A stretch of 64,000 nt of DNA. It comes from Yoonia sp. (GTDB lineage Bacteria > Pseudomonadota > Alphaproteobacteria > Rhodobacterales > Rhodobacteraceae). The stretch covers positions 186,001 through 250,000 of the forward strand of contig NZ_JAGYJK010000011.1 in assembly GCF_018402175.1 (NCBI RefSeq). Direction: 5' to 3'. Positions 1 to 64,000 of this stretch are shown here, in pieces. A program made the translations under genes and the position numbers. Below the pieces are notes generated by a model. The model worked only from the letters and a program-made list of their open reading frames with translations, did no database searches and was not told the origin of the DNA. Position 1 is the first letter of the stretch, and each line of letters begins with the position of its first letter.

Positions 1-530
1 GCCTTGATCGCCGCGGCATTGGCGCTGGGTTTGCGGTAATAAAACCCGATCAGCAGGTAAGACGCGACGCCCACACCTTCCCAGCCGAAAAACAGCTGCA
101 ACAGATTGTCCGCGGTCACCAGCATCAGCATCGCAAAGGTGAAGAACGACAGATAGGCAAAGAACCGTGGGCGATAGCTTTCGTGTTCCTTGAAATTCTC
201 GTCATGCGCCATGTAGCCGAAGGAATACAGATGCACGAGCGCCGATACCGTCGTGATCACGACCAGCATGATCGCGGTCAGCCGGTCCATGCGGATCGCC
301 CAATCGGTGGTCAGCGTGCCGCTGTCGATCCAGCGCAGGATCGACAGGCTGTAACGGCCATTGTCATGCAGCGACGGATCGAAGGTCAGGAAAACGATCC
401 ATGACAGGATCGCCGCCAGAAACAACAGGCTGGTCGCGGTCCATTGGGCTGCGGTTTCGCCGATGATCTTCCAGCCAAAGCCACAGAGGATCGCACCGAC
501 CAGCGGGGCAAAAAGAATGATACTTTCCAT
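1..530 (-). CDS. nuoL: NADH-quinone oxidoreductase subunit L, N-terminal part (cut by window edge)
   Basis: This is the large proton-pumping membrane subunit of complex I. Only the first ~176 codons are in the window, starting at an ATG (530-528) four bases after the nuoK stop, so its ribosome-binding site lies inside nuoK. The visible protein has hydrophobic N-terminal helices and then the diagnostic NuoL stretch [18 protein letters not shown] followed by SYLLIGFYY. Subunits M and N are expected beyond the left edge. Identity is firm from the motif and from its place after nuoK; the C-terminus is unseen. Confidence 0.95.
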
Positions 531-534
531 CTGG

Positions 535-840
535 TCAGCCCTTCATCACGTTGACGTCTTCAACGTCGATGGTCCCGCGGTTGCGGAAGAAACACACAAG
601 GATCGCCAAACCAATCGCCGCTTCGGCAGCAGCGACGGTCAGCACGAACAGCGTAAAGACCTGCCCCACCAGATCACCCAGAAAGCTGGAAAAGGCGACA
701 AGGTTGATATTCACCGCCAGCAGCATCAATTCGATGCTCATCAGCAGGATGATCACGTTCTTGCGGTTCAGGAACAGCCCGAAAATGCCGATGATGAACA
801 GCGCCGCCGCCACCGTCAGATAATGTTCAAGTCCGATCAT
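535..840 (-). CDS. nuoK: NADH-quinone oxidoreductase subunit K
   Basis: Small membrane subunit of the complex I proton-translocating arm, 101 residues, the usual length. It has three predicted transmembrane helices: residues about 3-23, 28-50 and 60-85. The conserved glutamate-bearing segments [15 protein letters not shown] and [13 protein letters not shown] are present. The ATG at 840 has a GGAGG-type ribosome-binding site about nine bases upstream. A 76-base gap separates it from nuoJ and holds a short hairpin with a CGAAGC/GCTTCG stem. Confidence 0.97.
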
Positions 841-916
841 TCATGCGTCCCTCCGAAGCGTGGGCTTCGATATTCTTGTTTGTCACCGCCCCGGAAATCC
901 CCGGAACAGCCTTGTT

Positions 917-1522
917 TCACAGGCCCTGACCGGGCTTCACGTCGCGCAGTTCCATCGCCTTGGCGGGATCGCGGTACATCTGGTTCAGCACGTTCTGGCG
1001 CTTGATATCGACGCGGTGGCGCAGGGTCAGCACGATGGCCCCGATCATCGCCACCAGCAGGATCAGCCCCGACAGCTGGAACAGCAGGAAATACTGGTCA
1101 TAGAGCAGCATCCCCAAGGCGCGGGTATTGTCCATCTCGCCCACGGGGGCGGCGATCCGGCCTTCGACACCTTCGGAAAAGCCCCAAACCCCCAGCGCCA
1201 TCGCCAGCTGCATCAGGATCACCACCCCGATCAGCAAGGCCAGCGGCAGGTATTTGGTCATCTCCGCCTTCAATCCGGCGAAATCCACGTCCAGCATCAT
1301 CACCACGAACAAAAACAGCACCGCGACCGCGCCGACATAGACGATGATCATCAGCATGGCGACAAATTCCGCCCCCAGCGTCACGAACAGACCGGCCGAG
1401 GACAGAAAGGCCAAGATCAGCCATAGCACCGAATGCACCGGATTGCGGCTGATCACGGTGAACAGCCCGCCGGTGACGGTCGATATGGCGAATAGGTAAA
1501 AGGTGAAGGCGAACACACTCAT
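917..1522 (-). CDS. nuoJ: NADH-quinone oxidoreductase subunit J
   Basis: Membrane subunit of complex I, 201 residues, with about five transmembrane helices. It includes the family stretch [20 protein letters not shown] near residue 30 and the [19 protein letters not shown] helix, which contains the pi-bulge region. The start ATG overlaps the stop of the upstream carboxymuconolactone decarboxylase-like gene (ATGA), so the two are probably translationally coupled. The hydrophilic C-terminal tail of about 35 residues is normal for the family. Confidence 0.97.
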
Positions 1523-1917
1523 GCGTCATCGTCCTTTTGCAAGACTTCATTGGCCAGTTCCATCGCCTTGGTCATCGCCGGCACGCCCGCGAACATGCCC
1601 ATCTGCGCGATGGTTTCGGCGATTTCCTGTTTGGTCGCACCGGCCTCGACCAGATGGCGCACGGTCAGGCGGATCTGCGCCTCGGCCTGCGCGCCCAGCA
1701 CGGTCAGCCCCGCCAGCGTCAGCAACAGCCGCGTCTTGGCGTCCAGCCCTTCGGGGTTGATGCCCTTGCCAAAGAACATCTCCATCGCGTCCTTGGGCAT
1801 GGTGGGCCAGAGGTTTTCAAACCCCTTGGGCGTAAACGCCTCCATGTCGAAATTCATCGACTTGGCCCAGTCCTGGCTCATCTTCATCATCGATTCAAAG
1901 GGGTTCTGATCGCTCAT
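1519..1917 (-). CDS. carboxymuconolactone decarboxylase/AhpD-like family protein inside the nuo operon
   Basis: A 132-residue soluble protein whose C-terminal half (about residues 55-128) matches the carboxymuconolactone decarboxylase fold: [14 protein letters not shown], then [20 protein letters not shown] and [13 protein letters not shown]. There is no cysteine in the protein, so it lacks the CxxC redox centre of AhpD peroxidases and resembles the non-redox subclass. It is coupled by ATGA overlaps to nuoI upstream and nuoJ downstream, which ties its expression to complex I. The physiological role is unknown. The family call is good; any link to assembly or to quinone-like substrates is inference. 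Confidence 0.85.
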
Positions 1918-2414
1918 CTGTAGGGCGCGTCCAAAGCAAGGTTGCGCGCGATCTCTGATTCCCAGCGGTCGCCGTTTTCCAACAGCTTGGCCTTGTCATA
2001 ATACAATTCTTCGCGGGTTTCGGTGCTGAATTCGAAATTCGGCCCTTCGACGATGGCATCCACGGGGCAAGCCTCTTGGCAGAAACCGCAATAGATGCAT
2101 TTGGTCATGTCGATGTCATAGCGGGTCGTGCGGCGCGATCCGTCATCGCGCGGTTCGGCGTCGATGGTGATGGCCTGCGCGGGGCAGACAGCCTCGCATA
2201 ATTTGCAGGCAATGCAGCGTTCCTCGCCATTGGCATAGCGGCGCAGCGCATGTTCGCCACGGAAACGGGGCGACAGCGGGCCTTTTTCATGCGGATAGTT
2301 CAGCGTCGCCTTGGGCGCGAAAAAGTATTTCATCCCCAGCTTGAACCCGACCCAGAAATCCTGCAGCAGGAAATACTTGGCCGCGCGGGTGTAATCCATA
2401 TTGGTCTTGGACAT
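1914..2414 (-). CDS. nuoI: NADH-quinone oxidoreductase subunit I (two 4Fe-4S ferredoxin)
   Basis: Peripheral-arm iron-sulfur subunit, 166 residues, carrying clusters N6a and N6b that pass electrons towards the quinone site. Both binding motifs are visible: [12 protein letters not shown] near residue 61 and [12 protein letters not shown] near residue 106. The amphipathic N-terminus ([19 protein letters not shown]) is the usual membrane-surface helix. It starts three bases after the nuoH stop and its own stop overlaps the next gene (ATGA). Confidence 0.98.
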
Positions 2415-2417
2415 ATC

Positions 2418-3458
2418 TTAGCCTCCGATCGTCCAGCGGGCCCAAAAGCCCCCCAGCACTTCGTATTTCGCCAGAAACGACACCAGCACCACCCAGCCCA
2501 GCGACAAGGGCAGGAACACTTTCCAGCCGATGCGCATCAACTGGTCATAGCGGTAACGCGGGGTGATCGCCTTGACCATGGCAAAGGCGAAGAACACCAG
2601 CATCATCTTGCCCACCATCCACAGGATGCCATCGGGCAGGCCGGGGATCGGTGACAACCAGCCGCCCAGGAACAACAAGGTGACCAGCGCGCACATCAGC
2701 ACCACGGCCATCAATTCGCCGATCATGAACAGCAGGAACGGCGTGGATGAATATTCGACCTGATAACCTGCAACCAGTTCTGATTCAGCCTCTGGCAAGT
2801 CAAACGGCGGGCGGTTGGTTTCGGCCAGCGCCGAAATGAAGAACAAGAACAGCATCGGGAAATGCGCGATCAGATACCAGTTGAACAGCCCCGCATTGCC
2901 GCGCTGCGCATTCACGATATCGGTCAGGTTCATTGATCCGGTGGAAATGATCACGCCAATGATGATCAGGCCGATCGACACCTCATAGGAAATCATCTGT
3001 GCCGCAGACCGCAACGACCCAAGGAACGGATATTTGGAGTTCGACGCCCAACCGCCCATGATGATGCCGTAGACACCCAAGGACGAGATCGCGAGGATAT
3101 AGAAAATCGCGATATTGATATCGGCCAGCACCCAGCCATCGTTGAACGGGATCACCGCCCAGGAAATCACCGCCACGACGAAGGTGATCATCGGGGCGAG
3201 GAAAAACACGAATTTATCCGCCCCGGCAGGGACCACGATTTCCTTGACGATATATTTCAGGAAATCCGCAAAGGATTGCAGCAACCCGAACGGCCCCACG
3301 ATATTCGGCCCCCGCCGCATCTGGACCGCGGCCCAGACCTTGCGGTCGGCATACATCAGGAAGGCCAGCGCCAAAAGCAGCGGGATCAGCACCAGCAGCG
3401 ATTGCCCAAGGATCAGCAGGACAATCCCAAGGTTGGTATTGGTAAAGAATTCGACCAT
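2418..3458 (-). CDS. nuoH: NADH-quinone oxidoreductase subunit H
   Basis: Membrane subunit forming part of the quinone-binding chamber, 346 residues with about eight transmembrane helices. The conserved loop [19 protein letters not shown] and the acidic stretch [20 protein letters not shown] are intact. The frame stays open 17 codons further upstream, but the ATG at 3458 gives the normal N-terminus MVEFFTNTN and sits ten bases after the nuoG stop, so I chose it. Confidence 0.97.
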
Positions 3459-3468
3459 TGTGTCGTCC

Positions 3469-5487
3469 TTATTCCGCAGCCAGCGGTGTGGTTTTGCGTG
3501 CCTTGGCATTGGCGCTGAGTTCGGCCATCAGGCTGGACGCACGCGCAATCGGGTTGGTCAGATAGAAATCACTGACAGCCAGCACAAAATCGGCCTTGCC
3601 GGGTTTGGCAATCGGCAGTGGTTGCCAATCGTTTTCGGCAACCTCGTCGATATTTGCCAGATGCGGATGCGCCGCAACCAGCGCCTGCCGCAATTGCGCG
3701 ATACTGTCATAGGGCAGTGTCGCCCCCAGTTCGGCGGACAAGGCCCGCAGGATCGCCCAGTTTTCCTTGGCCTCGCCCGGTGGGAAACTGGCGCGCAGCG
3801 CAAGCTGTGGCCGCCCTTCGGTGTTGACGAACACTCCGCCTTCTTCGGTATAGGCGGCGGCGGGCAGAATGATATCGGCGCGATGCGCACCACGGTCGCC
3901 ATGGCTGCCCTGATAGATCACGAAAGCGCCCGGTTTGATCTCAACCTCGTCGGCACCCATGTTATAGATGACCTCGGCCCCATCCAATGCAGCGTCCATG
4001 CCGCCATCAGTCACGGCACCCACATCCATCGCACCGACACGGCCAGCGGCGGTGTGCAGCACAAGGAAGCGCGATTTGGTCTTGTCGGCCAGCGCCATCG
4101 CTTGGGACAGAACCGCCGCGCCATCGGCTTCGCGCAGCGCACCCATGCCGATGATGACGAGGCTGTCCATATCCTTGACCGCGCCCATATCCTTGGCGGC
4201 GGTATCGACCAGCGCCTGCCGGTCGGTGCCGATATGCACGACATCATAGGTCAGATCGACCTGCGGCCCGATCAGCCCGACATTGGCGCCACGCGCCCAA
4301 GCCTTGCGGATCCGCGCGTTCAGCACGGGGGCCTCATTACGCGGGTCGGTGCCGATCAGCTGGATCATCTGCGCGCTGTCGATATCTTCAATCGCGGCCG
4401 TGCCGACATAGGCGGACCGGTTGCCGATGGGCAGTTTCGCGCCATCGGTGCGGCATTCGACACGCCCGCCCTGCCCTTCGATCAGTTGTTTCAAGGCAAA
4501 GGCCGCCTCGGTCGGGGCCAGATCACCAACCAGACCGGCGATTTTCTTGCCCTTCATCGCGGCGGCGGCAGCGGCCAGCGCTTCGGGCCAGGTGGCTTTG
4601 CGCAGCTTGCCGGCCTCGCGGATATAGGGCGTGTCCAGCCGCTGTTTGCGCAACCCGTCCCAGACGAAACGGGTCTTGTCGGAAATCCATTCCTCGTTCA
4701 CGCCGTCATGGTTGCGCGGCAAAAAGCGCATGACTTCGCGGCCCTTGGTATCGACGCGGATATTGGACCCCAGCGCATCCATCACGTCGATGGATTCGGT
4801 CTTGGTCAATTCCCACGGACGGGCGGTAAAGGAATAAGGCTTGGACACCAGCGCCCCCACAGGACACAGATCAATGATATTGCCCTGCAAATTGCTGTCG
4901 AGCGTTTCGCCCAGATAGCTGGTGATCTCTGCATCTTCGCCACGGCCGGTCTGGCCCATCTGGCTGATGCCCGCGACCTCGGTCGTGAAACGCACGCAGC
5001 GGGTGCAGGAAATGCAGCGCGTCATATGGGTTTCGACCAGCGGGCCAAGGTTCAGATCCTCGGTCGCGCGCTTGGGTTCGCGGTAGCGGGAAAAATCGAC
5101 GCCGTAGGCTATCGCCTGATCCTGCAGATCGCATTCGCCGCCCTGGTCGCAGATCGGGCAATCCAGCGGATGGTTGATCAGCAAAAATTCCATCACGCCT
5201 TCGCGGGCCTTTTTGACCATCGGGCTGTTGGTTTTCACAACCGGAGGCGTGCCATCGGGGCCGGGCCGCAGATCCTTGACCTGCATCGCGCAGCTTGCGG
5301 CGGGTTTCGGCGGGCCGCCCACCACCTCGACCAGACACATGCGGCAGTTGCCGGCGATGGTCAGCCGTTCGTGATAGCAGAACCGGGGGATTTCGATGCC
5401 CGCGACTTCACAGGCCTGGATCAGGGTCATTGCCCCGTCCACCTCGACCTCGGTTCCATCGATGATGACTTTGCGCAGATCAGACAT
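3469..5487 (-). CDS. nuoG: NADH-quinone oxidoreductase subunit G
   Basis: Largest peripheral-arm subunit, 672 residues, the typical alphaproteobacterial size. The N-terminal 2Fe-2S domain has [15 protein letters not shown] and a following CAMQ. The His-ligated N5 region reads [17 protein letters not shown] and the next 4Fe-4S site is [16 protein letters not shown] with a later DLCPVGAL. The rest is the molybdopterin-oxidoreductase-like domain. It is preceded by a 135-base gap after the DUF5333-like gene, so it could have its own ribosome loading, and is followed within ten bases by nuoH. Confidence 0.98.
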
Positions 5488-5622
5488 GGCGTGCCTTTTT
5501 GTTCCCGTCGCGCCATGTGCCGCATTAGGGGTAGGCGCGTTGTGGGCGTTCTAACCCGCAAGCGCCCCTGACGCCAGTGCGATCCGTAAAAAAGACGGCA
5601 ATTTGTGATCGCTGATCATCGG

Positions 5623-6030
5623 TCAGCGCAGAAGCCAGCCAACGCGTGTATTTGCGGCGATTTGTGCTTGTCCGACCGTGCAATAACTGGCCGGATCATC
5701 GGTCGCGGCCCCCAATGCGGCCAGCTGCGCCCTTGCGATATCTTCCAGCCGCCGCTTTTCGGCGTTTTCGTCGATATAGGCGTCAATCTCTGCCTGACTA
5801 TAGCCTAGATCGCGGGCCGTTGCGCGCAAAGATTGTAGATAGGTGATCCCCCGAAAGGTCCGCGCGCGGATGCTGTCGCATTTTTCTGCTATCTCGTAAG
5901 CCATGCCGACATAAATGATGCCGTCACGCACTGCGGGTTCGTCGCGCAGCTGCGATTGCGCCGACAGCGTGCCTGCCAGACTGACCGTCGCCAGCAGAAT
6001 GACCATGATCGCGATTGTTGTTCTTGTCAT
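5623..6030 (-). CDS. DUF5333-like small exported protein
   Basis: A 135-residue protein with an N-terminal signal peptide (TIAIMVILLATVSLAGTLSAQ, cleavage near residue 25). The mature part is a helical acidic domain with two cysteines (in EKCDSI and SYCTVG). The pattern RTFRGITYLQSLRATARDLGY followed by EIDAYIDENAEKRR resembles the DUF5333 family, which I recall from nuo clusters of Rhodobacteraceae; that match was not searched. It is the first gene after the internal terminator at 6157-6187 and may head the nuoG-nuoL transcription unit. Function unknown; the signal peptide places it in the periplasm. Confidence 0.75.
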   Translation of the reverse strand: MTRTTIAIMVILLATVSLAGTLSAQSQLRDEPAVRDGIIYVGMAYEIAEKCDSIRARTFRGITYLQSLRATARDLGYSQAEIDAYIDENAEKRRLEDIARAQLAALGAATDDPASYCTVGQAQIAANTRVGWLLR

Positions 6031-6156
6031 CTCATGCCTCTTGTCCGGATGCTCGGGGCGGCATCCTTGGCCATCAGATTGCGACGGATGGCGCGTTATT
6101 CAATATCAACAGAACGACAGCGGGGATTTTCCGCCCATCACGGGTATCATCGCATG

Positions 6157-6187
6157 AAAAAAGGCCGCGCCAAGGCACGACCTTTTT
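6157..6187 (-). terminator. Intrinsic terminator inside the nuo cluster
   Basis: Read on the minus strand this is AAAAAGG, then about seven more pairs including two G-U wobbles, a tiny loop, and a complementary arm ending in six T residues. It lies 30 bases after the stop of the 136-residue lipoprotein gene and 127 bases before the DUF5333-like gene. It probably ends the nuoA-to-nuoF transcript or reduces readthrough into nuoG-nuoL. Confidence 0.75.
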
Positions 6188-6216
6188 CAAAAGCATCACA
6201 AATTGTCGGCAGATCG

Positions 6217-6627
6217 TCAGACCGGGACCAACATCACGCTGATCAAGCTGCCTTGCAGCACTTCGGCATCGGCAGCAGGGCACAAATCCGCCCCCTGCAA
6301 CGCAACGCCGTGTTTGGCGGTGAAACTGCGCTGGCTGACATCGGTTTCCAGTTCAATCGCGCCGCGCTGTGCATTGGCGGACAATGACCCACGGCCCAAT
6401 TCATTGCGGCGTTCGTTCAGCGCGGATTCTAGTTCCGCATCATACCTGTAGCGCGCGCAATTCTGCGCTACCTGCGCGGCGATGGTCTGCGTGGCGTAAT
6501 AGGCGGGGGTCGACATGGTCAGCAAAGGCTGCACGACCGGATCGGCCAGATCGCGTGCGGGGCCGGCCCCTGTCGCGCAGGCGGCCAGCGCCAGCGCCAC
6601 ACAGACCGCCCCGCTGCGGATCATCAT
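6217..6627 (-). CDS. Small lipoprotein of unknown function coupled to nuoF
   Basis: A 136-residue protein with a lipoprotein signal ([15 protein letters not shown]; lipidated Cys about residue 17). The mature part is a helical, polar domain with cysteines near residues 56 and 118. I do not recognise the family. Its ATG overlaps the nuoF stop (ATGA), indicating translational coupling, and it is the last gene before an intrinsic terminator. Length and fold resemble the DUF5333-like protein downstream, so the two could be distant relatives, but sequence identity is too low to assert that by eye. Confidence 0.7.
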
Positions 6628-7910
6628 TCCGCAGCCAGCCCCGCGATCCGTTTATGCTTGATCCGGTCTTCGATCTCGTCGCGGAAATTCTTGATCAGCC
6701 CCTGAATGGGCCAAGCCGCCGCATCGCCAAGCGCACAGATCGTATGGCCTTCGACCTGTTTGGTCACATCGAGCAACATGTCGATTTCATCGACCGATGC
6801 ATTGCCTTCGACCAACCGCGCCATCACGCGCATCATCCAGCCGGTGCCTTCGCGGCAGGGCGTACACTGACCGCAGCTTTCGTGTTTGTAGAATTTCGAC
6901 AGCCGCCAGATCGCCTTGATCATATCGGTGGAATTATCCATCACGATCACAGCTGCGGTCCCAAGTGATGATCCTTTTTCCTTCAAAGCATCAAAATCCA
7001 TGATCGCATCGCGCATGTTTTCGCCGCGCACACAAGGCACCGACGACCCACCGGGGATCACCGCCTTGAGGTTGGACCAGCCGCCACGGATCCCGCCGCA
7101 ATGTTTTTCGATCAGTTCCTCGAAGGGAATCGACATTTCTTCTTCGACGACGCAGGGGTTGTTCACATGGCCCGAAATCGCGAACAACTTGGTGCCTGCG
7201 TTGTTGGGGCGGCCAAAGCCGCTGAACCACGCGCCACCCCGGCGCAGGATCGTCGGCACCACGGCGATGGATTCGACGTTGTTCACCGTGGTCGGGCAGC
7301 CATAAAGGCCCGCACCGGCGGGGAATGGCGGTTTCATCCGCGGCATGCCCTTTTTGCCTTCAAGGCTTTCGAGCAGGGCGGTTTCCTCGCCACAGATATA
7401 GGCGCCTGCCCCGTGGGTCAGGTAAATTTCAAAATCCCAGCCGGATTTGCAGGCGTTCTTGCCCACAAGCCCTGCGGCATAAGCTTCGTCAATCGCGGCC
7501 TGCAGCGCCTCTTTCTCGCGGATATATTCGCCGCGGATGTAGATATAGCAGGCATGAGCATTCATCGCGAAAGACGCGATCAGGCAGCCTTCGACCAATG
7601 TATGCGGGTCGTGGCGCATGATTTCGCGGTCTTTGCAGGTGCCGGGTTCGGATTCGTCGGCATTGACCACCAGATAGGCGGGGCGACCATCGCTTTCCTT
7701 GGGCATGAAGGACCATTTCAGACCGGTCGGGAAACCCGCACCCCCGCGCCCGCGCAGACCAGAGGCTTTCATCTCGGTCACGATCCAGTCGCGGCCTTTC
7801 TTGATGATGTCAGCGGTGCCATCCCAATGACCGCGTGCCTGCGCGCCTTTCAGCGTGCGGTCGTGCATCCCGTAAAGGTTGGTGAAAATCCGGTCTTGGT
7901 CCGTGAGCAT
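6624..7910 (-). CDS. nuoF: NADH-quinone oxidoreductase subunit F
   Basis: The NADH-oxidising, FMN-binding subunit, 428 residues. The NADH/FMN signature [16 protein letters not shown] lies near residue 51, and the second glycine-rich segment [19 protein letters not shown] near residue 167. The N3 4Fe-4S cluster ligands are Cys346, Cys349, Cys352 ([12 protein letters not shown]) and Cys392. I chose the ATG at 7910 because it gives the family N-terminus and overlaps the stop of the DUF5337-like gene (TGATG). An upstream in-frame extension of 18 codons is out of family. Confidence 0.98.
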
Positions 7911-8140
7911 CAGTTCTCGCCCTTGTCGTTCCGGCGCAGGCGCCAGAGTTGAAACGTCTTCCACAGCGCAAAGCCGAAACCGGCCAGTGCTGCAAGGTCA
8001 AATATGGCCCGCGTCCGGTTGGACCAGCCATATTGCGACCCGATCATGGTGACCAGCACCCACAAACCACCAACGGCGGCGACCGTCAACGCGACGCGTT
8101 GTCCGGCCTTCGCCTGATCTGTGTCGCCATGTCGTGCCAT
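7910..8140 (-). CDS. DUF5337-like two-helix membrane protein in the nuo operon
   Basis: A 76-residue protein with two predicted transmembrane helices (residues about 15-36 and 44-64), a hydrophilic basic N-terminus and a charged C-terminus ([10 protein letters not shown]). It matches the DUF5337 family as I remember it from Rhodobacteraceae. It sits between the HhH-domain gene and nuoF and is coupled to nuoF by a TGATG overlap. Two short helices plus operon placement suggest a peripheral complex I accessory or assembly protein; that is inference. Confidence 0.75.
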
Positions 8141-8148
8141 GGTGATCC

Positions 8149-8676
8149 TTATGCGCCTGCGGCCAGTGCCTTGGCCTGCGCAACCCAGCCATCACGGCTG
8201 GCGCGACCTTTGAACCCTTGCAGATTGGCATCCATCCAGGCCAGTTCCTGCGGTCCCCAAGACGCGATCTGGTCGAAATGAAAAATTCCCATGGCATGCA
8301 GGGTCTGTTCCATCTTTGGACCCACACCGCTGAGTTGGCGCAGGTCGTCAGGCTGGCCACCCCGCGCGGCAGCCAACGTGGCAGGCTTTGTCCCAGCGCC
8401 GGAAGCGGCGGCAGATGCAGCTGGTGTGGCAGATGTCGCGGCAGGTGCGGGTGCAGCTGCTGGCGTAGCTGCCACGGGCGCAGCAACGCGATCATTGCGC
8501 GCCGGACGCCAGCCCAATGCCAACGCCAGACCCGCGACACCCGCCACGATGATGGCGACGAACACCGCGCCAATCAGGCCAAGGTCATAAAGCACATAGG
8601 CCACACCCAGTGCGACAACGAAAACAAGGCCCGCAATCGCGGCGATGCCCATCCAGATCGGTGCAGTGTTGTTCAT
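8149..8676 (-). CDS. Membrane-anchored helix-hairpin-helix protein of the nuo operon
   Basis: A 175-residue protein with two N-terminal transmembrane helices (about 8-30 and 32-54), an Ala/Pro-rich linker (about 60-115) and a C-terminal helix-hairpin-helix module: LSGVGPKMEQTLHAMGIFHF, then DQIASWGPQELAWMDANL and DGWVAQAKALAAGA. A closely similar module forms the C-terminal tail of NuoE in many other alphaproteobacteria, as I recall; here it is a separate membrane-tethered protein right after nuoE. The start was chosen from the strong AGGAGA ribosome-binding site before the ATG at 8676. Role unproven, probably complex I-associated. Confidence 0.8.
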   Translation of the reverse strand: MNNTAPIWMGIAAIAGLVFVVALGVAYVLYDLGLIGAVFVAIIVAGVAGLALALGWRPARNDRVAAPVAATPAAAPAPAATSATPAASAAASGAGTKPATLAAARGGQPDDLRQLSGVGPKMEQTLHAMGIFHFDQIASWGPQELAWMDANLQGFKGRASRDGWVAQAKALAAGA

Positions 8677-8847
8677 CTTTTCAATTCTCCTCTCAGGGGG
8701 TTGCCCGTGCAATCAATTCATCGCGGAACCGGTTCTGCGTCAAAGGATCACAGCACAACCCGCACTGCAACTTTTACCTGAAATGATGGCATTGCGTAAA
8801 TATTTTGTAAGATCCCCTGTCACCGCCCCGATCGGCCCGCAAAGCGC

Positions 8848-9777
8848 CTAAGCCTTGGGCTTTTTCGGGGCCGGTTTGGCGCGCGGCTTTTTGGTGACGG
8901 CCTGTTCGGCGGCGCCAGCGGGTTCGGGGTTGGATTTCGACACCGGCTTGGCCTTGGAAGATGCTTGCGCTTCTTGCTGGGTCACGCCACTGGCGTCGGC
9001 TGGCACATCGGCCGATGGTTTGGGGTCTTTGCGGGGCTTTCTGGCGACGGGCGCTTTGGGTTGTGGCGCATCGGTGATCCAGGGGGTCAGCAAAGGCACC
9101 TCTGTCCCGTCAATCCGCTTGACCGTGTCACCGATATCGACGGCGGCCTGCGCGCTGGCATTGTACTGCGCCTTGCCGGATGTGAAATCCTTGAGCGTGG
9201 TCAGCCCGCCCTTGGGTTCGGCGGCGAAACGCCCGTTCTGGGGGCCGGGTGTCGGCACGCGGCCTGCGGCCAGTTCGTCAATGATTTCGGCCAGCCGTGC
9301 GGCGGTCAGGTCTTCGTAATAATCCTTGCCGATCTGGGCCATCGGCGCATTGGCGCAGGAACCAAGGCATTCGACCTCTTCCCACGAAAACTTGCCGTCA
9401 GCAGACAGGCTATGCGCCTTGGGGGCGATCTTGTCCTTGCAGACGCCAATCAGATCCTCGGCACCGCAGATCATGCAAGACAGCGTGCCGCAGACCTGAA
9501 TATGCGCGACTGACCCAACCGGCTGCAACTGGAACATGAAATAAAATGACGCAACTTCGAGCGCGCGCATATAGGCCATGTCGAGCATCTTTGCGACATA
9601 TTCGATGGCGGGCCGTGTCAGCCAGCCTTCTTGTTCCTGCGCGCGCCACAGGATCGGAATGATCGCCGAGGCCTGGCGGCCTTCGGGGAACTTTTTCATC
9701 TGCGCCTCGGCCCAGGCCAGATTGGCATCGGTAAAGGCAAAGGTCGCGGGCTGGTCGTGGTAAAGGCGGCGTAGCAT
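8848..9777 (-). CDS. nuoE: NADH-quinone oxidoreductase subunit E with long Ala/Lys/Pro tail
   Basis: The 24-kDa-type 2Fe-2S subunit. Cluster ligands are Cys96, Cys101, Cys137 and Cys141. The thioredoxin-like core ends near residue 175, yet the protein runs to 309 residues. Residues about 235-309 are a low-complexity tail rich in Ala, Lys and Pro, ending [14 protein letters not shown]. Standard NuoE is about 160-240 residues. The ATG at 9777 overlaps the stop of the preceding 40-codon gene (TGATG); a much longer upstream open frame is not NuoE-like. Identity is certain, the function of the tail is unknown. Confidence 0.96.
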
Positions 9778-9899
9778 CAATTCATCCCGGTCATCATGAC
9801 AGCGCCAGTGATCGGCGCAAACAAAGCGGCGGAAAGGGTCCCGCCAAGGTTCAGCCCACCCATTAGCACAAGCACGCTTGCGGGCAAGCCGATTGACAT
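9777..9899 (-). CDS. 40-residue hydrophobic peptide gene, start/stop-coupled on both sides
   Basis: A small gene of 40 codons encoding a hydrophobic, glycine- and methionine-rich peptide that begins [18 protein letters not shown] and ends GAVMMTGMN. It could form one or two short membrane segments. Its ATG is fused to the stop of the upstream lipoprotein gene (TGATG at 9901-9897), and its own TGA is fused to the nuoE start (TGATG at 9779-9775). Paired overlaps are unlikely for spurious frames and match the style of this operon. No family recognised. Confidence 0.65.
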
Positions 9900-10228
9900 C
9901 ACAGGCAGGCCCCTGTGGTGATACGGAACGACCGGCCATCTGACCCGATCTCGCCCCGGCCTTCGGCGCGCAATTCGGTCATGATGCGGGCCATGTCCTG
10001 CTGGGACAGGGTCGCGCTGGCCAGCACGGTCTGGGTATTGGCGCTGGTCAGCTCGCAGCCATTGGCGGTGACAGCGGCGATAAAGCGGTCCTTGGACGAT
10101 CCGGGATTGACGGGGGGCGGCGCAGCCTGCGGCGCAACCATCGCCGTCGGATATGGCGCGGGCATCATCATCGGATAGGCGCAGCCCGACAGGGCGACAA
10201 AGGCGATCAAAGGCAGCTGGCGGATCAT
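9899..10228 (-). CDS. Small lipoprotein of unknown function in the nuo operon
   Basis: 109 residues from the ATG at 10228 (an alternative ATG lies five codons upstream at 10243). The N-terminus [19 protein letters not shown] is a lipoprotein signal with the lipidated cysteine at residue 16. After a Pro/Ala linker comes a globular segment of about 70 residues ([20 protein letters not shown] ... [10 protein letters not shown]) with two cysteines that could pair. The same type of domain might bind peptidoglycan or protein; I recognise no family. The stop overlaps the 40-codon gene downstream. Confidence 0.7.
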
Positions 10229-10272
10229 GGTGTCATCTTTCAATTAACGGGTCGCGGCGGGCCATGCCTGCA

Positions 10273-10470
10273 TCATTCAGCAAGCACCACAGCATCACGA
10301 CCGGCCACTTCGGTCAGCCCATAACCCAGCACGGCGACGGATAAAGCAATCCCCGCCACGCCGCCAAAAATGATACCGGCAACAGGCCGCCGAAACCAGC
10401 GCGACACGGCCGCCGACAGGAAAAACCCGACAGCCACCGCCGCGCCAAGCACGACCTGTTCCATGGTCAT
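10273..10470 (-). CDS. Small two-helix membrane protein coupled to nuoD
   Basis: 65 residues with two hydrophobic helices (about 5-22 and 30-52) separated by a basic turn (SRWFRRP). The ATG overlaps the nuoD stop (ATGA), so it is translated with nuoD. It is one of several tiny membrane proteins in this cluster. No recognised family; a complex I accessory role is inference from position only. Confidence 0.7.
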
Positions 10471-11705
10471 CTGTCGATTTCCCCGAAAACCACGTCCAGC
10501 GTGCCGATGATCGCCGCCACATCGGCCAATTGATGGCCGGTGGCGATATGATCCATCGCCTGCAAATGCAGATAGCCCGGCGCACGCAGTTTCGCGCGAT
10601 ACGGTTTATTGGTGCCATCGGCCACCAGATAGACGCCGAATTCGCCTTTGGGCGCCTCGACCGCGGCGTAAACTTCGCCCGCGGGGACGTGGAAGCCTTC
10701 GGTGTAGAGTTTGAAATGATGGATCAAGGCTTCCATCGATGTTTTCATCTCGCCACGGCTGGGCGGGGTCATCTTGCCGCGCGCCATCACATCGCCCTTT
10801 TCCACCCGCAGCTTGGCGCAGGCCTGGCGGATGATATGGGTGGACTGGCGCATTTCCTCCATCCGGCACAGGAACCGGTCGTAACAATCACCGTTCTTGC
10901 CAACCGGTACCTGGAATTCGAATTCGTCATAACATTCATAGGGCTGCGCACGGCGCAGATCCCATGCCAGCCCCGACCCGCGCACCATGACGCCGGAAAA
11001 GCCCCAATCGTGGATGTCCTGTTCGGTCACAACGCCGATATCGCAATTGCGCTGTTTGAAGATGCGGTTTTCAGTCAGCAGGCTGTCGATATCATCCAGC
11101 ACCTTCGGAAAGGTCACGGCCCAGGCGTCGATATCCTCGACCAGCGCATCGGGCAGGTCCTGATGCACACCGCCGGGGCGGAAATAGGCGGCATGCAACC
11201 GCGCCCCGCAGGCGCGTTCGTAAAACACCATCAGCTTTTCGCGTTCCTCGAACCCCCACAGCGGCGGGGTCAGTGCGCCGACATCCATCGCCTGCGTGGT
11301 GACATTCATCAAATGGTTCAGAACACGGCCGATTTCGGAATACAGCACGCGAATCAGGCTGGCGCGGCGCGGCACCACAGTGCCGGTCAGCTTTTCAATC
11401 GCCAGACACCAGGCATGTTCCTGATTCATCGGCGACACATAATCCAGCCGGTCGAAATAGGGCAGGTTTTGCAGATAGGTCCGGCTTTCCATCAGCTTTT
11501 CTGTGCCACGGTGCAGCAGGCCGATATGCGGATCGCAACGTTCGACAATCTCGCCGTCCAGTTCCAGCACCAGCCGCAACACGCCGTGCGCCGCAGGGTG
11601 CTGCGGGCCGAAGTTGATGTTGAAATTGCGGATCTTCTGTTCGCCGGTCAGCGCGTCGACCGACCCGTCGTCATAGGTGTTCACGCGGATATCGCCGTCC
11701 ATCAT
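10467..11705 (-). CDS. nuoD: NADH-quinone oxidoreductase subunit D
   Basis: The 49-kDa quinone-site subunit, about 412 residues. The hallmark [21 protein letters not shown] lies near residue 32, and [31 protein letters not shown] follows it. The C-terminus ends in the usual DVVFGEIDR. The two adjacent ATG codons at 11705 and 11702 overlap the stop of the upstream sulfotransferase gene (ATGA), so the sulfotransferase must be translated on the same message. NuoC and NuoD are separate proteins here, not fused. Confidence 0.98.
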
Positions 11706-12598
11706 GCTGTCATCCTTACACAATTGTTCTGCCAGTTCGCTGGCAAGGGGCCGACGTTGCGCGCGACCCAGTCATACTGTTCAAATAATAGGCTTTGCGC
11801 GCGCGGGCGCAGTTTTTCAAGCATCGCCACAGGCCTGCCGTCATGCACCGCCTGCGCGGGGACATCGACAGGCCCGATCCCCAGAAAGGCACAGACCCGC
11901 GCCAGACCGTCAGCTGTCAGCAGCGTTTCGGCAAAAGCCACCAGCAGCCGGTCGGCAGGCACCACGCGGCGCAGCTTGCTGATCACGCCGGCATAATCGC
12001 CACGGTGAAGGATATGGGTCTCTTGCCCGCGGTTCAACATCCGGTACAGGATATTGTTCGCCTTCTTTTCGTAAATTTCGTGGCTTTGCCGCTGGCGATG
12101 CGCCTGCATCCGGATATGCGACCACAGCCGGTCCAACGGATCGCGGATCAGATAGATCACCTTGGTCAGGGGCGCTGCCGCAACCATCCGGTCCAGCAGC
12201 GCGTCAGACAAGGTGGCATAATTCGGGGTCATATCGGCATAGATCCGCGCCGCACCCCGCCCCTGTGTCAGCCATGCCAGATAGGCCGTATCATCACGGC
12301 GGTCACCGGCGACAACAGCGATCAACGCCGCCATATCCGCGATCCGCCGGTCAAGGTTGCGGATCTGCCAGCCGCGATCTGCGGCCTCGGCCAGCACTTT
12401 GGCTTCGCGCAATTCGTTCAGGCGCAAATCGAAAGCAGCCAGTTGCTTGTCACGCTCGGGGGTGGTGAATGTGTCCCAGTAATGCGCCTCTTTCACTGCG
12501 GGCAGCGCGCAATCGGGATGATCGTGCAACAAACGGTAAAACCAGGACGTTCCCGCCTTGGTCGCACCGACGCAGTAAAGAACGGCAGGGTCTGTCAC
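11702..12598 (-). CDS. Sulfotransferase-family protein between nuoC and nuoD
   Basis: 298 residues with the sulfotransferase fold signatures: a 5'-phosphosulfate loop at residues 10-20 ([11 protein letters not shown]) and the 3'-phosphate-binding stretch [10 protein letters not shown] at 152-161. These bind PAPS, so the protein probably transfers sulfate to an unknown acceptor. No signal peptide or membrane helix is seen. The start is GTG, overlapping the nuoC stop (GTGA); the stop overlaps nuoD. It is therefore fully embedded in the complex I operon, an unusual neighbour for this family. Substrate cannot be read from sequence. Confidence 0.88.
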
Positions 12599-13206
12599 TT
12601 GCCTTCGGCCTTTGCCTTGTCATCGCCGGGCAGGACGTATTTGGCCCCTTCCCATGGCGACATGAAATCGAACTGGCGGTATTCCTGCACAAGACTGACG
12701 GGTTCATAGACGACGCGTTTCTGCACCTCGTCATAGCGGACCTCGGTATAGCCGGTGGTCGGGAAATCCTTACGCAACGGATGCCCGCGAAAGCCGTAAT
12801 CAGTCAGGATGCGGCGCAGGTCGGGATGGCCGGTAAACAGGATACCGAACATGTCGAACACTTCACGTTCGAACCAGTTGGCCGACGGATGCACCCCGAT
12901 GATGGATGGCATCATATCGTCGTCGCGGATCTGGACCCGCACACGGATACGCTGGTTCTGATACATGCTCAGGAAATGATAGATCATGTCGAACCGCTTG
13001 GCGCGGCTGGGGTAATCCACCGCCGTGATATCCACCAGTGATGTGAACTGGCAATTCGCATCCGTTTTCAGGAAGTCCACGAAACTGACCAATGATGACG
13101 GGGCCACCGTGACGGTCAATTCGCCATGGGTGACATCCCAAGATTGGACGCAATCGGTGCGCTTGAGGTCCAGATGCGCGCCCAGTTCTTGCAAAGCTTC
13201 GGTCAT
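12595..13206 (-). CDS. nuoC: NADH-quinone oxidoreductase subunit C
   Basis: The 30-kDa-type peripheral subunit, 203 residues. The core contains [20 protein letters not shown] and then the signature [12 protein letters not shown]...[19 protein letters not shown] with [20 protein letters not shown]. It ends in a lysine-rich tail that overlaps the sulfotransferase GTG start. It begins eleven bases after nuoB. Confidence 0.97.
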
Positions 13207-13217
13207 GGTCTGGTCCT

Positions 13218-13739
13218 TTAGCGCGTGATGGTGCCGGTGCGGCGCATTTTACGCTGCAATTGCAGGATGCCGTAGAGCAGCGCCTCTGCCGTGGGCGGAC
13301 AGCCGGGGACATAGATATCCACCGGCACGATCCGGTCACAGCCGCGCACCACAGAATAGCTGTAATGGTAATAGCCGCCGCCATTGGCACAGGACCCCAT
13401 CGAGATCACATAACGCGGTTCCGGCATCTGGTCGTAAACCTTGCGCAAAGCGGGGGCCATTTTATTGGTCAGTGTTCCAGCGACGATCATCAGATCCGAC
13501 TGGCGCGGGGATGCGCGCGGGGCGGTGCCGAACCGTTCCAGATCATAGCGCGGCATCGATGTATGCATCATTTCCACCGCACAACAGGCCAGACCAAAGG
13601 TCATCCAGTGCAGACTGCCGGTGCGCGCCCAGTTGATCACATCCGCGGTCGAGGTGACAAGAAACCCCTTGTCCTGCAATTCCGCGTTCAGCAACTGCGC
13701 GCCATGTTCCTTGTCGGCCCCCACGGCCGTTCCGGTCAT
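13218..13739 (-). CDS. nuoB: NADH-quinone oxidoreductase subunit B
   Basis: Carries cluster N2, the last iron-sulfur centre before quinone; 173 residues from the ATG at 13739. Ligands are in [19 protein letters not shown] and VPGCPPT. I chose this ATG because it overlaps the nuoA stop (TGATG) and gives the usual N-terminus MTGTAVG. The ATG at 13748 has a better-spaced GGGG ribosome-binding site and is a real alternative. Confidence 0.97.
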
Positions 13740-14104
13740 CACTCCCATTCGAGCGCCCCTTTCTTCCATTCATAGGCAAATCCGATCGTCAGCACGCCCA
13801 GAAAAATCATCATCGACCAGAACGCCGTCATGCTGATGTCACCAAAGGCCACGGCCCAGGGAAACAGGAACGCGACTTCAAGATCGAAGATGATGAACAG
13901 GATCGACACCAGATAGAACCGGACGTCGAATTTCATCCGCGCATCGTCAAAGGCGTTGAACCCGCATTCATAGGCCGACACTTTTTCAGGGTCGGGGTTG
14001 CGCACGGCAATCACGGCGGCCGCGATGATCAACAGCAAGCCCAGCGCGATGGCAAGGCCCAGAAAAATCATGATCGGCAAATAGTTGGACACGATATCAG
14101 GCAA
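13739..14104 (-). CDS. nuoA: NADH-quinone oxidoreductase subunit A, TTG start
   Basis: First gene of the nuo operon; 121 residues, three transmembrane helices (about 8-31, 60-82 and 90-111). The conserved loop [26 protein letters not shown] is intact. The start codon is TTG at 14104, preceded by AAGGAA seven bases upstream; no ATG gives a full-length protein. A rare start plus the hairpin just upstream suggests limited translation or transcription of the operon. Confidence 0.96.
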
Positions 14105-14118
14105 GATGCGTTCCTTTC

Positions 14119-14142
14119 AAAAAAGCGCGCAGTCCGGCGCGC
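14119..14142 (-). terminator. Terminator-like hairpin just upstream of nuoA
   Basis: On the minus strand: GCGCGC, six-base loop CGGACT, GCGCGC, then six T residues, ending 14 bases before the nuoA start codon. It lies downstream of the predicted nuo promoter, so nuo messages must read through it. It may be the liu operon terminator, a nuo leader attenuator, or both. Confidence 0.6.
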
Positions 14143-14160
14143 CCTTTGGTGGCTTGCCCC

Positions 14161-14189
14161 CACATACCGCCGCACCCTGCAAGGGTCAA
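14161..14189 (-). promoter_or_regulatory. nuoA: Predicted sigma-70-type promoter for nuoA
   Basis: Minus strand TTGACC (14189-14184), 17-base spacer, TATGTG (14166-14161), placing transcription start about 50 bases before nuoA. Spacing is ideal and the -35 is five of six; the -10 is weaker. Confidence 0.5.
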
Positions 14190-14289
14190 CCGAATGCGGT
14201 GTCGCAGCGGCGCGACAGCAGGCATTTCGGATGCGCGGCCAATGCCGCAAATTGGCTGCATTTCCGGCACGGCAACGGGATCTGCGGCC

Positions 14290-15068
14290 TCAGTCTGGCC
14301 CCGACCAGTCGGGCGCGCGTTTGTCGAAAAAAGCGGCGATGCCTTCGGCCGCCTCGGCCCCGTCCCAACAGGCGATCAGCGCATCGACAGACCGCGCGAT
14401 CACGGCCGCGTCAATCACCGGACCCAGCGACCGGGCATAGGCTTTGGCCGCCGCCACCGCCTCTGGCCCGCAGGACAGATAGGGGCAACCTCGGCGGCGA
14501 TGGCGGCATCGAGCGCGTCAGCAGGCACCGCGCGGGCCAGAATATCCAGCGCCACAGCCTCATCCGCGCCGAACACACGCCCCGACAGAAAGACACGCCG
14601 CGCCCTCGCCGCGCCGATCCGCGCCAGCACATAGGGGCCGATGGTCGCGGGAATAAGGCCCAGCCGCGTCTCGGTCAGCCCGAACTTGGCCGTCTGCACC
14701 CCGATGGCCACATCACACACGCAGGCCAGCCCGACCCCGCCGCCAAAAGCATTGCCCTGGATGCGCCCGATCAACGGCTGCGGCAAGCTGTCCAGCGCCC
14801 CCAGCATCTGCGCCAGCGACGTGGCCGCCGCGCGCCGCGTGGGGGTATCCGCTGCCATCTGGTCACGCATCCAGCCCAGATCGCCACCGGCACAAAACGT
14901 AGGCCCCGCAGCCGCCAGCACGACAACACGGATGCGCCGGTCCGCCGCGATCCGCGCGGCGGCCTGCGTCAGCGCGTCAATCATCGCCTGCGACAGCGCA
15001 TTGTGTTTGTCCGCACGCGCCAGCGTCAGCGTCGCCACCCCGCGCGCATCCACCACCAGATCGATCAT
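14290..15068 (-). CDS. liuC: Enoyl-CoA hydratase family, probable methylglutaconyl-CoA hydratase (frameshifted as read)
   Basis: Crotonase-fold enzyme; by context it hydrates 3-methylglutaconyl-CoA to HMG-CoA in leucine breakdown. The oxyanion-hole segments FCAGGDLGWMRDQ and GNAFGGGVGLACVCDVAIG are present. The frame breaks at a GGGG run (14482-14485): read straight, the protein stops at residue 217, but adding one base restores YLSCGPEAVAAAKAYARSLG and the normal C-terminus FFDKRAPDWSGPD at 14290. The repaired protein is 259 residues, the family norm. The ATG overlaps the liuE stop (ATGA). Sequencing error or a recent mutation is possible. Confidence 0.85.
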
Positions 15069-15922
15069 CGCATCCTCCTTGCCAGTGCCGCAGCCTCGGC
15101 GATGACATCTGTATCAATGCCGGTCTGAAAGCCCGCGCCATGCAACAGGTCCAGCACCTGTTCTGTCGCCACATTGCCGGGCGCACCCGGCGCATAGGGA
15201 CACCCGCCCAAACCCGCCACCGCCGAATCGAAGGCGCGCAGGCCCTTGCCAAGTGCCACCTCGATATTGGCCAGCGCCTGCCCGCCGGTGTCATGGAAAT
15301 GGCCCGCCAGTTGATCGGCAGGCGCAATCTCCAGCACCGCATCCAGCATCGCCGCGACCGTTGCAGGCGTGGCTTTGCCGATCGTGTCGCCCAGCGACAC
15401 AGGCATCGGGGCCAGCGCGCGCAACATCCCCGCGACCTTTGCCACGGCGTCGGGGGCGACCGGCCCGTCAAACGGGCAATCCGTCACGCAGGAAACATAG
15501 CCGCGCAAGCCTACCCCTGCCGCCTGCGCCGCTGCGACCACCGGCACCAGCCGCCCCACCGAGTCCGCGACCGAGCAATTCAGATTGCTGCGCGAAAACC
15601 CCTCGGAGGCCGCAACAAAAACGGCGACCTCATAGGCCACCCCCGGCACACGCGCGGCGATAAACCCGTCCCAACCGCGCATATTGGGCACCAGCACCGC
15701 ATACCGCACCCCCGCCACAGGCGTGATCTGCGCCATGACCTGCGGTGTGTCGGCCATCTGCGGCACCCATTTCGGGCTGACGAAACTGCCGATCTCGATA
15801 TCGCGCAGCCCCGACCGGCCCAGAAGATCGATCAGCGCCACTTTCTCGGCGACCGGAATCACCCGCTTTTCATTCTGCAACCCGTCACGCGGGCCGACCT
15901 CATGCAGCCTCACAAATGTCAT
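15065..15922 (-). CDS. liuE: Hydroxymethylglutaryl-CoA lyase
   Basis: Splits HMG-CoA into acetoacetate and acetyl-CoA, the last step of leucine degradation. 285 residues from the ATG at 15922. The signature EVGPRDGLQNEK begins at residue 7, followed by GSFVSPKWVPQMAD. The metal-binding HFHDTGGQALAN and the GLGGCPYAPGAPGNVATE loop, with the catalytic cysteine, are present. An ATG four codons upstream (15934) is an alternative. The 100 bases before it contain two strong hairpins. Operon with liuB and liuD upstream and liuC downstream. Confidence 0.95.
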   Translation of the reverse strand: MTFVRLHEVGPRDGLQNEKRVIPVAEKVALIDLLGRSGLRDIEIGSFVSPKWVPQMADTPQVMAQITPVAGVRYAVLVPNMRGWDGFIAARVPGVAYEVAVFVAASEGFSRSNLNCSVADSVGRLVPVVAAAQAAGVGLRGYVSCVTDCPFDGPVAPDAVAKVAGMLRALAPMPVSLGDTIGKATPATVAAMLDAVLEIAPADQLAGHFHDTGGQALANIEVALGKGLRAFDSAVAGLGGCPYAPGAPGNVATEQVLDLLHGAGFQTGIDTDVIAEAAALARRMR

Positions 15923-15963
15923 CGCCACCCCCATCTTCCGAGCCCAAATATCCCGGGGGAGCA

Positions 15964-16019
15964 CCGGATCGTGTCCGGGGCCTGCCCAGGACGTGATCCG
16001 GGGCGGGGGCAGCGCCCCC
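15964..16019 (-). promoter_or_regulatory. Two tandem hairpins between liuD and liuE
   Basis: Hairpin one, 15964-16001: CCGGATC/GATCCGG, two G-U pairs, GTCC/GGAC and an inner GGG/CCC. Hairpin two, 16005-16019: GGGGGC/GCCCCC with a three-base loop. No U-tract follows, so RNA stabilisation or attenuation after liuD is more likely than full termination. Confidence 0.55.
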
Positions 16020-16023
16020 TGCC

Positions 16024-17934
16024 TCAGATCGGCGCAAGGGCCACCATCAGATCGCCTGCCGCGACCTGATCCCCCGGCTCTGCGGACACACTGGCAACGA
16101 CACCATCGCGGGGCGCGCGCAGCACATGTTCCATCTTCATCGCCTCCAGCACGATCATCCGGTCGCCCTGCGCAACCTTGTCGCCCTTCTGCACCGCAAC
16201 TTCGCGCACCAGCCCCGGCATGGGTGCCAGCACCACGTCACCGCCCGCCATATCGGACCCGCGCGCCAGCGGATCGACAATGGTAAACGTAACCGTCTGC
16301 GCGCCAAAGACACTGACCTGCCGCATCCCGTGGCGCAGCGCCCGCGCGCCCCAATCGGCCCCATGCCGCCGCAAGGTGACCGGCACCCCGTCAACATCGA
16401 CAAGAACCTGATCCGCACCAAGCACCTGCAAGCTCACCTCATGCAGCGCGTCACCCTGCCCCAGCACAATCCGCCGCATCAGCGGCTGCCAGAGCGTGAA
16501 CCCCACCAGCGGGCCTTGCGCAATATCCGCCGCAACCACCGCCGCGATGGCGATCATTCGGGCATCCGGCACAGGCGCGGCGCAGAGCCTGCCCTGCCCG
16601 CGCGCGATCAGGCCGGTATCGACAACGCCCGCGACAAAATCTGCATCCCGCGCCAGCAGACGCAGGAAATCAAGGTTGGTGACACTCCCCGCCACCTCGG
16701 TCGCGTCCAAGGCGGCCTGCAGCTTGCGCAGGGCGCTGGCACGGTCCGGCCCCTGCACCGTGATCTTGGCGATCATCGGATCGTACCACGGCGCAATTTC
16801 GGACCCGGGCACCACACCGCTGTCAATCCGCGCCTCAGGCGGAAACACCAGATGGTCGAGCCTGCCTGTCGCGGGCAAAAACCCTGCTGGCACATCTTCG
16901 GCATATAGCCGCGCCTCGAAAGCGTGACCCGTGATGGCCAGCTGATCCTGCCGCAGGGGCAGCGGTTCACCCGCCGCGACGCGCAATTGCCATGCGACCA
17001 GATCGACGCCGGTGATGGCCTCGGTGACGGGATGTTCCACCTGCAGCCGCGTGTTCATTTCCATGAACCAGAACCCGTCAGGGCGCAGCCCACCTGCGCC
17101 ATCGACAATGAATTCCACCGTGCCCGCGCCAGTATACCCGATCGCTTTGGCCGCCGTCACCGCCGCCTGCCCCATGGCGTTGCGCAGCTCTGCCGTCATG
17201 CCCGGTGCGGGGGCTTCCTCGATCACCTTTTGGTGGCGGCGTTGCAGCGAACAATCGCGTTCGAACAGATGCACGGCATCTGTGCCATCACCAAAGACCT
17301 GCACCTCGATATGGCGCGGCGTGGTGATATATTTCTCGATCAAAACGGCAGGATTGCCAAAGGCATTGCGCGCCTCGGCCTGGGCAGAGGCCAGATGTTG
17401 CGCAAACTGGGCAGGCCCGTCGACCAGCCGCATCCCCTTGCCACCGCCACCCGCCACGGCCTTGATCAGCACCGGATAGCCGATTTTCGCGGCCTCGGAC
17501 GCCAGTTGCGCGGCATCCTGATCCGCGCCGTGATAGCCCGGCACCACCGGTACACCCGCCTTGAGCATCAGCGCCTTGGCTGCATCTTTCAGCCCCATGG
17601 CGCGGATCGCAGCCGCGCTTGGCCCGATGAACACCAGCCCCGCCTGCGTGACCTGATCCACGAAATCGGGGTTTTCCGACAGAAAGCCATAACCCGGGTG
17701 GATCGCCTGCGCGCCCGTATCCAGCGCCGCCTGCACGATCAGATCGCCGCGCAGGTAACTGTCAGCGACAGGCGCAGGGCCAAGGCGCACCGCCTGATCG
17801 GCCTGCTGCACATGCAGCGCAGCGGCATCGGCATCCGAATAGACGGCGACCGTGCGCACACCCATGGCGCGGGCGGTGCGGATGATCCGGCAGGCAATCT
17901 CGCCCCTGTTGGCAATCAGGATCTTGGTGAACAT
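16024..17934 (-). CDS. liuD: Methylcrotonoyl-CoA carboxylase biotin-carboxylase (alpha) subunit
   Basis: Carboxylates biotin and carries it for 3-methylcrotonyl-CoA carboxylation in leucine catabolism. 636 residues. N-terminal biotin carboxylase: KILIANRGEIACRIIRTARA at 4-23, the ATP-grasp segment AVAGGGGKGMRLV and the RDCSLQRRHQKVIEEAPAP stretch. A middle domain follows, and the C-terminal biotinyl domain has the biotin-lysine motif EAMKMEH. The ATG at 17934 overlaps the liuB stop (TGATG). Confidence 0.93.
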   Translation of the reverse strand: MFTKILIANRGEIACRIIRTARAMGVRTVAVYSDADAAALHVQQADQAVRLGPAPVADSYLRGDLIVQAALDTGAQAIHPGYGFLSENPDFVDQVTQAGLVFIGPSAAAIRAMGLKDAAKALMLKAGVPVVPGYHGADQDAAQLASEAAKIGYPVLIKAVAGGGGKGMRLVDGPAQFAQHLASAQAEARNAFGNPAVLIEKYITTPRHIEVQVFGDGTDAVHLFERDCSLQRRHQKVIEEAPAPGMTAELRNAMGQAAVTAAKAIGYTGAGTVEFIVDGAGGLRPDGFWFMEMNTRLQVEHPVTEAITGVDLVAWQLRVAAGEPLPLRQDQLAITGHAFEARLYAEDVPAGFLPATGRLDHLVFPPEARIDSGVVPGSEIAPWYDPMIAKITVQGPDRASALRKLQAALDATEVAGSVTNLDFLRLLARDADFVAGVVDTGLIARGQGRLCAAPVPDARMIAIAAVVAADIAQGPLVGFTLWQPLMRRIVLGQGDALHEVSLQVLGADQVLVDVDGVPVTLRRHGADWGARALRHGMRQVSVFGAQTVTFTIVDPLARGSDMAGGDVVLAPMPGLVREVAVQKGDKVAQGDRMIVLEAMKMEHVLRAPRDGVVASVSAEPGDQVAAGDLMVALAPI

Positions 17935-19496
17935 CACATCCGGAACACGCCGAAACGTGTCTCCTCTATGGGCGCGTTGCAGGCGGCGGCGAGCGACAGC
18001 GCCAGCACTTCGCGCGATTTGCGCGGGTCGATGATGCCGTCGTCCCAAAGCCGGGCAGAGGCATAAAGCGGGTGTGACTGCTGCGCGAACATATCAATCG
18101 TGGGCTGTTTGAAGGCGGCTTCATCCTGCGCCGACCACTCACCGCCCGCGCGTTCGATCGCGTCGCGTTTGACCGTCGCCAGCACCCCTGCGGCCTGTTC
18201 GCCGCCCATCACCGAAATCCGCGACGTGGGCCATGACCACATGAAATGCGGGCTGTAAGCCCTTCCTGCCATGCCATAATTCCCCGCGCCGAACGACCCA
18301 CCGACGACCATCGTGATCTTGGGCACCTTCGTTGTCGCCACCGCTGTGACCATCTTGGCGCCATGCCGCGCGATGCCTTCGTTTTCGTATTTCTGGCCGA
18401 CCATGAAACCGGTGATATTCTGCAAGAACACCAGCGGAATGCGCCGCTGGCTGCACAATTCCACGAAATGCGCGCCCTTTTGCGCGCTTTCCGAAAACAG
18501 CACCCCGTTATTGGCGACGATCCCGCAGGGCCAGCCGTCGATATGGGCAAAGCCCGTGACCAGCGTTTCACCGAACCGCGCCTTGAATTCGTCAAAGCGC
18601 GACCCGTCCACGATGCGGCGGATGACCTCGCGGATGTCGTAAGGCGTGCGCAGGTCTGCGGGGATCACGTCGAACAGGCTCGCCGGATCAAGTGCCGGAG
18701 GTTCGGATGCCAAATGATTGACATTGCACGCGTTTCGTACTGCGCATGACGCGACCGCCTGCCGTGCCAGCGCCAGCGCATGGGCGTCATCCTCGGCCAG
18801 ATAATCAGCGACACCGGACAGGCGGGTGTGGACATCGCCGCCGCCCAAAGCCTCGGCTGTCACCACTTCGCCCGTCGCGGCCTTCACAAGCGGCGGGCCT
18901 GCCAGAAAGATCGTGCCTTGGTCGCGCACGATGATCGACACATCCGCCATCGCAGGCACATAGGCCCCGCCTGCCGTGCAGGACCCCATCACCACCGCGA
19001 TCTGGGGGATGCCCAGTGCCGACATCTGCGCTTGATTATAAAAGATGCGCCCGAAATGGTCGCGGTCGGGAAAGACCTCGTCCTGATTGGGCAGGTTCGC
19101 ACCGCCGCTATCGACCAGATAGACGCATGGCAGGCCGCAGGCTTGGGCAATTTCCTGTGCGCGCAGGTGCTTTTTCACCGTCATAGGGTAATAGGTGCCG
19201 CCCTTGACGGTGGCGTCGTTGCACACAACCATGACCTGCACACCGCCCACCAGCCCGACGCCTGCGATCACACCGGCACAGGGGGCGGCCCCGTCATAAA
19301 GCCCATGCGCCGCCGTCGCCCCAACCTCAAGAAACGGCGAGCCGAGGTCAAGCAGCCCTGCCACACGGTCGCGCGGCAGCATCTTGCCGCGCGCGATATG
19401 GCGGTCACGCGCCGTCTGACCACCGCCCAAGGCTGCGGCGGCTGCGGCATCACGCACTTGCGCAAGGGCGGCTTCGTGCAAGGCGCGGTCAGTCAT
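17934..19496 (-). CDS. liuB: Methylcrotonoyl-CoA carboxylase carboxyltransferase (beta) subunit
   Basis: Transfers carboxyl from biotin to 3-methylcrotonyl-CoA; 520 residues. The carboxyltransferase N-domain includes [20 protein letters not shown]-like sequence, [29 protein letters not shown], and [15 protein letters not shown]. The C-domain includes [21 protein letters not shown] and [15 protein letters not shown]. Length and motifs fit MCC beta rather than propionyl-CoA carboxylase. The ATG overlaps the stop of the small upstream gene (ATGA). Confidence 0.94.
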
Positions 19497-19786
19497 GTGG
19501 CGGGTCCTTGTGGTGGCGGCAGCGCCTCTCCGCGCGGGCCGGCATAGAAGGTCGTGGTCAGCCCGTTGGGATTGGCGCAATTGATGACCAGACGGATCGC
19601 CGGATCGGGATGGATGGTGGCGGCGCAATCGGTCAGCGCCGCACCCTCGCCCGCCATGGCGACATAGCTGGCGGCATAGCGGTTGATGATATCGGTCTCG
19701 GACGGCACCTGCCCCATGCGATAGCCAATGATGCCCGCCACCACGACCAACCCCGCCACGGGGACAAAGAACATCCAGCGGGTCAT
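19493..19786 (-). CDS. Small exported or membrane-anchored protein in the liu operon
   Basis: 97 residues: an N-terminal hydrophobic helix (residues 3-23, [20 protein letters not shown]) followed by a periplasmic-type segment with two cysteines (ALTDCAAT and VINCANPN) and a proline-rich end. Topology predicts a signal anchor. It lies between liuA and liuB and overlaps the liuB start, so it is co-translated with the leucine pathway although nothing in it suggests catalysis. No family recognised. Confidence 0.7.
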
Positions 19787-19820
19787 GGTATGGCGTTCAG
19801 CGATGCGCGCGCTGCCATCC

Positions 19821-20984
19821 TCATCCCATCGCCCCCATCAATTCACGGCCGACCAGCATCCGGCGGATTTCGGATGTGCCGGCGCCGATTTCCATCAGCT
19901 TGGCATCGCGGAACAGGCGGGCAACGGGGGCATCGGCCAGAAAGCCTGCACCGCCCATTGCTTGCACGGCCTGATGCGCCTGTTTCATCGCCTCCTCGGA
20001 GGCATAAAGACAGCAGGCCGCCGCATCCTGCCGCGTGACAGTGCCACGGTCGCAGGCCGCAGCCACCGCATAGACATAGGCGCGCGCGGAATTCATCGCC
20101 GTATACATATCCGCGATCTTGCCCTGCATCAGTTGGAAATTGCCGATGGGCTGGCCGAATTGTTTGCGCGACGCCAGATAGGGCATGATTTCATCCAGAC
20201 AGGCGGCCATAATCCCCAGACCGATCCCCGCCAGCACGACGCGTTCGTAATCCAGCCCCGACATCAAAACCGCAACGCCGCGCCCTTCCGCGCCCAGCAC
20301 ATTGTCGAACGGGACGGCGACATCGTCGAAGATCAACTCTGCCGTATTCGACCCACGCATCCCCAGCTTGTCGAAATGCGGGGACGTGCTGAAGCCGGTC
20401 ATTTCCTTTTCGATCAGAAAGGCGGTGATGCCTTTGGAGCCGGCCTCGGGGTCGGTCTTGGCATAGACCACCAGCGTGTCGGCGTCCGGCCCGTTGGTGA
20501 TCCAGTATTTGTTGCCGTTCAGGCGGTAATGATCGTTGCGCTTTTCCGCGCGCAGCGCCATCGACACCACGTCGGACCCTGCCCCGGCCTCGGACATGGC
20601 CAAGGCACCCACATGATCGCCCGAAATCAGGCGCGGGAGGTATTTCGCCTTTTGTGCCTCGGTCCCGTTCAGCTTGATCTGGTTGACGCACAGGTTGGAA
20701 TGCGCGCCGTAGGACAGGCTGACCGAGGCGCTGGCGCGCGCGATTTCTTCGATCGCGACCGTATGGGCCAGATAGGACATGCCCGCGCCGCCGTAAGATT
20801 CGTCCACCGTCACACCCAGCAACCCCAGATCGCCCATTTCGCGCCAGAGCGCGGCAGGAAACAGGTTGTCACGGTCGATCTGTGCGGCCATCGGTTTGAC
20901 ACGGGTCTGCGCCCAATCATGGACCATATCGCGCAGGGCGTTCACATCCTCGCCCAGATCAAAGCTCATGGAGGCGTGAAACAT
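19821..20984 (-). CDS. liuA: Isovaleryl-CoA dehydrogenase
   Basis: FAD-dependent acyl-CoA dehydrogenase, 387 residues, which oxidises isovaleryl-CoA to 3-methylcrotonyl-CoA. Signatures are [40 protein letters not shown] (FAD/substrate region) and [20 protein letters not shown]. The isovaleryl-type catalytic glutamate context is [16 protein letters not shown]. First gene of the liu operon; the ATG at 20984 follows a possible TetR-type operator at 21006-21019. Confidence 0.93.
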
Positions 20985-21004
20985 TGGCCTGCTCCTGCTG
21001 TTAA

Positions 21005-21020
21005 TTGAACGCTTGTTCAG
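21005..21020. promoter_or_regulatory. Possible TetR-family operator upstream of liuA
   Basis: TGAAC-GCTT-GTTCA, an inverted repeat 22-35 bases before the liuA ATG, where a bound repressor would cover the promoter start region. This half-site style is common for TetR regulators of acyl-CoA metabolism. No regulator gene is adjacent. Confidence 0.4.
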
Positions 21021-21074
21021 TTGTAGGCACGACAGACCCGCCCTGTCGAGTCATTTCTGCACGATTTATGAGCG

Positions 21075-21737
21075 CTACCCGATCAGCCGCGCCACGACGG
21101 CAGGCAGGTCCGCGAAATCGTCGAGCGTGGCGTCAGCATCGAGCGCCAGAACGCTGTCGCGCCCCGGCCCAAAGGTCACCAGCACCGATGGCACGCCCGC
21201 ATTGCGCGCGGTGTCGCGGTCGGTGATCGTATCGCCCACCAGCAAGGATTGTGCAGGGTCACCGCCTGCGCGCAAAACCGCCTCGATATGGTGCAGGGGG
21301 TCGGGTTTGCGCACCTTCAGCGTATCGGCCCCGATCAAAGACGCGAAATGGTCGCGCACCCCAAGGCTGCGCATCAGGGTTTCGGCCAAGGCCGCGGGTT
21401 TGTTGGTGGCGATGCCGACGGCGTAGCCGCTGGATTTCAGGGCCTCGACCGCCTCTATCGCGCCGGGATACAGCACGGTGTGGATGTCGATCGCCTGCGC
21501 ATAGGCTGCCAGCAGCAGGGGATACTGGCGGTCAACCTCGGCCTCGTCGATGGCTTGCAGGCGCGAAAACCCCAGCCGCAGCATCGCCCGCCCGCCACAA
21601 AGGGCAGTTGCGGCATCGGTCGCGGGGTCAAGCATGTCACCCAGTCCCAGATCGCGGAAACAGGTATTGGCGGCGGCGATCAGGTCGCCGCTGGTATCGG
21701 CAAGCGTGCCGTCGAGGTCGAAAATCACACTGCGCAT
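21075..21737 (-). CDS. gph: Phosphoglycolate phosphatase (HAD family)
   Basis: 220 residues. HAD motif I is DLDGTLADT at residues 6-14, motif II is GIATNKP, the motif III lysine is in KVRKPDP and motif IV is GDTITDRDTARNAG. The helical cap domain lies between motifs I and II. By family it dephosphorylates 2-phosphoglycolate from the oxygenase reaction or from DNA end repair. It is divergent from glmU with 120 bases between, which must hold both promoters. The open frame continues far upstream over glmU but only this part is protein-like. Confidence 0.9.
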   Translation of the reverse strand: MRSVIFDLDGTLADTSGDLIAAANTCFRDLGLGDMLDPATDAATALCGGRAMLRLGFSRLQAIDEAEVDRQYPLLLAAYAQAIDIHTVLYPGAIEAVEALKSSGYAVGIATNKPAALAETLMRSLGVRDHFASLIGADTLKVRKPDPLHHIEAVLRAGGDPAQSLLVGDTITDRDTARNAGVPSVLVTFGPGRDSVLALDADATLDDFADLPAVVARLIG

Positions 21738-21857
21738 GGGCGGCCTTTCGTGCTGCGGTGCCGCCATCTGTAACGCGCTGTAAACTGATGTGAAGCCCCT
21801 GCCCTTGTGATAATCGAAAAGGCCAGTAGAACGCAGGCAACAATGAATGGGGCAAAG

Positions 21858-23202
21858 ATGGCAAACGCAGTGATTATTCTTGGCGCGGGGCTTGGCACGC
21901 GGATGAATTCGGACCTGCCCAAGGTGCTGCACCCGATCGCGGGCGCGCCGATGCTGGTGCATGCGATGCAGGCCGCGATGGTGCTGGACCCCGTGCGCTG
22001 CGTGGTTGTGGCAGGGTATGAGGCCGCACAGGTTCAAAAGGCCGCGTTGGCCCATGATCCCGATGTGACGGTGGTGGTGCAGGCCGAACAGCTGGGCACG
22101 GGCCATGCGGTGGCGCAGGCGCAGGCGGCGCTGGCGGATTTTGTCGGCGATGCGCTGGTGCTTTATGGTGATACGCCGTTCATCCGCCCCGATACGCTGG
22201 AGGCGATGATCGAGGCCCGCCAGACCCATGACATCGTGGTTCTGGGGTTCGAGGCGGAAGAGCCTGCACGCTATGGCCGCTTGATCCTGAAGGGTGGCCA
22301 GCTTGACCGGATCGTCGAATACAAGGATGCGACAGACGATGAACGCGCCGTGACCCTGTGCAATTCGGGTGTCATCGCCGCCGATGCCGCGACCTTGTTC
22401 GATCTGGTCGCCGCTATCGGCAATGACAATGCGGCGGGCGAATATTACCTGACCGATATCATCGCCATCGCGCGGGCGCGCGGGTTGACCGCCACCGTCG
22501 TCGAATGTGCAGAGGCTGAAACATTGGGCATCAATTCGCGGTTTGAACTGGCACAGGCCGAAGCCCTGTTCCAGAACGCCGCGCGGATGACAGCGCTTGA
22601 CGATGGCGTCACGCTGATCGCGCCTGAAACAGTCTATTTCGCCTATGACACAGTGATCGGCCGCGATGCGGTGATCGAACCCAATGTGGTGTTCGGCCCC
22701 GGTGTCACGGTCGAATCCGGTGCGACGATCCGCGCCTTTTCGCATCTTGAGGGCTGTCATGTCTCGCGCGGTGCAATTGTCGGCCCCTATGCCCGCCTGC
22801 GCCCCGGTGCGGAACTGGCCGAAAACACCCGCGTCGGCAATTTCGTCGAGGTCAAGAATGCCGTGATTGCCGAAGGCGCCAAGGTCAACCACCTGTCCTA
22901 TATCGGCGATGCCGATATCGGGCCGCGCAGCAATATCGGCGCAGGCACGATCACCTGCAACTATGACGGCGTGTTCAAACACCACACCAGCGATCGGCGC
23001 GGACGTGTTCATCGGGTCGAACACGATGCTGGTCGCCCCTGTCAGCGTGGGGGATCAGGCGATGACGGCCAGCGGGTCGGTCATTACCCGCGATGTGCCC
23101 GCGGGCGATCTGGCCGTCGCGCGGGCGCGGCAGGATAACAAGGCAGGCTTTGCCCTGCGGCTGTTCGACAAGCTGCGCGCGCAAAAGGCAAAGGATCAGT
23201 AA
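21858..23202 (+). CDS. glmU: Bifunctional GlcNAc-1-phosphate uridyltransferase/GlcN-1-phosphate acetyltransferase (frameshifted as read)
   Basis: Makes UDP-GlcNAc for peptidoglycan and LPS. The N-terminal uridyltransferase has [21 protein letters not shown] and GTGHAV; the C-terminal left-handed beta-helix has repeats from about residue 255 ([37 protein letters not shown]). One extra base near 22992 breaks the frame after [14 protein letters not shown]. Removing it gives [20 protein letters not shown] and a normal 447-residue protein ending at 23202. glmU is normally essential, so a sequencing error is likely. An ATG at 21843 is an alternative start. Confidence 0.92.
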
Positions 23203-23203
23203 G

Positions 23204-25024
23204 ATGTGCGGTATCGTTGGCGTTCTGGGCAATCACGAAGCCGCCCCCCTGCTGGTCGAGGCGCTGAAACGGCTTGAATATCGGGGCTATGACAGCGCGG
23301 GCATCGCCACGATCAACGGCGACGTGCTGGACCGCCGCCGTGCCGTGGGCAAGCTGGTGAACCTGTCCGATCTGCTGGTCCACGACCCCTTGGCAGGCAA
23401 GGCGGGCATCGGCCATACCCGCTGGGCCACGCATGGCGCGCCGAACGCGGGCAATGCGCATCCGCATAAATCGGGGGGTGTCGCGGTGGTCCATAACGGG
23501 ATCATCGAGAATTTCCGCGAATTGCGCGCCGATCTGGCCGCCCTTGGCATCGCGCATGAAACCGATACCGATACCGAAACCGTGGCCTTGCTGGCCAATC
23601 ATTATATCACTGAGGGTCTGTCGCCGCGCGACGCGGCACAGGCGACCATCGCCCGCCTGCACGGGGCCTATGCGCTGTGTTTCCTGTTCGAAGGGCATGA
23701 CGACCTGCTGATCGCCGCGCGCAAAGGGTCGCCCCTGGCCATCGGGCATGGCAACGGCGAAATGTTCGTGGGATCAGATGCCATCGCCCTTGCGCCGATG
23801 ACCGACCGGATCACCTATCTGGACGAAGGCGATTTTGCGATCATCACGCGCAATTCCTTGGAAATCCGCGATGCGGCGGGCAACCTTGCCAACCGTGACC
23901 TGCGCCAGATCCATATCGACGCGGCGCAGGTGGACAAGGGCGGCTATAAACATTTCATGGCCAAGGAAATCGCCGAACAGCCGCAAGTGTTGCAAGGCGC
24001 GTTGAACCACTACATCAATGCGGATGCCACCGGCATGACCCTGCCCGATGGCTTGGACTTTACGCAGGTCAACCGGCTGACCATGGTCGCCTGCGGTACG
24101 GCCTTTTATGCCTGCATGGTGGCGAAATACTGGTTCGAACAACTGGCAGGTCTGCCGGTCGAGGTCGATGTCGCCTCTGAATTCCGCTATCGCGAACCGC
24201 CCGTCACCGATGGCACCATGGCGATTTTCGTCAGCCAGTCGGGCGAGACGGCGGATACTTTGGCCGCGCTGCGCTATATGGCGGGCAAGGCGATGCAGAT
24301 CGTGTCGGTCGTCAATGTCCCCGAAAGCAGCATCGCGCGCGAAAGCGATATCGCGCTGCCGATCCTTGCAGGGGTGGAAATCGGCGTCGCCTCGACCAAG
24401 GCGTTCACCTGCCAGTTGACGACGCTGGCCGCACTGGTGCTGCATGCCGCCCGCCAGCGGGGCCGCATTGATGATACGGCCCTTGCGGGCAAACTGGCCG
24501 CTTTGCGTGCTTTGCCGGGGTTGATGAATACCGCGCTGGGGATCGAGGACCGCACCGTAGCACTCTCCCGCGATCTGGCCGAGGCGCGCGATATCCTGTT
24601 TCTGGGGCGCGGGGCGATGTATCCGCTCGCCCTAGAAGGCGCGCTTAAACTAAAAGAAATCAGCTATATACATGCCGAAGCTTATGCATCAGGCGAATTG
24701 AAACATGGCCCCATCGCGCTGGTCGATCCGCATGTGCCGGTGATCGTCATGGCGCCGCGCGATGCCTTGTTCGAAAAGACCGTGTCGAATATGCAAGAGG
24801 TCATGGCGCGCGGCGGCAAGGTGCTGTTGATCACCGACAGCCAGGGTGCGGCAGAGGCGGGCGAAGGTGTCTGGCAGGTGCTGCTGATGCCGGTCGTCGA
24901 TCCGTTTCTGGCGCCGATCCTTTACGCGCTGCCGGCGCAACTTTTGGCCTATCACACGGCCATCGCCAAGGGGACCGATGTGGACCAGCCCCGCAATCTT
25001 GCGAAATCGGTGACAGTGGAATGA
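23204..25024 (+). CDS. glmS: Glutamine--fructose-6-phosphate aminotransferase (isomerizing)
   Basis: Makes glucosamine-6-phosphate, the entry to the amino-sugar pathway. 606 residues. The N-terminal nucleophile is Cys2 (MCGIVGVLG), followed by the glutaminase motifs RGYDSAGIA and GHTRWATHG. The two SIS isomerase domains have SQSGETADTLAALRY and EGALKLKEISYIHAEAYASGELKHGPIAL. The end is LAKSVTVE as usual. The ATG lies one base after the glmU stop, and its own stop overlaps the next gene. Confidence 0.97.
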   Translation: MCGIVGVLGNHEAAPLLVEALKRLEYRGYDSAGIATINGDVLDRRRAVGKLVNLSDLLVHDPLAGKAGIGHTRWATHGAPNAGNAHPHKSGGVAVVHNGIIENFRELRADLAALGIAHETDTDTETVALLANHYITEGLSPRDAAQATIARLHGAYALCFLFEGHDDLLIAARKGSPLAIGHGNGEMFVGSDAIALAPMTDRITYLDEGDFAIITRNSLEIRDAAGNLANRDLRQIHIDAAQVDKGGYKHFMAKEIAEQPQVLQGALNHYINADATGMTLPDGLDFTQVNRLTMVACGTAFYACMVAKYWFEQLAGLPVEVDVASEFRYREPPVTDGTMAIFVSQSGETADTLAALRYMAGKAMQIVSVVNVPESSIARESDIALPILAGVEIGVASTKAFTCQLTTLAALVLHAARQRGRIDDTALAGKLAALRALPGLMNTALGIEDRTVALSRDLAEARDILFLGRGAMYPLALEGALKLKEISYIHAEAYASGELKHGPIALVDPHVPVIVMAPRDALFEKTVSNMQEVMARGGKVLLITDSQGAAEAGEGVWQVLLMPVVDPFLAPILYALPAQLLAYHTAIAKGTDVDQPRNLAKSVTVE

Positions 25025-25743
25025 TGGATGAACATGGCACAACACAGGCTCTGGCGGATCACGCGGGCATGACAGTGGATGATGCATTGGCCGCCCTTGG
25101 CAGCGACCCCGCGAAAGCCGCCGCAATGGCGCGCCATCACAAGGTGGACCGCGCCTATCTGGGTGTGACGCCCCCCGCGATTGACGCTGTCGCCAAAACC
25201 TGGCGCGAGGCGCTGGATCTGGACGCGCGGCTGGCACTGGCATCCGCACTTTGGGCCAGCGATGTGCATGAAGGCCGGATCGCCGCGGCAAAACTGCTGA
25301 CACAGGCGCGGATCAGGCCCGATGATGTCGCCGCGTGGGACATGATCACCGCTTGGGTGCCTGCATGCGACGGGGCGGCCATTGCCGATCAGGTCGCCAT
25401 CGCGGGGCAGAAACGGCTGGTGGCGGTGCCTGCCCGCTTTGACGTGCTGGCGGATTGGGTCGCGTCCGACCATCTGTGGACGAAGGCCGCGGTGCTGGGC
25501 TTTACCCTGCCATGGACCAAGCAGACCCATCCCAAACCCGCCGATCTGGCGCTGCGGGATCGCGCGCTGGATTGGGCAGGCACATTGGCCGGTGATCCGC
25601 ACAAGGTGATCCAGACCGCATTGGTGGACTGGCTGGCCAGCCTTGCCAAACATGATCCGGCCAGCGCATCGGGTTTTGTTGACCGGCACGGGGCCATGAT
25701 GAAATCCTATGCGCTGAAATCCGCGCGGCACAGGCTGGGCTGA
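25021..25743 (+). CDS. AlkD-like HEAT-repeat DNA glycosylase family protein
   Basis: 240 residues, all-helical, matching the DNA alkylation repair enzyme family (HEAT-like repeats). Family-type segments are LALASALWASDVHEGRIAAAKLL and FDVLADWVASDHLWTKAAVLGF, with an aspartate and tryptophan in the DNA-binding concave face, and the C-terminal ALKSARHRLG. By family it would excise cationic alkylated purines, but diverged members have no proven activity. The ATG overlaps the glmS stop (ATGA), an unusual partner. Convergent with the lipoprotein gene at 25744. Confidence 0.75.
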   Translation: MMDEHGTTQALADHAGMTVDDALAALGSDPAKAAAMARHHKVDRAYLGVTPPAIDAVAKTWREALDLDARLALASALWASDVHEGRIAAAKLLTQARIRPDDVAAWDMITAWVPACDGAAIADQVAIAGQKRLVAVPARFDVLADWVASDHLWTKAAVLGFTLPWTKQTHPKPADLALRDRALDWAGTLAGDPHKVIQTALVDWLASLAKHDPASASGFVDRHGAMMKSYALKSARHRLG

Positions 25744-26175
25744 TCAGCGCAGCAGGGTCAGTGTGACCAGACCGGTCAGCGGGGCCGCGATCAGGCGCGT
25801 CGCGGCAAGGCTGATCTGGCTGCCCGATCCCGCCACCCCGCCCGAGGGGCGCAGTTCGGCATTGATCACGCGGCCCTGATATTGGATGCGGCCTTGGGTC
25901 ACTTGCGTCACCAGCGGCGTTTTCACCCAGATCCCCGGATCAGCAGGCGCGCCAAGCGTGGCAATCGTGGTGCCGATCCGGGTGCCACCGGCCACGGCCT
26001 GCGTTGCCGCCTGCCGCGCGGCGGTGGTCGTGGTGTCAAAATCGTCCACATTGCGCGCGCTGCGGGGCGGGGCCGGTGGCCGGGCTGCCGCAACATCCCC
26101 CGTGGCGGGTGTATCGGTGACAGGCATCGCACAGGCGGCAAGCGCCACCAAGGGCAGGATCAAGACAGATTTCAT
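25744..26175 (-). CDS. Small lipoprotein of unknown function
   Basis: 143 residues with a clear lipoprotein signal (VLILPLVALAACAMP; lipidated Cys15). After a Pro/Ala linker comes a segment rich in Thr and Ala (DDFDTTTTAARQAATQ) and then beta-type sequence TIATLGAPADPGIWVKTPLV ... GRIQYQGRVINAELRPSGG. Similar proteins in this bacterial group are sometimes labelled as sugar-acid dehydratases by error; nothing here supports an enzyme. Probably a periplasm-facing envelope protein. Confidence 0.75.
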   Translation of the reverse strand: MKSVLILPLVALAACAMPVTDTPATGDVAAARPPAPPRSARNVDDFDTTTTAARQAATQAVAGGTRIGTTIATLGAPADPGIWVKTPLVTQVTQGRIQYQGRVINAELRPSGGVAGSGSQISLAATRLIAAPLTGLVTLTLLR

Positions 26176-26260
26176 GCCCCGACGCTATTCTGCGCCCCCC
26201 ACCTGCGCAACAGGCCGGATCACGCTTGCGCAAGGCGCCGCCCATCTTTAGCCTACCCGC

Positions 26261-27265
26261 ATGATGACACCCTTGATCGACCCATTCGCCCGCGCCATTT
26301 CGTATTTGCGGGTCTCTGTGACGGACCGCTGCGATTTTCGCTGCGTCTATTGCATGTCCGAAAACATGACGTTTTTGCCCAAAAAGGACCTGCTGACGCT
26401 GGAAGAACTGGACCGGCTGTGTTCGGCCTTCGTGCGGCTGGGTGTGAAAAAGCTGCGCATCACGGGGGGTGAACCGCTGGTCCGGCGCGAGATCTTGACC
26501 TTTTTCAACGCGATGGGCCGGCATCTGGACAGCGGCGCATTGGAAGAACTGACGCTGACGACAAACGGCAGCCAGTTGGAAAAATACGCAGCCAACCTTT
26601 ATGCCGCCGGTGTGCGGCGGATCAACGTCTCGCTCGATACGCTGGACGAGGCGAAATTCGCGCAGATCACCCGCTGGGGCAAGCTGCCACAGGTCTTGCG
26701 CGGCATTGACGCGGCCCAGGCGGCGGGGCTGCGGGTCAAGATCAACACCGTGGCGCTGAAAGGTTTCAACGAGGACGAACTGTTCACCCTGACCGATTGG
26801 TGCGCGGCCCGCGACATGGACCTGACCTTTATCGAGGTCATGCCGATGGGCGATATCGGCAACGAGGACCGGATCGACCAATATTGGTCGCTGAACGATC
26901 TGCGCGCGCGGCTTGCGGCGCGCGGCACGCTGACCGACCTGCCCGACCGCACCGGCGGGCCTGCGCGTTACCTGCGCGTCGATGCGACCGGCCAGAAAAT
27001 CGGGCTGATCACACCGCTAAGCCATAATTTCTGCGAAAGCTGCAACCGTGTGCGGATCACCTGCACCGGCGAGATTTACACCTGTCTGGGCCAAGAAGGC
27101 CATTCCGACCTGCGCGCACCCCTGCGCGGGTCAGAGGCGGATCTGGATCTGGAAAACGCGATCCGTGCTGCGATTGCGCTGAAACCCAAAGGCCATGATT
27201 TCGACTATTCGCGCCAAAAGGTCGATGGTCAGGTCAGCCGCCACATGAGCCATACCGGCGGCTGA
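26261..27265 (+). CDS. moaA: GTP 3',8-cyclase (molybdenum cofactor biosynthesis)
   Basis: Radical SAM enzyme for the first step of molybdopterin synthesis, 334 residues. N-terminal cluster ligands are in CDFRCVYC, followed by the SAM-binding [10 protein letters not shown]. The second C-terminal 4Fe-4S site is [18 protein letters not shown]. The final HTGG is the conserved flexible tail needed with MoaC. Two adjacent ATGs (26261 and 26264) are possible starts. No other moa gene is in the window. Confidence 0.97.
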
Positions 27266-27271
27266 CACGGG

Positions 27272-27883
27272 TCAGACCGGCGGCGATGCCTCTGGCTTGC
27301 GGGCGATGAAATCAATCAGCGCGGCAGGCCCGACATGGCCCGCCCCCGCCTGCTGGACCCGTTCATAAGACGCGCAACGTTCGATATGCCAGCCTGCAAA
27401 GGCAGCGCGCAACATATCCTCGGTATACATGTTTTCCACGAAAGGCGGCCCACCGGTGCCGCGCCCGACCTGTTCGGGGCGATAGCCATGCAGCACCAGC
27501 CGCCCGCCGGGGCGCAGGGCGCGGGCCATATCGGCAAATTGGCGTGCGCGCAGATCGGGGTCGGCGAACTGGATGAAAATTGCGGCGATCATGTCGAATG
27601 GCTGCGCCCAGTCCCAATCGTCCCAGCCCGCGACATGGGTCTGTACCGCGACACCAGCCCGATCCGCCAGCGCCTGCGCGCGCGACACGGCGGTCGGGGC
27701 CAGATCGAAGGCAGTCACCTGCATCCCCAGCACGGCCAGATGCACCGCATTGCGCCCTTCACCATCTGCCACGCAAAGCACGCTTTGCCCCGGCAGGGCC
27801 AGCCAGGGGTTATCCGCCAGCACCGCCGCAGGGGCAGTGCCGAACAGGTAATCATCGCTGGCGCTGTAACGGTCTTCCCACAT
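27272..27883 (-). CDS. Class I SAM-dependent methyltransferase (TehB-like)
   Basis: 203 residues. The SAM-binding core has motif I VLCVADGEGRNAVHLAVLG near residue 36, AFDLAPTAVSRAQ after it and the post-I/IV region DMIAAIFIQFADPDLR. The N-terminus MWEDRYSASDDYLFGTAP is typical of TehB/small-molecule thiol or tellurite methyltransferases. It overlaps the stop of the M20 hydrolase gene (TGATG), so the two are coupled. Substrate unknown. Convergent with moaA, six bases apart. Confidence 0.85.
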   Translation of the reverse strand: MWEDRYSASDDYLFGTAPAAVLADNPWLALPGQSVLCVADGEGRNAVHLAVLGMQVTAFDLAPTAVSRAQALADRAGVAVQTHVAGWDDWDWAQPFDMIAAIFIQFADPDLRARQFADMARALRPGGRLVLHGYRPEQVGRGTGGPPFVENMYTEDMLRAAFAGWHIERCASYERVQQAGAGHVGPAALIDFIARKPEASPPV

Positions 27884-29046
27884 CAGGCGGCAGGCATGCG
27901 TTGTTCGACGATACCGGCCCACCACGAACAGCCCGCCGGAATGACATCATCGTTGAAATTATATTCAGGGTGGTGGACAGACGCCCCGTCACCATTGCCA
28001 ACAAGGATATAGGCGCCGGGCCGTTCTTCGAGCATGAAGGCGAAATCCTCGCCGCCCATGATCAAGGGCGCATCGGCGCAATCGCCCGCGACCGACCGCG
28101 CGACCCGTGCTGCGAAATCGGTCTGGTCCACATGGTTGACCATGCAGGGATAGCCACGGTGATAGGTCACCTCGGCCACGGCACCGAATGCACCAGCCGT
28201 GCCGGTGCTGATCGCGCGCAGCCGCGCCTCGGCCAGATCGCGCATATCCTTGGACATGGTGCGCACGGTGCCTTTCATGTGCACGCGCTGCGCGATGACG
28301 TTGAACGCCTTGGACGAGGATTCAATCGCCGTGACGGACACTACGACCTGATCGACAGGGTCGGCGTTGCGGCTAGCAATAGATTGCAGCGCGGTGATGA
28401 CATGGGCCGCGACCAGCGTGCTGTCCACGGTTTCCTGCGGTTTGGCGGCATGGCCGCCCTTGCCTTCGATCACGATCTCGAACTGGTCGGTCGCGGCGAA
28501 AAACGCGCCCGGCCGGATCGCAAAACTGCCCGCCGGACGGCCCGGCCAGTTGTGCATGCCGTAAACTTCGGTGATGTTCCAGCGGTCCATCATGCCATCG
28601 GCGCACATCTCGCGGCCACCACCGCCGCCTTCTTCGGCGGGCTGGAAGATCACGACGACAGTGCCGTCGAAATTGCGCGTCTCGGACAGGTATTTCGCGG
28701 CCCCCAGCAGCATCGCGGTATGCCCGTCATGGCCGCAGGCATGCATCGCACCGGGGGTTTTCGAGGCATATGGCAGCCCTGTCGCCTCATGGATCGGCAG
28801 CGCGTCCATATCGGCGCGCAGCCCGATCACCTTGCCCGCGGTATCCGTTTTGCCCTTGATGACGCCGACAACGCCGGTACGCCCGATGCCGGTCACCACC
28901 TCGTCACAGCCGAATTCCCGCAGCTTTTCTGCGACCAATGCGGATGTGCGGTGCGTTTCAAACAGGATTTCGGGGTTTTCATGCAGGTCACGCCGCCATG
29001 CGGTGATTTCGGGCAGCAATTCGGCAAAGCGGTTCTTGACGGGCAT
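27883..29046 (-). CDS. M20 family amidohydrolase (hippurate hydrolase type)
   Basis: 387 residues. Metal-binding M20D motifs: MHACGHDGHTAMLLGAAKYL near residue 100, the catalytic QPAEEGGGGGREM, then GMHNWPG, and near the C-terminus IMGGEDFAFMLEERPGAYI. The dimerisation domain in the middle has GKGGHAAKPQETVD. Family members cleave N-acyl amino acids. The ATG at 29046 has GGAG six bases upstream; an ATG one codon earlier and a TTG four codons earlier are alternatives. Upstream lies a 220-base divergent region with the DUF1289 gene in which I see no clear promoter. Confidence 0.9.
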   Translation of the reverse strand: MPVKNRFAELLPEITAWRRDLHENPEILFETHRTSALVAEKLREFGCDEVVTGIGRTGVVGVIKGKTDTAGKVIGLRADMDALPIHEATGLPYASKTPGAMHACGHDGHTAMLLGAAKYLSETRNFDGTVVVIFQPAEEGGGGGREMCADGMMDRWNITEVYGMHNWPGRPAGSFAIRPGAFFAATDQFEIVIEGKGGHAAKPQETVDSTLVAAHVITALQSIASRNADPVDQVVVSVTAIESSSKAFNVIAQRVHMKGTVRTMSKDMRDLAEARLRAISTGTAGAFGAVAEVTYHRGYPCMVNHVDQTDFAARVARSVAGDCADAPLIMGGEDFAFMLEERPGAYILVGNGDGASVHHPEYNFNDDVIPAGCSWWAGIVEQRMPAA

Positions 29047-29266
29047 CATCTTCTCCAAAATTTATCCGGCCTGCGAACGCGCGCTTGGGGCGGGTTGGCA
29101 GCATCTGCCTAACAGGGGCGGTGGTGCCATCTTTGCCGGAATTGGCGCTATGTGCAATGTCGCCTTTGCCGCAACCGACCGCAGGATCAGGGCTTTGTGA
29201 TCTGCGCATGATTGACATAGCTGACAGAAATAATCAGATACAGACGGTGATCAGCGAGTATCTGCC

Positions 29267-29515
29267 ATGGCAAAAACCCCCTCCCCCTGTATCAGCGTCT
29301 GCAAGTTCCGCCGCGAAGGCCATTGCATCGGCTGTTCGATGACCAAGGCGCAGAAATCCATGTTCAAGGCGCTGAAAAAACCCGCCCATCAATCGGCCTT
29401 TGTCACCATGCTGATGGCGCAACAGGCGGTGATGGGCAAGTTCAGCCATTGGCGGCGCGCCTATGAAAAAAAATGCGCCAAGAAAGGCGCATCTTTTCCA
29501 CCCAAGGCCGGTTGA
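29267..29515 (+). CDS. DUF1289 family small Cys-rich protein
   Basis: 82 residues. The DUF1289 core is SPCISVCKFRREGHCIGCSMT at residues 6-26, with four cysteines in a CxxxC-CxxC arrangement that suggests a small metal or Fe-S site. The C-terminal half is basic and helical. Function is not established for this family. The last 15 codons double as the terminator of the convergent dps gene. Confidence 0.85.
   Translation: MAKTPSPCISVCKFRREGHCIGCSMTKAQKSMFKALKKPAHQSAFVTMLMAQQAVMGKFSHWRRAYEKKCAKKGASFPPKAG
29473..29497 (-). terminator. dps terminator embedded in the DUF1289 coding end
   Basis: ATGCGCC, six-base loop, GGCGCAT. Read on the minus strand the second arm is followed by eight T residues, starting 21 bases after the dps stop. 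On the plus strand it is followed by CTTTT, so it may also serve the DUF1289 gene. The hairpin is coding sequence of the opposite gene. Confidence 0.8.
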
Positions 29516-29517
29516 AA

Positions 29518-29988
29518 TCAGGCCAGATGCGCGCGCAGCATCCAGGCAAATTTTTCATGCGTCTGCCCGCGTGCGATACACAGGTCTTCGGTCAATGCAT
29601 CGCCATGTTCGGCGGCCAGTTCGCCCGCAGCGGCCAGCGTGGCGGCCAGCGTTTCCTCGGCCTGTTGTAGCGTCTTGATCATGGTACGGTCATCGGCATG
29701 GCCCGCAAATTCGGCAACCTTTGACCGTTTGATCATGCCGGCCAGCGTGCCTTCGGCATGGCCGTCCAGCGCCTTGATCCGTTCGGCCAGATCGTCCTGA
29801 CCGGAGAAATGATCCTCATAGATCGTCTGGAACAGGGCGTGCAGCGTCCCAAAGGCCATGCCGGTCACGTTCCAATGGAAATTCTGCGCCAGCATCGTCG
29901 TCACCGTGGTTTCGGCGACGCATTGGTTCAGCGCATCGGCAATGGCGGCTTGGGCGGTCGGGCTCAGGTCTGTGGCTGTCTGTGTCAT
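29518..29988 (-). CDS. dps: Dps family DNA-binding ferritin-like protein
   Basis: 156 residues. Intersubunit ferroxidase ligands are in NFHWNVTGMAFGTLHALFQ and EDHFSGQDDLAERIKALDG near residues 36-70. Dps dodecamers oxidise and store iron and protect DNA in stress. The ATG at 29988 has a perfect AAAGGAG ribosome-binding site. There is no lysine-rich N-terminal tail, so DNA binding may be weak. Iron context fits the heme and copper genes later in the window, although they are not linked. Confidence 0.93.
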   Translation of the reverse strand: MTQTATDLSPTAQAAIADALNQCVAETTVTTMLAQNFHWNVTGMAFGTLHALFQTIYEDHFSGQDDLAERIKALDGHAEGTLAGMIKRSKVAEFAGHADDRTMIKTLQQAEETLAATLAAAGELAAEHGDALTEDLCIARGQTHEKFAWMLRAHLA

Positions 29989-30033
29989 TTGGATTCTCCT
30001 TTGACGTGTAACCTATGCATTCCGTTCGTGAAT

Positions 30034-30390
30034 TCAACCAGCGGGTTGCGACAGATGCGCGGCCTTGCAGACCAGAAAATGCAGCGCCGAGGCTTTTTCA
30101 CGCGACATCCGGCTGAGCAGCGCAAAGCGGTATCGCGCCTCGTCGCCTTGGCGCACGGCATCGAACAGGTTTTCCAGCCAGATTTCATCAAAGGATTTTT
30201 CGGCCGCCTTGGGTTCATGGAACCGCAAACGCCGCCCCAGCGCCTTGGGCAGGGCCGACAGCAGGTCCTGCATCGCGTCACCCGTGGTCACGCCGCTCAG
30301 CCGCGCTTTGCGGCCTGCGATGCGCAGGGCCTGCGGCCCGTCTAGGGGTGGGGCTGCGGGCGTGTCGATACGGGCGGGGGATGCGGACAT
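30034..30390 (-). CDS. Small basic cytoplasmic protein of unknown function upstream of dps
   Basis: 118 residues, helical, Ala/Arg/Leu-rich, no signal peptide or membrane helix. Segments such as DAMQDLLSALPKALGRRLRF and SFDEIWLENLFDAVRQGDEARYRF are amphipathic; a lone cysteine is in FLVCKAAHL. I recognise no family. It has a GGAG-like ribosome-binding site and lies 45 bases upstream of dps on the same strand, so the two may share a message. Confidence 0.6.
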   Translation of the reverse strand: MSASPARIDTPAAPPLDGPQALRIAGRKARLSGVTTGDAMQDLLSALPKALGRRLRFHEPKAAEKSFDEIWLENLFDAVRQGDEARYRFALLSRMSREKASALHFLVCKAAHLSQPAG

Positions 30391-30477
30391 GGACGACTCC
30401 TATTCCCGACAAATATAGTCAGTCAAATTGCTACTGGCAAGCCGGACCCGCTAGCGGCAGATCGCGCCTCAAAACGC

Positions 30478-30506
30478 AAAAGGCCCGCCACAGGGGCGGG
30501 CCTTTT
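30478..30506 (-). terminator. Intrinsic terminator after pntB
   Basis: Perfect 12-base stem AAAAGGCCCGCC/GGCGGGCCTTTT with a five-base loop, 21 bases after the pntB stop. The minus strand has a T-rich run after the stem. Confidence 0.9.
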
Positions 30507-30526
30507 CAGGATCATGGCTGGCAGGA

Positions 30527-31960
30527 TCAGTCGATCTTGGGCAGCAATTCATCCAGCGACTTTTTCGCATCGCCATAGAACATCCGCGTGTTTTCTTTGT
30601 AAAACAGCGGGTTCTCGATACCGGAATAGCCTGTCCCCTGCCCGCGCTTGGACACGAACACCTGTTTGGCCTTCCAGCATTCCAGCACCGGCATACCGGC
30701 GATGGGGCTGTTGGGATCGTCCTGCGCGGCAGGGTTCACGATATCGTTGGACCCGATCACGATAGCCACGTCGGTCGTGGGGAAATCATCGTTGATTTCG
30801 TCCATTTCCATGACGATGTCATAAGGCACCTTCGCCTCGGCCAGCAGCACGTTCATGTGACCGGGCAAACGGCCTGCGACGGGGTGAATGGCGAAGCGCA
30901 CATTCTTGCCCTTGGCGCGCAGCTTGCGGGTCAGCTCGGCCACGGTCGATTGTGCCTGTGCGACAGCCATCCCGTAGCCCGGGATGATGATGATGCTATC
31001 GGCCTCGTTCAAGGCGGCAGCCACACCGTCGCTGTCGATGGCGATCTGTTCGCCCTCGACCGCCATCTGTTCACCGGCAGGGCCGCCAAAGCCGCCAAGG
31101 ATGACCGACACGAAGCTGCGGTTCATCGCCTTGCACATGATATAGGACAGGATCGCGCCAGAAGACCCGACCAGCGCGCCAACCACGATCAGCAGGTCGT
31201 TGCCAAGGCTGAACCCGATTGCTGCCGCGGCCCAGCCCGAATAGCTGTTCAGCATCGACACCACGACAGGCATATCCGCCCCGCCGATGCCCATGATCAG
31301 GTGATAGCCGATGAACAGCGCGGCCAGCGTCATCACCATCAGCGGCACAAAGCCACCGGTGCTGAAATACCAGATCAGGCACAGGACCGAAATCGCAGCC
31401 GCCGTCGCGTTCAGCACATGCCCGCCGGGCAGTTTCGCGGCAGCGGTGTTCACCTTGCCGGCCAGCTTGCCATAGGCAATGACCGATCCGGTAAAGGTGA
31501 TCGCGCCGATAAAGACACCCAGGAACAGCTCGACCCGCAGGATATTGATCTCGACCGGCGATTTGTAGGCCAGCAGGGCGGCGAAACCGTCAAGGCTGGC
31601 GCGTGCGATGGCATCCATCCCCGCCACGCGGCCCAGTTCGAAATGCGCGATGAACCCGACCAGCACCGCGGCCAGACCCACAAGGCTGTGCATCGCTGCG
31701 ACCAGTTCGGGCATCTGCGTCATCTGCACCTTGGTCGCCAGCTGATAGCCGATGATCCCGCCCGATCCGATCAGGACCAGCGACAGCAGCCAGAACCCCG
31801 CACCGGGGCCGACCAGCGTGGCGCAGATGGCAAGCGCCATGCCCGCCATGCCGTACCAGACCGCGCGCTTGGCGCTTTCCTGCCCTGACAGACCGCCAAG
31901 CGACAGGATAAAGAGAATTGCCGCGACAACATAGGCCGCTGTTGTGAAACCGTATTCCAT
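30527..31960 (-). CDS. pntB: NAD(P) transhydrogenase subunit beta
   Basis: 477 residues. The N-terminal two-thirds is the membrane domain II with about nine helices. The C-terminal domain III binds NADP(H): [21 protein letters not shown] near residue 305 and [21 protein letters not shown]. It couples proton entry to NADPH formation with PntA. It begins 14 bases after pntA and ends at a strong terminator. Confidence 0.97.
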
Positions 31961-31974
31961 GTTTCTTTACCCCT

Positions 31975-33549
31975 TTACGACTTTTGGAACATGGCAAGCA
32001 TGCGCCGTGTCACCAAAAAGCCGCCGAAAATATTGATACCGGTCATAAAGACCGCCAAAGCCGCAAGCACCACGACAAGCCAGGACCCCGACCCGATCTG
32101 CGTCAGCGCGCCCAGAATGATGATGCTGGAAATCGCGTTGGTGACCGCCATCAGCGGTGTGTGCAAGCTATGCGCCACGCCCCAGATGACCTGAAAGCCC
32201 ACGAAAACCGCCAGCACGAAAACGATGAAATGCTGCATGAAACTGGCAGGCGCCACCAGACCGACACCCAAAAGCAGCACCGCACCGACCGTCAGCAAAG
32301 TCACCTGATTGCGGGTCTGCGCCTTGAAATCGGCGGTTTCCTTGGCGCGCTTTTCTTCGGCGGTCAGTTCCTTGGGCTGGTTCTTTTTGGCGACCTGCGC
32401 GATGGCATTGATCTTGGGCGGCGGCGGCGGGAAGGTGACAGCACCCTGATGGGTTGCCGTCGCGCCACGGATCACGTCGTCGTCCATGTTATGGACCGGC
32501 ACACCGTCCTTGGCCGGTGTCAGATCGGTCATCATATGGCGGATGTTGGTGGAATAGAGCGTCGAGGCCTGCGCCGCCATCCGGCTGGGATAATCGGTGT
32601 AACCAATGATGATAACGCCGTTGTCGGTGACGATCTTTTCGTCCTTGACGGTCAGTTTGCAATTGCCGCCACGTTCGGCGGCAAGGTCGATGATCACCGA
32701 TCCCGGTTTCATCGACGCGACCATGTCGGGCGTCCACAATTCGGGCGCATCACGGCCGGGGATCAGCGCCGTGGTGATGACGATATCCATATCGGGCGCG
32801 ATCTCGCGGAATTTGGCCAATTGGGCCGCGGCGAATTCAGGGCTGGACACAGAGGCATAGCCACCGGTTTTCGCGCCATCCTGCTGTTCTTCCTTGAAAT
32901 CAAGAAACACGAATTGCGCGCCCATCGATTCGACCTGTTCGGCCACTTCGGGGCGCACGTCGAACGCATAGGTGATCGCGCCAAGGCTGGTCGCTGTCCC
33001 GATCGCAGCCAGACCCGCGACACCCGCACCAACGACCAGCACCTTGGCCGGTGGCACCTTGCCTGCGGCCGTGATCTGGCCGGTAAAGAAGCGGCCAAAA
33101 TTATTGCCCGCCTCGATCACCGCGCGGTAGCCCGCGATATTGGCCATCGACGACAGCGCGTCCATTTTCTGCGCGCGGCTGATGCGCGGCACCATATCCA
33201 TGGCAATGACAGTGGCGCCCTTGGCATTGGCGGCTTCCATCAAATCCTTGTTCTGTGCAGGATAGAAGAACGAAATCAGCGTCTGGCCCTCGCGCAGGCG
33301 CTTGACCTCCACGTCCTCGGGGGGGCGGACCTTGGCGATGATATCGGCGGCCTTGTAAAGGGCGGCAGCGGTCTTGACGACCTCGACACCGGCGTCCTTA
33401 TAGGATTGATCGGTGAAACCCGCGGCCACGCCAGCCCCAGTTTCAATCACGCAATCATAGCCCAGTTTCTTTAGGTCTTGCGCCGAAGCAGGCGTCATTG
33501 CGACGCGGTCTTCGCCGGCAAATATCTCTTTTGGTGTGCCGATTTTCAC
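31975..33549 (-). CDS. pntA: NAD(P) transhydrogenase subunit alpha
   Basis: 524 residues, a full-length fused alpha subunit: soluble NAD(H)-binding domain I (about 1-380, with [22 protein letters not shown] and [12 protein letters not shown]) then a linker and four C-terminal membrane helices. Many alphaproteobacteria split this gene in two; here it is one frame. The start codon is GTG at 33549 ([20 protein letters not shown]). About 100 bases upstream separate it from the next gene. Confidence 0.96.
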
Positions 33550-33654
33550 AGACCATCCCCCATATTTGTGTCACCAGTCGAAACGGACTTAGCGCGCGAA
33601 AGATTGTTTCACAAGACAACGGCTGCAAAGTCTATTCCTGTCGTGCGCTAACAG

Positions 33655-34104
33655 TCACAGCCAGCGGCGGGTCTTTTCACAATAGCGCGCAAATTCGGCG
33701 CGAAACTTGCGGCGCAGGCGGTTTTCCTCGGGGACGATGAACCGCTGGGTCAGCGTTGCCATGAACAAGGGCACTAGCAGCAGCGCAACAGGCGCATCCC
33801 AGCGCAGGGCCAGCCCCGCAAGGACCAGCGCATCACCCAGATAGATCGGGTTGCGGCTGCGCGAAAATACCCCCGTCGTGACCAGCGCATCGGCTTCCAA
33901 ATGGGGAATAACCGTGGTTTTGCGCCGGCGCATCTCGGCCACGGCCAGCAGCATCAGCACCAGACCCGCGCCTACCAACAGACCGCCCAGCAAATCCAGC
34001 GCCGGATGGCTGATGGCCAGCACCTGCGGTTGCAGCACACTGATCTGCCATGTGATGGCCAAGGCCAGCAGCAACCAGACAGGGGGAATGTCGATCCATT
34101 TCAT
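33655..34104 (-). CDS. Isoprenylcysteine carboxyl methyltransferase-like membrane protein
   Basis: 149 residues with four predicted helices. The C-terminal catalytic-type region has TTGVFSRSRNPIYLGDALVLAGLALRW and VPEENRLRRKFRAEFARYCEKTRRWL, the PEMT/ICMT superfamily signature with the conserved RNP and E-E residues that bind SAM. Substrate, lipid or thiol, is unknown. I used the ATG at 34104 because residues before it are not membrane-like. Divergent from the SDR-kynU operon. Confidence 0.85.
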   Translation of the reverse strand: MKWIDIPPVWLLLALAITWQISVLQPQVLAISHPALDLLGGLLVGAGLVLMLLAVAEMRRRKTTVIPHLEADALVTTGVFSRSRNPIYLGDALVLAGLALRWDAPVALLLVPLFMATLTQRFIVPEENRLRRKFRAEFARYCEKTRRWL

Positions 34105-34185
34105 GCCTGATCTTGTGACCCGCCGCTTTGCGCTTGTCCATGCCCGCCGTGCAGGTAGCATGGGCACGAACCGCAGGGGGGCATC

Positions 34186-34944
34186 ATGGAACATGCAGGC
34201 AAACACGCGCTGGTCACGGGCGGCGGCACCGGCATCGGCAAGGGCATCGCGCTAGCCCTGGCCGAGGCCGGCGCAGAGGTCACGATCACAGGGCGCAATG
34301 GCGACCGGCTGGCAGAGGTCGCGGCGACCCATCCGCGCCTGCATGTTCTGGTCATGGATGTGGATGACGAATCTTCCGTCCGTGACGGCATCGCAGGGGC
34401 CGCCGCCGCCCGCGGCCCGGTGCAGATCTGCGTGGCCAATGCGGGCATCGCCGAAGGCGGACCTTTTGCGCAAACCTCGCTGGCGGCATGGCGCAAGACG
34501 ATGGCGACAAATCTTGATGGCGTGTTCCTGACCTTTCAGGCCGCACTGGAAACCCTGCCCCCCGACCTGCCCGCGCGGATGATCGTCGTCAGCTCGATCG
34601 CGGGGGTGCGGGGTTTGAAAAACGCGGTCCCCTATACCGTCACCAAACACGGCGTGATCGGGTTGATCCGTGGGTTGTCAGAGGAATATATGCGCAGCGC
34701 CGTGACCTTTAACGCGCTTTGTCCGGGCTATGTGGACACGGCCATCGTGCGCAACCAATTGCCCGGTCTGATGCAACGCTTTGATCTGGATGAGGCGGGC
34801 GCCGTGGACCTGATCGCCAAGGGTAACCGGCACCGCCGCCTGCTGGCAGTGGATGAAACCACCGCCGCCGCCATGTGGCTGTGTTCGGACGGCGCGCGCA
34901 GCGTGAACGGGCAGACGATCCAGATTTCAGGAGGCCAAGTATGA
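34186..34944 (+). CDS. Short-chain dehydrogenase/reductase upstream of kynU
   Basis: 252 residues. Rossmann motif VTGGGTGIGKGIA at 10-22, NAGIAE, catalytic Ser (VVSSIAG), Tyr-x3-Lys (YTVTKHG) and the C-terminal ISGGQV. It resembles 3-hydroxyacyl-CoA or 3-hydroxybutyrate dehydrogenases. A strong AGGGGG ribosome-binding site precedes the ATG. The stop overlaps the kynureninase start (ATGA), so a role near tryptophan or aromatic catabolism is plausible but unproven. Confidence 0.85.
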   Translation: MEHAGKHALVTGGGTGIGKGIALALAEAGAEVTITGRNGDRLAEVAATHPRLHVLVMDVDDESSVRDGIAGAAAARGPVQICVANAGIAEGGPFAQTSLAAWRKTMATNLDGVFLTFQAALETLPPDLPARMIVVSSIAGVRGLKNAVPYTVTKHGVIGLIRGLSEEYMRSAVTFNALCPGYVDTAIVRNQLPGLMQRFDLDEAGAVDLIAKGNRHRRLLAVDETTAAAMWLCSDGARSVNGQTIQISGGQV

Positions 34945-36137
34945 TGCGCGACTTCACCCAGACCAAGGCGCTGTTCCAGATGCCCGCCGATATGATCTAT
35001 CTGGACGGCAATTCGCTGGGGCCATTGCCGCGCGCCGCCGCCGCACGGATCCATGATTGCGTGACCCGCGAATGGGGCGAGATGGTGATCACCGGATGGA
35101 ACCGCGCAGGCTGGATGGCGCAGCCCACCACCTATGCCGACCGGATCGGACGGTTGATCGGGGCGGAACCGGGGCATACGGTTCTGGGCGATACCTTGTC
35201 GGTCAAGGTCTACCAGGCGCTGGCCGCCGCACTCGATCTGGTACCGGACCGGCGGGTGATCCTGACCGACAGCGGCAATTTCCCCTCCGATATCTACATG
35301 GCCGAAGGGCTGATCAAATCTCTGGACCGCGGCTATGACCTGCGCGTCGTCGCGCCAGAGGATGTGGCGGACCATATCGACAGCGATCTTGCCGTGCTGA
35401 TGCTGACACAGGTCGATTACCGCACGGGGCGGATGCATGACATGGCGGCGCTGACGCAAAAGGCGCATGATGCGGGTGCCATCACGATCTGGGATTTGGC
35501 GCATTCGGCAGGCGCGCTGCCCGTCGATGTAGCCGGTTGCGGTGCCGATTTCGCAGTGGGCTGCACCTATAAATACCTTAACGGCGGACCGGGTGCGCCC
35601 GCCTTCATCTATGTGGCCCCCGCCATATCGACCGCTGCGAGCCTGCCCTATCGGGCTGGCTTGGCCATGCCGCCCCTTTCGCGTTCGAGGCGGGCTACCG
35701 GCCCGGCACCGGGATCGAACGGATGCGCGTCGGCACGCCGCCGGTGCTGCAACTCGCCGCACTCGATGCCTCGCTCGACATCTGGGACCAGATCGACCTG
35801 CACGATATCCGCGCGGCCTCCATCGCACTAACCGACCAGTTCATCGCAGGGATCGAGGCCGCCTGCCCCATGCTGCACGCTGGCCAGCCCGCGCGATCCC
35901 GCCCGGCGCGGGTCACAGGTGTCGTTCCGTTTCACCGATGGTTATGCCGCGATGCAGGCCTGTATCGCGCATGGGGTGGTCGGCGATTTCCGCGCGCCCG
36001 ATATCATGCGCTTTGGCTTCACGCCGCTGTTCATCGACCAAGGCGACGTGGCCCGCGCGGTCGCGATCATCGCCAAGGTCATGACCGACAAGCTCTGGGA
36101 CGCGCCCGCCTTCCGGCAAAAGGCCGCTGTCACCTGA
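34941..36137 (+). CDS. kynU: Kynureninase (two compensating frameshifts as read)
   Basis: PLP enzyme cleaving kynurenine to anthranilate and alanine. The N-terminal part is intact: DGNSLGPLPRAA, VILTDSGNFPSD, IWDLAHSAGALPVDV and the PLP lysine Lys211 in CTYKYLNGGPG. A base is missing from the C run at 35617-35621 and an extra base sits near 35876, so about 86 codons are out of frame. Corrected, that segment reads EAGYRPGTGIERMRVGTPPV and the end FGFTPLFIDQGDVARAV is normal. Total length is then 398 residues, the family size. AGGAGG precedes the ATG. Confidence 0.9.
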
Positions 36138-36235
36138 CACCATCTTCCGAGCGCGTCAATTCGTGCAAAGCGCGATTTGACGTGATCCCCACCGGAGGCC
36201 CCGCGGCCCGCAAGGGCCCGGTCCGCTAGGCCTGC

Positions 36236-37171
36236 TCAGGGGGATATGGGGGGTGGTTTGCGCCTTTTGCCCGACAGCGCATTGCCCGCGATCGCCGCCA
36301 GCAAGACCGCGCCGCCAAGCAAGGTATTGCGCCCCGCCGCCTCGCCCAGAAACAGCCAGACCCAGAACGGGCCCAGCAGGACCTCGGCCAACGACAGCAG
36401 GGTCAACTCGGCGGCAGGCAGGCTTTTTGATCCCAGCGTGTAAAGGATCAGCCCCGCGCCGACCTGAAACACCCCCATCCCCATGGCCAGCCCGCCATCG
36501 CGCGGTGACAGCACCAGCGGCAGGCCAAGCGCGATGCAGATCACTCCCATCACCGCGATCCCCAGCAGCCCCGACACAAATACCGCCGGCAACATCTCGG
36601 CGGCCCTGCCCCGGCGCAGCGCCACGGTAAAGACCGCAAAGCCCAGCGCGGACCCCAAGGCCGCCAGCGATCCATGCAGCGTGACATCGCCAGTCTGATC
36701 CGCGACCATCACCGCGATCCCGATCAGCGCCACGCCGATAGCACCCCATGTCGCGCGGCGCACGGCTTCGCCCAGAACCAACCGGCCCAGCACGGCCGCC
36801 ATGAAAGGTGACGTGGCAAACAGCAGCATCGCATTGGCCACCGATGTGGCCTGAATGGCATAGATGCCCCCCGCATAGGCCGCAACCAGCGCCAGCCCGC
36901 CGATGGCTCCGGCCCATCCGCAGGCCCTGACCTGCGCCCAGACGCCCTGTCGGCTGCGCCAGCGGATCACCAGATAAAGGAACACAGACAGGCTGACAGA
37001 CCGGTAAAACAGGATCTGCCAGACCAGCGCATCCTCGATCAACCGCACGCCAAGGCCGACGGTGGACCACAGCACGCCCGCCGCAAAGACCAGCAGCACA
37101 CCTTGGCGATGCGCGGCCAGTTCGCGGGCGAGCGGCGGGGCGACAGACAAAGGGCAATCCTTGATGATCAC
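36236..37171 (-). CDS. EamA/DMT family transporter
   Basis: 311 residues with about ten transmembrane helices in two EamA repeats. Typical segments are VLLVFAAGVLWSTVGLGVRL and, in repeat two, LTLLSLAEVLLGPFWVWLFLGE. Such proteins export amino acids or metabolites; the substrate is unknown. The start is GTG at 37171 with a weak ribosome-binding site. Next to kynU it may export aromatic compounds, which is only a guess. The 98 bases to kynU hold a weak CGTCAA/TTGACG inverted repeat. Confidence 0.88.
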   Translation of the reverse strand: MIIKDCPLSVAPPLARELAAHRQGVLLVFAAGVLWSTVGLGVRLIEDALVWQILFYRSVSLSVFLYLVIRWRSRQGVWAQVRACGWAGAIGGLALVAAYAGGIYAIQATSVANAMLLFATSPFMAAVLGRLVLGEAVRRATWGAIGVALIGIAVMVADQTGDVTLHGSLAALGSALGFAVFTVALRRGRAAEMLPAVFVSGLLGIAVMGVICIALGLPLVLSPRDGGLAMGMGVFQVGAGLILYTLGSKSLPAAELTLLSLAEVLLGPFWVWLFLGEAAGRNTLLGGAVLLAAIAGNALSGKRRKPPPISP

Positions 37172-37250
37172 AGACAGACCCAGCCTAGCGCCCGCCCCGG
37201 CGCCCGGATCGCCCGTTTACGACGCTTTCGCGGCGCTGCTGGCACGGATG

Positions 37251-38228
37251 TCAGCGCGATTTGGGGCCTTGCGCGGCCCGTGGGTGCCGCCGCTGCGACA
37301 GCAGGAACCAGACGCCGGGCAGGCTGGCCACAAGAATGACAAGGCCAAAGGCGATGCTGGCGGCGATCCCCGCCTCGGGCGCTGCGCCCACGACAGGCCA
37401 GATCGCGGCCGCAGCGCCTTCGCGCAACCCCCAGCCGCCCACCGACAACGGGATCATCATCACGGTCAGGATCAAGGGTAGGACCGTCACCACCGCGACC
37501 AATGGCAGATCGGTGCCGGTGGCGATGGCGCAAAAGGCAAAGCTGGACAAATTGCAGGCCACGATCGCGACACTCAGCCCGACCTGACGCGGCCAGACCC
37601 CGCGCGCCAACAACCCCAGCCGCAAGGCCGCCCCGAACCCCGCCGCCGCACGCGCCACCGGGCCGGGTAGCCGGGCCAGCACCGCGCCCAGAACCACCAC
37701 CCCCACCAACCCCAGCGCCAGCCAGCCGACGATATCGCTGACCCACCCCGGCACCACCAGACCACCCGGCACGGCAATCGCCGCGATGAACCCGCAAAAC
37801 AACACCGCGAACAGGGCCACCTGCCCGACCAGCCGTTCCAGCACAACGGCCTGCGCCGCGCGCAGCATCCCCGCCTGATGGCGCTGGCGCAGCGCACGGC
37901 CCGCATCGCCCAACACGCCCCCCGGCACCGCCAGATTGACGAATTGCGACAGGTAATATTCCCCGATTGCGTCACGCTTGCGCAAGGATTGGTCCAGCTG
38001 CGCCGCCGTCAACCGCCAGCGCAAAGCCGACAACAGCACCTGCCCATGCGCCGTGGCCAAGGCCGCCAGCAGCCACGGCCAGTCGGTCTGCGCCAGCAGC
38101 ACCAGAACCTGCGGCCCGTCGGTCAGATGCCACAACAGCCCAAGGATGGCGAAGGTCACGCAAATGCGCAGCATGGCCCCGAAAAGCCTGCGGCGGGGAA
38201 CTGGATCGGGATCGGGGCGTTCGGACAT
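37251..38228 (-). CDS. Lysylphosphatidylglycerol synthase-type flippase-domain membrane protein
   Basis: 325 residues with about eight helices, matching the LPG_synthase_TM/UPF0104 family. Signatures: WRLTAAQLDQSLRKRDAIGEYYLSQFVNLAVPGGVLGDAGRALR and the C-terminal MMIPLSVGGWGLREGAAAAI. It lacks the synthase domain, so it is a flippase-like protein for a lipid or glycolipid of unknown identity. The ATG at 38228 was chosen because the extension upstream is not conserved-looking. Confidence 0.85.
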   Translation of the reverse strand: MSERPDPDPVPRRRLFGAMLRICVTFAILGLLWHLTDGPQVLVLLAQTDWPWLLAALATAHGQVLLSALRWRLTAAQLDQSLRKRDAIGEYYLSQFVNLAVPGGVLGDAGRALRQRHQAGMLRAAQAVVLERLVGQVALFAVLFCGFIAAIAVPGGLVVPGWVSDIVGWLALGLVGVVVLGAVLARLPGPVARAAAGFGAALRLGLLARGVWPRQVGLSVAIVACNLSSFAFCAIATGTDLPLVAVVTVLPLILTVMMIPLSVGGWGLREGAAAAIWPVVGAAPEAGIAASIAFGLVILVASLPGVWFLLSQRRHPRAAQGPKSR

Positions 38229-38440
38229 TGGACGAGATATCCGCCAGTTGCCCGCAATTGCAAGCACCCTCGGTCATTCAGCCGGCATCTGCGTCCAAGG
38301 CCGGTTGCATCCATGGCCAGTGATGACCCGTGTCACAGTCGCGCAGGGGTCGAAAGGGTGCATCGCTGGCCCGCGCCGCGCAATCACAAATTGCGCTGAC
38401 GACCGCGGCAGGCCATCGACCCCCGCTGCGATATCTTAAG

Positions 38441-38460
38441 AGCACACGGGGTCGTGTGCT
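38441..38460 (+). promoter_or_regulatory. Hairpin in the leader of the subtilase gene
   Basis: AGCACACG, loop GGGT, CGTGTGCT, a perfect eight-base stem 78 bases before the ATG at 38539. No U-tract follows. The remainder of the 310-base gap 38229-38538 shows no gene. Confidence 0.4.
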
Positions 38461-38538
38461 TCAAAACACGGTGACGGTCTGATAGTGTTGATGTGTCGTT
38501 CTAACCTGCTAACCGCGCGGCACAACGAGATCGTGACC

Positions 38539-39513
38539 ATGACTGCAACATCATTCTTTTCAGTTACCGGGCGGCTGATTATCACGATCAGCAGCCTTGG
38601 CTTGCTGTCGGCCTGCATGGGGGGTGGTGCAGGTGGAAACATGGTGCCGCCGAACGATAATGTGTCTGCCGACACCAATCTGGTGTCTTCGGGGGTCTAT
38701 TACAGCTGGATGCACCCTGAGATTCAGACCGCATGGGATCAGGGCTATCTTGGACAAGGCGCGCAGGTCCTCACCATTGACGATTTCATCACTGATGTGA
38801 CCTCGGTTGGCCGGTTGACCGATGTCAGCGCCGATATGCGGCATGGTGAGTGGATTGATACGCAAGTCGGGCTGATGGCCCCGGATGCCAGACGCGCGCG
38901 GCAGGATTTCACCGCGACCCACACAGTGCAGCTGGACGCGGGCGCGCTGAATATCGTCAACCTGAGCTTTGGGATGTTCGCAGCCAATGGCTTGGCCGAT
39001 TCCCAGATCGATTGGACCGCGCGCGAAAGTTCTGTCATCACCTATGCGCAAAACGGGGCGGCTGTTGTGGTCAAGGCCGCGGGCAATCATGCGGTCGCAC
39101 TCGGCTCTGTCAATTCCAGCGGCGAGGTTGATTACCTTGACCGCGCCCTGATCGGCGCTGATGCCGCGATTTTCGTAGGTGCGTTGAATGGTAACGGCAC
39201 CATCGCCAACCCCACAAGCCTGACCACGTTTTCCAACTATGCTGGCACCAACCTGACTGTGCAAAACCAATTTCTCGCCGTTGGCGTGCGCGATGACCTG
39301 ACTGGTCTGAACGGCACATCCTTTGCCGCCCCCGTCGTCAGCGGCTATGCCGCCGTGCTTGGCAGTAAATTCACGACGGCAACGCCGGTGCAGATCACCA
39401 ATCAGTTGCTGAACACCGCGCGCACCGACACGATCCTGGATTATTCCACCGCCGTACATGGGCGGGGCGAGGCCAGCATTGCCCGCGCCCTTGCGCCTGC
39501 ATCGATCAACTAG
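38539..39513 (+). CDS. Subtilase-like serine protease lipoprotein
   Basis: 324 residues. A lipoprotein signal ends SLGLLSACMGG, with the lipidated cysteine at residue 26. The S8 catalytic triad can be assigned: Asp81 (or Asp82) in VLTIDDFITD, His102 in RHGEWID, oxyanion Asn183 in AAGNHAV and Ser261 in NGTSFAAPVVSGYAA. Between Asp and Ser, NIVNLSFG is typical of subtilases. It has no visible prodomain or beta-barrel, and is small. By lipid anchoring it faces the periplasm or cell surface. Autotransporter and secreted forms are excluded by length; substrate unknown. Confidence 0.8.
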   Translation: MTATSFFSVTGRLIITISSLGLLSACMGGGAGGNMVPPNDNVSADTNLVSSGVYYSWMHPEIQTAWDQGYLGQGAQVLTIDDFITDVTSVGRLTDVSADMRHGEWIDTQVGLMAPDARRARQDFTATHTVQLDAGALNIVNLSFGMFAANGLADSQIDWTARESSVITYAQNGAAVVVKAAGNHAVALGSVNSSGEVDYLDRALIGADAAIFVGALNGNGTIANPTSLTTFSNYAGTNLTVQNQFLAVGVRDDLTGLNGTSFAAPVVSGYAAVLGSKFTTATPVQITNQLLNTARTDTILDYSTAVHGRGEASIARALAPASIN

Positions 39514-39535
39514 CGACAGGCGCCGACACGGGCTG

Positions 39536-40204
39536 CTAAAAGCGGATCTCGTAGCGCAAGGAAAACGTCGTTTCGATTGACCCTTGTTCGCTGACCAGAA
39601 AGTCCAGCGTTTCGTCGGGCGGCAATGGTGACGCCGCAAGACGGCAGTTCACCTGCGCGAAATCATCCAGAATGGTGTAAAAGGCCACGCAGGTCCGTTC
39701 CTTGAAAGCCCCGCCCAACAGGGTTCTGGCCGAGACTGTCAGCACCTGATTGCGGCCCAGATCCGCCCGGTACAAGGCCCCCACCCAGAGGCCGGGATCA
39801 ATGGTATATTTCTGGCCGGTCTCGCCGGTGCTGATCCCCCAGATCGCTGCAAAAGAGGGCTGTATCTCGGTCAGGAACAGGATGTTGAGATCCGAAAACC
39901 GTGGCCGGTACCAATCCGACAGTTCAACCATTGTCCCGTCTTCAAGCGCATATCGCCCCGCCGACAGATCCCGCGCAATATCGGACCGGACAGACCCGAC
40001 ACGGACGTCGAGCAGAAAGGTCTGGTCCCAGACATTCTGTGCCTGCGCCTGAAACGCGCTGCTGATGACCAGCCCGATCAGCCCGAACCAGCGATGCAGA
40101 TGACGAAGACGGTGAATGTCGGCTATCCTTGCATTTGTGGCGTGTTGCCTGGCGCAGATCGTGGCGCAGGCCGGATTCAGCGACCAGATTACTTGGAAAC
40201 GCAA
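39536..40204 (-). CDS. Probable small outer-membrane beta-barrel protein
   Basis: 222 residues. A signal peptide lies near residues 33-56 (LRHLHRWFGLIGLVISSAFQAQAQ), followed by alternating beta-type sequence and a C-terminal Phe (TFSLRYEIRF), the mark of an outer-membrane barrel. Two cysteines, in RTCVAFY and VNCRLA, could pair. The only in-frame start that fits is TTG at 40204, preceded by AAGG. It converges with the protease gene 22 bases away. No family recognised; the start is uncertain. Confidence 0.55.
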   Translation of the reverse strand: MRFQVIWSLNPACATICARQHATNARIADIHRLRHLHRWFGLIGLVISSAFQAQAQNVWDQTFLLDVRVGSVRSDIARDLSAGRYALEDGTMVELSDWYRPRFSDLNILFLTEIQPSFAAIWGISTGETGQKYTIDPGLWVGALYRADLGRNQVLTVSARTLLGGAFKERTCVAFYTILDDFAQVNCRLAASPLPPDETLDFLVSEQGSIETTFSLRYEIRF

Positions 40205-40362
40205 CGCAAGGTGCCTTGCCGCCAGCAGGTGACGGCGTCAGATGTCCTTGTGCCGACACATATCATGCATCGGTGCAAGGTCCACATCTGTACCGCGCAT
40301 AGGTCAGGATGCGGCGGTGATCTGCCCCCGCAGACCGTGGCGCCGATCCTCTGGGCGGCAGA

Positions 40363-41043
40363 TCAAAACACCTGCAAATCCGACACGCGGGCCACAACGC
40401 GGGTGCCGCTGTTTTCGCTGTTCGATGAAATCGCCACCGCAACCAGCTGTTGCAGGTCTTGGCCGAACACGCGCGGGAAGTCCCGCGTCAGATCGACAGT
40501 TTCGGAAAACCGCCCCGCCTGTGCAGGCCGCGTGATCAGGTTGCGCAAACGGTCGGGGGCATGCGGGCTGGGCACCACTGCACCCGCAGGCTGGCCGCCG
40601 CCCCAAGTATACATCAGCACCTGCGCTGCAGAGTTCAGCATCATCCGCCGGATGCTGGTGTTCGGCCCGACCCTTGCGGCGGCCTGCGCGGGCATGCTGA
40701 CAAAGAACATCCCCAGATTGCGGTCGTCATTGCCGATCTGCGACAGGTCGGACGGCGGCACGGAGTTTTCCACCTCCCAGACCCATGTGGCGCGGGTCGC
40801 GCCGCGCAACGCCACTGGCAGCACGCGGTAAAGGATCGAGGAGGAGGCATCCGCCACCACATCCACCGCCGTGCCATGCAGGGTAAACCGGTTCGGCGTC
40901 AGGCGGCGAAAAGTCAGATGATCCCATGCCGCGTCAAAAGCCACGGTATTCGCCACCGCGCGCCCCGGTGGCAGCAGCACGCCACTGGCCGCCAGCCCAA
41001 GGCCGCTGACAAGCGCCTGACGACGGGTGAACATTGCGGACAT
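40363..41043 (-). CDS. Tat-exported DUF3047-like protein
   Basis: 226 residues from the ATG at 41043, which has AAAGGA upstream. A twin-arginine signal is present: FTRRQALVSGLGLAASGVLL, so it is folded before export to the periplasm. The mature part has SSSILYRVLPVALRGATRATWVWEVENSVPPSDLSQI and DDRNLGMFFVSM, a pattern I associate with DUF3047 proteins; this was not searched. Function unknown. It is divergent from the SDR operon that begins at 41231. Confidence 0.75.
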   Translation of the reverse strand: MSAMFTRRQALVSGLGLAASGVLLPPGRAVANTVAFDAAWDHLTFRRLTPNRFTLHGTAVDVVADASSSILYRVLPVALRGATRATWVWEVENSVPPSDLSQIGNDDRNLGMFFVSMPAQAAARVGPNTSIRRMMLNSAAQVLMYTWGGGQPAGAVVPSPHAPDRLRNLITRPAQAGRFSETVDLTRDFPRVFGQDLQQLVAVAISSNSENSGTRVVARVSDLQVF

Positions 41044-41230
41044 GGCACAATCCTTTCGCGGGAATGACACTGACATCCCTAGCAGATAGGGCCGCGGCAT
41101 GACAGAACTGTGCCAGCCAGACACAACTTGGTGATTTTCCGAAGGCTTTTTGTGGTTTTGCTTTGCATGGCAGGGTCGGTATGCCAGCGGTGACCCCAAT
41201 GACAGGGCAGCACAAAGGCCACCCAGACCC

Positions 41231-41980
41231 ATGTTGGACACCCACCCGATGCAGGATCACGACCAGCCCTTGCAGCTGCCGCCACAGGGCAGGCAGACTT
41301 GGCTGGTGACAGGCGCCAGCGCGGGGATCGGGCTGGCAGTGTGCCAGATCCTGCATGCGGCGGGGCATGATGTGACCGGCTTTGGCCGCAGGCAGGCGCA
41401 GGACCTGCCCGCCGGTTTCCCCGATATCGCCTATCACACAGTCGATCTGGCCACATCGCAGGGCTGCGATCTGCTGGCCGCGCGCGCACCACACAGGCTG
41501 GACCGGGCGCTGTTGAATGCGGGGCTGGGCTATTACCGCCCGCTGTGCCGCGAAACACCGCAAGCGATCAGTGATGTGCTGGCGGTCAACCTGCTGGCAC
41601 CGATGATGGCGGCGCATGGGCTGTTTGGCGCACTGCTGGCGGGTCAGGGCGTGCTGGGGCTGGTCGGCTCTACCGCCTATCGCGGGGCGGCAGGCATGCC
41701 GGTCTATGCTGCCAGCAAGGCCGGGCTTGACGGGTTCGGCCGGTCGCTGCGCAGCGAATGGCAAGGCCGCGTCGATGTGCGCGTCATCCATCCCGGACCC
41801 ACCGCCACCGGCATGGCGATGCGCGCAGGGCTGACATCGCCGCTGGCGCTGCGGATGATGCTGCCGGTCGATGCGGTTGCGGCAGGGGTGATCGCCGCGA
41901 TGCAGGGGCAAGGTCGGCTGCGGCAGCGTATCTCGTTTGGCGCCATCCTCCGGCACAAGATCACGGGTCGCGCGGCATGA
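41231..41980 (+). CDS. Short-chain dehydrogenase/reductase (first of a four-gene operon)
   Basis: 249 residues. Rossmann motif VTGASAGIGLAV near 26-37, NAGLGYY, catalytic Ser in VGSTAY and Tyr-x3-Lys (YAASKAG). The ATG at 41231 lacks a good ribosome-binding site; the ATG at 41249 is an alternative. The stop overlaps the next gene (ATGA). Substrate unknown. Confidence 0.85.
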   Translation: MLDTHPMQDHDQPLQLPPQGRQTWLVTGASAGIGLAVCQILHAAGHDVTGFGRRQAQDLPAGFPDIAYHTVDLATSQGCDLLAARAPHRLDRALLNAGLGYYRPLCRETPQAISDVLAVNLLAPMMAAHGLFGALLAGQGVLGLVGSTAYRGAAGMPVYAASKAGLDGFGRSLRSEWQGRVDVRVIHPGPTATGMAMRAGLTSPLALRMMLPVDAVAAGVIAAMQGQGRLRQRISFGAILRHKITGRAA

Positions 41981-42705
41981 GGGTGCTGATCACCGGGGGC
42001 AGCGACGGGCTGGGGGCCGCAGTCGTGCGGCACTTGACCCAAGCGGGCGCGCAGGTATGGATCATTGACAAAACCGCGCCGCAGACCCACCAGTCCCTGC
42101 GCTTTCTGCCCTGCGATCTGGCGCAACCGGATGATCTGGCTGGTCTGCCCGCCAGATTGCAGCAGGCGGGCCCGTTCGATCTGGTCGTGATGTCCGCAGG
42201 GATCAACGCCGTCGGCCCGTTCGAGGCGATGCCGCTGGCCACGATCCGTAACCTGCATGCCATCAATTGCGCGGCCCCGATCCTGCTGGCGCAGCATCTG
42301 TTGGCGCAGGATCTGATCGCAGCGGGCGGGCGGCTGGTCTTTATCGCCTCGGTGTCGCATTTCACCGGCTATCCGGGGGCCAGCGTCTATGCGGGGGGCA
42401 AGGATGCGCTGGTCGCTTTCGCCCGTTCATTGCGCCGCCCTTTCTGGGCGGATCACCGGATCACGGTGCAGGTGGCCACCCCCGGCCCGATGCGCACCGC
42501 CCATGCCGCGCGCCATGCACCACCCGGCAGCACCGGCCGTGGGCGGGCCTGCCCTGACCATATCGCCCGCGCGATCCTGCGCAGCAAACGGCGCGCGGTG
42601 ATCGTGCCGGGGGTGGCGTCGCAGGCGATGGCGCTGTTCGGGCGTCTGTTCCCCGTTCAGGCGACACAGGCGATGCGCAAAATGCTGTACGAGCGTCTGG
42701 TATGA
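41977..42705 (+). CDS. Short-chain dehydrogenase/reductase (second of the operon)
   Basis: 242 residues. MRVLITGGSDGLGAAV, SAGINAVGPFEAM, catalytic Ser (FIASVSHF) and Tyr-x3-Lys (YAGGKDA). It is a diverged paralogue of its upstream neighbour. Its start and stop overlap both neighbours (ATGA), which means the set is translated as one unit. Substrate unknown. Confidence 0.85.
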   Translation: MRVLITGGSDGLGAAVVRHLTQAGAQVWIIDKTAPQTHQSLRFLPCDLAQPDDLAGLPARLQQAGPFDLVVMSAGINAVGPFEAMPLATIRNLHAINCAAPILLAQHLLAQDLIAAGGRLVFIASVSHFTGYPGASVYAGGKDALVAFARSLRRPFWADHRITVQVATPGPMRTAHAARHAPPGSTGRGRACPDHIARAILRSKRRAVIVPGVASQAMALFGRLFPVQATQAMRKMLYERLV

Positions 42706-43769
42706 ACCGGCTGGTCCTGATCGGTGCGGGCCTTGTGCATCTGGAGGTGCTGCGCCGCCTGACAACAACCCGTTTCCCCGACACCGAAATCACCCTGATC
42801 AGCAAGGACAGCCAAGCCGTCTATGCCGGCATGTTGCCCGGTGTCGTGGCGGGCCATTATGCGCCCGACCAGATGACCGTGGATGCCGCCCGCCTTGCCG
42901 CGGCCGCACAGGTCGGTTTCCGTCAGGGCGCGATCAGCGGCCTTGATCTGGCCGGATCAGCGGTCATTCTGGCTGATGGCGCAGCACTGGATTTCACCCA
43001 TCTGAGCCTGAATGTCGGGGCATGGCCGCGTGATATCGGGCAGCCCCGCGCGGTGCAGAGCCTTTCGATCAAGCCCGCCCCCGCCTTTGTCGATGCTTTG
43101 CAGGCATGGGAAAGACAGGCCGCCCCCGCAGCGCGGGTCGGTGTCATCGGCGGCGGGGCGGCGGGGGCAGAACTGGTGCTGGCGCTGGCGCATCGCTGGC
43201 GTGACAGCCGCCCTGCCCCGATCCTGATCGAACGCTCGGGCCTGCGGCTTGACCGGATTGCGGCCGCCGCGCGCAGGCCGTTGCGCCGCCATCTGGCGCG
43301 CGCGGGCATTGCCGTGCATACCCCCGACACGGCACCCGATCTGGCGCTGGCGATCAATGCGGCGGGTGCGGCGCCGCCGGGCTGGCTGGCGCAGACCGGC
43401 CTTGCGCGCAATGCGCTTGGCTATCTGGCGATCGACCCGACCTTGCAAGTGTCGGGGCAGGATCGAATCTTTGCCAGCGGCGATGTGGCCAGCATGGCCG
43501 ATCATCCGCGCGCCAAGGCCGGCGTTTTCGCCGTTCGGCAAGGGCCGGTGCTGTTTGCGAACCTGCAACGCGCGCTGGCGGGGGACCCCTTGCTGGCGCA
43601 TCGCCCGCAGACCGACTGGCTGAGCCTGATCGGCACCGGCCCCAAACATGCCATCGCCACGCGCAACGGGATCGCGCTGCAAGGGCGCTGGGCCTGGCGG
43701 ATCAAGGATATCAACGACCGCAGCTATCTGGCGCGCTACCGCGCCATTGTGGAAAAGGACAGCCCATGA
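42702..43769 (+). CDS. FAD-dependent pyridine nucleotide-disulfide oxidoreductase family (SelD-N-terminal type)
   Basis: 355 residues. The FAD Rossmann segment is LVLIGAGLVHLEVLRRL at 4-20, then YAGMLPGVVAGHYAPDQMTVD, which I recall as diagnostic for the NDH-2-like domain that in some bacteria is fused to selenophosphate synthetase. The NAD-binding motif is VGVIGGGAAGAELVLALAHRW and the FAD end motif is IFASGDVASM. There is no redox CxxC. No selD is nearby, so the substrate is unknown. Coupled to both neighbours. Confidence 0.8.
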   Translation: MNRLVLIGAGLVHLEVLRRLTTTRFPDTEITLISKDSQAVYAGMLPGVVAGHYAPDQMTVDAARLAAAAQVGFRQGAISGLDLAGSAVILADGAALDFTHLSLNVGAWPRDIGQPRAVQSLSIKPAPAFVDALQAWERQAAPAARVGVIGGGAAGAELVLALAHRWRDSRPAPILIERSGLRLDRIAAAARRPLRRHLARAGIAVHTPDTAPDLALAINAAGAAPPGWLAQTGLARNALGYLAIDPTLQVSGQDRIFASGDVASMADHPRAKAGVFAVRQGPVLFANLQRALAGDPLLAHRPQTDWLSLIGTGPKHAIATRNGIALQGRWAWRIKDINDRSYLARYRAIVEKDSP

Positions 43770-44515
43770 CCACCCCGGACCCCGCCCCGCCCCGCAAGAA
43801 CCGGTTGCTGCGCTTTGCGCCCGTTGCGGTGATCCTTGCCGCCCTTGGCGCGATGTATGCGGCAGGATTGCAGGATATCTTTAACCTTGACTGGCTGGCC
43901 GCCCAGCGCGGCACCCTGCGCGCGATCATCGCGGATCATTATGCGCTGAGCCTGATCAGTTTCGCGCTGATCTATGTGCTGGCGGTGGCCACGGCGTTTC
44001 CGGCGGCATCCATGCTGACGATCAGCGGCGGGTTTTTGTTCGGCTGGCTGGTGGGTGGCAGCGTTGTGGTCATCAGCGCGACCTGTGGTGCGTCGCTGTT
44101 GTTTCTGGCGGCGCGCACATCCTTTGGGGCGGGGCTGCGCGCGATTGCGGGGCCGCGCGTGAACCGTCTGGCCGAGGCGTTCGAGAACAACGCCTTTTCC
44201 ACGCTGATCGTGCTGCGGCTTGCGCCGGTCTTTCCGTTCTTTGCGATGAATATCGCGCCTGCGCTGTTTCGTGTGCCGCTATCGACCTATGTGCCTGCGA
44301 CGCTGATCGGCATCGCCCCCGGCACCTTTGCCTTTGCCTATCTGGGGTCGGGCATCGACAGCGTGCTGGCCAGCGCTGCGGATGCAGGCCAAAGCGTGCA
44401 GATCAGCGATCTGGTCACGCCCGAACTGACCATCGCCTTTGGCGCGCTGGCGCTGGTCGCGGCGATCCCGCCGGTGATCCGCAAACTGTATCCAAGACGC
44501 AGGCCAAAGGCGTGA
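43766..44515 (+). CDS. TVP38/TMEM64 family membrane protein
   Basis: 249 residues with about six helices. The conserved core has AVATAFPAASMLTISGGFLFGWLVGG and then APVFPFFAMNIAPALFRVPL, the TVP38/DedA (VTT-domain) pattern linked to lipid scrambling. Its ATG overlaps the oxidoreductase stop. It lies two bases from the convergent end of the peptide transporter gene, and no terminator sits between them. Confidence 0.88.
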   Translation: MTTPDPAPPRKNRLLRFAPVAVILAALGAMYAAGLQDIFNLDWLAAQRGTLRAIIADHYALSLISFALIYVLAVATAFPAASMLTISGGFLFGWLVGGSVVVISATCGASLLFLAARTSFGAGLRAIAGPRVNRLAEAFENNAFSTLIVLRLAPVFPFFAMNIAPALFRVPLSTYVPATLIGIAPGTFAFAYLGSGIDSVLASAADAGQSVQISDLVTPELTIAFGALALVAAIPPVIRKLYPRRRPKA

Positions 44516-44517
44516 GG

Positions 44518-45504
44518 CTAGCTGATCCGCCCTTCTTGCACGGCGTGACAGGCGACACCGGCCAGAACCTTTGGCACGTCACGCTTGCAGCGGTCATTGG
44601 CAAAAGGACAGCGCGGATGGAACGCACAGCCTGACGGCGGGTCAATGGGCGATGGAATCTCGCCTTCGACCTGTTTGCGCCGCCGGCCTGTCATTTCGAT
44701 ATCCGGCACGGCATCCAGCAACATGCGGGTATAGGGATGTTTGGGCGCGTCGAACAGCGCGCCCGCCTCGGCCACTTCGGCCAGACGACCCAAGTAGAGC
44801 ACGCCGATATCATTGGCCATGTGCCGCACGACCTGCAGGTTATGCGAGATGAACACATAGGTCAGGCCGAAATCCTTTTGCAGATCCTTCATCAGGTTCA
44901 GGATCTGCGCCTGCACCGACACATCCAGCGCCGAAGTCGGTTCGTCACAGACGATAAAATCGGGGTTGGCGGCCAGCGCGCGCGCGATCGCGATCCGCTG
45001 GCGCTGGCCACCCGAAAACTGGTGCGGGAATTTCACGCCGTCTTCGGGGGCAAGGCCCACAAGGGTCAGCAATTCACCCACGCGCAGCCGCTGGTCACGG
45101 TTGCTCATCGCGCGTTCGAACACGCGCAAGGGTTCGGCCACGATATCGACCACCCGCCAGCGCGGGTTCAGACTGGCCAAAGGGTCTTGAAAGATCATCT
45201 GGAACCGGCGGCGCAAGGCCCGCGCCTTGGCCCCGTTCAACCCGTCCTTGAGCGAGGTGCCGTCAAACACGATATCGCCGCCGCTTGGGTTAAGCAGGCC
45301 CACGATCAGCCGCGCGATGGTGGATTTGCCCGACCCGCTTTCGCCGACAAGGGCAAATGTCTCGCCCTGTTTGACGGTAAAGCTGACGTCATCGACGGCG
45401 TTGACATAAAGCTTGCCGGTGCCTTCGATCTTGCGGTTCAGCCAGGGCTGCGACACGTCAAAACGGCGCGACAGGCCACGGACATCCAAAAGCGTCTTGG
45501 TCAT
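44518..45504 (-). CDS. Peptide ABC transporter ATP-binding protein (DppF-like)
   Basis: 328 residues. Walker A GESGSGKST, Q-loop IFQDPLASLNPRW, signature FSGGQRQRIAIARAL, Walker B FIVCDEPTSALD and H-loop FISHNL. The C-terminal oligopeptide extension has GCAFHPRCPFANDRC, whose cysteines bind an Fe-S cluster in related proteins. Last gene of the operon, coupled to the other ATPase (ATGA). Confidence 0.92.
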   Translation of the reverse strand: MTKTLLDVRGLSRRFDVSQPWLNRKIEGTGKLYVNAVDDVSFTVKQGETFALVGESGSGKSTIARLIVGLLNPSGGDIVFDGTSLKDGLNGAKARALRRRFQMIFQDPLASLNPRWRVVDIVAEPLRVFERAMSNRDQRLRVGELLTLVGLAPEDGVKFPHQFSGGQRQRIAIARALAANPDFIVCDEPTSALDVSVQAQILNLMKDLQKDFGLTYVFISHNLQVVRHMANDIGVLYLGRLAEVAEAGALFDAPKHPYTRMLLDAVPDIEMTGRRRKQVEGEIPSPIDPPSGCAFHPRCPFANDRCKRDVPKVLAGVACHAVQEGRIS

Positions 45505-46511
45505 TGCGCGGTCTGCCTTTCTGCATTTGTGCCGGTGCTGTCCTGTGGCGGATAAAGCCAGCAGGCCACACGGCGGCCGGGGGCGGTTTGCACGGCCTGC
45601 GGCTGGTCGATGTGGCATTTGTCCATCACATGCGGGCAACGCGGATTAAAGGCGCAACCGCGCGGAATGGCCGACAGGCGCGGCATTGATCCGGGGATCT
45701 GCGTCAGACGGTCAAGGTTCGCACCCAGACGCGGGATCGCGCCCATCAGGCCGGATGAATAGGGATGCTGCGCATCCTTGATCACGTCGCGCACGGGGCC
45801 GATTTCCGCGATCCGGCCCGCATACATCACCGCCACGCAGTCGGCGGTTTCGGCGATCACGCCCATGTCATGCGTGACCAACATGATCGAAGCCCCGTTT
45901 TCCGCGCAAAGCCGTTTCATCACATCAATGATCTGCGCCTGCACAGACACATCAAGCGCGGTCGTCGGTTCATCCGCGATCACCAGATCAGGCCCCGCGC
46001 AAAGTGCCAGCGCAATCACCACGCGCTGGCGCATCCCGCCCGAAAACTGGTGCGGATAATCGTCGATCCGGCGGCTGGCATCGGGGATACCCACGTCATC
46101 GAGCAGGCCAATAGCCTTTTTGCGCGCCTCTGTTTCGGACAGCGGCAGATGGGTGCGGATCGTCTCGATCAACTGTTCGGAAATCCGGTACAGCGGGTTC
46201 AGCGACGTCAGCGGGTCCTGAAAGATCATCCCGATCTTGCGACCCCGGATCTTGCGCATCTCGGCATCGGGCAGGTTGTCGATGCGGCGGCCTTGCAAGA
46301 TCACCTCGCCCTGCGCGATCCGGCCGGGCCGGTCGATCAGCCCCATGATGGCAGAACCGGTCATTGACTTGCCAGCACCGGATTCCCCCACCACGCCCAG
46401 CACCTCGCCGGGCATGATGTCGAAGGATATATCCTGCACGGCGGTCAGGATGCCGCGGCGCGTAGGGAATTCCACCGTCAGGTTGCGGACGGACAAAAGC
46501 GGTTCGGTCAT
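45501..46511 (-). CDS. Peptide ABC transporter ATP-binding protein (DppD-like)
   Basis: 336 residues. Walker A GESGAGKS, Q-loop IFQDPLTSLNPLY, signature FSGGMRQRVVIALAL, Walker B LVIADEPTTALD and H-loop LVTHDM. The C-terminal extension has RGCAFNPRCPHVMDKC. It pairs with the next gene to power import of peptides or a related solute. Confidence 0.92.
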   Translation of the reverse strand: MTEPLLSVRNLTVEFPTRRGILTAVQDISFDIMPGEVLGVVGESGAGKSMTGSAIMGLIDRPGRIAQGEVILQGRRIDNLPDAEMRKIRGRKIGMIFQDPLTSLNPLYRISEQLIETIRTHLPLSETEARKKAIGLLDDVGIPDASRRIDDYPHQFSGGMRQRVVIALALCAGPDLVIADEPTTALDVSVQAQIIDVMKRLCAENGASIMLVTHDMGVIAETADCVAVMYAGRIAEIGPVRDVIKDAQHPYSSGLMGAIPRLGANLDRLTQIPGSMPRLSAIPRGCAFNPRCPHVMDKCHIDQPQAVQTAPGRRVACWLYPPQDSTGTNAERQTAQ

Positions 46512-46520
46512 ATCACGATC

Positions 46521-47498
46521 CTATCGCAGTTTGGGGTTCAGCGCATCGCGCAGCCAGTCACCCAACAGGTTGACCGACAACGCCAGCGCGATCAGCGTGA
46601 CGGCGGGAAAGAACAAGATCCACCATTCGCCGGAAAACAGGAATTGCTGCCCGATGCGGATCAGCGTGCCCAAGCTTGGCTGCGTGGGCGGCACGCCGAC
46701 GCCAAGGAAGGACAATGTCGCCTCTTCGATAATGGCCAAAGCCAGCGAAATCGTCCCGATCACCAGCACCGGACCCAGCACATTGGGCAGCACATGGCGC
46801 AGCAGGATCAGGATGGGATGCACGCCCATGATGCGCGCGGCGGACACGTAATCCTTCTGCCGTTCGACCATCGTCGCCCCCCGCACCGTGCGCGCAAACT
46901 GCGCCCAGTTCGACAGGCCGATGGCCAGAATCAACACCCAGACCGCCATGCTTTCCTGCTGATTGGCAGGGATCAGGCCCCGCGCGATCCCGAAGATCAG
47001 CAGCGCAATCAGGATCGCGGGAAACGACAGCTGGATATCGGTGACACGCATGATGACAGCATCAATCGTGCCGCCATTATAGCCCGCGATCAACCCCAAA
47101 GACACGCCCAGCGTCATGGCGAACAGCGTGGCGAGGATACCCACAAACAGCGACACGCGGCTGCCGTACATGATGGTGGACAGCACGTCACGGCCCTGAT
47201 TGTCAGCGCCCATCAGGAAATAATTGTCGGTGAATGCCCCCGTGCTGGCAGGCGGCGTAAACCCGTCCATCAGGTTCAGGCTGGCGGGGTTGAACGGGTT
47301 ATAAGGCGCGATCAGCGGCGCAAAGACCGCCAACAGGATCAACGACAGGGCAACAAAGGTCGCCACAACCGTCACCGGCGATGTGCGCCATGAATAGAAA
47401 ATATCGCTATCCAGCGCGCGGGCCAGCCGGCCTTCGGCGCGGACCGGCACGATCAGATCCTGTTCGGGGATGTCTTTGACAAGTTTGCGGTTTTCCAT
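46521..47498 (-). CDS. Peptide ABC transporter permease (DppC-like)
   Basis: 325 residues. Six helices with the binding-protein-dependent transport motif: LPNVLGPVLVIGTISLALAIIEEATLSFLG. The N-terminal cytoplasmic extension is typical of the C-type permease. It begins three bases after the dppB-like gene. Confidence 0.93.
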   Translation of the reverse strand: MENRKLVKDIPEQDLIVPVRAEGRLARALDSDIFYSWRTSPVTVVATFVALSLILLAVFAPLIAPYNPFNPASLNLMDGFTPPASTGAFTDNYFLMGADNQGRDVLSTIMYGSRVSLFVGILATLFAMTLGVSLGLIAGYNGGTIDAVIMRVTDIQLSFPAILIALLIFGIARGLIPANQQESMAVWVLILAIGLSNWAQFARTVRGATMVERQKDYVSAARIMGVHPILILLRHVLPNVLGPVLVIGTISLALAIIEEATLSFLGVGVPPTQPSLGTLIRIGQQFLFSGEWWILFFPAVTLIALALSVNLLGDWLRDALNPKLR

Positions 47499-47501
47499 GG
47501 T

Positions 47502-48482
47502 TTACTTCCCTGCCCCGCCATCAACGCGCAAGCGCGGATCGACGACGTAATACAGAATATCGACGACCAGATTGATCAGCACGAACACCAGCGCGATGAA
47601 CATCAGATAGGCCGCCATCACCGGCACATCGACCACCTGCACCGACACGATGAACAAAGACCCGACCCCCGGCCATTGGAACACGGTTTCCGTCACGATG
47701 GCAAAGGCGATGACCGACCCCAATTGCAGGCCCGTGATCGTGATCACCGGCACCATGGTGTTTTTCAGCGCATGGCCGAAATTGATCGCCCGCTGGCTGA
47801 GCCCACGGGCCTTGGCAAACCGGATATATTCGGTGCGCAACACTTCGAGCATTTCCGCGCGCACCAGACGCATGATCAGCGTCAGCTGGAACAGCGACAG
47901 CGTGATCGCGGGCAGGATCAGCGATTTCAGCCCGCTTTCGGTCAGGAACCCCGTGCGCCACCAGCCCAGATCGACGACATCACCGCGCCCGAAGGACGGC
48001 AGCCAGCCAAGCTCGACCGCGAAAATATAGATCAGCCCGATCCCGATCAGGAAGGTCGGCAGGCTGACACCCACCAGCGACAGCGCCATGATCCCCGCCG
48101 ATGACCATGCCTTGGGCCGCAGCGCGGTATAAACACCAAAGATCACGCCAAAGACCAGCGCGATCGTGGCCGACACAAATGCCAGTTCGATGGTCGCGGG
48201 CAGACGGCTCAGGATCAGTTCGGTCACAGGTTGTTGCAACCGGTAGGAAATACCGAATTCGCCCTGCATCGCATTGCCGATAAAGCGCAGGAACTGCACG
48301 ATCACGCTGTCGTTCAGCCCCAGCCTTTCGCGCATGATTTCCTGATCTTCCAGCCGCGTATCGACGCCGACCATGCTGGCGATCGGATCACCCACATAGC
48401 GGAAAACGACAAACGCAATCAGCGCCACGAACAGCATGACGACGACAGATTGCGCAAGCCGTCGGATGATGAAGGCCAGCAT
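47502..48482 (-). CDS. Peptide ABC transporter permease (DppB-like)
   Basis: 326 residues, six helices. The N-terminal MLAFIIRRLAQSVVVMLFVALIAF and the EAA-loop region EYIRFAKARGLSQRAINFGHALKN are B-type. The start was set at 48482 by the AAAGGG site; the frame opens 18 codons upstream. A hairpin lies between it and the binding-protein gene. Confidence 0.93.
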   Translation of the reverse strand: MLAFIIRRLAQSVVVMLFVALIAFVVFRYVGDPIASMVGVDTRLEDQEIMRERLGLNDSVIVQFLRFIGNAMQGEFGISYRLQQPVTELILSRLPATIELAFVSATIALVFGVIFGVYTALRPKAWSSAGIMALSLVGVSLPTFLIGIGLIYIFAVELGWLPSFGRGDVVDLGWWRTGFLTESGLKSLILPAITLSLFQLTLIMRLVRAEMLEVLRTEYIRFAKARGLSQRAINFGHALKNTMVPVITITGLQLGSVIAFAIVTETVFQWPGVGSLFIVSVQVVDVPVMAAYLMFIALVFVLINLVVDILYYVVDPRLRVDGGAGK

Positions 48483-48506
48483 CGGGCGACCCTTTCCTGA
48501 ATAAAA

Positions 48507-48544
48507 GAACCGCCTTGCACCGGTATCCCGGGACAAGGCGGTTC
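48507..48544 (-). promoter_or_regulatory. Hairpin between binding-protein and permease genes
   Basis: An 11-base perfect stem GAACCGCCTTG/CAAGGCGGTTC with a 16-base loop, followed on the minus strand by TTTTATT. It lies 17 bases past the binding-protein stop and resembles a leaky terminator that keeps the binding protein more abundant than the permeases. Confidence 0.6.
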
Positions 48545-48560
48545 ATGGTCATGTGGCCGA

Positions 48561-50144
48561 TTAGTCTGCGAAAGTGACGCTGGTCATCAGCGGCTGGTTC
48601 TCGGGGTGAACCGGCAGGGTGATACGGTCGTTCATCGCATAAGCCAAAACCTGATTGTGGATTGGCAGCAGCACACGGTCGGCTTTGACCACGTCCCAGA
48701 TTTCCGCAACCGTCGCAGCGCGGGCCTCAAGGTCGGTTTCCGTGCCCAGCGACTTGATCATCGCGTCCAGTGCGGGGTTGGAATAAAGACCACCGTTATA
48801 GGCGCCATAGCTGCCTTCTTTCGAATGCACCAAGTCATTGAAGACATAGGCGGAATCAAAGGTCGGCACGCCCCAGCCCAGCATGTAGAAATCGGTCTCG
48901 TTGCTGGTCACCAGCGGCGAATGCTGTGCCACGGGGCGCGACGCCAGGGTCACGTTGATCCCGATCCGGCCCAGCATCCCGACGACGGCCTGCGAAATCG
49001 CCTCGTCGTTGACGTAACGGTTGTTGGGCGTGTCCAGCGTGACGCTGAACCCGTCGGGATAGCCTGCCTCGGCCAACAGCGCCTTTGCGCGGTCCAGATC
49101 GACGGCGGGATAAGCGTCCAGCTCCGGGGTCCAGCCAGCGACGAAGGGCGGGTTGGGAATGCCGGTGGGGAACGACTGGCCACGCATCACAACCGCCTTG
49201 ATTGCGTCACGGTCGATAGCCAGTTCCATCGCTTCACGCACGGCGGGGCTGTTGAACGGGTTGCTGTCGGTGATGTTGGACGAGGCCAAAGGCGCATCGC
49301 CGAACTTGTAGCCAAAATAGATCACGCGGTTTTCGGCGCCCGTCTCGACCTTGATCCCGTCGGTTCCGCTGAGGCGTTCGATATCCTGCACCGGCACGTC
49401 CTGCACGATGTCCACTTCGCCCGACAGAAGGGCAGCAACGCGGGTCGCGGCATCGGAAATCGGCAGATAGATGATCTCGGTCACTTCAGGCTTGGTTTCG
49501 GCCCAATGGTTGTCGTTCACCGTCAGCACAGAGCGCACATCGACTTCGCGCGATTGCAGGATATAGGGGCCGGTGCCATTGGTGTTGCGCACGGCGAAAT
49601 TGTCCTCGCCTGCGGCGTAGTCCTGCACTTCGACGACATTGTTCGCCTCGGACCAATCCTTGTCCATGATGAAGGTGTTGGTCAGGTTGTTGGGATACAG
49701 CGGCGACGGGCCGGTCATGCGGACTTCGACGGTGTAATCATCCACGGCGGTGACTTCGGCCACATCGACATGCAACTGGCGCATGTTGGATTTTTCCGAC
49801 CGTGCACGGTCGAGCGAGAAAACAACGTCTTCGGCGGTAAAGGCCGCGCCATCATGGAAGGTCACGCCTTCGCGCAGGGTGAAGACCCAAGTGTCCGGCG
49901 CGCCGTCCTTGATCGCCCAAGATGTCGCCAGACGTGGCGTCAACGTCCCTTCGACATCGCGGTCCATCAGCGTTTCATAGACGTGATGGGCAAAGTTATG
50001 CGTCGGCCCCTGGTTTTGCGAATGCGGGTCCAGCGTCAAGGCATCGGACGCACGCGCCCAGCGGATCGTTTCGGCGGATGCCTGCGACACGATCAGTGTC
50101 GAAGACAGCAGCATCGCAGAAAGGCTAAGGATTTGTCTGGTCAT
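48561..50144 (-). CDS. Peptide ABC transporter substrate-binding protein (SBP family 5)
   Basis: 527 residues with a signal peptide (MTRQILSLSAMLLSSTLIVSQASA). The family 5 signature region is PRLATSWAIKDGAPDTWVFTLREGVTFHDGAAFTAEDVVFSLDRA. It binds peptides or related solutes in the periplasm and feeds the permease pair downstream. The ATG at 50144 was chosen by the signal peptide; a long open extension upstream is not protein-like. The promoter lies in the 200 bases before tonB. Confidence 0.93.
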   Translation of the reverse strand: MTRQILSLSAMLLSSTLIVSQASAETIRWARASDALTLDPHSQNQGPTHNFAHHVYETLMDRDVEGTLTPRLATSWAIKDGAPDTWVFTLREGVTFHDGAAFTAEDVVFSLDRARSEKSNMRQLHVDVAEVTAVDDYTVEVRMTGPSPLYPNNLTNTFIMDKDWSEANNVVEVQDYAAGEDNFAVRNTNGTGPYILQSREVDVRSVLTVNDNHWAETKPEVTEIIYLPISDAATRVAALLSGEVDIVQDVPVQDIERLSGTDGIKVETGAENRVIYFGYKFGDAPLASSNITDSNPFNSPAVREAMELAIDRDAIKAVVMRGQSFPTGIPNPPFVAGWTPELDAYPAVDLDRAKALLAEAGYPDGFSVTLDTPNNRYVNDEAISQAVVGMLGRIGINVTLASRPVAQHSPLVTSNETDFYMLGWGVPTFDSAYVFNDLVHSKEGSYGAYNGGLYSNPALDAMIKSLGTETDLEARAATVAEIWDVVKADRVLLPIHNQVLAYAMNDRITLPVHPENQPLMTSVTFAD

Positions 50145-50347
50145 GTCTGGAGCTCCATTCCTTGATTTTTGGGCATGCATTTTCGCTGCATGGCGTCCTG
50201 ACGCGTAACAGAAATGATTCATGCGCCTTTTGCAATGGCCAAGACGTGGACCGCCTGACCTCGGGGCGATCGCAGGTCGTGTTTTTGCATGGACGGCCCG
50301 ATTGCACAAAACCTGTGCGCGGCATGGATGATCTGCCTGATCCGCCG
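50145..50347. other. Intergenic region between peptide transporter and tonB
   Basis: 203 bases between the start of the binding-protein gene and the tonB stop. It should carry the peptide-operon promoter on the minus strand. I see no clear -35/-10 pair and no terminator for tonB. Confidence 0.4.
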
Positions 50348-51180
50348 TCAGGGACGCCCCAAGAATTCAAAGCTGAACGCCGTCTGCGCCCCTGCGGGCG
50401 GGGCCGCAAAGGGGGCTGCGCGGCGGATATGGTCCAGCGCCAGCCGGTCCAGCGCCGCTGACCCCGAGGATTGCGCCACGCTGACATCTGCCAGCGCGCC
50501 CGATGCGGCAATCGCAAAGCGCACAAGCACAATGCCCCGTGCCGGTGCGCGTTGCGGGCGCAGCCGCGTGATCTGGCGCAACACCTGACCGGGATAGGCC
50601 GCTGCCGCCGCCTGCCCGCCCGTGCTGTCCGGGGCCGGTGCCGCCCCCGAAGCCACGGCCTGCCCCTGCGCCTGCGCCTGCGTGCTGCCGCGCGCGGCGT
50701 CCGTGTCGGCATTGCCTGTGGGGCGCGGCGGGGCTGCGGGTTGCGCAGTTTGGGGCGCGGGTCTTGCTATGGGGCGCAACGCTGTCGGGGGGCTGTGTCA
50801 GGCAGGGCGCGGGTTATGTCGGGGGCGGGCTGCGGCGCGGTCACGGGGGTCGCGCCTGTGGCGACAGGGGCGCTGGTGGATGGGTCCGGCGTCACCGGCA
50901 CTGCAAGATCGGGCACCGCCAGATCGGCCACCGCAGATGCCGGCAGCGCAAGGCTACGCTGTGCGGGCGCGACGGCCGGCTGTGCGGCGGGGGTGACAGG
51001 CACCGCGCCTGCGACGAAATCCTCGAAGGCGGCGCCAATCGCGGCGATATCGGGCGTGCCGCCGCCTGCGACCGCGATGCGCTGCGGCGGCGCTGCGACG
51101 ATCAGCAGGCCCGCCGCATGCAAGGCCCCCGACAGCACCAGTGCCGCAATCGCGCCGCCACAGGCCCGCAGGCGGGTCAT
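50348..51180 (-). CDS. tonB: TonB protein (frameshifted as read)
   Basis: Energises the heme receptor. The N-terminal membrane anchor is GGAIAALVLSGALHAAGLLIV (residues 8-28), then a proline-rich spacer. A base is missing in the G6 run at 50787-50792. Restoring it joins DTAP to PTALRPIARPAPQ and the C-terminal TonB domain: YPGQVLRQITRLRPQRAPARGIVLVRFAI and AALDRLALDHIRRAAPF. Corrected length is 277 residues. The ATG overlaps the stop of the second exbD (ATGA). Confidence 0.85.
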
Positions 51181-51563
51181 GGCGCAAGCCCCTGTCGGGT
51201 CACCAGCCGCACATCCTGACCGGTTTGCGCGCGCAGGGCGGCGGCCACGGCGATCAGGTCGCGCGCGGGCAGATTGCGGTCCGGCAGGAGGCGCAAGGCC
51301 CCCGCCTCACCTGCTTGCGCGGCGACGAAGGCGTCAAGTGTTGTCACCTCTGCGCGCCAGACCAGCGTGCCATCCGCGCGCAGCACCAGCGCATCGTCAG
51401 GCACCCGTGCCGCCACGCTATCGGCATCGACCAGCTGCACATCGCGGTCAACCGGCTGGGCCACCTGCCCCGCGATCAGGAAAAACACCAGCATCAGGAA
51501 AACCACGTTGATCAAGGCAATCGTGGGTTCGGGCTTGGCGCGCGGGGATGGGGCAAGGCGCAT
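51177..51563 (-). CDS. exbD: ExbD/TolR family protein (second copy)
   Basis: 128 residues, one N-terminal membrane helix (residues 14-32, TIALINVVFLMLVFFLIAG) followed by a periplasmic domain. The conserved transmembrane Asp of ExbD is absent: where a D is expected (LTSLIDVIFLLLLFF in the other copy) this one has ALINVVFLMLVFF with Asn. It may be an accessory or inactive subunit. It overlaps tonB. Confidence 0.88.
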   Translation of the reverse strand: MRLAPSPRAKPEPTIALINVVFLMLVFFLIAGQVAQPVDRDVQLVDADSVAARVPDDALVLRADGTLVWRAEVTTLDAFVAAQAGEAGALRLLPDRNLPARDLIAVAAALRAQTGQDVRLVTRQGLAP

Positions 51564-51567
51564 CCGG

Positions 51568-51936
51568 TCACCCCCCGATCAGGCGCAGGCTGACGCCCGG
51601 CACGGTTTGGGCCGCGACCAGCACATCGACCAGCCGTTGCGCTGTCACCGCCTCGGACGGGGCGACCAGCACCAGCGCGCCATCCAGCGCGGCAATCGCA
51701 TCCGGCAAAGCGGCCAAGCTCACCTCGGCCACGTTCAGCGTGATCGCATCGGCGCTGATGCGCAAAAAGGCGGGCGGCGCGCCAGCCTGCGTCGCCCCGC
51801 CGGTGGCCGCGATGAACGGCAGATCGCCGAAACGGGTAAAGGTCGATGACAGCATGAAAAACAACAACAGCAGAAAGATCACATCAATCAGCGATGTCAG
51901 CGACAGCCGCCGTTTGCGCAGCGCGGGTCTAGCCAT
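51568..51936 (-). CDS. exbD: ExbD/TolR family protein (first copy)
   Basis: 122 residues. The N-terminal membrane helix carries the conserved proton-path aspartate (LTSLIDVIFLLLLFFML). A short periplasmic domain follows. With ExbB it uses the proton gradient to drive TonB. The start overlaps the exbB stop by eight bases. Confidence 0.92.
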   Translation of the reverse strand: MARPALRKRRLSLTSLIDVIFLLLLFFMLSSTFTRFGDLPFIAATGGATQAGAPPAFLRISADAITLNVAEVSLAALPDAIAALDGALVLVAPSEAVTAQRLVDVLVAAQTVPGVSLRLIGG

Positions 51937-52552
51937 GGGCCAGACCGGGGCGCAACGCGCCTTCGATCAGCGCCTCGGCCATGCGCCGTTCATTGGCCAT
52001 CCGACCTTCAAGCCATGACAGGATCGCGCTCAGCGGCATCGCCACCGCCAGACCCGCCGCCGTGGTCATCAAGGCCACCCAGATCCCCCCGGCCAGCACG
52101 GATGGATCGACGCTTTGCCCTGCATCCTGCATCGCGCGAAAGGCCGCGATCATGCCCAGCACGGTGCCGAACAGCCCCAACAAAGGCGCGGTCTGCGCCA
52201 CGGCATCCAGCAGGCGAAACCCGGCTTCCAGCCGCGCCAGCCGCGCCTCGGCCAAGGTATAAAGCCGCTCGCGCCCATCACGCGCCTGCAAGGCCAGCGC
52301 CAGAACCGTCGCCAGATGCGATGGTGCCGCCTCGGCCAAGGCCAGCGCGCGGGCCTGTTGGCCTGCATCGGACGCAGCCAAGGCCGCCAGCAAGGGCGCA
52401 TGCCGCCCGACGCCCGCGATGTAGAATTGCACCAGTTTCCACAGCACCACGGCCCCCGACAGCACCGACAGCCCGATGATCAGCGCCACAACCCAGCCGC
52501 CAAGGTCGATAAAGGCGGCCAGCGCATCGCGCGCCTGATAAAGATGGATCAT
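51929..52552 (-). CDS. exbB: ExbB/MotA/TolQ family proton channel protein
   Basis: 207 residues, three membrane helices. The conserved stretch LLDAVAQTAPLLGLFGTVLGMIAAF and the last helix VALMTTAAGLAVAMPLSAILSWLEG are typical ExbB. It powers the TonB system with ExbD. Its ATG overlaps the stop of the unknown periplasmic protein upstream (ATGA). Confidence 0.94.
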   Translation of the reverse strand: MIHLYQARDALAAFIDLGGWVVALIIGLSVLSGAVVLWKLVQFYIAGVGRHAPLLAALAASDAGQQARALALAEAAPSHLATVLALALQARDGRERLYTLAEARLARLEAGFRLLDAVAQTAPLLGLFGTVLGMIAAFRAMQDAGQSVDPSVLAGGIWVALMTTAAGLAVAMPLSAILSWLEGRMANERRMAEALIEGALRPGLAHG

Positions 52553-52956
52553 TGCAGCACCTCGACATCGTCAACCGACCCCGTGACGCGCAACACCTGC
52601 GCACAGGTCGCGGGGGTGGTGCTGTCGCCCGTGCAGGCAGCGACACCGTTGATCAGCACCTGCGCGACATCCGCGCAGGCGATCCCCGCCACATCGAACT
52701 GGCGCACGCGGCGCGCGCCCTGCGGCAGGTCTGCGAAATCGAACAGGGTCAGCGCGGCAACCCGCCCCGCCTGATCGAACAGCACCGTTTCCAGCGCCAG
52801 CGTGGTCAAGGGGGCCAGCCCGTTATCCGCGACAAAGGTCAGCCGGCAGGCATTGTCCACAGGATCAAGCCGGTTCAGATCCACCGCGATCCCGCCGGTA
52901 TCCTGTGCCGCCGCAGACCCTGCGACGGCAAGGGCAAGGAGGCTGGTCCTTACCAT
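52549..52956 (-). CDS. Periplasmic protein of unknown function in the heme uptake operon
   Basis: 135 residues with a signal peptide (MVRTSLLALAVAGSAAAQ). The mature part is a beta-type domain with four cysteines (NACRLTF, GIACADV, AACTGD, ATCAQV) that could form two disulfides. The motif LDLNRLDP-like VDLNRLDPVDNACRLTFVAD is distinctive. The gene is sandwiched between the heme receptor and exbB, overlapping both, so it almost certainly takes part in TonB-dependent heme uptake, for example as a heme or receptor-binding accessory. I know no function for it. Confidence 0.75.
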   Translation of the reverse strand: MVRTSLLALAVAGSAAAQDTGGIAVDLNRLDPVDNACRLTFVADNGLAPLTTLALETVLFDQAGRVAALTLFDFADLPQGARRVRQFDVAGIACADVAQVLINGVAACTGDSTTPATCAQVLRVTGSVDDVEVLQ

Positions 52957-55056
52957 GTCAGGGTCCGCGCAAGGCTGACCTTGAAGCTGCGCCCGCGGCC
53001 TCGGTCCAGCGACAGGTTGTTGCGATAGTCCGTGTCGAACAGGTTTTCGACCGCCATCTGCACATCGAACCCGTCCAGCGCGCCGGTGTCCGGCTGCCAT
53101 GTCACAAACACATCCTGCGTGGTGTAGCCGTCAAAGGCTGTATCGGTGACAACGCCGGTCGGTGACGTTGCGGGTCGATGTCGTGATGTCATCGACAAAC
53201 GTACCGCGCCAGCCGAATTCCAGCCCCCGGTCCGGCAACCGCGTGCCCAAGGTCAGGGCCGCCTGATCTGCCGGTGTCGTGGACAAGGTATACCCGTAAT
53301 TCCCGTCGGTGCCGCGCACGCGGGACAGGGCCAGCCGCGCGAACAGGGATTCGGTTTCATAGCCGCCCTCGATCTCGGCGCCCTCGAAATCGGCCCGCGC
53401 CAGATTGCGGAAGAACACCGTATCGGTGGTGGGTGTTACGGTGACAAAGCCGTCGATCCGGTTGCGAAACGCGGTCAGTTTCAGTTGCAGATTATCCCCC
53501 GCCGCCAACAGCCCATCGCGGTTATAGGTCAGGCCCAGTTCGACATTGGTGGCCTCTTCCTTGTCCAGATCAAGTGCTGCGGTCTTGGTCCCCGATGTGG
53601 AATAAAGTTCGTCCAATGTCGGCAGCCGTTCGGTCCGCGCGACCGAGCCAAAGACCGACAGATCATCAGTCACGTCGTAAAGTGCCGCCAGCGTCAGCGC
53701 GGTGGCCTCATCTGTGACGGTCGCGCCATTGGGCACGTCAGACCCCGGTTCGCGTTCGGCAAAGTCGATGCGCGCGCCGGGAATGACCGTCAGCCGGTCA
53801 CCGATCACGACTTCGGATTGCGCATAGAGGCCGATCTTGCGGTCGCTGCCTTCGGGGTGGAACCCAAGTGGGCCAGCACTGTCAGCCACGCGGTCCTGAT
53901 AGGTCACCTGCGCGCCGAAGGTCAGGAAATTGTCCCAGCCCGCGCCGCTGAAATCGGCGGTGTTTTCGGCCTTCAGCATCGTTGTGCGATAGGCATAGGT
54001 CACATCGCAGAACACGTTGGCATTGGAGGCTGTCGGCAGACAGGGTTGCGCCGCACCCGATGTGCTGCGCGCATTGGATTGTTCGACCGTCGTGTCCGAA
54101 TAGGACAGCTGCAGGCGCGGATTGAACCAGCCGCCACCCGCATGGTCCCATGCGACGTTGAACGTGTCGTCCGTCACCGACCGGTCCACATTGCCAAAGG
54201 CGTTGGCGATGGCATCACCGCCGCCGGTTTGCGCCAGCGTCGTGTTATCGGCATCCGATGAAAACCGTTGCGCCGACAGCCGCAGGGTCTGTGTGTCATT
54301 GATCTGGAACGTGCCTTTGAGCAGGGCAGAGGGTGCCTCGAATTCGCTGCCGGTCACGGTCGCACCTGCGCCGGTTTCAAAGTCGTCGGACCTGCGATAG
54401 CCCAGCGCCGCCAGAAATTCGGCCCCTTCGGCGGGGCGCGCGGCATAGATCACCGAGCCCAACTGGCCGTTGCCGTTGCTTTCATAGCCGTATTTCAGCC
54501 GCAGCGCGCCGGTGCCACCATCGGGGATGAAATCGCCCGCATCCTTGGTTTCGAAATTGACCACACCGCCAATCGCACCCGAGCCGTACAGCGTGGCCGA
54601 CCCCGGCCCGCGCAACACCTCGACCCGGCGGTAAAGTTCGGGGTCCGAAAAGAACGACCCCATGCGATATTGTTCATAGAATTTCGGCACACCGTCCACA
54701 TTGACGATGATCCGCGCTTCTGATGCGGATTGTTCGGTCGCCCCGATCCCGCGGATGTTGAACGCGAACCCAAATGGCCGGTCCGATCCAGCGGTCTGCG
54801 CGCCCGGCACATTGCGCAGGATCTGGCCCACGTTCGCCGCCTGTTCACGGTCGATATCGTCCTGATCCAGCACACTGACCGCCTGTGGCGTGTCGATCGC
54901 CACCTTTTGCTGGCCTGCGCCAAAGATCAGCCGCCCCAGAAAGGTGCTGCTGTCCAGTTGCGTCTGTTGGGCGCTGGCCATGCCTGCGGCAAGGATTGCT
55001 GTTGTTGTAAAAAGGCAGGCCAGGCCCAGCCTGCGGGGGCGCATGCGTAGCGTCAT
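52950..55056 (-). CDS. hmuR: TonB-dependent heme receptor (frameshifted as read)
   Basis: Outer-membrane receptor. Signal peptide RRLGLACLFTTTAILAAGMASAQ, plug domain from about residue 50 (SVLDQDDIDREQAANVGQILRNVPGAQTAG ... FNIRGIG), then the barrel. One extra base near 53160 breaks the frame after STRNVT. Removing it gives TGVVTDTAFDGYTTQDVFV and the closing FKVSLARTLTW with the terminal aromatic residue. Corrected length is 701 residues. Heme specificity is inferred from the divergent hmuSTUV genes. Confidence 0.87.
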
Positions 55057-55120
55057 GTCCGATTCTCCATCCGGATTTAAGGTTTCGGCTGGCTGTACGG
55101 CTGGCATGTCTCAAGGTGTC

Positions 55121-55168
55121 TTGACCCCCGACCAGCGGTGTTCTAGTGATCCCGATAGAAACAGTCAA
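55121..55168. promoter_or_regulatory. Overlapping divergent promoters of hmuR and hmuS
   Basis: Minus strand: TTGACT (55168-55163), 17 bases, TAGAAC (55145-55140), for hmuR. Plus strand: TTGACC (55121-55126), 17 bases, TAGTGA (55144-55149), for hmuS. Their -10 elements overlap, so polymerases would exclude each other. An inverted TTCTA/TAGAA pair spans the centre. Confidence 0.55.
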
Positions 55169-55269
55169 GTACTGCGCCAGATCTTCCAGCCATGCCCTTT
55201 GCGGCAACGCCAGATCCGGGACCTCGCGCGTCAACGCCCGCCAAAAGCAGGCCCAACGGAGGTCACCTC

Positions 55270-56310
55270 ATGATTCTATCCCCCGACCGCGTAGCGGCGA
55301 TTGCGACCGCCCGCGCCGACAAACCCAAAATGCGCGAACGCGATCTGGCCAATGTGCTGGGCATCCGCGAGGCCGAGATTCTGGCCGCCGAGCTTGGCCA
55401 TGGCGTGCGCCGGATCGCGGCAGACCCTGACCGGCTGTTGGCGCGCATCCCGGCGCTTGGCGATGTGATGGCGCTGACGCGCAACGATTTCTGCGTGCAT
55501 GAACGGCGCGGACAGTATCTTGACTATCGTTCAGGCGCCCATGCCGGCATGGTGCTGGGGCCGGATATCGACCTGCGCATTTTCCCCAGCCACTGGGTCC
55601 ATGGTTTCGCGGTGGACCGCAGCGGGCCAGATGGCACAAGACGCAGTTTGCAGGTGTTCGATGCCGCGGGCGATGCGGTCCACAAGATCTATCTGCAACC
55701 GGATTCGGACCTTGCGGCCTATGATGCGCTGGTCGCCGATCTGGCCGTGGCCGATGATGCGCCTTTCGATCTTGCGCCGCGCGCCTTGCCAGAGCCTATC
55801 CGCGTGAACGAAGCCAAGTTTGACGAATTGCGCAGCGCCTGGCCAAAGATGACCGATACCCACCAGTTCCTGGCCATGACCAGCCGGTTGAAATTCGACC
55901 GTCTGGGGGCCTATCTGTCGATCGGCGCGCCTTGGGCGGTGCCGCTGCCGGTCAATGCGGTCGAACAGGCGCTGCGGCAGGCCGGGGCGCAGGGCGTGCC
56001 GATCATGGTCTTTGTCGGCAATCGCGGCTGCATCCAGATCCATTCGGGGCCTGTTGCACGGCTGGAACCGATGGGGCCGTGGTTCAACGTGCTGGACCCG
56101 CATTTCAACCTGCATCTGCGCGCCGACAAGGTGGCGCAGGTCTGGTTGGTGCGCAAACCCACAAAACGCGGCGATGCGATCTCGGTCGAGGCGTTTGACA
56201 GGGACGGTCACCTGATCCTGCAGATTTTCGGCAAACGCGCCGAGGCCGCGACCGATACAGGTGCTTGGGATGCCATCGCCACAGGTTTGGCCGCAGAGGT
56301 GATGGCATGA
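55270..56310 (+). CDS. hmuS: Hemin-degrading factor HmuS
   Basis: 346 residues. The tandem structural repeats of the HemS/HmuS family are visible: MRERDLANVLGIREAEILAAELG and GPDIDLRIFPSHWVHGFAV in the first half, HQFLAMTSRLKFDRLGAYLSIG and VFVGNRGCIQIHSGPVARLEP in the second. It binds heme in the cytoplasm and helps release iron. The ATG at 55270 has GGAGG upstream. Confidence 0.94.
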   Translation: MILSPDRVAAIATARADKPKMRERDLANVLGIREAEILAAELGHGVRRIAADPDRLLARIPALGDVMALTRNDFCVHERRGQYLDYRSGAHAGMVLGPDIDLRIFPSHWVHGFAVDRSGPDGTRRSLQVFDAAGDAVHKIYLQPDSDLAAYDALVADLAVADDAPFDLAPRALPEPIRVNEAKFDELRSAWPKMTDTHQFLAMTSRLKFDRLGAYLSIGAPWAVPLPVNAVEQALRQAGAQGVPIMVFVGNRGCIQIHSGPVARLEPMGPWFNVLDPHFNLHLRADKVAQVWLVRKPTKRGDAISVEAFDRDGHLILQIFGKRAEAATDTGAWDAIATGLAAEVMA

Positions 56311-57167
56311 TCCGCCGGATTGCAGCCAGCCTTGCGGTGGCGGTGGCTTTTGCCCCCGCAGCCTTTGCCGAGACCCCGTCGCGCGTGATCGCGGCGGGCG
56401 GGTCTGTCGCGGAAATCATCCATGCTTTGGGGGCCGGTGACCGGCTGATCGCGCGCGATACCACGTCAACCTTTCCCCCCGCGGTCGCGGCCTTGCCCGA
56501 TATCGGCTATGTCCGCGCGCTGTCGGCGGAAAACCTGATCGCGATGGCCCCCGACATGGTGATCGCCGAACATGACGCTGGACCACCCGAAGTGCTGGAC
56601 GTGCTGCAACGGTCGGGCATTGCGCTGGTGACGGTGCCACAGGCGCTGGACCCTGACGGTGTCGCCGCCAAGATCGACGCGGTGGCCACGGCACTGGACC
56701 TGCCAGACGCCGGTGCCGCCCTGCAAGCCCGCGTGGCGGCGCAGCTGGAACAGGCACGGATCGCAGGCGACGGCTTGCCCCGGTCCCCGCGGGTGATGTT
56801 CATCCTGTCGATGCAGGGCGGCCGGTTGCTGGTTGGCGGCCAAGGCACCTCTGCCGAGGCGATGATCCTGCTGGCCGGTGGCACCAATGCGGTGACCGCG
56901 CTGGACGGCTATAAACCCCTGACCGACGAGGCCGCGATTGCCGCGAACCCCGATCTGATCCTGATGATGGACCGGGGCGGTGATCATGCCGTGGCTCTGG
57001 CCGATATCATCGCCCATCCGGCGCTGCGCCTGACCCGCGCGGCCATTGACCAGCGGGTCGTCAGCATGGACGGGCTTTATCTGCTGGGCTTTGGCCCGCG
57101 CACCGGCGATGCGGCGCTGGAACTGAACGCCCATCTGCGCCGCCTGACCGATGAGGTCAAAGGCTGA
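56307..57167 (+). CDS. hmuT: Heme ABC transporter substrate-binding protein HmuT
   Basis: 286 residues with signal peptide MIRRIAASLAVAVAFAPAAFA. A type III periplasmic binding fold: SRVIAAGGSVAEIIHALGAGDRLIARDTTS, then PDIGYVRALSAENLIAMAPDMVIAEHDAGP. It carries heme from the receptor to HmuUV. ATG overlaps the hmuS stop, and its stop overlaps hmuU (TGATG). Confidence 0.93.
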   Translation: MIRRIAASLAVAVAFAPAAFAETPSRVIAAGGSVAEIIHALGAGDRLIARDTTSTFPPAVAALPDIGYVRALSAENLIAMAPDMVIAEHDAGPPEVLDVLQRSGIALVTVPQALDPDGVAAKIDAVATALDLPDAGAALQARVAAQLEQARIAGDGLPRSPRVMFILSMQGGRLLVGGQGTSAEAMILLAGGTNAVTALDGYKPLTDEAAIAANPDLILMMDRGGDHAVALADIIAHPALRLTRAAIDQRVVSMDGLYLLGFGPRTGDAALELNAHLRRLTDEVKG

Positions 57168-58235
57168 TGGTCGCCCTTGCCGATACCCCCGTGCTGGCGG
57201 GCGACCGGTCGATCCGCGCGCGGCGGGTGGCCTTTGGGCTGGCGGGGCTTTTGCTGCTGACCGGTCTGCTGAGCCTGTCGCATGGCGCATCCGGCGTGCG
57301 GCTGGACCTTGTGCTGCAAAGCTGGCTGGCGGGACGAGGCTGTTCCCGCGCGCGACTGGCTGATCCTGTGGGAAATCCGGTTGCCACGGATGCTGACCGG
57401 CGTGCTGGTCGGGGCATCGCTGGCGGTGGGTGGTGCGGTGATGCAGGGGCTGTTTCGCAACCCTTTGGCCGATCCGGGGCTGGTCGGGGTTGGCGCGGGG
57501 GCCGGTCTGGGTGCTGTGCTGGCCATCGTGCTGGGCGGACAGGCGCCCGCATGGGTCGCCGCTTGGCTGGGCTGGAACATGGTGCCGGTTGCGGCCTTTA
57601 TCGGGGGCTGGCTGTCCACGATGGTGCTGTACCGCGTATCAACCCGCGCGGGGCGCACATCCACCGCGACGATGCTGCTGGCGGGGATCGCCCTTGGCGC
57701 GCTGGCAGGCGCGGCGACCGGTATTCTGGTCTATATCGCGGACGACCGGCAATTGCGCGACCTGACCTTTTGGGGTCTGGGGTCGCTGGGCGGCGCGTCA
57801 TGGCCCAAGATCGCGGCGGCAGGCCCCGTGATGCTGCTGGCGCTGCTGGCCGCACCGTTCCTTGCGCGCGGGCTGAACGGGCTGTCGCTGGGCGAGGCTG
57901 CGGCCCATCACATCGGGCTGCCGGTGCAAAGGGTCAAACATGTGGCCATTCTGACGGTCGCTGCGGCCACGGGGGCCGCTGTCGCGGTATCGGGCGGCAT
58001 CGGGTTTATCGGGATCGTGGTGCCGCATCTGCTGCGGCTGGCGACGGGGCCGGACCACCGCTATCTGCTGGTGAATGCGGCGCTTTTGGGGGCGACTTTG
58101 TTGTTGCTGGCCGATCTGATCGCGCGCAGCATCATCGCACCGGCCGAATTGCCCATCGGGATCGTGACGGCGGTGATCGGCGCGCCGGTGTTTTTGTGGA
58201 TCCTGCTGCGCCGCCGTGGATTGGTGGATCTGTGA
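57167..58235 (+). CDS. hmuU: Heme ABC transporter permease HmuU (frameshifted as read)
   Basis: FecCD-type permease. N-terminus VALADTPVLAGDRSIRARRV, then helices. One extra G in the run at 57331-57333 breaks the frame after VLQSWLA. Removing it gives DEAVPARDWLILWEIRLPRM and the family core LVGASLAVGGAVMQGLFRNPLADPGLVG. Corrected length is 355 residues. Its stop overlaps hmuV. Confidence 0.9.
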
Positions 58236-59023
58236 TGCTGACCCTACGTTCCTTGCACGCGTCTTTGGGGCGCACCGCTGTACTGCACGGGATCACTGCA
58301 AGTGCCGCCGCCGGCCGGATCGTCGCGGTGATCGGGCCGAACGGGTCGGGCAAGACCACGCTGTTGCGCGCCATTTCCGGCGATGTCGCCTATGACGGGC
58401 GGATCGCGCTGGACGGGGATGATCTGGCCCGCCTCAAACCATGGGAATTGGCCGCGCGGCGCGGGGTGTTGCCGCAGGCCGCAACGCTGGCCTTTCCCTT
58501 CACCGTGGCCGAGGTCGTGCGCCTTGGGCTGACATCGGGCACGCAGGCCGACCGGTCCGACCTGATCGGGCGGGCCTTGGCCGAGGTTGATCTGACCGGC
58601 TTTTCCGGGCGGTATTATCAGGAATTGTCAGGCGGCCAGCAGGCGCGGGTGCAACTGGCCCGCGTGCGCGCGCAGGTCTGGGAGCCTGTCGTGGCGGGCC
58701 GCCCCCGCTGGCTGTTTCTGGACGAACCGGTGGCGGCACTGGATATCGCGCATCAGATCGGCGTGATGCGGGTGCTGCGCCGCTTTGCCGATGCGGGGGG
58801 CGGGGTGGTGATCGTGCTGCATGACCTGAACCTTGCCGCGATGGTGGCCGATGATATCTGGCTGATCCATGACGGGTTGCTGCTGGATGCCGGATCGCCC
58901 GCGCGGGTGATCGGCGGGCCTGCCCTGGCCGAGGCTTATGGCTGTCCCATCGTGGCCAACCGCTTGCCCGGCCCGCAGGCGACCTTTGTGCTGCCGCATG
59001 GGCTCTGGGCGGCGGCGGGATAA
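58235..59023 (+). CDS. hmuV: Heme ABC transporter ATP-binding protein HmuV
   Basis: 262 residues. Walker A GPNGSGKTT, Q-loop region GVLPQAATLAFPF, signature LSGGQQARVQLARVRAQ, Walker B WLFLDEPVAALD and H-loop VLHDLN. ATG overlaps the hmuU stop (TGATG). End of the plus-strand heme operon, seven bases from the convergent SH3 lipoprotein gene. Confidence 0.94.
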   Translation: MLTLRSLHASLGRTAVLHGITASAAAGRIVAVIGPNGSGKTTLLRAISGDVAYDGRIALDGDDLARLKPWELAARRGVLPQAATLAFPFTVAEVVRLGLTSGTQADRSDLIGRALAEVDLTGFSGRYYQELSGGQQARVQLARVRAQVWEPVVAGRPRWLFLDEPVAALDIAHQIGVMRVLRRFADAGGGVVIVLHDLNLAAMVADDIWLIHDGLLLDAGSPARVIGGPALAEAYGCPIVANRLPGPQATFVLPHGLWAAAG

Positions 59024-59030
59024 GCTGGCG

Positions 59031-59309
59031 CTAACGCCCTGTCAGGTAATCGGCCGAGACATAGCCCGTCACCCCCGGCGCATCGGCCAGCGTCACGCGG
59101 CACCAGCGTTGCCCCAATTCGGTCACGCACTCCTGCCGCGTCAAGGCGGTGCCATCGGGCAGGCCCATGATGACATTGAACGCCAGCCCCGGCCCTGCCC
59201 GCAGTTTCAGCAGATCATCAGGCCCCGCCCCTGTGACAACCGCATTGCCGCCAGTGCATCCGGCGATCATGAACAGGGCGATAACGGCAAGCGCATTTGT
59301 GCGGGGCAT
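59031..59309 (-). CDS. SH3-domain small lipoprotein
   Basis: 92 residues. Lipoprotein signal ALAVIALFMIAGCTGG with Cys18. The mature part is a bacterial SH3 domain: LLKLRAGPGLAFNVIMGLPDGTAL and GQRWCRVTLADAPGVTGYVSADYL. Such domains bind peptidoglycan or peptides. Cysteines in RQECVT and RWCRVT may pair. No operon partner. Confidence 0.8.
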   Translation of the reverse strand: MPRTNALAVIALFMIAGCTGGNAVVTGAGPDDLLKLRAGPGLAFNVIMGLPDGTALTRQECVTELGQRWCRVTLADAPGVTGYVSADYLTGR

Positions 59310-59388
59310 GATCTGACCTTTGTTGCGGGCGGTTGCGCCATTTATGGCACCCGCATCTGCACGGGTGAACCCCCAAAAGCCCGCCTGG

Positions 59389-60021
59389 TTACCAGCGCAG
59401 CACCCTTGGGCCGCAAATGGCACCGGCCAGCGCGACCGACAGGATCGCCGCCCCATAGGCGGGCAGCACGAAAAGCGCGGCATCCTGATCGCAATAAAAC
59501 GCATAGATGGCGGCCGACGCCCCGCCTGCCGCCAGCCCCGCCACTGCCCCCGCCAGCCGTGGGCGCAGCACCGCCCCTGTTGACAGCGACCACAGGATCG
59601 CCGCCAGAAACGGCAGGCCAAGCGCGGGCACGCTGGTCAGGCAGACCCAGAGGCTGGGGATCGCCACAGCCTCGACCAGCCCCGACAGCCCGCCGCGCTG
59701 CAACTGAAAGACAAAGGCTGCGACCAACATTCCCGCAAAGACCGCCAGCAGCGCCCAGCGCCTGCCCGCCATCACGCCCGGATGGGCCAAGGCAATAGCG
59801 ACGGCACCGGCCAGACCGGCCAGCAGCACAGGCAGGATCATTTTCAGCACGGCCAGCGACGCAAGCGCCGCCCCCAGATCGGCCCGCACCCCCCAAAAGG
59901 CGACAAAAGCCGCCACGCAGACCGCCAGCGCCACGGGCACCGACCGGACCAGCCTTTGCGCGATACCCGGTTGCGGCAACGTATCGGCGGCAAGCGCCGC
60001 GATGAGGTCGTCGGTGTTCAT
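59389..60021 (-). CDS. nrsF: NrsF-family (DUF1109) membrane anti-sigma factor
   Basis: 210 residues with six predicted membrane helices and a short cytoplasmic N-terminus (MNTDDLIAALAADTLPQP). Cysteines lie at 35, 127, 177 and 203. Cys127 and Cys177 have the 50-residue spacing I recall for the conserved pair of Caulobacter NrsF (remembered as positions 131 and 181, not checked). By family it holds the partner ECF sigma at the membrane and releases it on metal stress. It overlaps the sigma gene stop (ATGA). Confidence 0.85.
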   Translation of the reverse strand: MNTDDLIAALAADTLPQPGIAQRLVRSVPVALAVCVAAFVAFWGVRADLGAALASLAVLKMILPVLLAGLAGAVAIALAHPGVMAGRRWALLAVFAGMLVAAFVFQLQRGGLSGLVEAVAIPSLWVCLTSVPALGLPFLAAILWSLSTGAVLRPRLAGAVAGLAAGGASAAIYAFYCDQDAALFVLPAYGAAILSVALAGAICGPRVLRW

Positions 60022-60560
60022 TCGATCATCCTTTCGCGCAAGCGCGCCAGCGTCTGCAACGCGCGGTGCAGGGCCACGCGCACCGCCCCTTCGGTCATGC
60101 CCAGACGCGCCGCCGTCTCGGCCGTGGTTTCACCACGCAGACCAAAACCGCGCACGATATCGGCGGCCCGCGGATCAAGCGCGCCCAACAGCTTTTCCAT
60201 GTCGCGCCCTGCCAGCGGGTCAGGCCCCTGCGGTGCGGCCAGCGCATCTGCGAAATCGTCAATCGCCAGTTCGACGCGCCGGCCACGGGCGCGGAATGCA
60301 TCCACCACCTTGTGCCGCGCGATGGCATAAAGCCAGGGGCGCAGGGGCGCATCCTGCCGCCATGTATGGCGTTTGGTGTGGATCGCCAGCAGCACGTCCT
60401 GCAAGACATCCTCGCAGCTGTCCTGCCCCAGCCCGCCGCCCCGCGCCTGTACGACGCGGCGCAAAACAGGCGTGATCGCCTGCAACAATTGGCGGTAGGC
60501 CGCCGTATCGCCACCATTCGCTGCGCGCATCAGGTCATCCCAAGGGTCAATTATGTCCAA
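60018..60560 (-). CDS. sigF: ECF sigma factor, SigF-like, partner of NrsF
   Basis: About 180 residues. Region 2: DPWDDLMRAANGGDTAAYRQLLQAITPVLRRVV and DVLQDVLLAIHTKRHTWRQDAPLRPWLYAIARHKVVDAFR. Region 4: VRGFGLRGETTAETAARLGMTEGAVRVALHRALQTL. The start is unsure: TTG at 60560 gives the usual N-terminus, but its predicted promoter leaves only about seven bases of leader; the ATG at 60533 is the alternative. It faces bufA and probably drives both promoters. Confidence 0.88.
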   Translation of the reverse strand: MDIIDPWDDLMRAANGGDTAAYRQLLQAITPVLRRVVQARGGGLGQDSCEDVLQDVLLAIHTKRHTWRQDAPLRPWLYAIARHKVVDAFRARGRRVELAIDDFADALAAPQGPDPLAGRDMEKLLGALDPRAADIVRGFGLRGETTAETAARLGMTEGAVRVALHRALQTLARLRERMIE

Positions 60561-60573
60561 GTTCTGATCCCTG

Positions 60574-60599
60574 TTCGTCCCGCGTCGGGCAAATGTTAC
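60574..60599 (-). promoter_or_regulatory. Predicted SigF promoter for sigF-nrsF
   Basis: Minus strand GTAACA (60599-60594), 16 bases, CGAA (60577-60574). The same element with the same spacing appears on the plus strand before bufA, implying autoregulation. Confidence 0.65.
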
Positions 60600-60668
60600 A
60601 GCCACAACCCACGACTTGCCCAGAAACAAATGCGCTCGCCTTCAGCGGTTCACATGGGCGTGACCGGC

Positions 60669-60694
60669 GTAACACAAAGGCGCGGTGGCGCGAC
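60669..60694 (+). promoter_or_regulatory. Predicted SigF promoter for bufABCD
   Basis: Plus strand GTAACA (60669-60674), 16 bases, CGAC (60691-60694), 50 bases before the bufA ATG. It is close to the GTAACC-N16-CGAA element I recall for Caulobacter SigF (from memory). Confidence 0.65.
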
Positions 60695-60743
60695 CTGCTT
60701 TGCGGGACTGCACTGACGCAGCCCGCCACTAGGAGTGACCTTC

Positions 60744-61055
60744 ATGACGACCAAAACGCTTTCGCTTACTCTTGCCGCTTCGCTGGCTTCTGCGCTGACC
60801 CTGTCCGCCGGGCAGATGCATGCACAAGAGGCCACGATGGAAAAATGTTTCGGCATTTCGCTGGCCGGTGCCAATGATTGCGCCGCCGGTCCCGGCACCA
60901 CCTGCGCCGGCACATCCACCGTCGATTACCAGGGCAATGCCTGGACGCTGGTCGCCACCGGCACCTGCACCGAGATCGATCTGCCAGCCATGGCCGACGG
61001 CTCTGCGCGCATGGGTGCGCTGGAAGAACTGGACCGCGATCTGCCCCCTGCATGA
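60744..61055 (+). CDS. bufA: Bufferin precursor BufA (DUF2282 family metallophore peptide)
   Basis: 103 residues. Signal peptide [20 protein letters not shown] to about residue 28, then a core with four cysteines: Cys35, Cys46, Cys54 and Cys75, in the DUF2282 pattern KCFG...NDCAAG...CAG...GNAW...GTC. Bufferins are exported peptides whose core cysteines are oxidised to thiooxazoles by BufB and then bind copper. This one has an acidic extension (84-103) after the last cysteine. The ATG at 60744 follows AGGAG; a GTG three codons upstream is less likely. Confidence 0.88.
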
Positions 61056-61067
61056 TCTGACCCCAAG

Positions 61068-61088
61068 GGGCGGGGGTATCCCCCGCCC
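61068..61088 (+). promoter_or_regulatory. Hairpin between bufA and bufB
   Basis: GGGCGGGGG, loop TAT, CCCCCGCCC, 12 bases after the bufA stop and 21 before bufB. No U-tract. Likely protects bufA mRNA or limits bufB, so that peptide exceeds enzyme. Confidence 0.6.
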
Positions 61089-61109
61089 TCTCTCCAAAAG
61101 GATTTTGCT

Positions 61110-61958
61110 ATGCCCGCACTTCCCCGCACGACCGGTCTGGGTTTCAAGCCACAGCATTTCACCGATATGATGGCCACCGACACCATCGGGTTCATCGAGG
61201 TCCATGCCGAGAATTACATGGGCGATGGCGGCGCGCCGCATGCGATGCTGGCGGCTTTGCATGACCGCCATGCCCTGTCGATCCACGGGGTCGGCCTGTC
61301 GATCGGCAGCGCGGGCGGGCTGGACCACGACCACCTTGCGCGGCTGCGCAAACTGATCGACCGCTACCAACCCGAAAGCTTTTCCGAACATCTGGCCTGG
61401 TCCAGCCATGGGGCGGCCTGGCTGAATGATCTTTTGCCCCTGCCCTATACGCCCGAGACTTTGGCCACGATCTGCGCCCATGTCGATCAGGTGCAAGATA
61501 CCTTGGGCCGCCGGATGCTGTTGGAAAATCCCGCGACCTATGTGACCTTTGCCAGTTCCACCCTGTCGGAAACCGATTTTTTGACCGAACTTGTCCAGCG
61601 CACGGGCTGTGGGCTGCTGCTCGATATCAACAATGTCTTTGTCTCTGCCACCAACCACCGGTTCGATGCCCGTGCCTATCTGGCCGATTTCCCGCTGTTT
61701 GCTGTGGGTGAAATCCATCTGGCGGGGCATGACACCGAAGATTTGCCATCCGGTCCGCTGCTGATCGACAGCCATGGCGCGCCGGTGGCGGACCCTGTCT
61801 GGGCGCTTTATACGCAGGTGCTGGCGCGCACCGGTCCTTTGCCCACGCTGATCGAATGGGACACTGATGTGCCCGATTTCGCCACCCTGCTGGCCGAGGC
61901 TGCCCGCGCAAACGCCATCCTGCACGCCGCAGAAGGGCAGCAGACCGATGCAGCCTGA
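61110..61958 (+). CDS. bufB: BufB, DUF692 multinuclear non-heme iron oxidase
   Basis: 282 residues, TIM-barrel MNIO enzyme that modifies BufA cysteines. Candidate iron ligands are Glu34 (HAENY), His59 (SIHG), Glu93 and His94 (SEHLAW), Glu139 (LLENPATY), Asp172 and Asn174-175 (LDINNVF), His203 and His207 (EIHLAGH), and Glu249 with Asp251 ([10 protein letters not shown]). The family strings are complete, so the enzyme should be active. AAAAGG precedes the ATG. It overlaps bufC by 11 bases. Confidence 0.92.
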
Positions 61959-62694
61959 CAGCCACGCTGCCCAGCAACAGGCGTTTGAAGCCGCGCTTTG
62001 GCAGCAAGACCCGCCCGCCGGGCTGCGCGCGCCGGTGATGGCAGAGGTCGCACAGCGGTTTGCCGTTTACCGCAACAATGTGCAGCACAGCCTGACCCGC
62101 GCGCTGGCGGCGCGGTTTGCGGTTGTGGAACAATTGGTCGGCCCCACGTTTTTTACCGCGATGGCGCGGGTCCATATCGCGCAAGACCCACCGCAAAGCC
62201 CGGTTTTGCTGGGCTGGGGTGCGACATTCGCGGATTTTCTGGATGGTTTCGCCCCGGTGGCGCATCTGCCGTTTCTGGGCGATGTGGCGCGGCTGGAATA
62301 TGCGCGCGGTCGGGCCTATCACGCCGCCGATGCGGCGCCGGTCGCAGCCGATGCGCTGGCCGTGGCGGACCCCGCGACGCTGCGGCTGGGTCTGCACCCG
62401 TCGGTGCAGCTGTTCACATCGCCGCACCCGGCGCTGCAAATCTGGCAAGCGCATCAGACAGGGGCCACCCGCCGCCCGCTGCGTGCCGGGCCCGACCATG
62501 CGCTGATCGGGCGCGCGCCGGATTTCAGCATCGTGACGGCCCCGCTGGACCAAGACACATATACCGTGCTGCGCGCTTTGGCGGCTGGCGACAGGCTGGG
62601 TGACGCCACAACCCATGCAGACCCGACCGCCGCCCTGACGCTGCTGTTGCGCCACGGGCTGATCACAACAATAGATACAGGAGTTTCCCCATGA
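61948..62694 (+). CDS. bufC: BufC, DUF2063 partner protein
   Basis: 248 residues. The N-terminal DUF2063 domain has [31 protein letters not shown] and [31 protein letters not shown], followed by a C-terminal beta-type domain that in this family resembles a RiPP recognition element. It should bind the BufA leader and present it to BufB. Overlaps both neighbours. Confidence 0.88.
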
Positions 62695-63164
62695 CCCCCA
62701 CCATAGACCTGCGCGACCGGATCGGGCAGATCAACAGGCTTGCCGATCATCTGCCCCATGATGTCGTGGCCTTGGCCGCGCGGATTTTTCCGGCGGTCGT
62801 GTTCTGGCAATCGGCGCGCACCAAGGTTGATGGGCTTACGATCAAGGATTCCACCTATTTCCTGTTCGAACAGGTCTATGCCCTGCCCCTGATCCCCCCC
62901 GCAATCGCCGCCCAGCTTGCGACAGTGGCCGAACATCTGCTGCCGGTCCTGCTGGTGCTTGGCCTGTTTGCGAGGGTTGGCGCGCTGGGGCTGCTGGGCA
63001 TGACAGCCGTGATCCAGATCTTCGTGTTTCCAGAGGCTTGGGTGACCCATGGGCTTTGGGCCACGGCGCTGCTGGTGGTACTGGCGCAAGGGCCGGGGCG
63101 GGTGTCGCTGGATCACTTGCTGGGGCTGGATCACAGCGGCACGCGGCACAAACGGCTGCCCTAA
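62691..63164 (+). CDS. bufD: BufD, DoxX-family membrane protein
   Basis: 157 residues, four membrane helices. [20 protein letters not shown] and [40 protein letters not shown] are DoxX-like. It usually closes bufferin operons; function unknown. Its ATG overlaps the bufC stop (ATGA). Confidence 0.88.
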
Positions 63165-63308
63165 GGTCAAAGCCGCACCATGCGCCAAGGGATTGACAGA
63201 CAAGGATAGATAGCAGCTACGCTTGCAGCTGGACAACGGTCAGGGCGGGCGGCGGATAATGGCGATCAGGCAAAATAGTGCAGATCAGGCAAGGCCGCGC
63301 GCCGCGCC

Positions 63309-63911
63309 ATGACCAGTTATCTGCACGAAGACCGCCTGCAGGCCGTGCTGGCCGCGATCAGCGCCAGCGGCGCGCGGCGCGTGCTGGATCTGGGCTGCGG
63401 CGATGGCGATCTGTTCGTGCGGCTGGCCGCGATGCCCGCGCTTGACGATCTGGTCGGGATCGACATCTGCGCTGCCTCGCTTGACCGGCTACGCGCGCGA
63501 CTGGCGCGGATCACTGTGGCGGCGGGCAAGGTCGATGTGCGCCACGGATCAATGACCGACCCCGCGCGCGATCTGGCAGGCTATGATTGCGCGGTGCTGC
63601 TGGAAACCATCGAACATATCGACCCCGATCAATTGTCGCGGCTGGAACGCGCGCTGTTCACCGTGCTGCGCGCGCGCACAATCATCATCACGACCCCCAA
63701 TGCCGAATTCAACCCGCTGCTGGGCGTGCCGGCGCACCGGATGCGCCACCCCGACCACCGTTTCGAATGGGACCGCGCGCGGTTTCGCACATGGTGCGCG
63801 CGCGCGGCCAAGACGGCGGGCTATGCCGCCGTCTTTCACGATATTGCGGGCGCGCATCCCACCTTGGGCGGGGCCAGCCAGATGGCGGTTTTCACCCGGC
63901 CCGCGGGCTAG
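63309..63911 (+). CDS. Hen1-like RNA 3'-end 2'-O-methyltransferase, stand-alone
   Basis: 200 residues. SAM motif VLDLGCGDGDLFVRLA at 25-40. The Hen1 metal signature is E99-TI-E102-H103 (LLETIEHIDPDQL), followed by TTPNAEFN and RHPDHRFEWDRARF with the likely fourth ligand His150. Bacterial Hen1 methylates repaired RNA ends and normally has an N-terminal domain and a pnkp neighbour; neither is visible here. It may be a short solo form or have another RNA target. Confidence 0.75.
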   Translation: MTSYLHEDRLQAVLAAISASGARRVLDLGCGDGDLFVRLAAMPALDDLVGIDICAASLDRLRARLARITVAAGKVDVRHGSMTDPARDLAGYDCAVLLETIEHIDPDQLSRLERALFTVLRARTIIITTPNAEFNPLLGVPAHRMRHPDHRFEWDRARFRTWCARAAKTAGYAAVFHDIAGAHPTLGGASQMAVFTRPAG

Positions 63912-64000
63912 GCGAGGGCTGCGCGCACCGCGTCAGCCAGCGGCGTGGTCGGACGGCCCAGCAACCGACCCAAGGTGCCGGACGTATCGGCCAGCCAGCC
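63908..64000 (-). CDS. C-terminal end of an SDR/NmrA-type NAD(P)-binding protein (cut by window edge)
   Basis: Only the last 30 codons are visible: ADTSGTLGRLLGRPTTPLAD then AVRAALA and TAG. The RPTTPLADAVRAAL ending is typical of NmrA/QorB-like quinone reductases. Its stop overlaps the Hen1-like stop on the other strand. Confidence 0.7.
   Translation of the reverse strand, partial: GWLADTSGTLGRLLGRPTTPLADAVRAALA

Follow-up and report, generated by a model that had tools for sequence, protein, structure and literature searches.

Gene Content and Organization of the Locus

Open reading frames and profile searches identify six genes, nrsF, sigF, bufA, bufB, bufC, and bufD, in the 64-kb stretch of Yoonia DNA that was analyzed (the window). 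The first gene of the plus-strand group, bufA (60744–61055), encodes a bufferin precursor with exactly four Cys residues. An earlier note on this DNA had described it as a four-Cys DUF2282 peptide and had proposed a homology search that might place it outside this family; the search places it inside DUF2282 (PF10048, E 1.6e-23, 82.8 bits against a cut-off of 22.4). The next gene, bufB (61110–61958, plus strand), encodes an MNIO maturase (PF05114, MbnB_TglH_ChrH, E 1.5e-106, 355.9 bits), which passes the NCBI bufferin-maturase model NF050167 (MNIO_BufB) with a score of 385.3 against a cut-off of 310. BufB scores weakly against the methanobactin MbnB model (50.4 bits), below its cut-off of 325. 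It is followed on the same strand by bufC (61948–62694), which encodes a DUF2063 partner protein (PF09836, E 1.1e-23), and bufD (62691–63164), which encodes a DoxX-family membrane protein (PF07681, E 1.4e-15).

The two remaining genes are on the minus strand. One is nrsF (59389–60021) for a membrane anti-sigma factor (PF06532, 124.2 bits with Pfam), the other sigF (60018–60560) for an ECF sigma factor (Pfam Sigma70_r2 and r4_2; NF009165, 213.8 bits, cut-off 198) with a predicted TTG start at 60560. BufC, BufD, and NrsF all score above the cut-offs of their Pfam models, unlike with the corresponding NCBIfam models: BufC matches NF050145 (HvfC) with E 5.3e-10 and BufD matches NF050144 (HvfX) with E 8.6e-13, both under the curated cut-offs, and NrsF reaches 75.6 against the cut-off of 300 for the NrsF equivalog model.

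The genes nrsF and sigF overlap by 4 bases, bufB and bufC by 11, and bufC and bufD by 4, as expected for operons. The four genes bufABCD form a tight plus-strand operon (60744–63164), with sigF-nrsF running divergently from it (60560 down to 59389). Gene order, strands, and the family assignments of bufC and bufD are as the earlier note had given them. Its interval of 60018–63164 covers sigF and bufABCD and omits nrsF, even though its text names this gene. No tRNA was found in the 64-kb window, and no Rfam family matched there at the gathering threshold.

The Locus in Related Genomes

The genome is a 3.0 Mb draft in 18 contigs (99.71% complete) and has single matches for DUF2282, MNIO, and NrsF. 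The nearest named relative among the matches listed is Yoonia vestfoldensis SKA53 (BufB 95% identical). Its genes follow the same order and are flanked, as here, by the ABC-transporter ATPase upstream and the methyltransferase downstream, and protein identity across the six genes is 90–97%. Queries with the proteins of the locus revealed no difference in gene content between the two loci. Of the 549 stretches confirmed when named genomes were scanned, the best 80 were retained, and this set therefore leans to close relatives; in 60 of these 80 loci, sigF matched on the strand opposite to bufA and at most 1500 bases upstream of it. The profile scores and the gene order in relatives exclude a chance arrangement.

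In a sample of 149 genomes of the family, 106 had DUF2282. Among the 30 genomes whose DUF2282 loci scored best, a non-random set in which some genomes are incomplete, NrsF matched in 10 (nine above the cut-off) and gave no match in the other 20.

Conserved Residues in BufA, BufB, and NrsF

The four Cys residues of BufA (Cys35, Cys46, Cys54, and Cys75) are kept in 80/80, 80/80, 80/80, and 78/80 aligned rows, respectively. These rows comprise the window and 79 of the 80 named loci, the locus L059 being without a BufA match. In Buf1 the two central Cys residues are reported to be modified and the outer two to form a disulfide (PMC12452194). The N-terminus of BufA appears signal-like by eye, with Lys followed by a hydrophobic stretch and then QMHA-QE, and Ala27 is kept in 79 of the 80 rows.

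BufB was aligned to structure 8hci, which we take to be TglH, the structure's own title being only "DUF692 family protein." The iron ligands described for TglH are His71, His107, Glu151, Asp184, Asn187, His216, Asp229, His231, and Glu258 (PMC10880893). Counted along the 8hci alignment, seven of these correspond to Glu139, Asp172, Asn175, His203, Asp220, His222, and Glu249 of BufB, and the remaining two positions would be His59 and His94 according to an alignment to 3bww. All nine mapped positions are invariant in 81/81 rows, which were picked by their likeness to BufB. This agrees with the earlier description of BufB as a DUF692 oxidase with complete candidate ligands.

Two Cys residues are also conserved in NrsF, Cys127 in 61 and Cys177 in all of the 64 aligned rows. 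Their spacing of 50 residues is the same as that of C131 and C181 in the Caulobacter NrsF (PMC3511200). An ECF sigma factor beside an NrsF with two conserved Cys residues is the combination that marks a sigma-F/NrsF regulon, in line with the view that the locus has its own sigma/anti-sigma pair.

Putative Divergent Promoters in the sigF/bufA Gap

For Caulobacter, the sigma-F site has been given as GTAACC-N16-CGAA, and the search described there let two substitutions pass (PMC3511200). Motif search of the gap between sigF and bufA revealed two sigma-F-type sites, a putative promoter of sigF-nrsF on the minus strand (60574–60599, GTAACA-N16-CGAA) and a putative promoter of bufABCD on the plus strand (60669–60694, GTAACA-N16-CGAC). 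They differ from the Caulobacter consensus at one and two of ten positions, respectively, both within the number of substitutions that this search let pass. The pattern GTAACM-N16-CGAM, whose degenerate letters were picked after both sites had been read, has two matches in the window against 0.12 expected, both in this gap and pointing outward; two or more matches occurred in 1 of 100 shuffles of the window. These putative paired divergent promoters are an addition to the earlier note.

Similar sites are common in the 61 divergent gaps formed by 60 relatives and the window. Of these gaps, 51 contain GTAAC-N17-CG[AT] on the bufA side and 48 on the sigF side, compared with a mean of 0.1 in 20 shuffles. 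Other spacings (13–16 and 18–21) gave 0–2 matches, the exception being N16 on the sigF side with 12. A stricter form, GTAAC-N17-CGA[AC], still matched in 36/61 gaps on the bufA side and 29/61 on the sigF side, and the narrowest form, GTAAC[AC]-N16-CGA[ACT], in 13/61 and 10/61, with both sides matched in four. Since the relatives were selected for similarity to BufB and have a common ancestry, neither these promoter counts nor the residue conservation above are independent events.

Among the 109 loci having a BufA match in the set L009–L118, bufA is preceded by GTAAC-N17-CG[AT] in 51 of the 68 loci where sigF matches within 1500 bases, in 6 of the 9 where it matches farther away, and in 1 of the 32 without a sigF match in the locus. 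For two of the nine far-sigF loci (L029 and L035) the identity to sigF is as low as 30%, and the match may be to a different sigma factor.

In the 32 sigF-less loci the 600 bases ahead of bufA often contain TGTAACA, with 26 copies in forward orientation spread over 15 loci and 8 in reverse orientation over 7. A −10 partner at a constant distance from it did not stand out in these loci. By eye, several of the copies fall within an apparently conserved upstream coding sequence or at its stop codon. We make no claim for TGTAACA as an alternative promoter in sigF-less relatives.

Other Candidate Sigma-F Targets in the Genome

A genome-wide scan with the −10 form CGA[AC] (GTAAC-N17-CGA[AC]) gave 22 matches, two of them at the buf locus, against 106 for the backwards pattern, and the motif is thus not over-represented in the genome. 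A looser, longer TGTAAC pattern gave 6 matches against 44 backwards. Filtering the matches by overlap with an open frame of at least 200 aa was dropped, as both buf-locus sites overlap a 216-aa frame. It was replaced by Pfam support of the overlapping frame, for which 30 frames were scanned, covering the two longest for some matches but not for every one.

By this measure 14 of the 20 matches outside the buf locus fall in Pfam-supported frames; two of these 14, L124 and L140, are within the gene yet outside a matched domain. The six matches without a Pfam-supported frame (L120, L129, L134, L123, L127, and L136) may be candidate sigma-F sites. Three of them are close upstream of a Pfam-supported gene: L120 adjoins a FolB gene, L129 is upstream of a response regulator, and L134 is upstream of an RsmI-type methylase.

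A regulon consisting only of its own operon and the single bufferin operon would make sigma-F a private switch in a minimal metal-stress circuit with one target and one RiPP, different from the wider sigma-F regulon of Caulobacter. We regard this as rather doubtful, its odds being lowered by the six further matches that remain candidate targets.

Comparison with Known Systems

The best described counterpart is the bufferin locus of Caulobacter vibrioides/crescentus (CC3252–CC3257), which by its published descriptions has the same six gene families, including sigF with nrsF. There the DUF2282-DUF692-DUF2063-DoxX operon (CC3254–CC3257) depends on sigma-F and adjoins sigF-nrsF (PMC3511200). The two loci have GTAAC-N17-CGA-type promoters and two conserved NrsF cysteines in common. 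As described, sigma-F of Caulobacter additionally controls a second DUF2282-DUF692-DUF2063 operon and a sulfoxide reductase, whereas the Yoonia genome has one DUF2282 and one MNIO, and GTAA-N18-CGW was not found in 3465 bases around its one Oxidored_molyb gene.

Caulobacter CC3254–CC3257 is reported as copper-induced in both media and both cell types tested, with two of the induction values counting only if no fold-change cut-off is applied (PMC8224329). The gig (gold-induced genes) cluster of Cupriavidus metallidurans and the GIG operon of Legionella are treated in print as this same cluster and described as metal-responsive (PMC8224329; PMC5413113). The gig cluster is reported to be without effect on copper resistance, which other copper genes could mask (PMC8224329). 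In a 2025 survey, sigma factor and NrsF genes are frequent neighbors of MNIO genes, in Buf1 and not in Buf2 clusters (PMC12452194). MNIO enzymes with partner proteins comparable to BufC form 5-thiooxazoles in related systems (PMC12668002; PMC13419390), for which a mass shift of −4 Da per modified Cys is reported (PMC13419390).

Discussion

With its gene content, gene order, conserved residues, and promoter-like sites, the locus is very probably a complete bufferin cluster of the Buf1 type, controlled by a sigma-F/NrsF switch of its own, for which we propose a metal-stress circuit. Its modification, metal, export, and sensing steps are modeled on homologs. NrsF would detect metal stress, probably by copper, at the membrane, where its two conserved cysteines are expected on the periplasmic side. 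Sensing would free SigF, which would then transcribe its own operon and bufABCD from the paired divergent promoters. The BufB-BufC pair would oxidize Cys46 and Cys54 of BufA to 5-thiooxazoles prior to Sec export, with Cys35 and Cys75 as a disulfide pair, and the exported peptide would tie up excess periplasmic copper. BufD may serve as an accessory membrane protein.

The same chemistry could also serve a main signal or metal other than copper, such as cadmium, chromate, silver, gold, or general thiol stress acting via the NrsF cysteines. Caulobacter sigma-F is reported to respond to chromium and cadmium (PMC3511200), and the C. metallidurans gig cluster is induced by gold and silver as well as copper (PMC8224329). 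However, inactivation of sigF in Caulobacter causes copper sensitivity and severely affects growth with copper, while the sensitivity profile of the sigF mutant for chromate and cadmium is described as similar (PMC8224329), and we consider another main signal or metal improbable, although less so than the two alternatives that follow. Modification of BufA to an oxazolone/thioamide as in methanobactin, which the weak match of BufB to the MbnB model could suggest, is very unlikely: the bufferin maturase is the best curated match of BufB, and MNIO enzymes with PME1 (DUF2063-type) partners from Fontimonas, Haemophilus, and Neisseria have been shown to give 5-thiooxazoles, with an earlier oxazolin assignment revised to this product (PMC12668002). 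That the cluster is decayed or silent and kept by chance is the most remote of these readings, given that all frames are open, the genes overlap, and the mapped catalytic and Cys positions and promoter-like sites are intact, and that Y. vestfoldensis SKA53 carries the six genes in the same order with closely similar proteins.

Our preferred reading, a Buf1-type cluster with its own switch, is close to that of the earlier note, which had seen a thiooxazole-type copper system with its regulator. The sequence analysis supports that view, with the metal and the chemistry suggested by homology. The arrangement of bufABCD with sigF-nrsF is published and common. As the same gene order and regulation are described for Caulobacter, and the survey lists sigma and NrsF genes in Buf1 clusters, the Yoonia locus is an ordinary member of this group: a normal, complete copy of a known gene set, probably for a small copper-binding peptide, well conserved and not new. 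The locus by itself answers no open question. For the Rhodobacteraceae it is a further example, clean and single-copy, of a bufferin cluster together with its switch, and with one DUF2282 precursor and one MNIO found in the draft genome it would offer a simpler test case than Caulobacter with its two clusters.

Loci lacking sigF

A group of 22 same-family bufA loci (L093–L096, L100–L104 and L106–L118; about 3 kb each) gave no match to sigF. No sigma-F-type site (GTAAC-N17-CGA or -CGT) was found at bufA in these loci either, and for 20 of the 22 a match to the membrane anti-sigma factor NrsF was absent from the whole genome. Genome G135 has a clear NrsF elsewhere, away from its sigF-less bufA locus, and G129, the genome of another of the 22, has a weak NrsF match that falls under the cut-off.

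Among all 32 loci with a BufA match and without a sigF match, 15 carry the motif TGTAACA upstream of bufA (L031, L045, L082, L094, L102–L104, L107, L111 and L113–L118), with 26 forward copies, and 8 reverse copies are found in 7 loci. The forward motif is far more common there than in other parts of the same loci, where the background is 0.006 per 600 bases. Several copies, as judged by eye, fall inside or at the end of an apparent upstream coding sequence and the motif may therefore not be regulatory.

Other genes

In Caulobacter, CC2748 of the Oxidored_molyb family is sigma-F-controlled (PMC3511200), whereas the sole Oxidored_molyb protein gene of the Yoonia sp. genome (L141; contig C12, 3009–3473) has no GTAA-N18-CGW site in the 3465 bases searched around it.

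Just past nrsF lie three plus-strand genes (56265–59023): one for a putative periplasmic binding protein, one for a FecCD permease and one for an ABC ATPase; the periplasmic-binding-protein-like frame was recognized by visual inspection. Among 110 loci compared, that of Yoonia vestfoldensis SKA53 (L009) carries a 97% match to the ATPase in the equivalent position, and the 8 further matches are each 26–34% identical. We take the transporter set to be of the heme/siderophore-uptake type.
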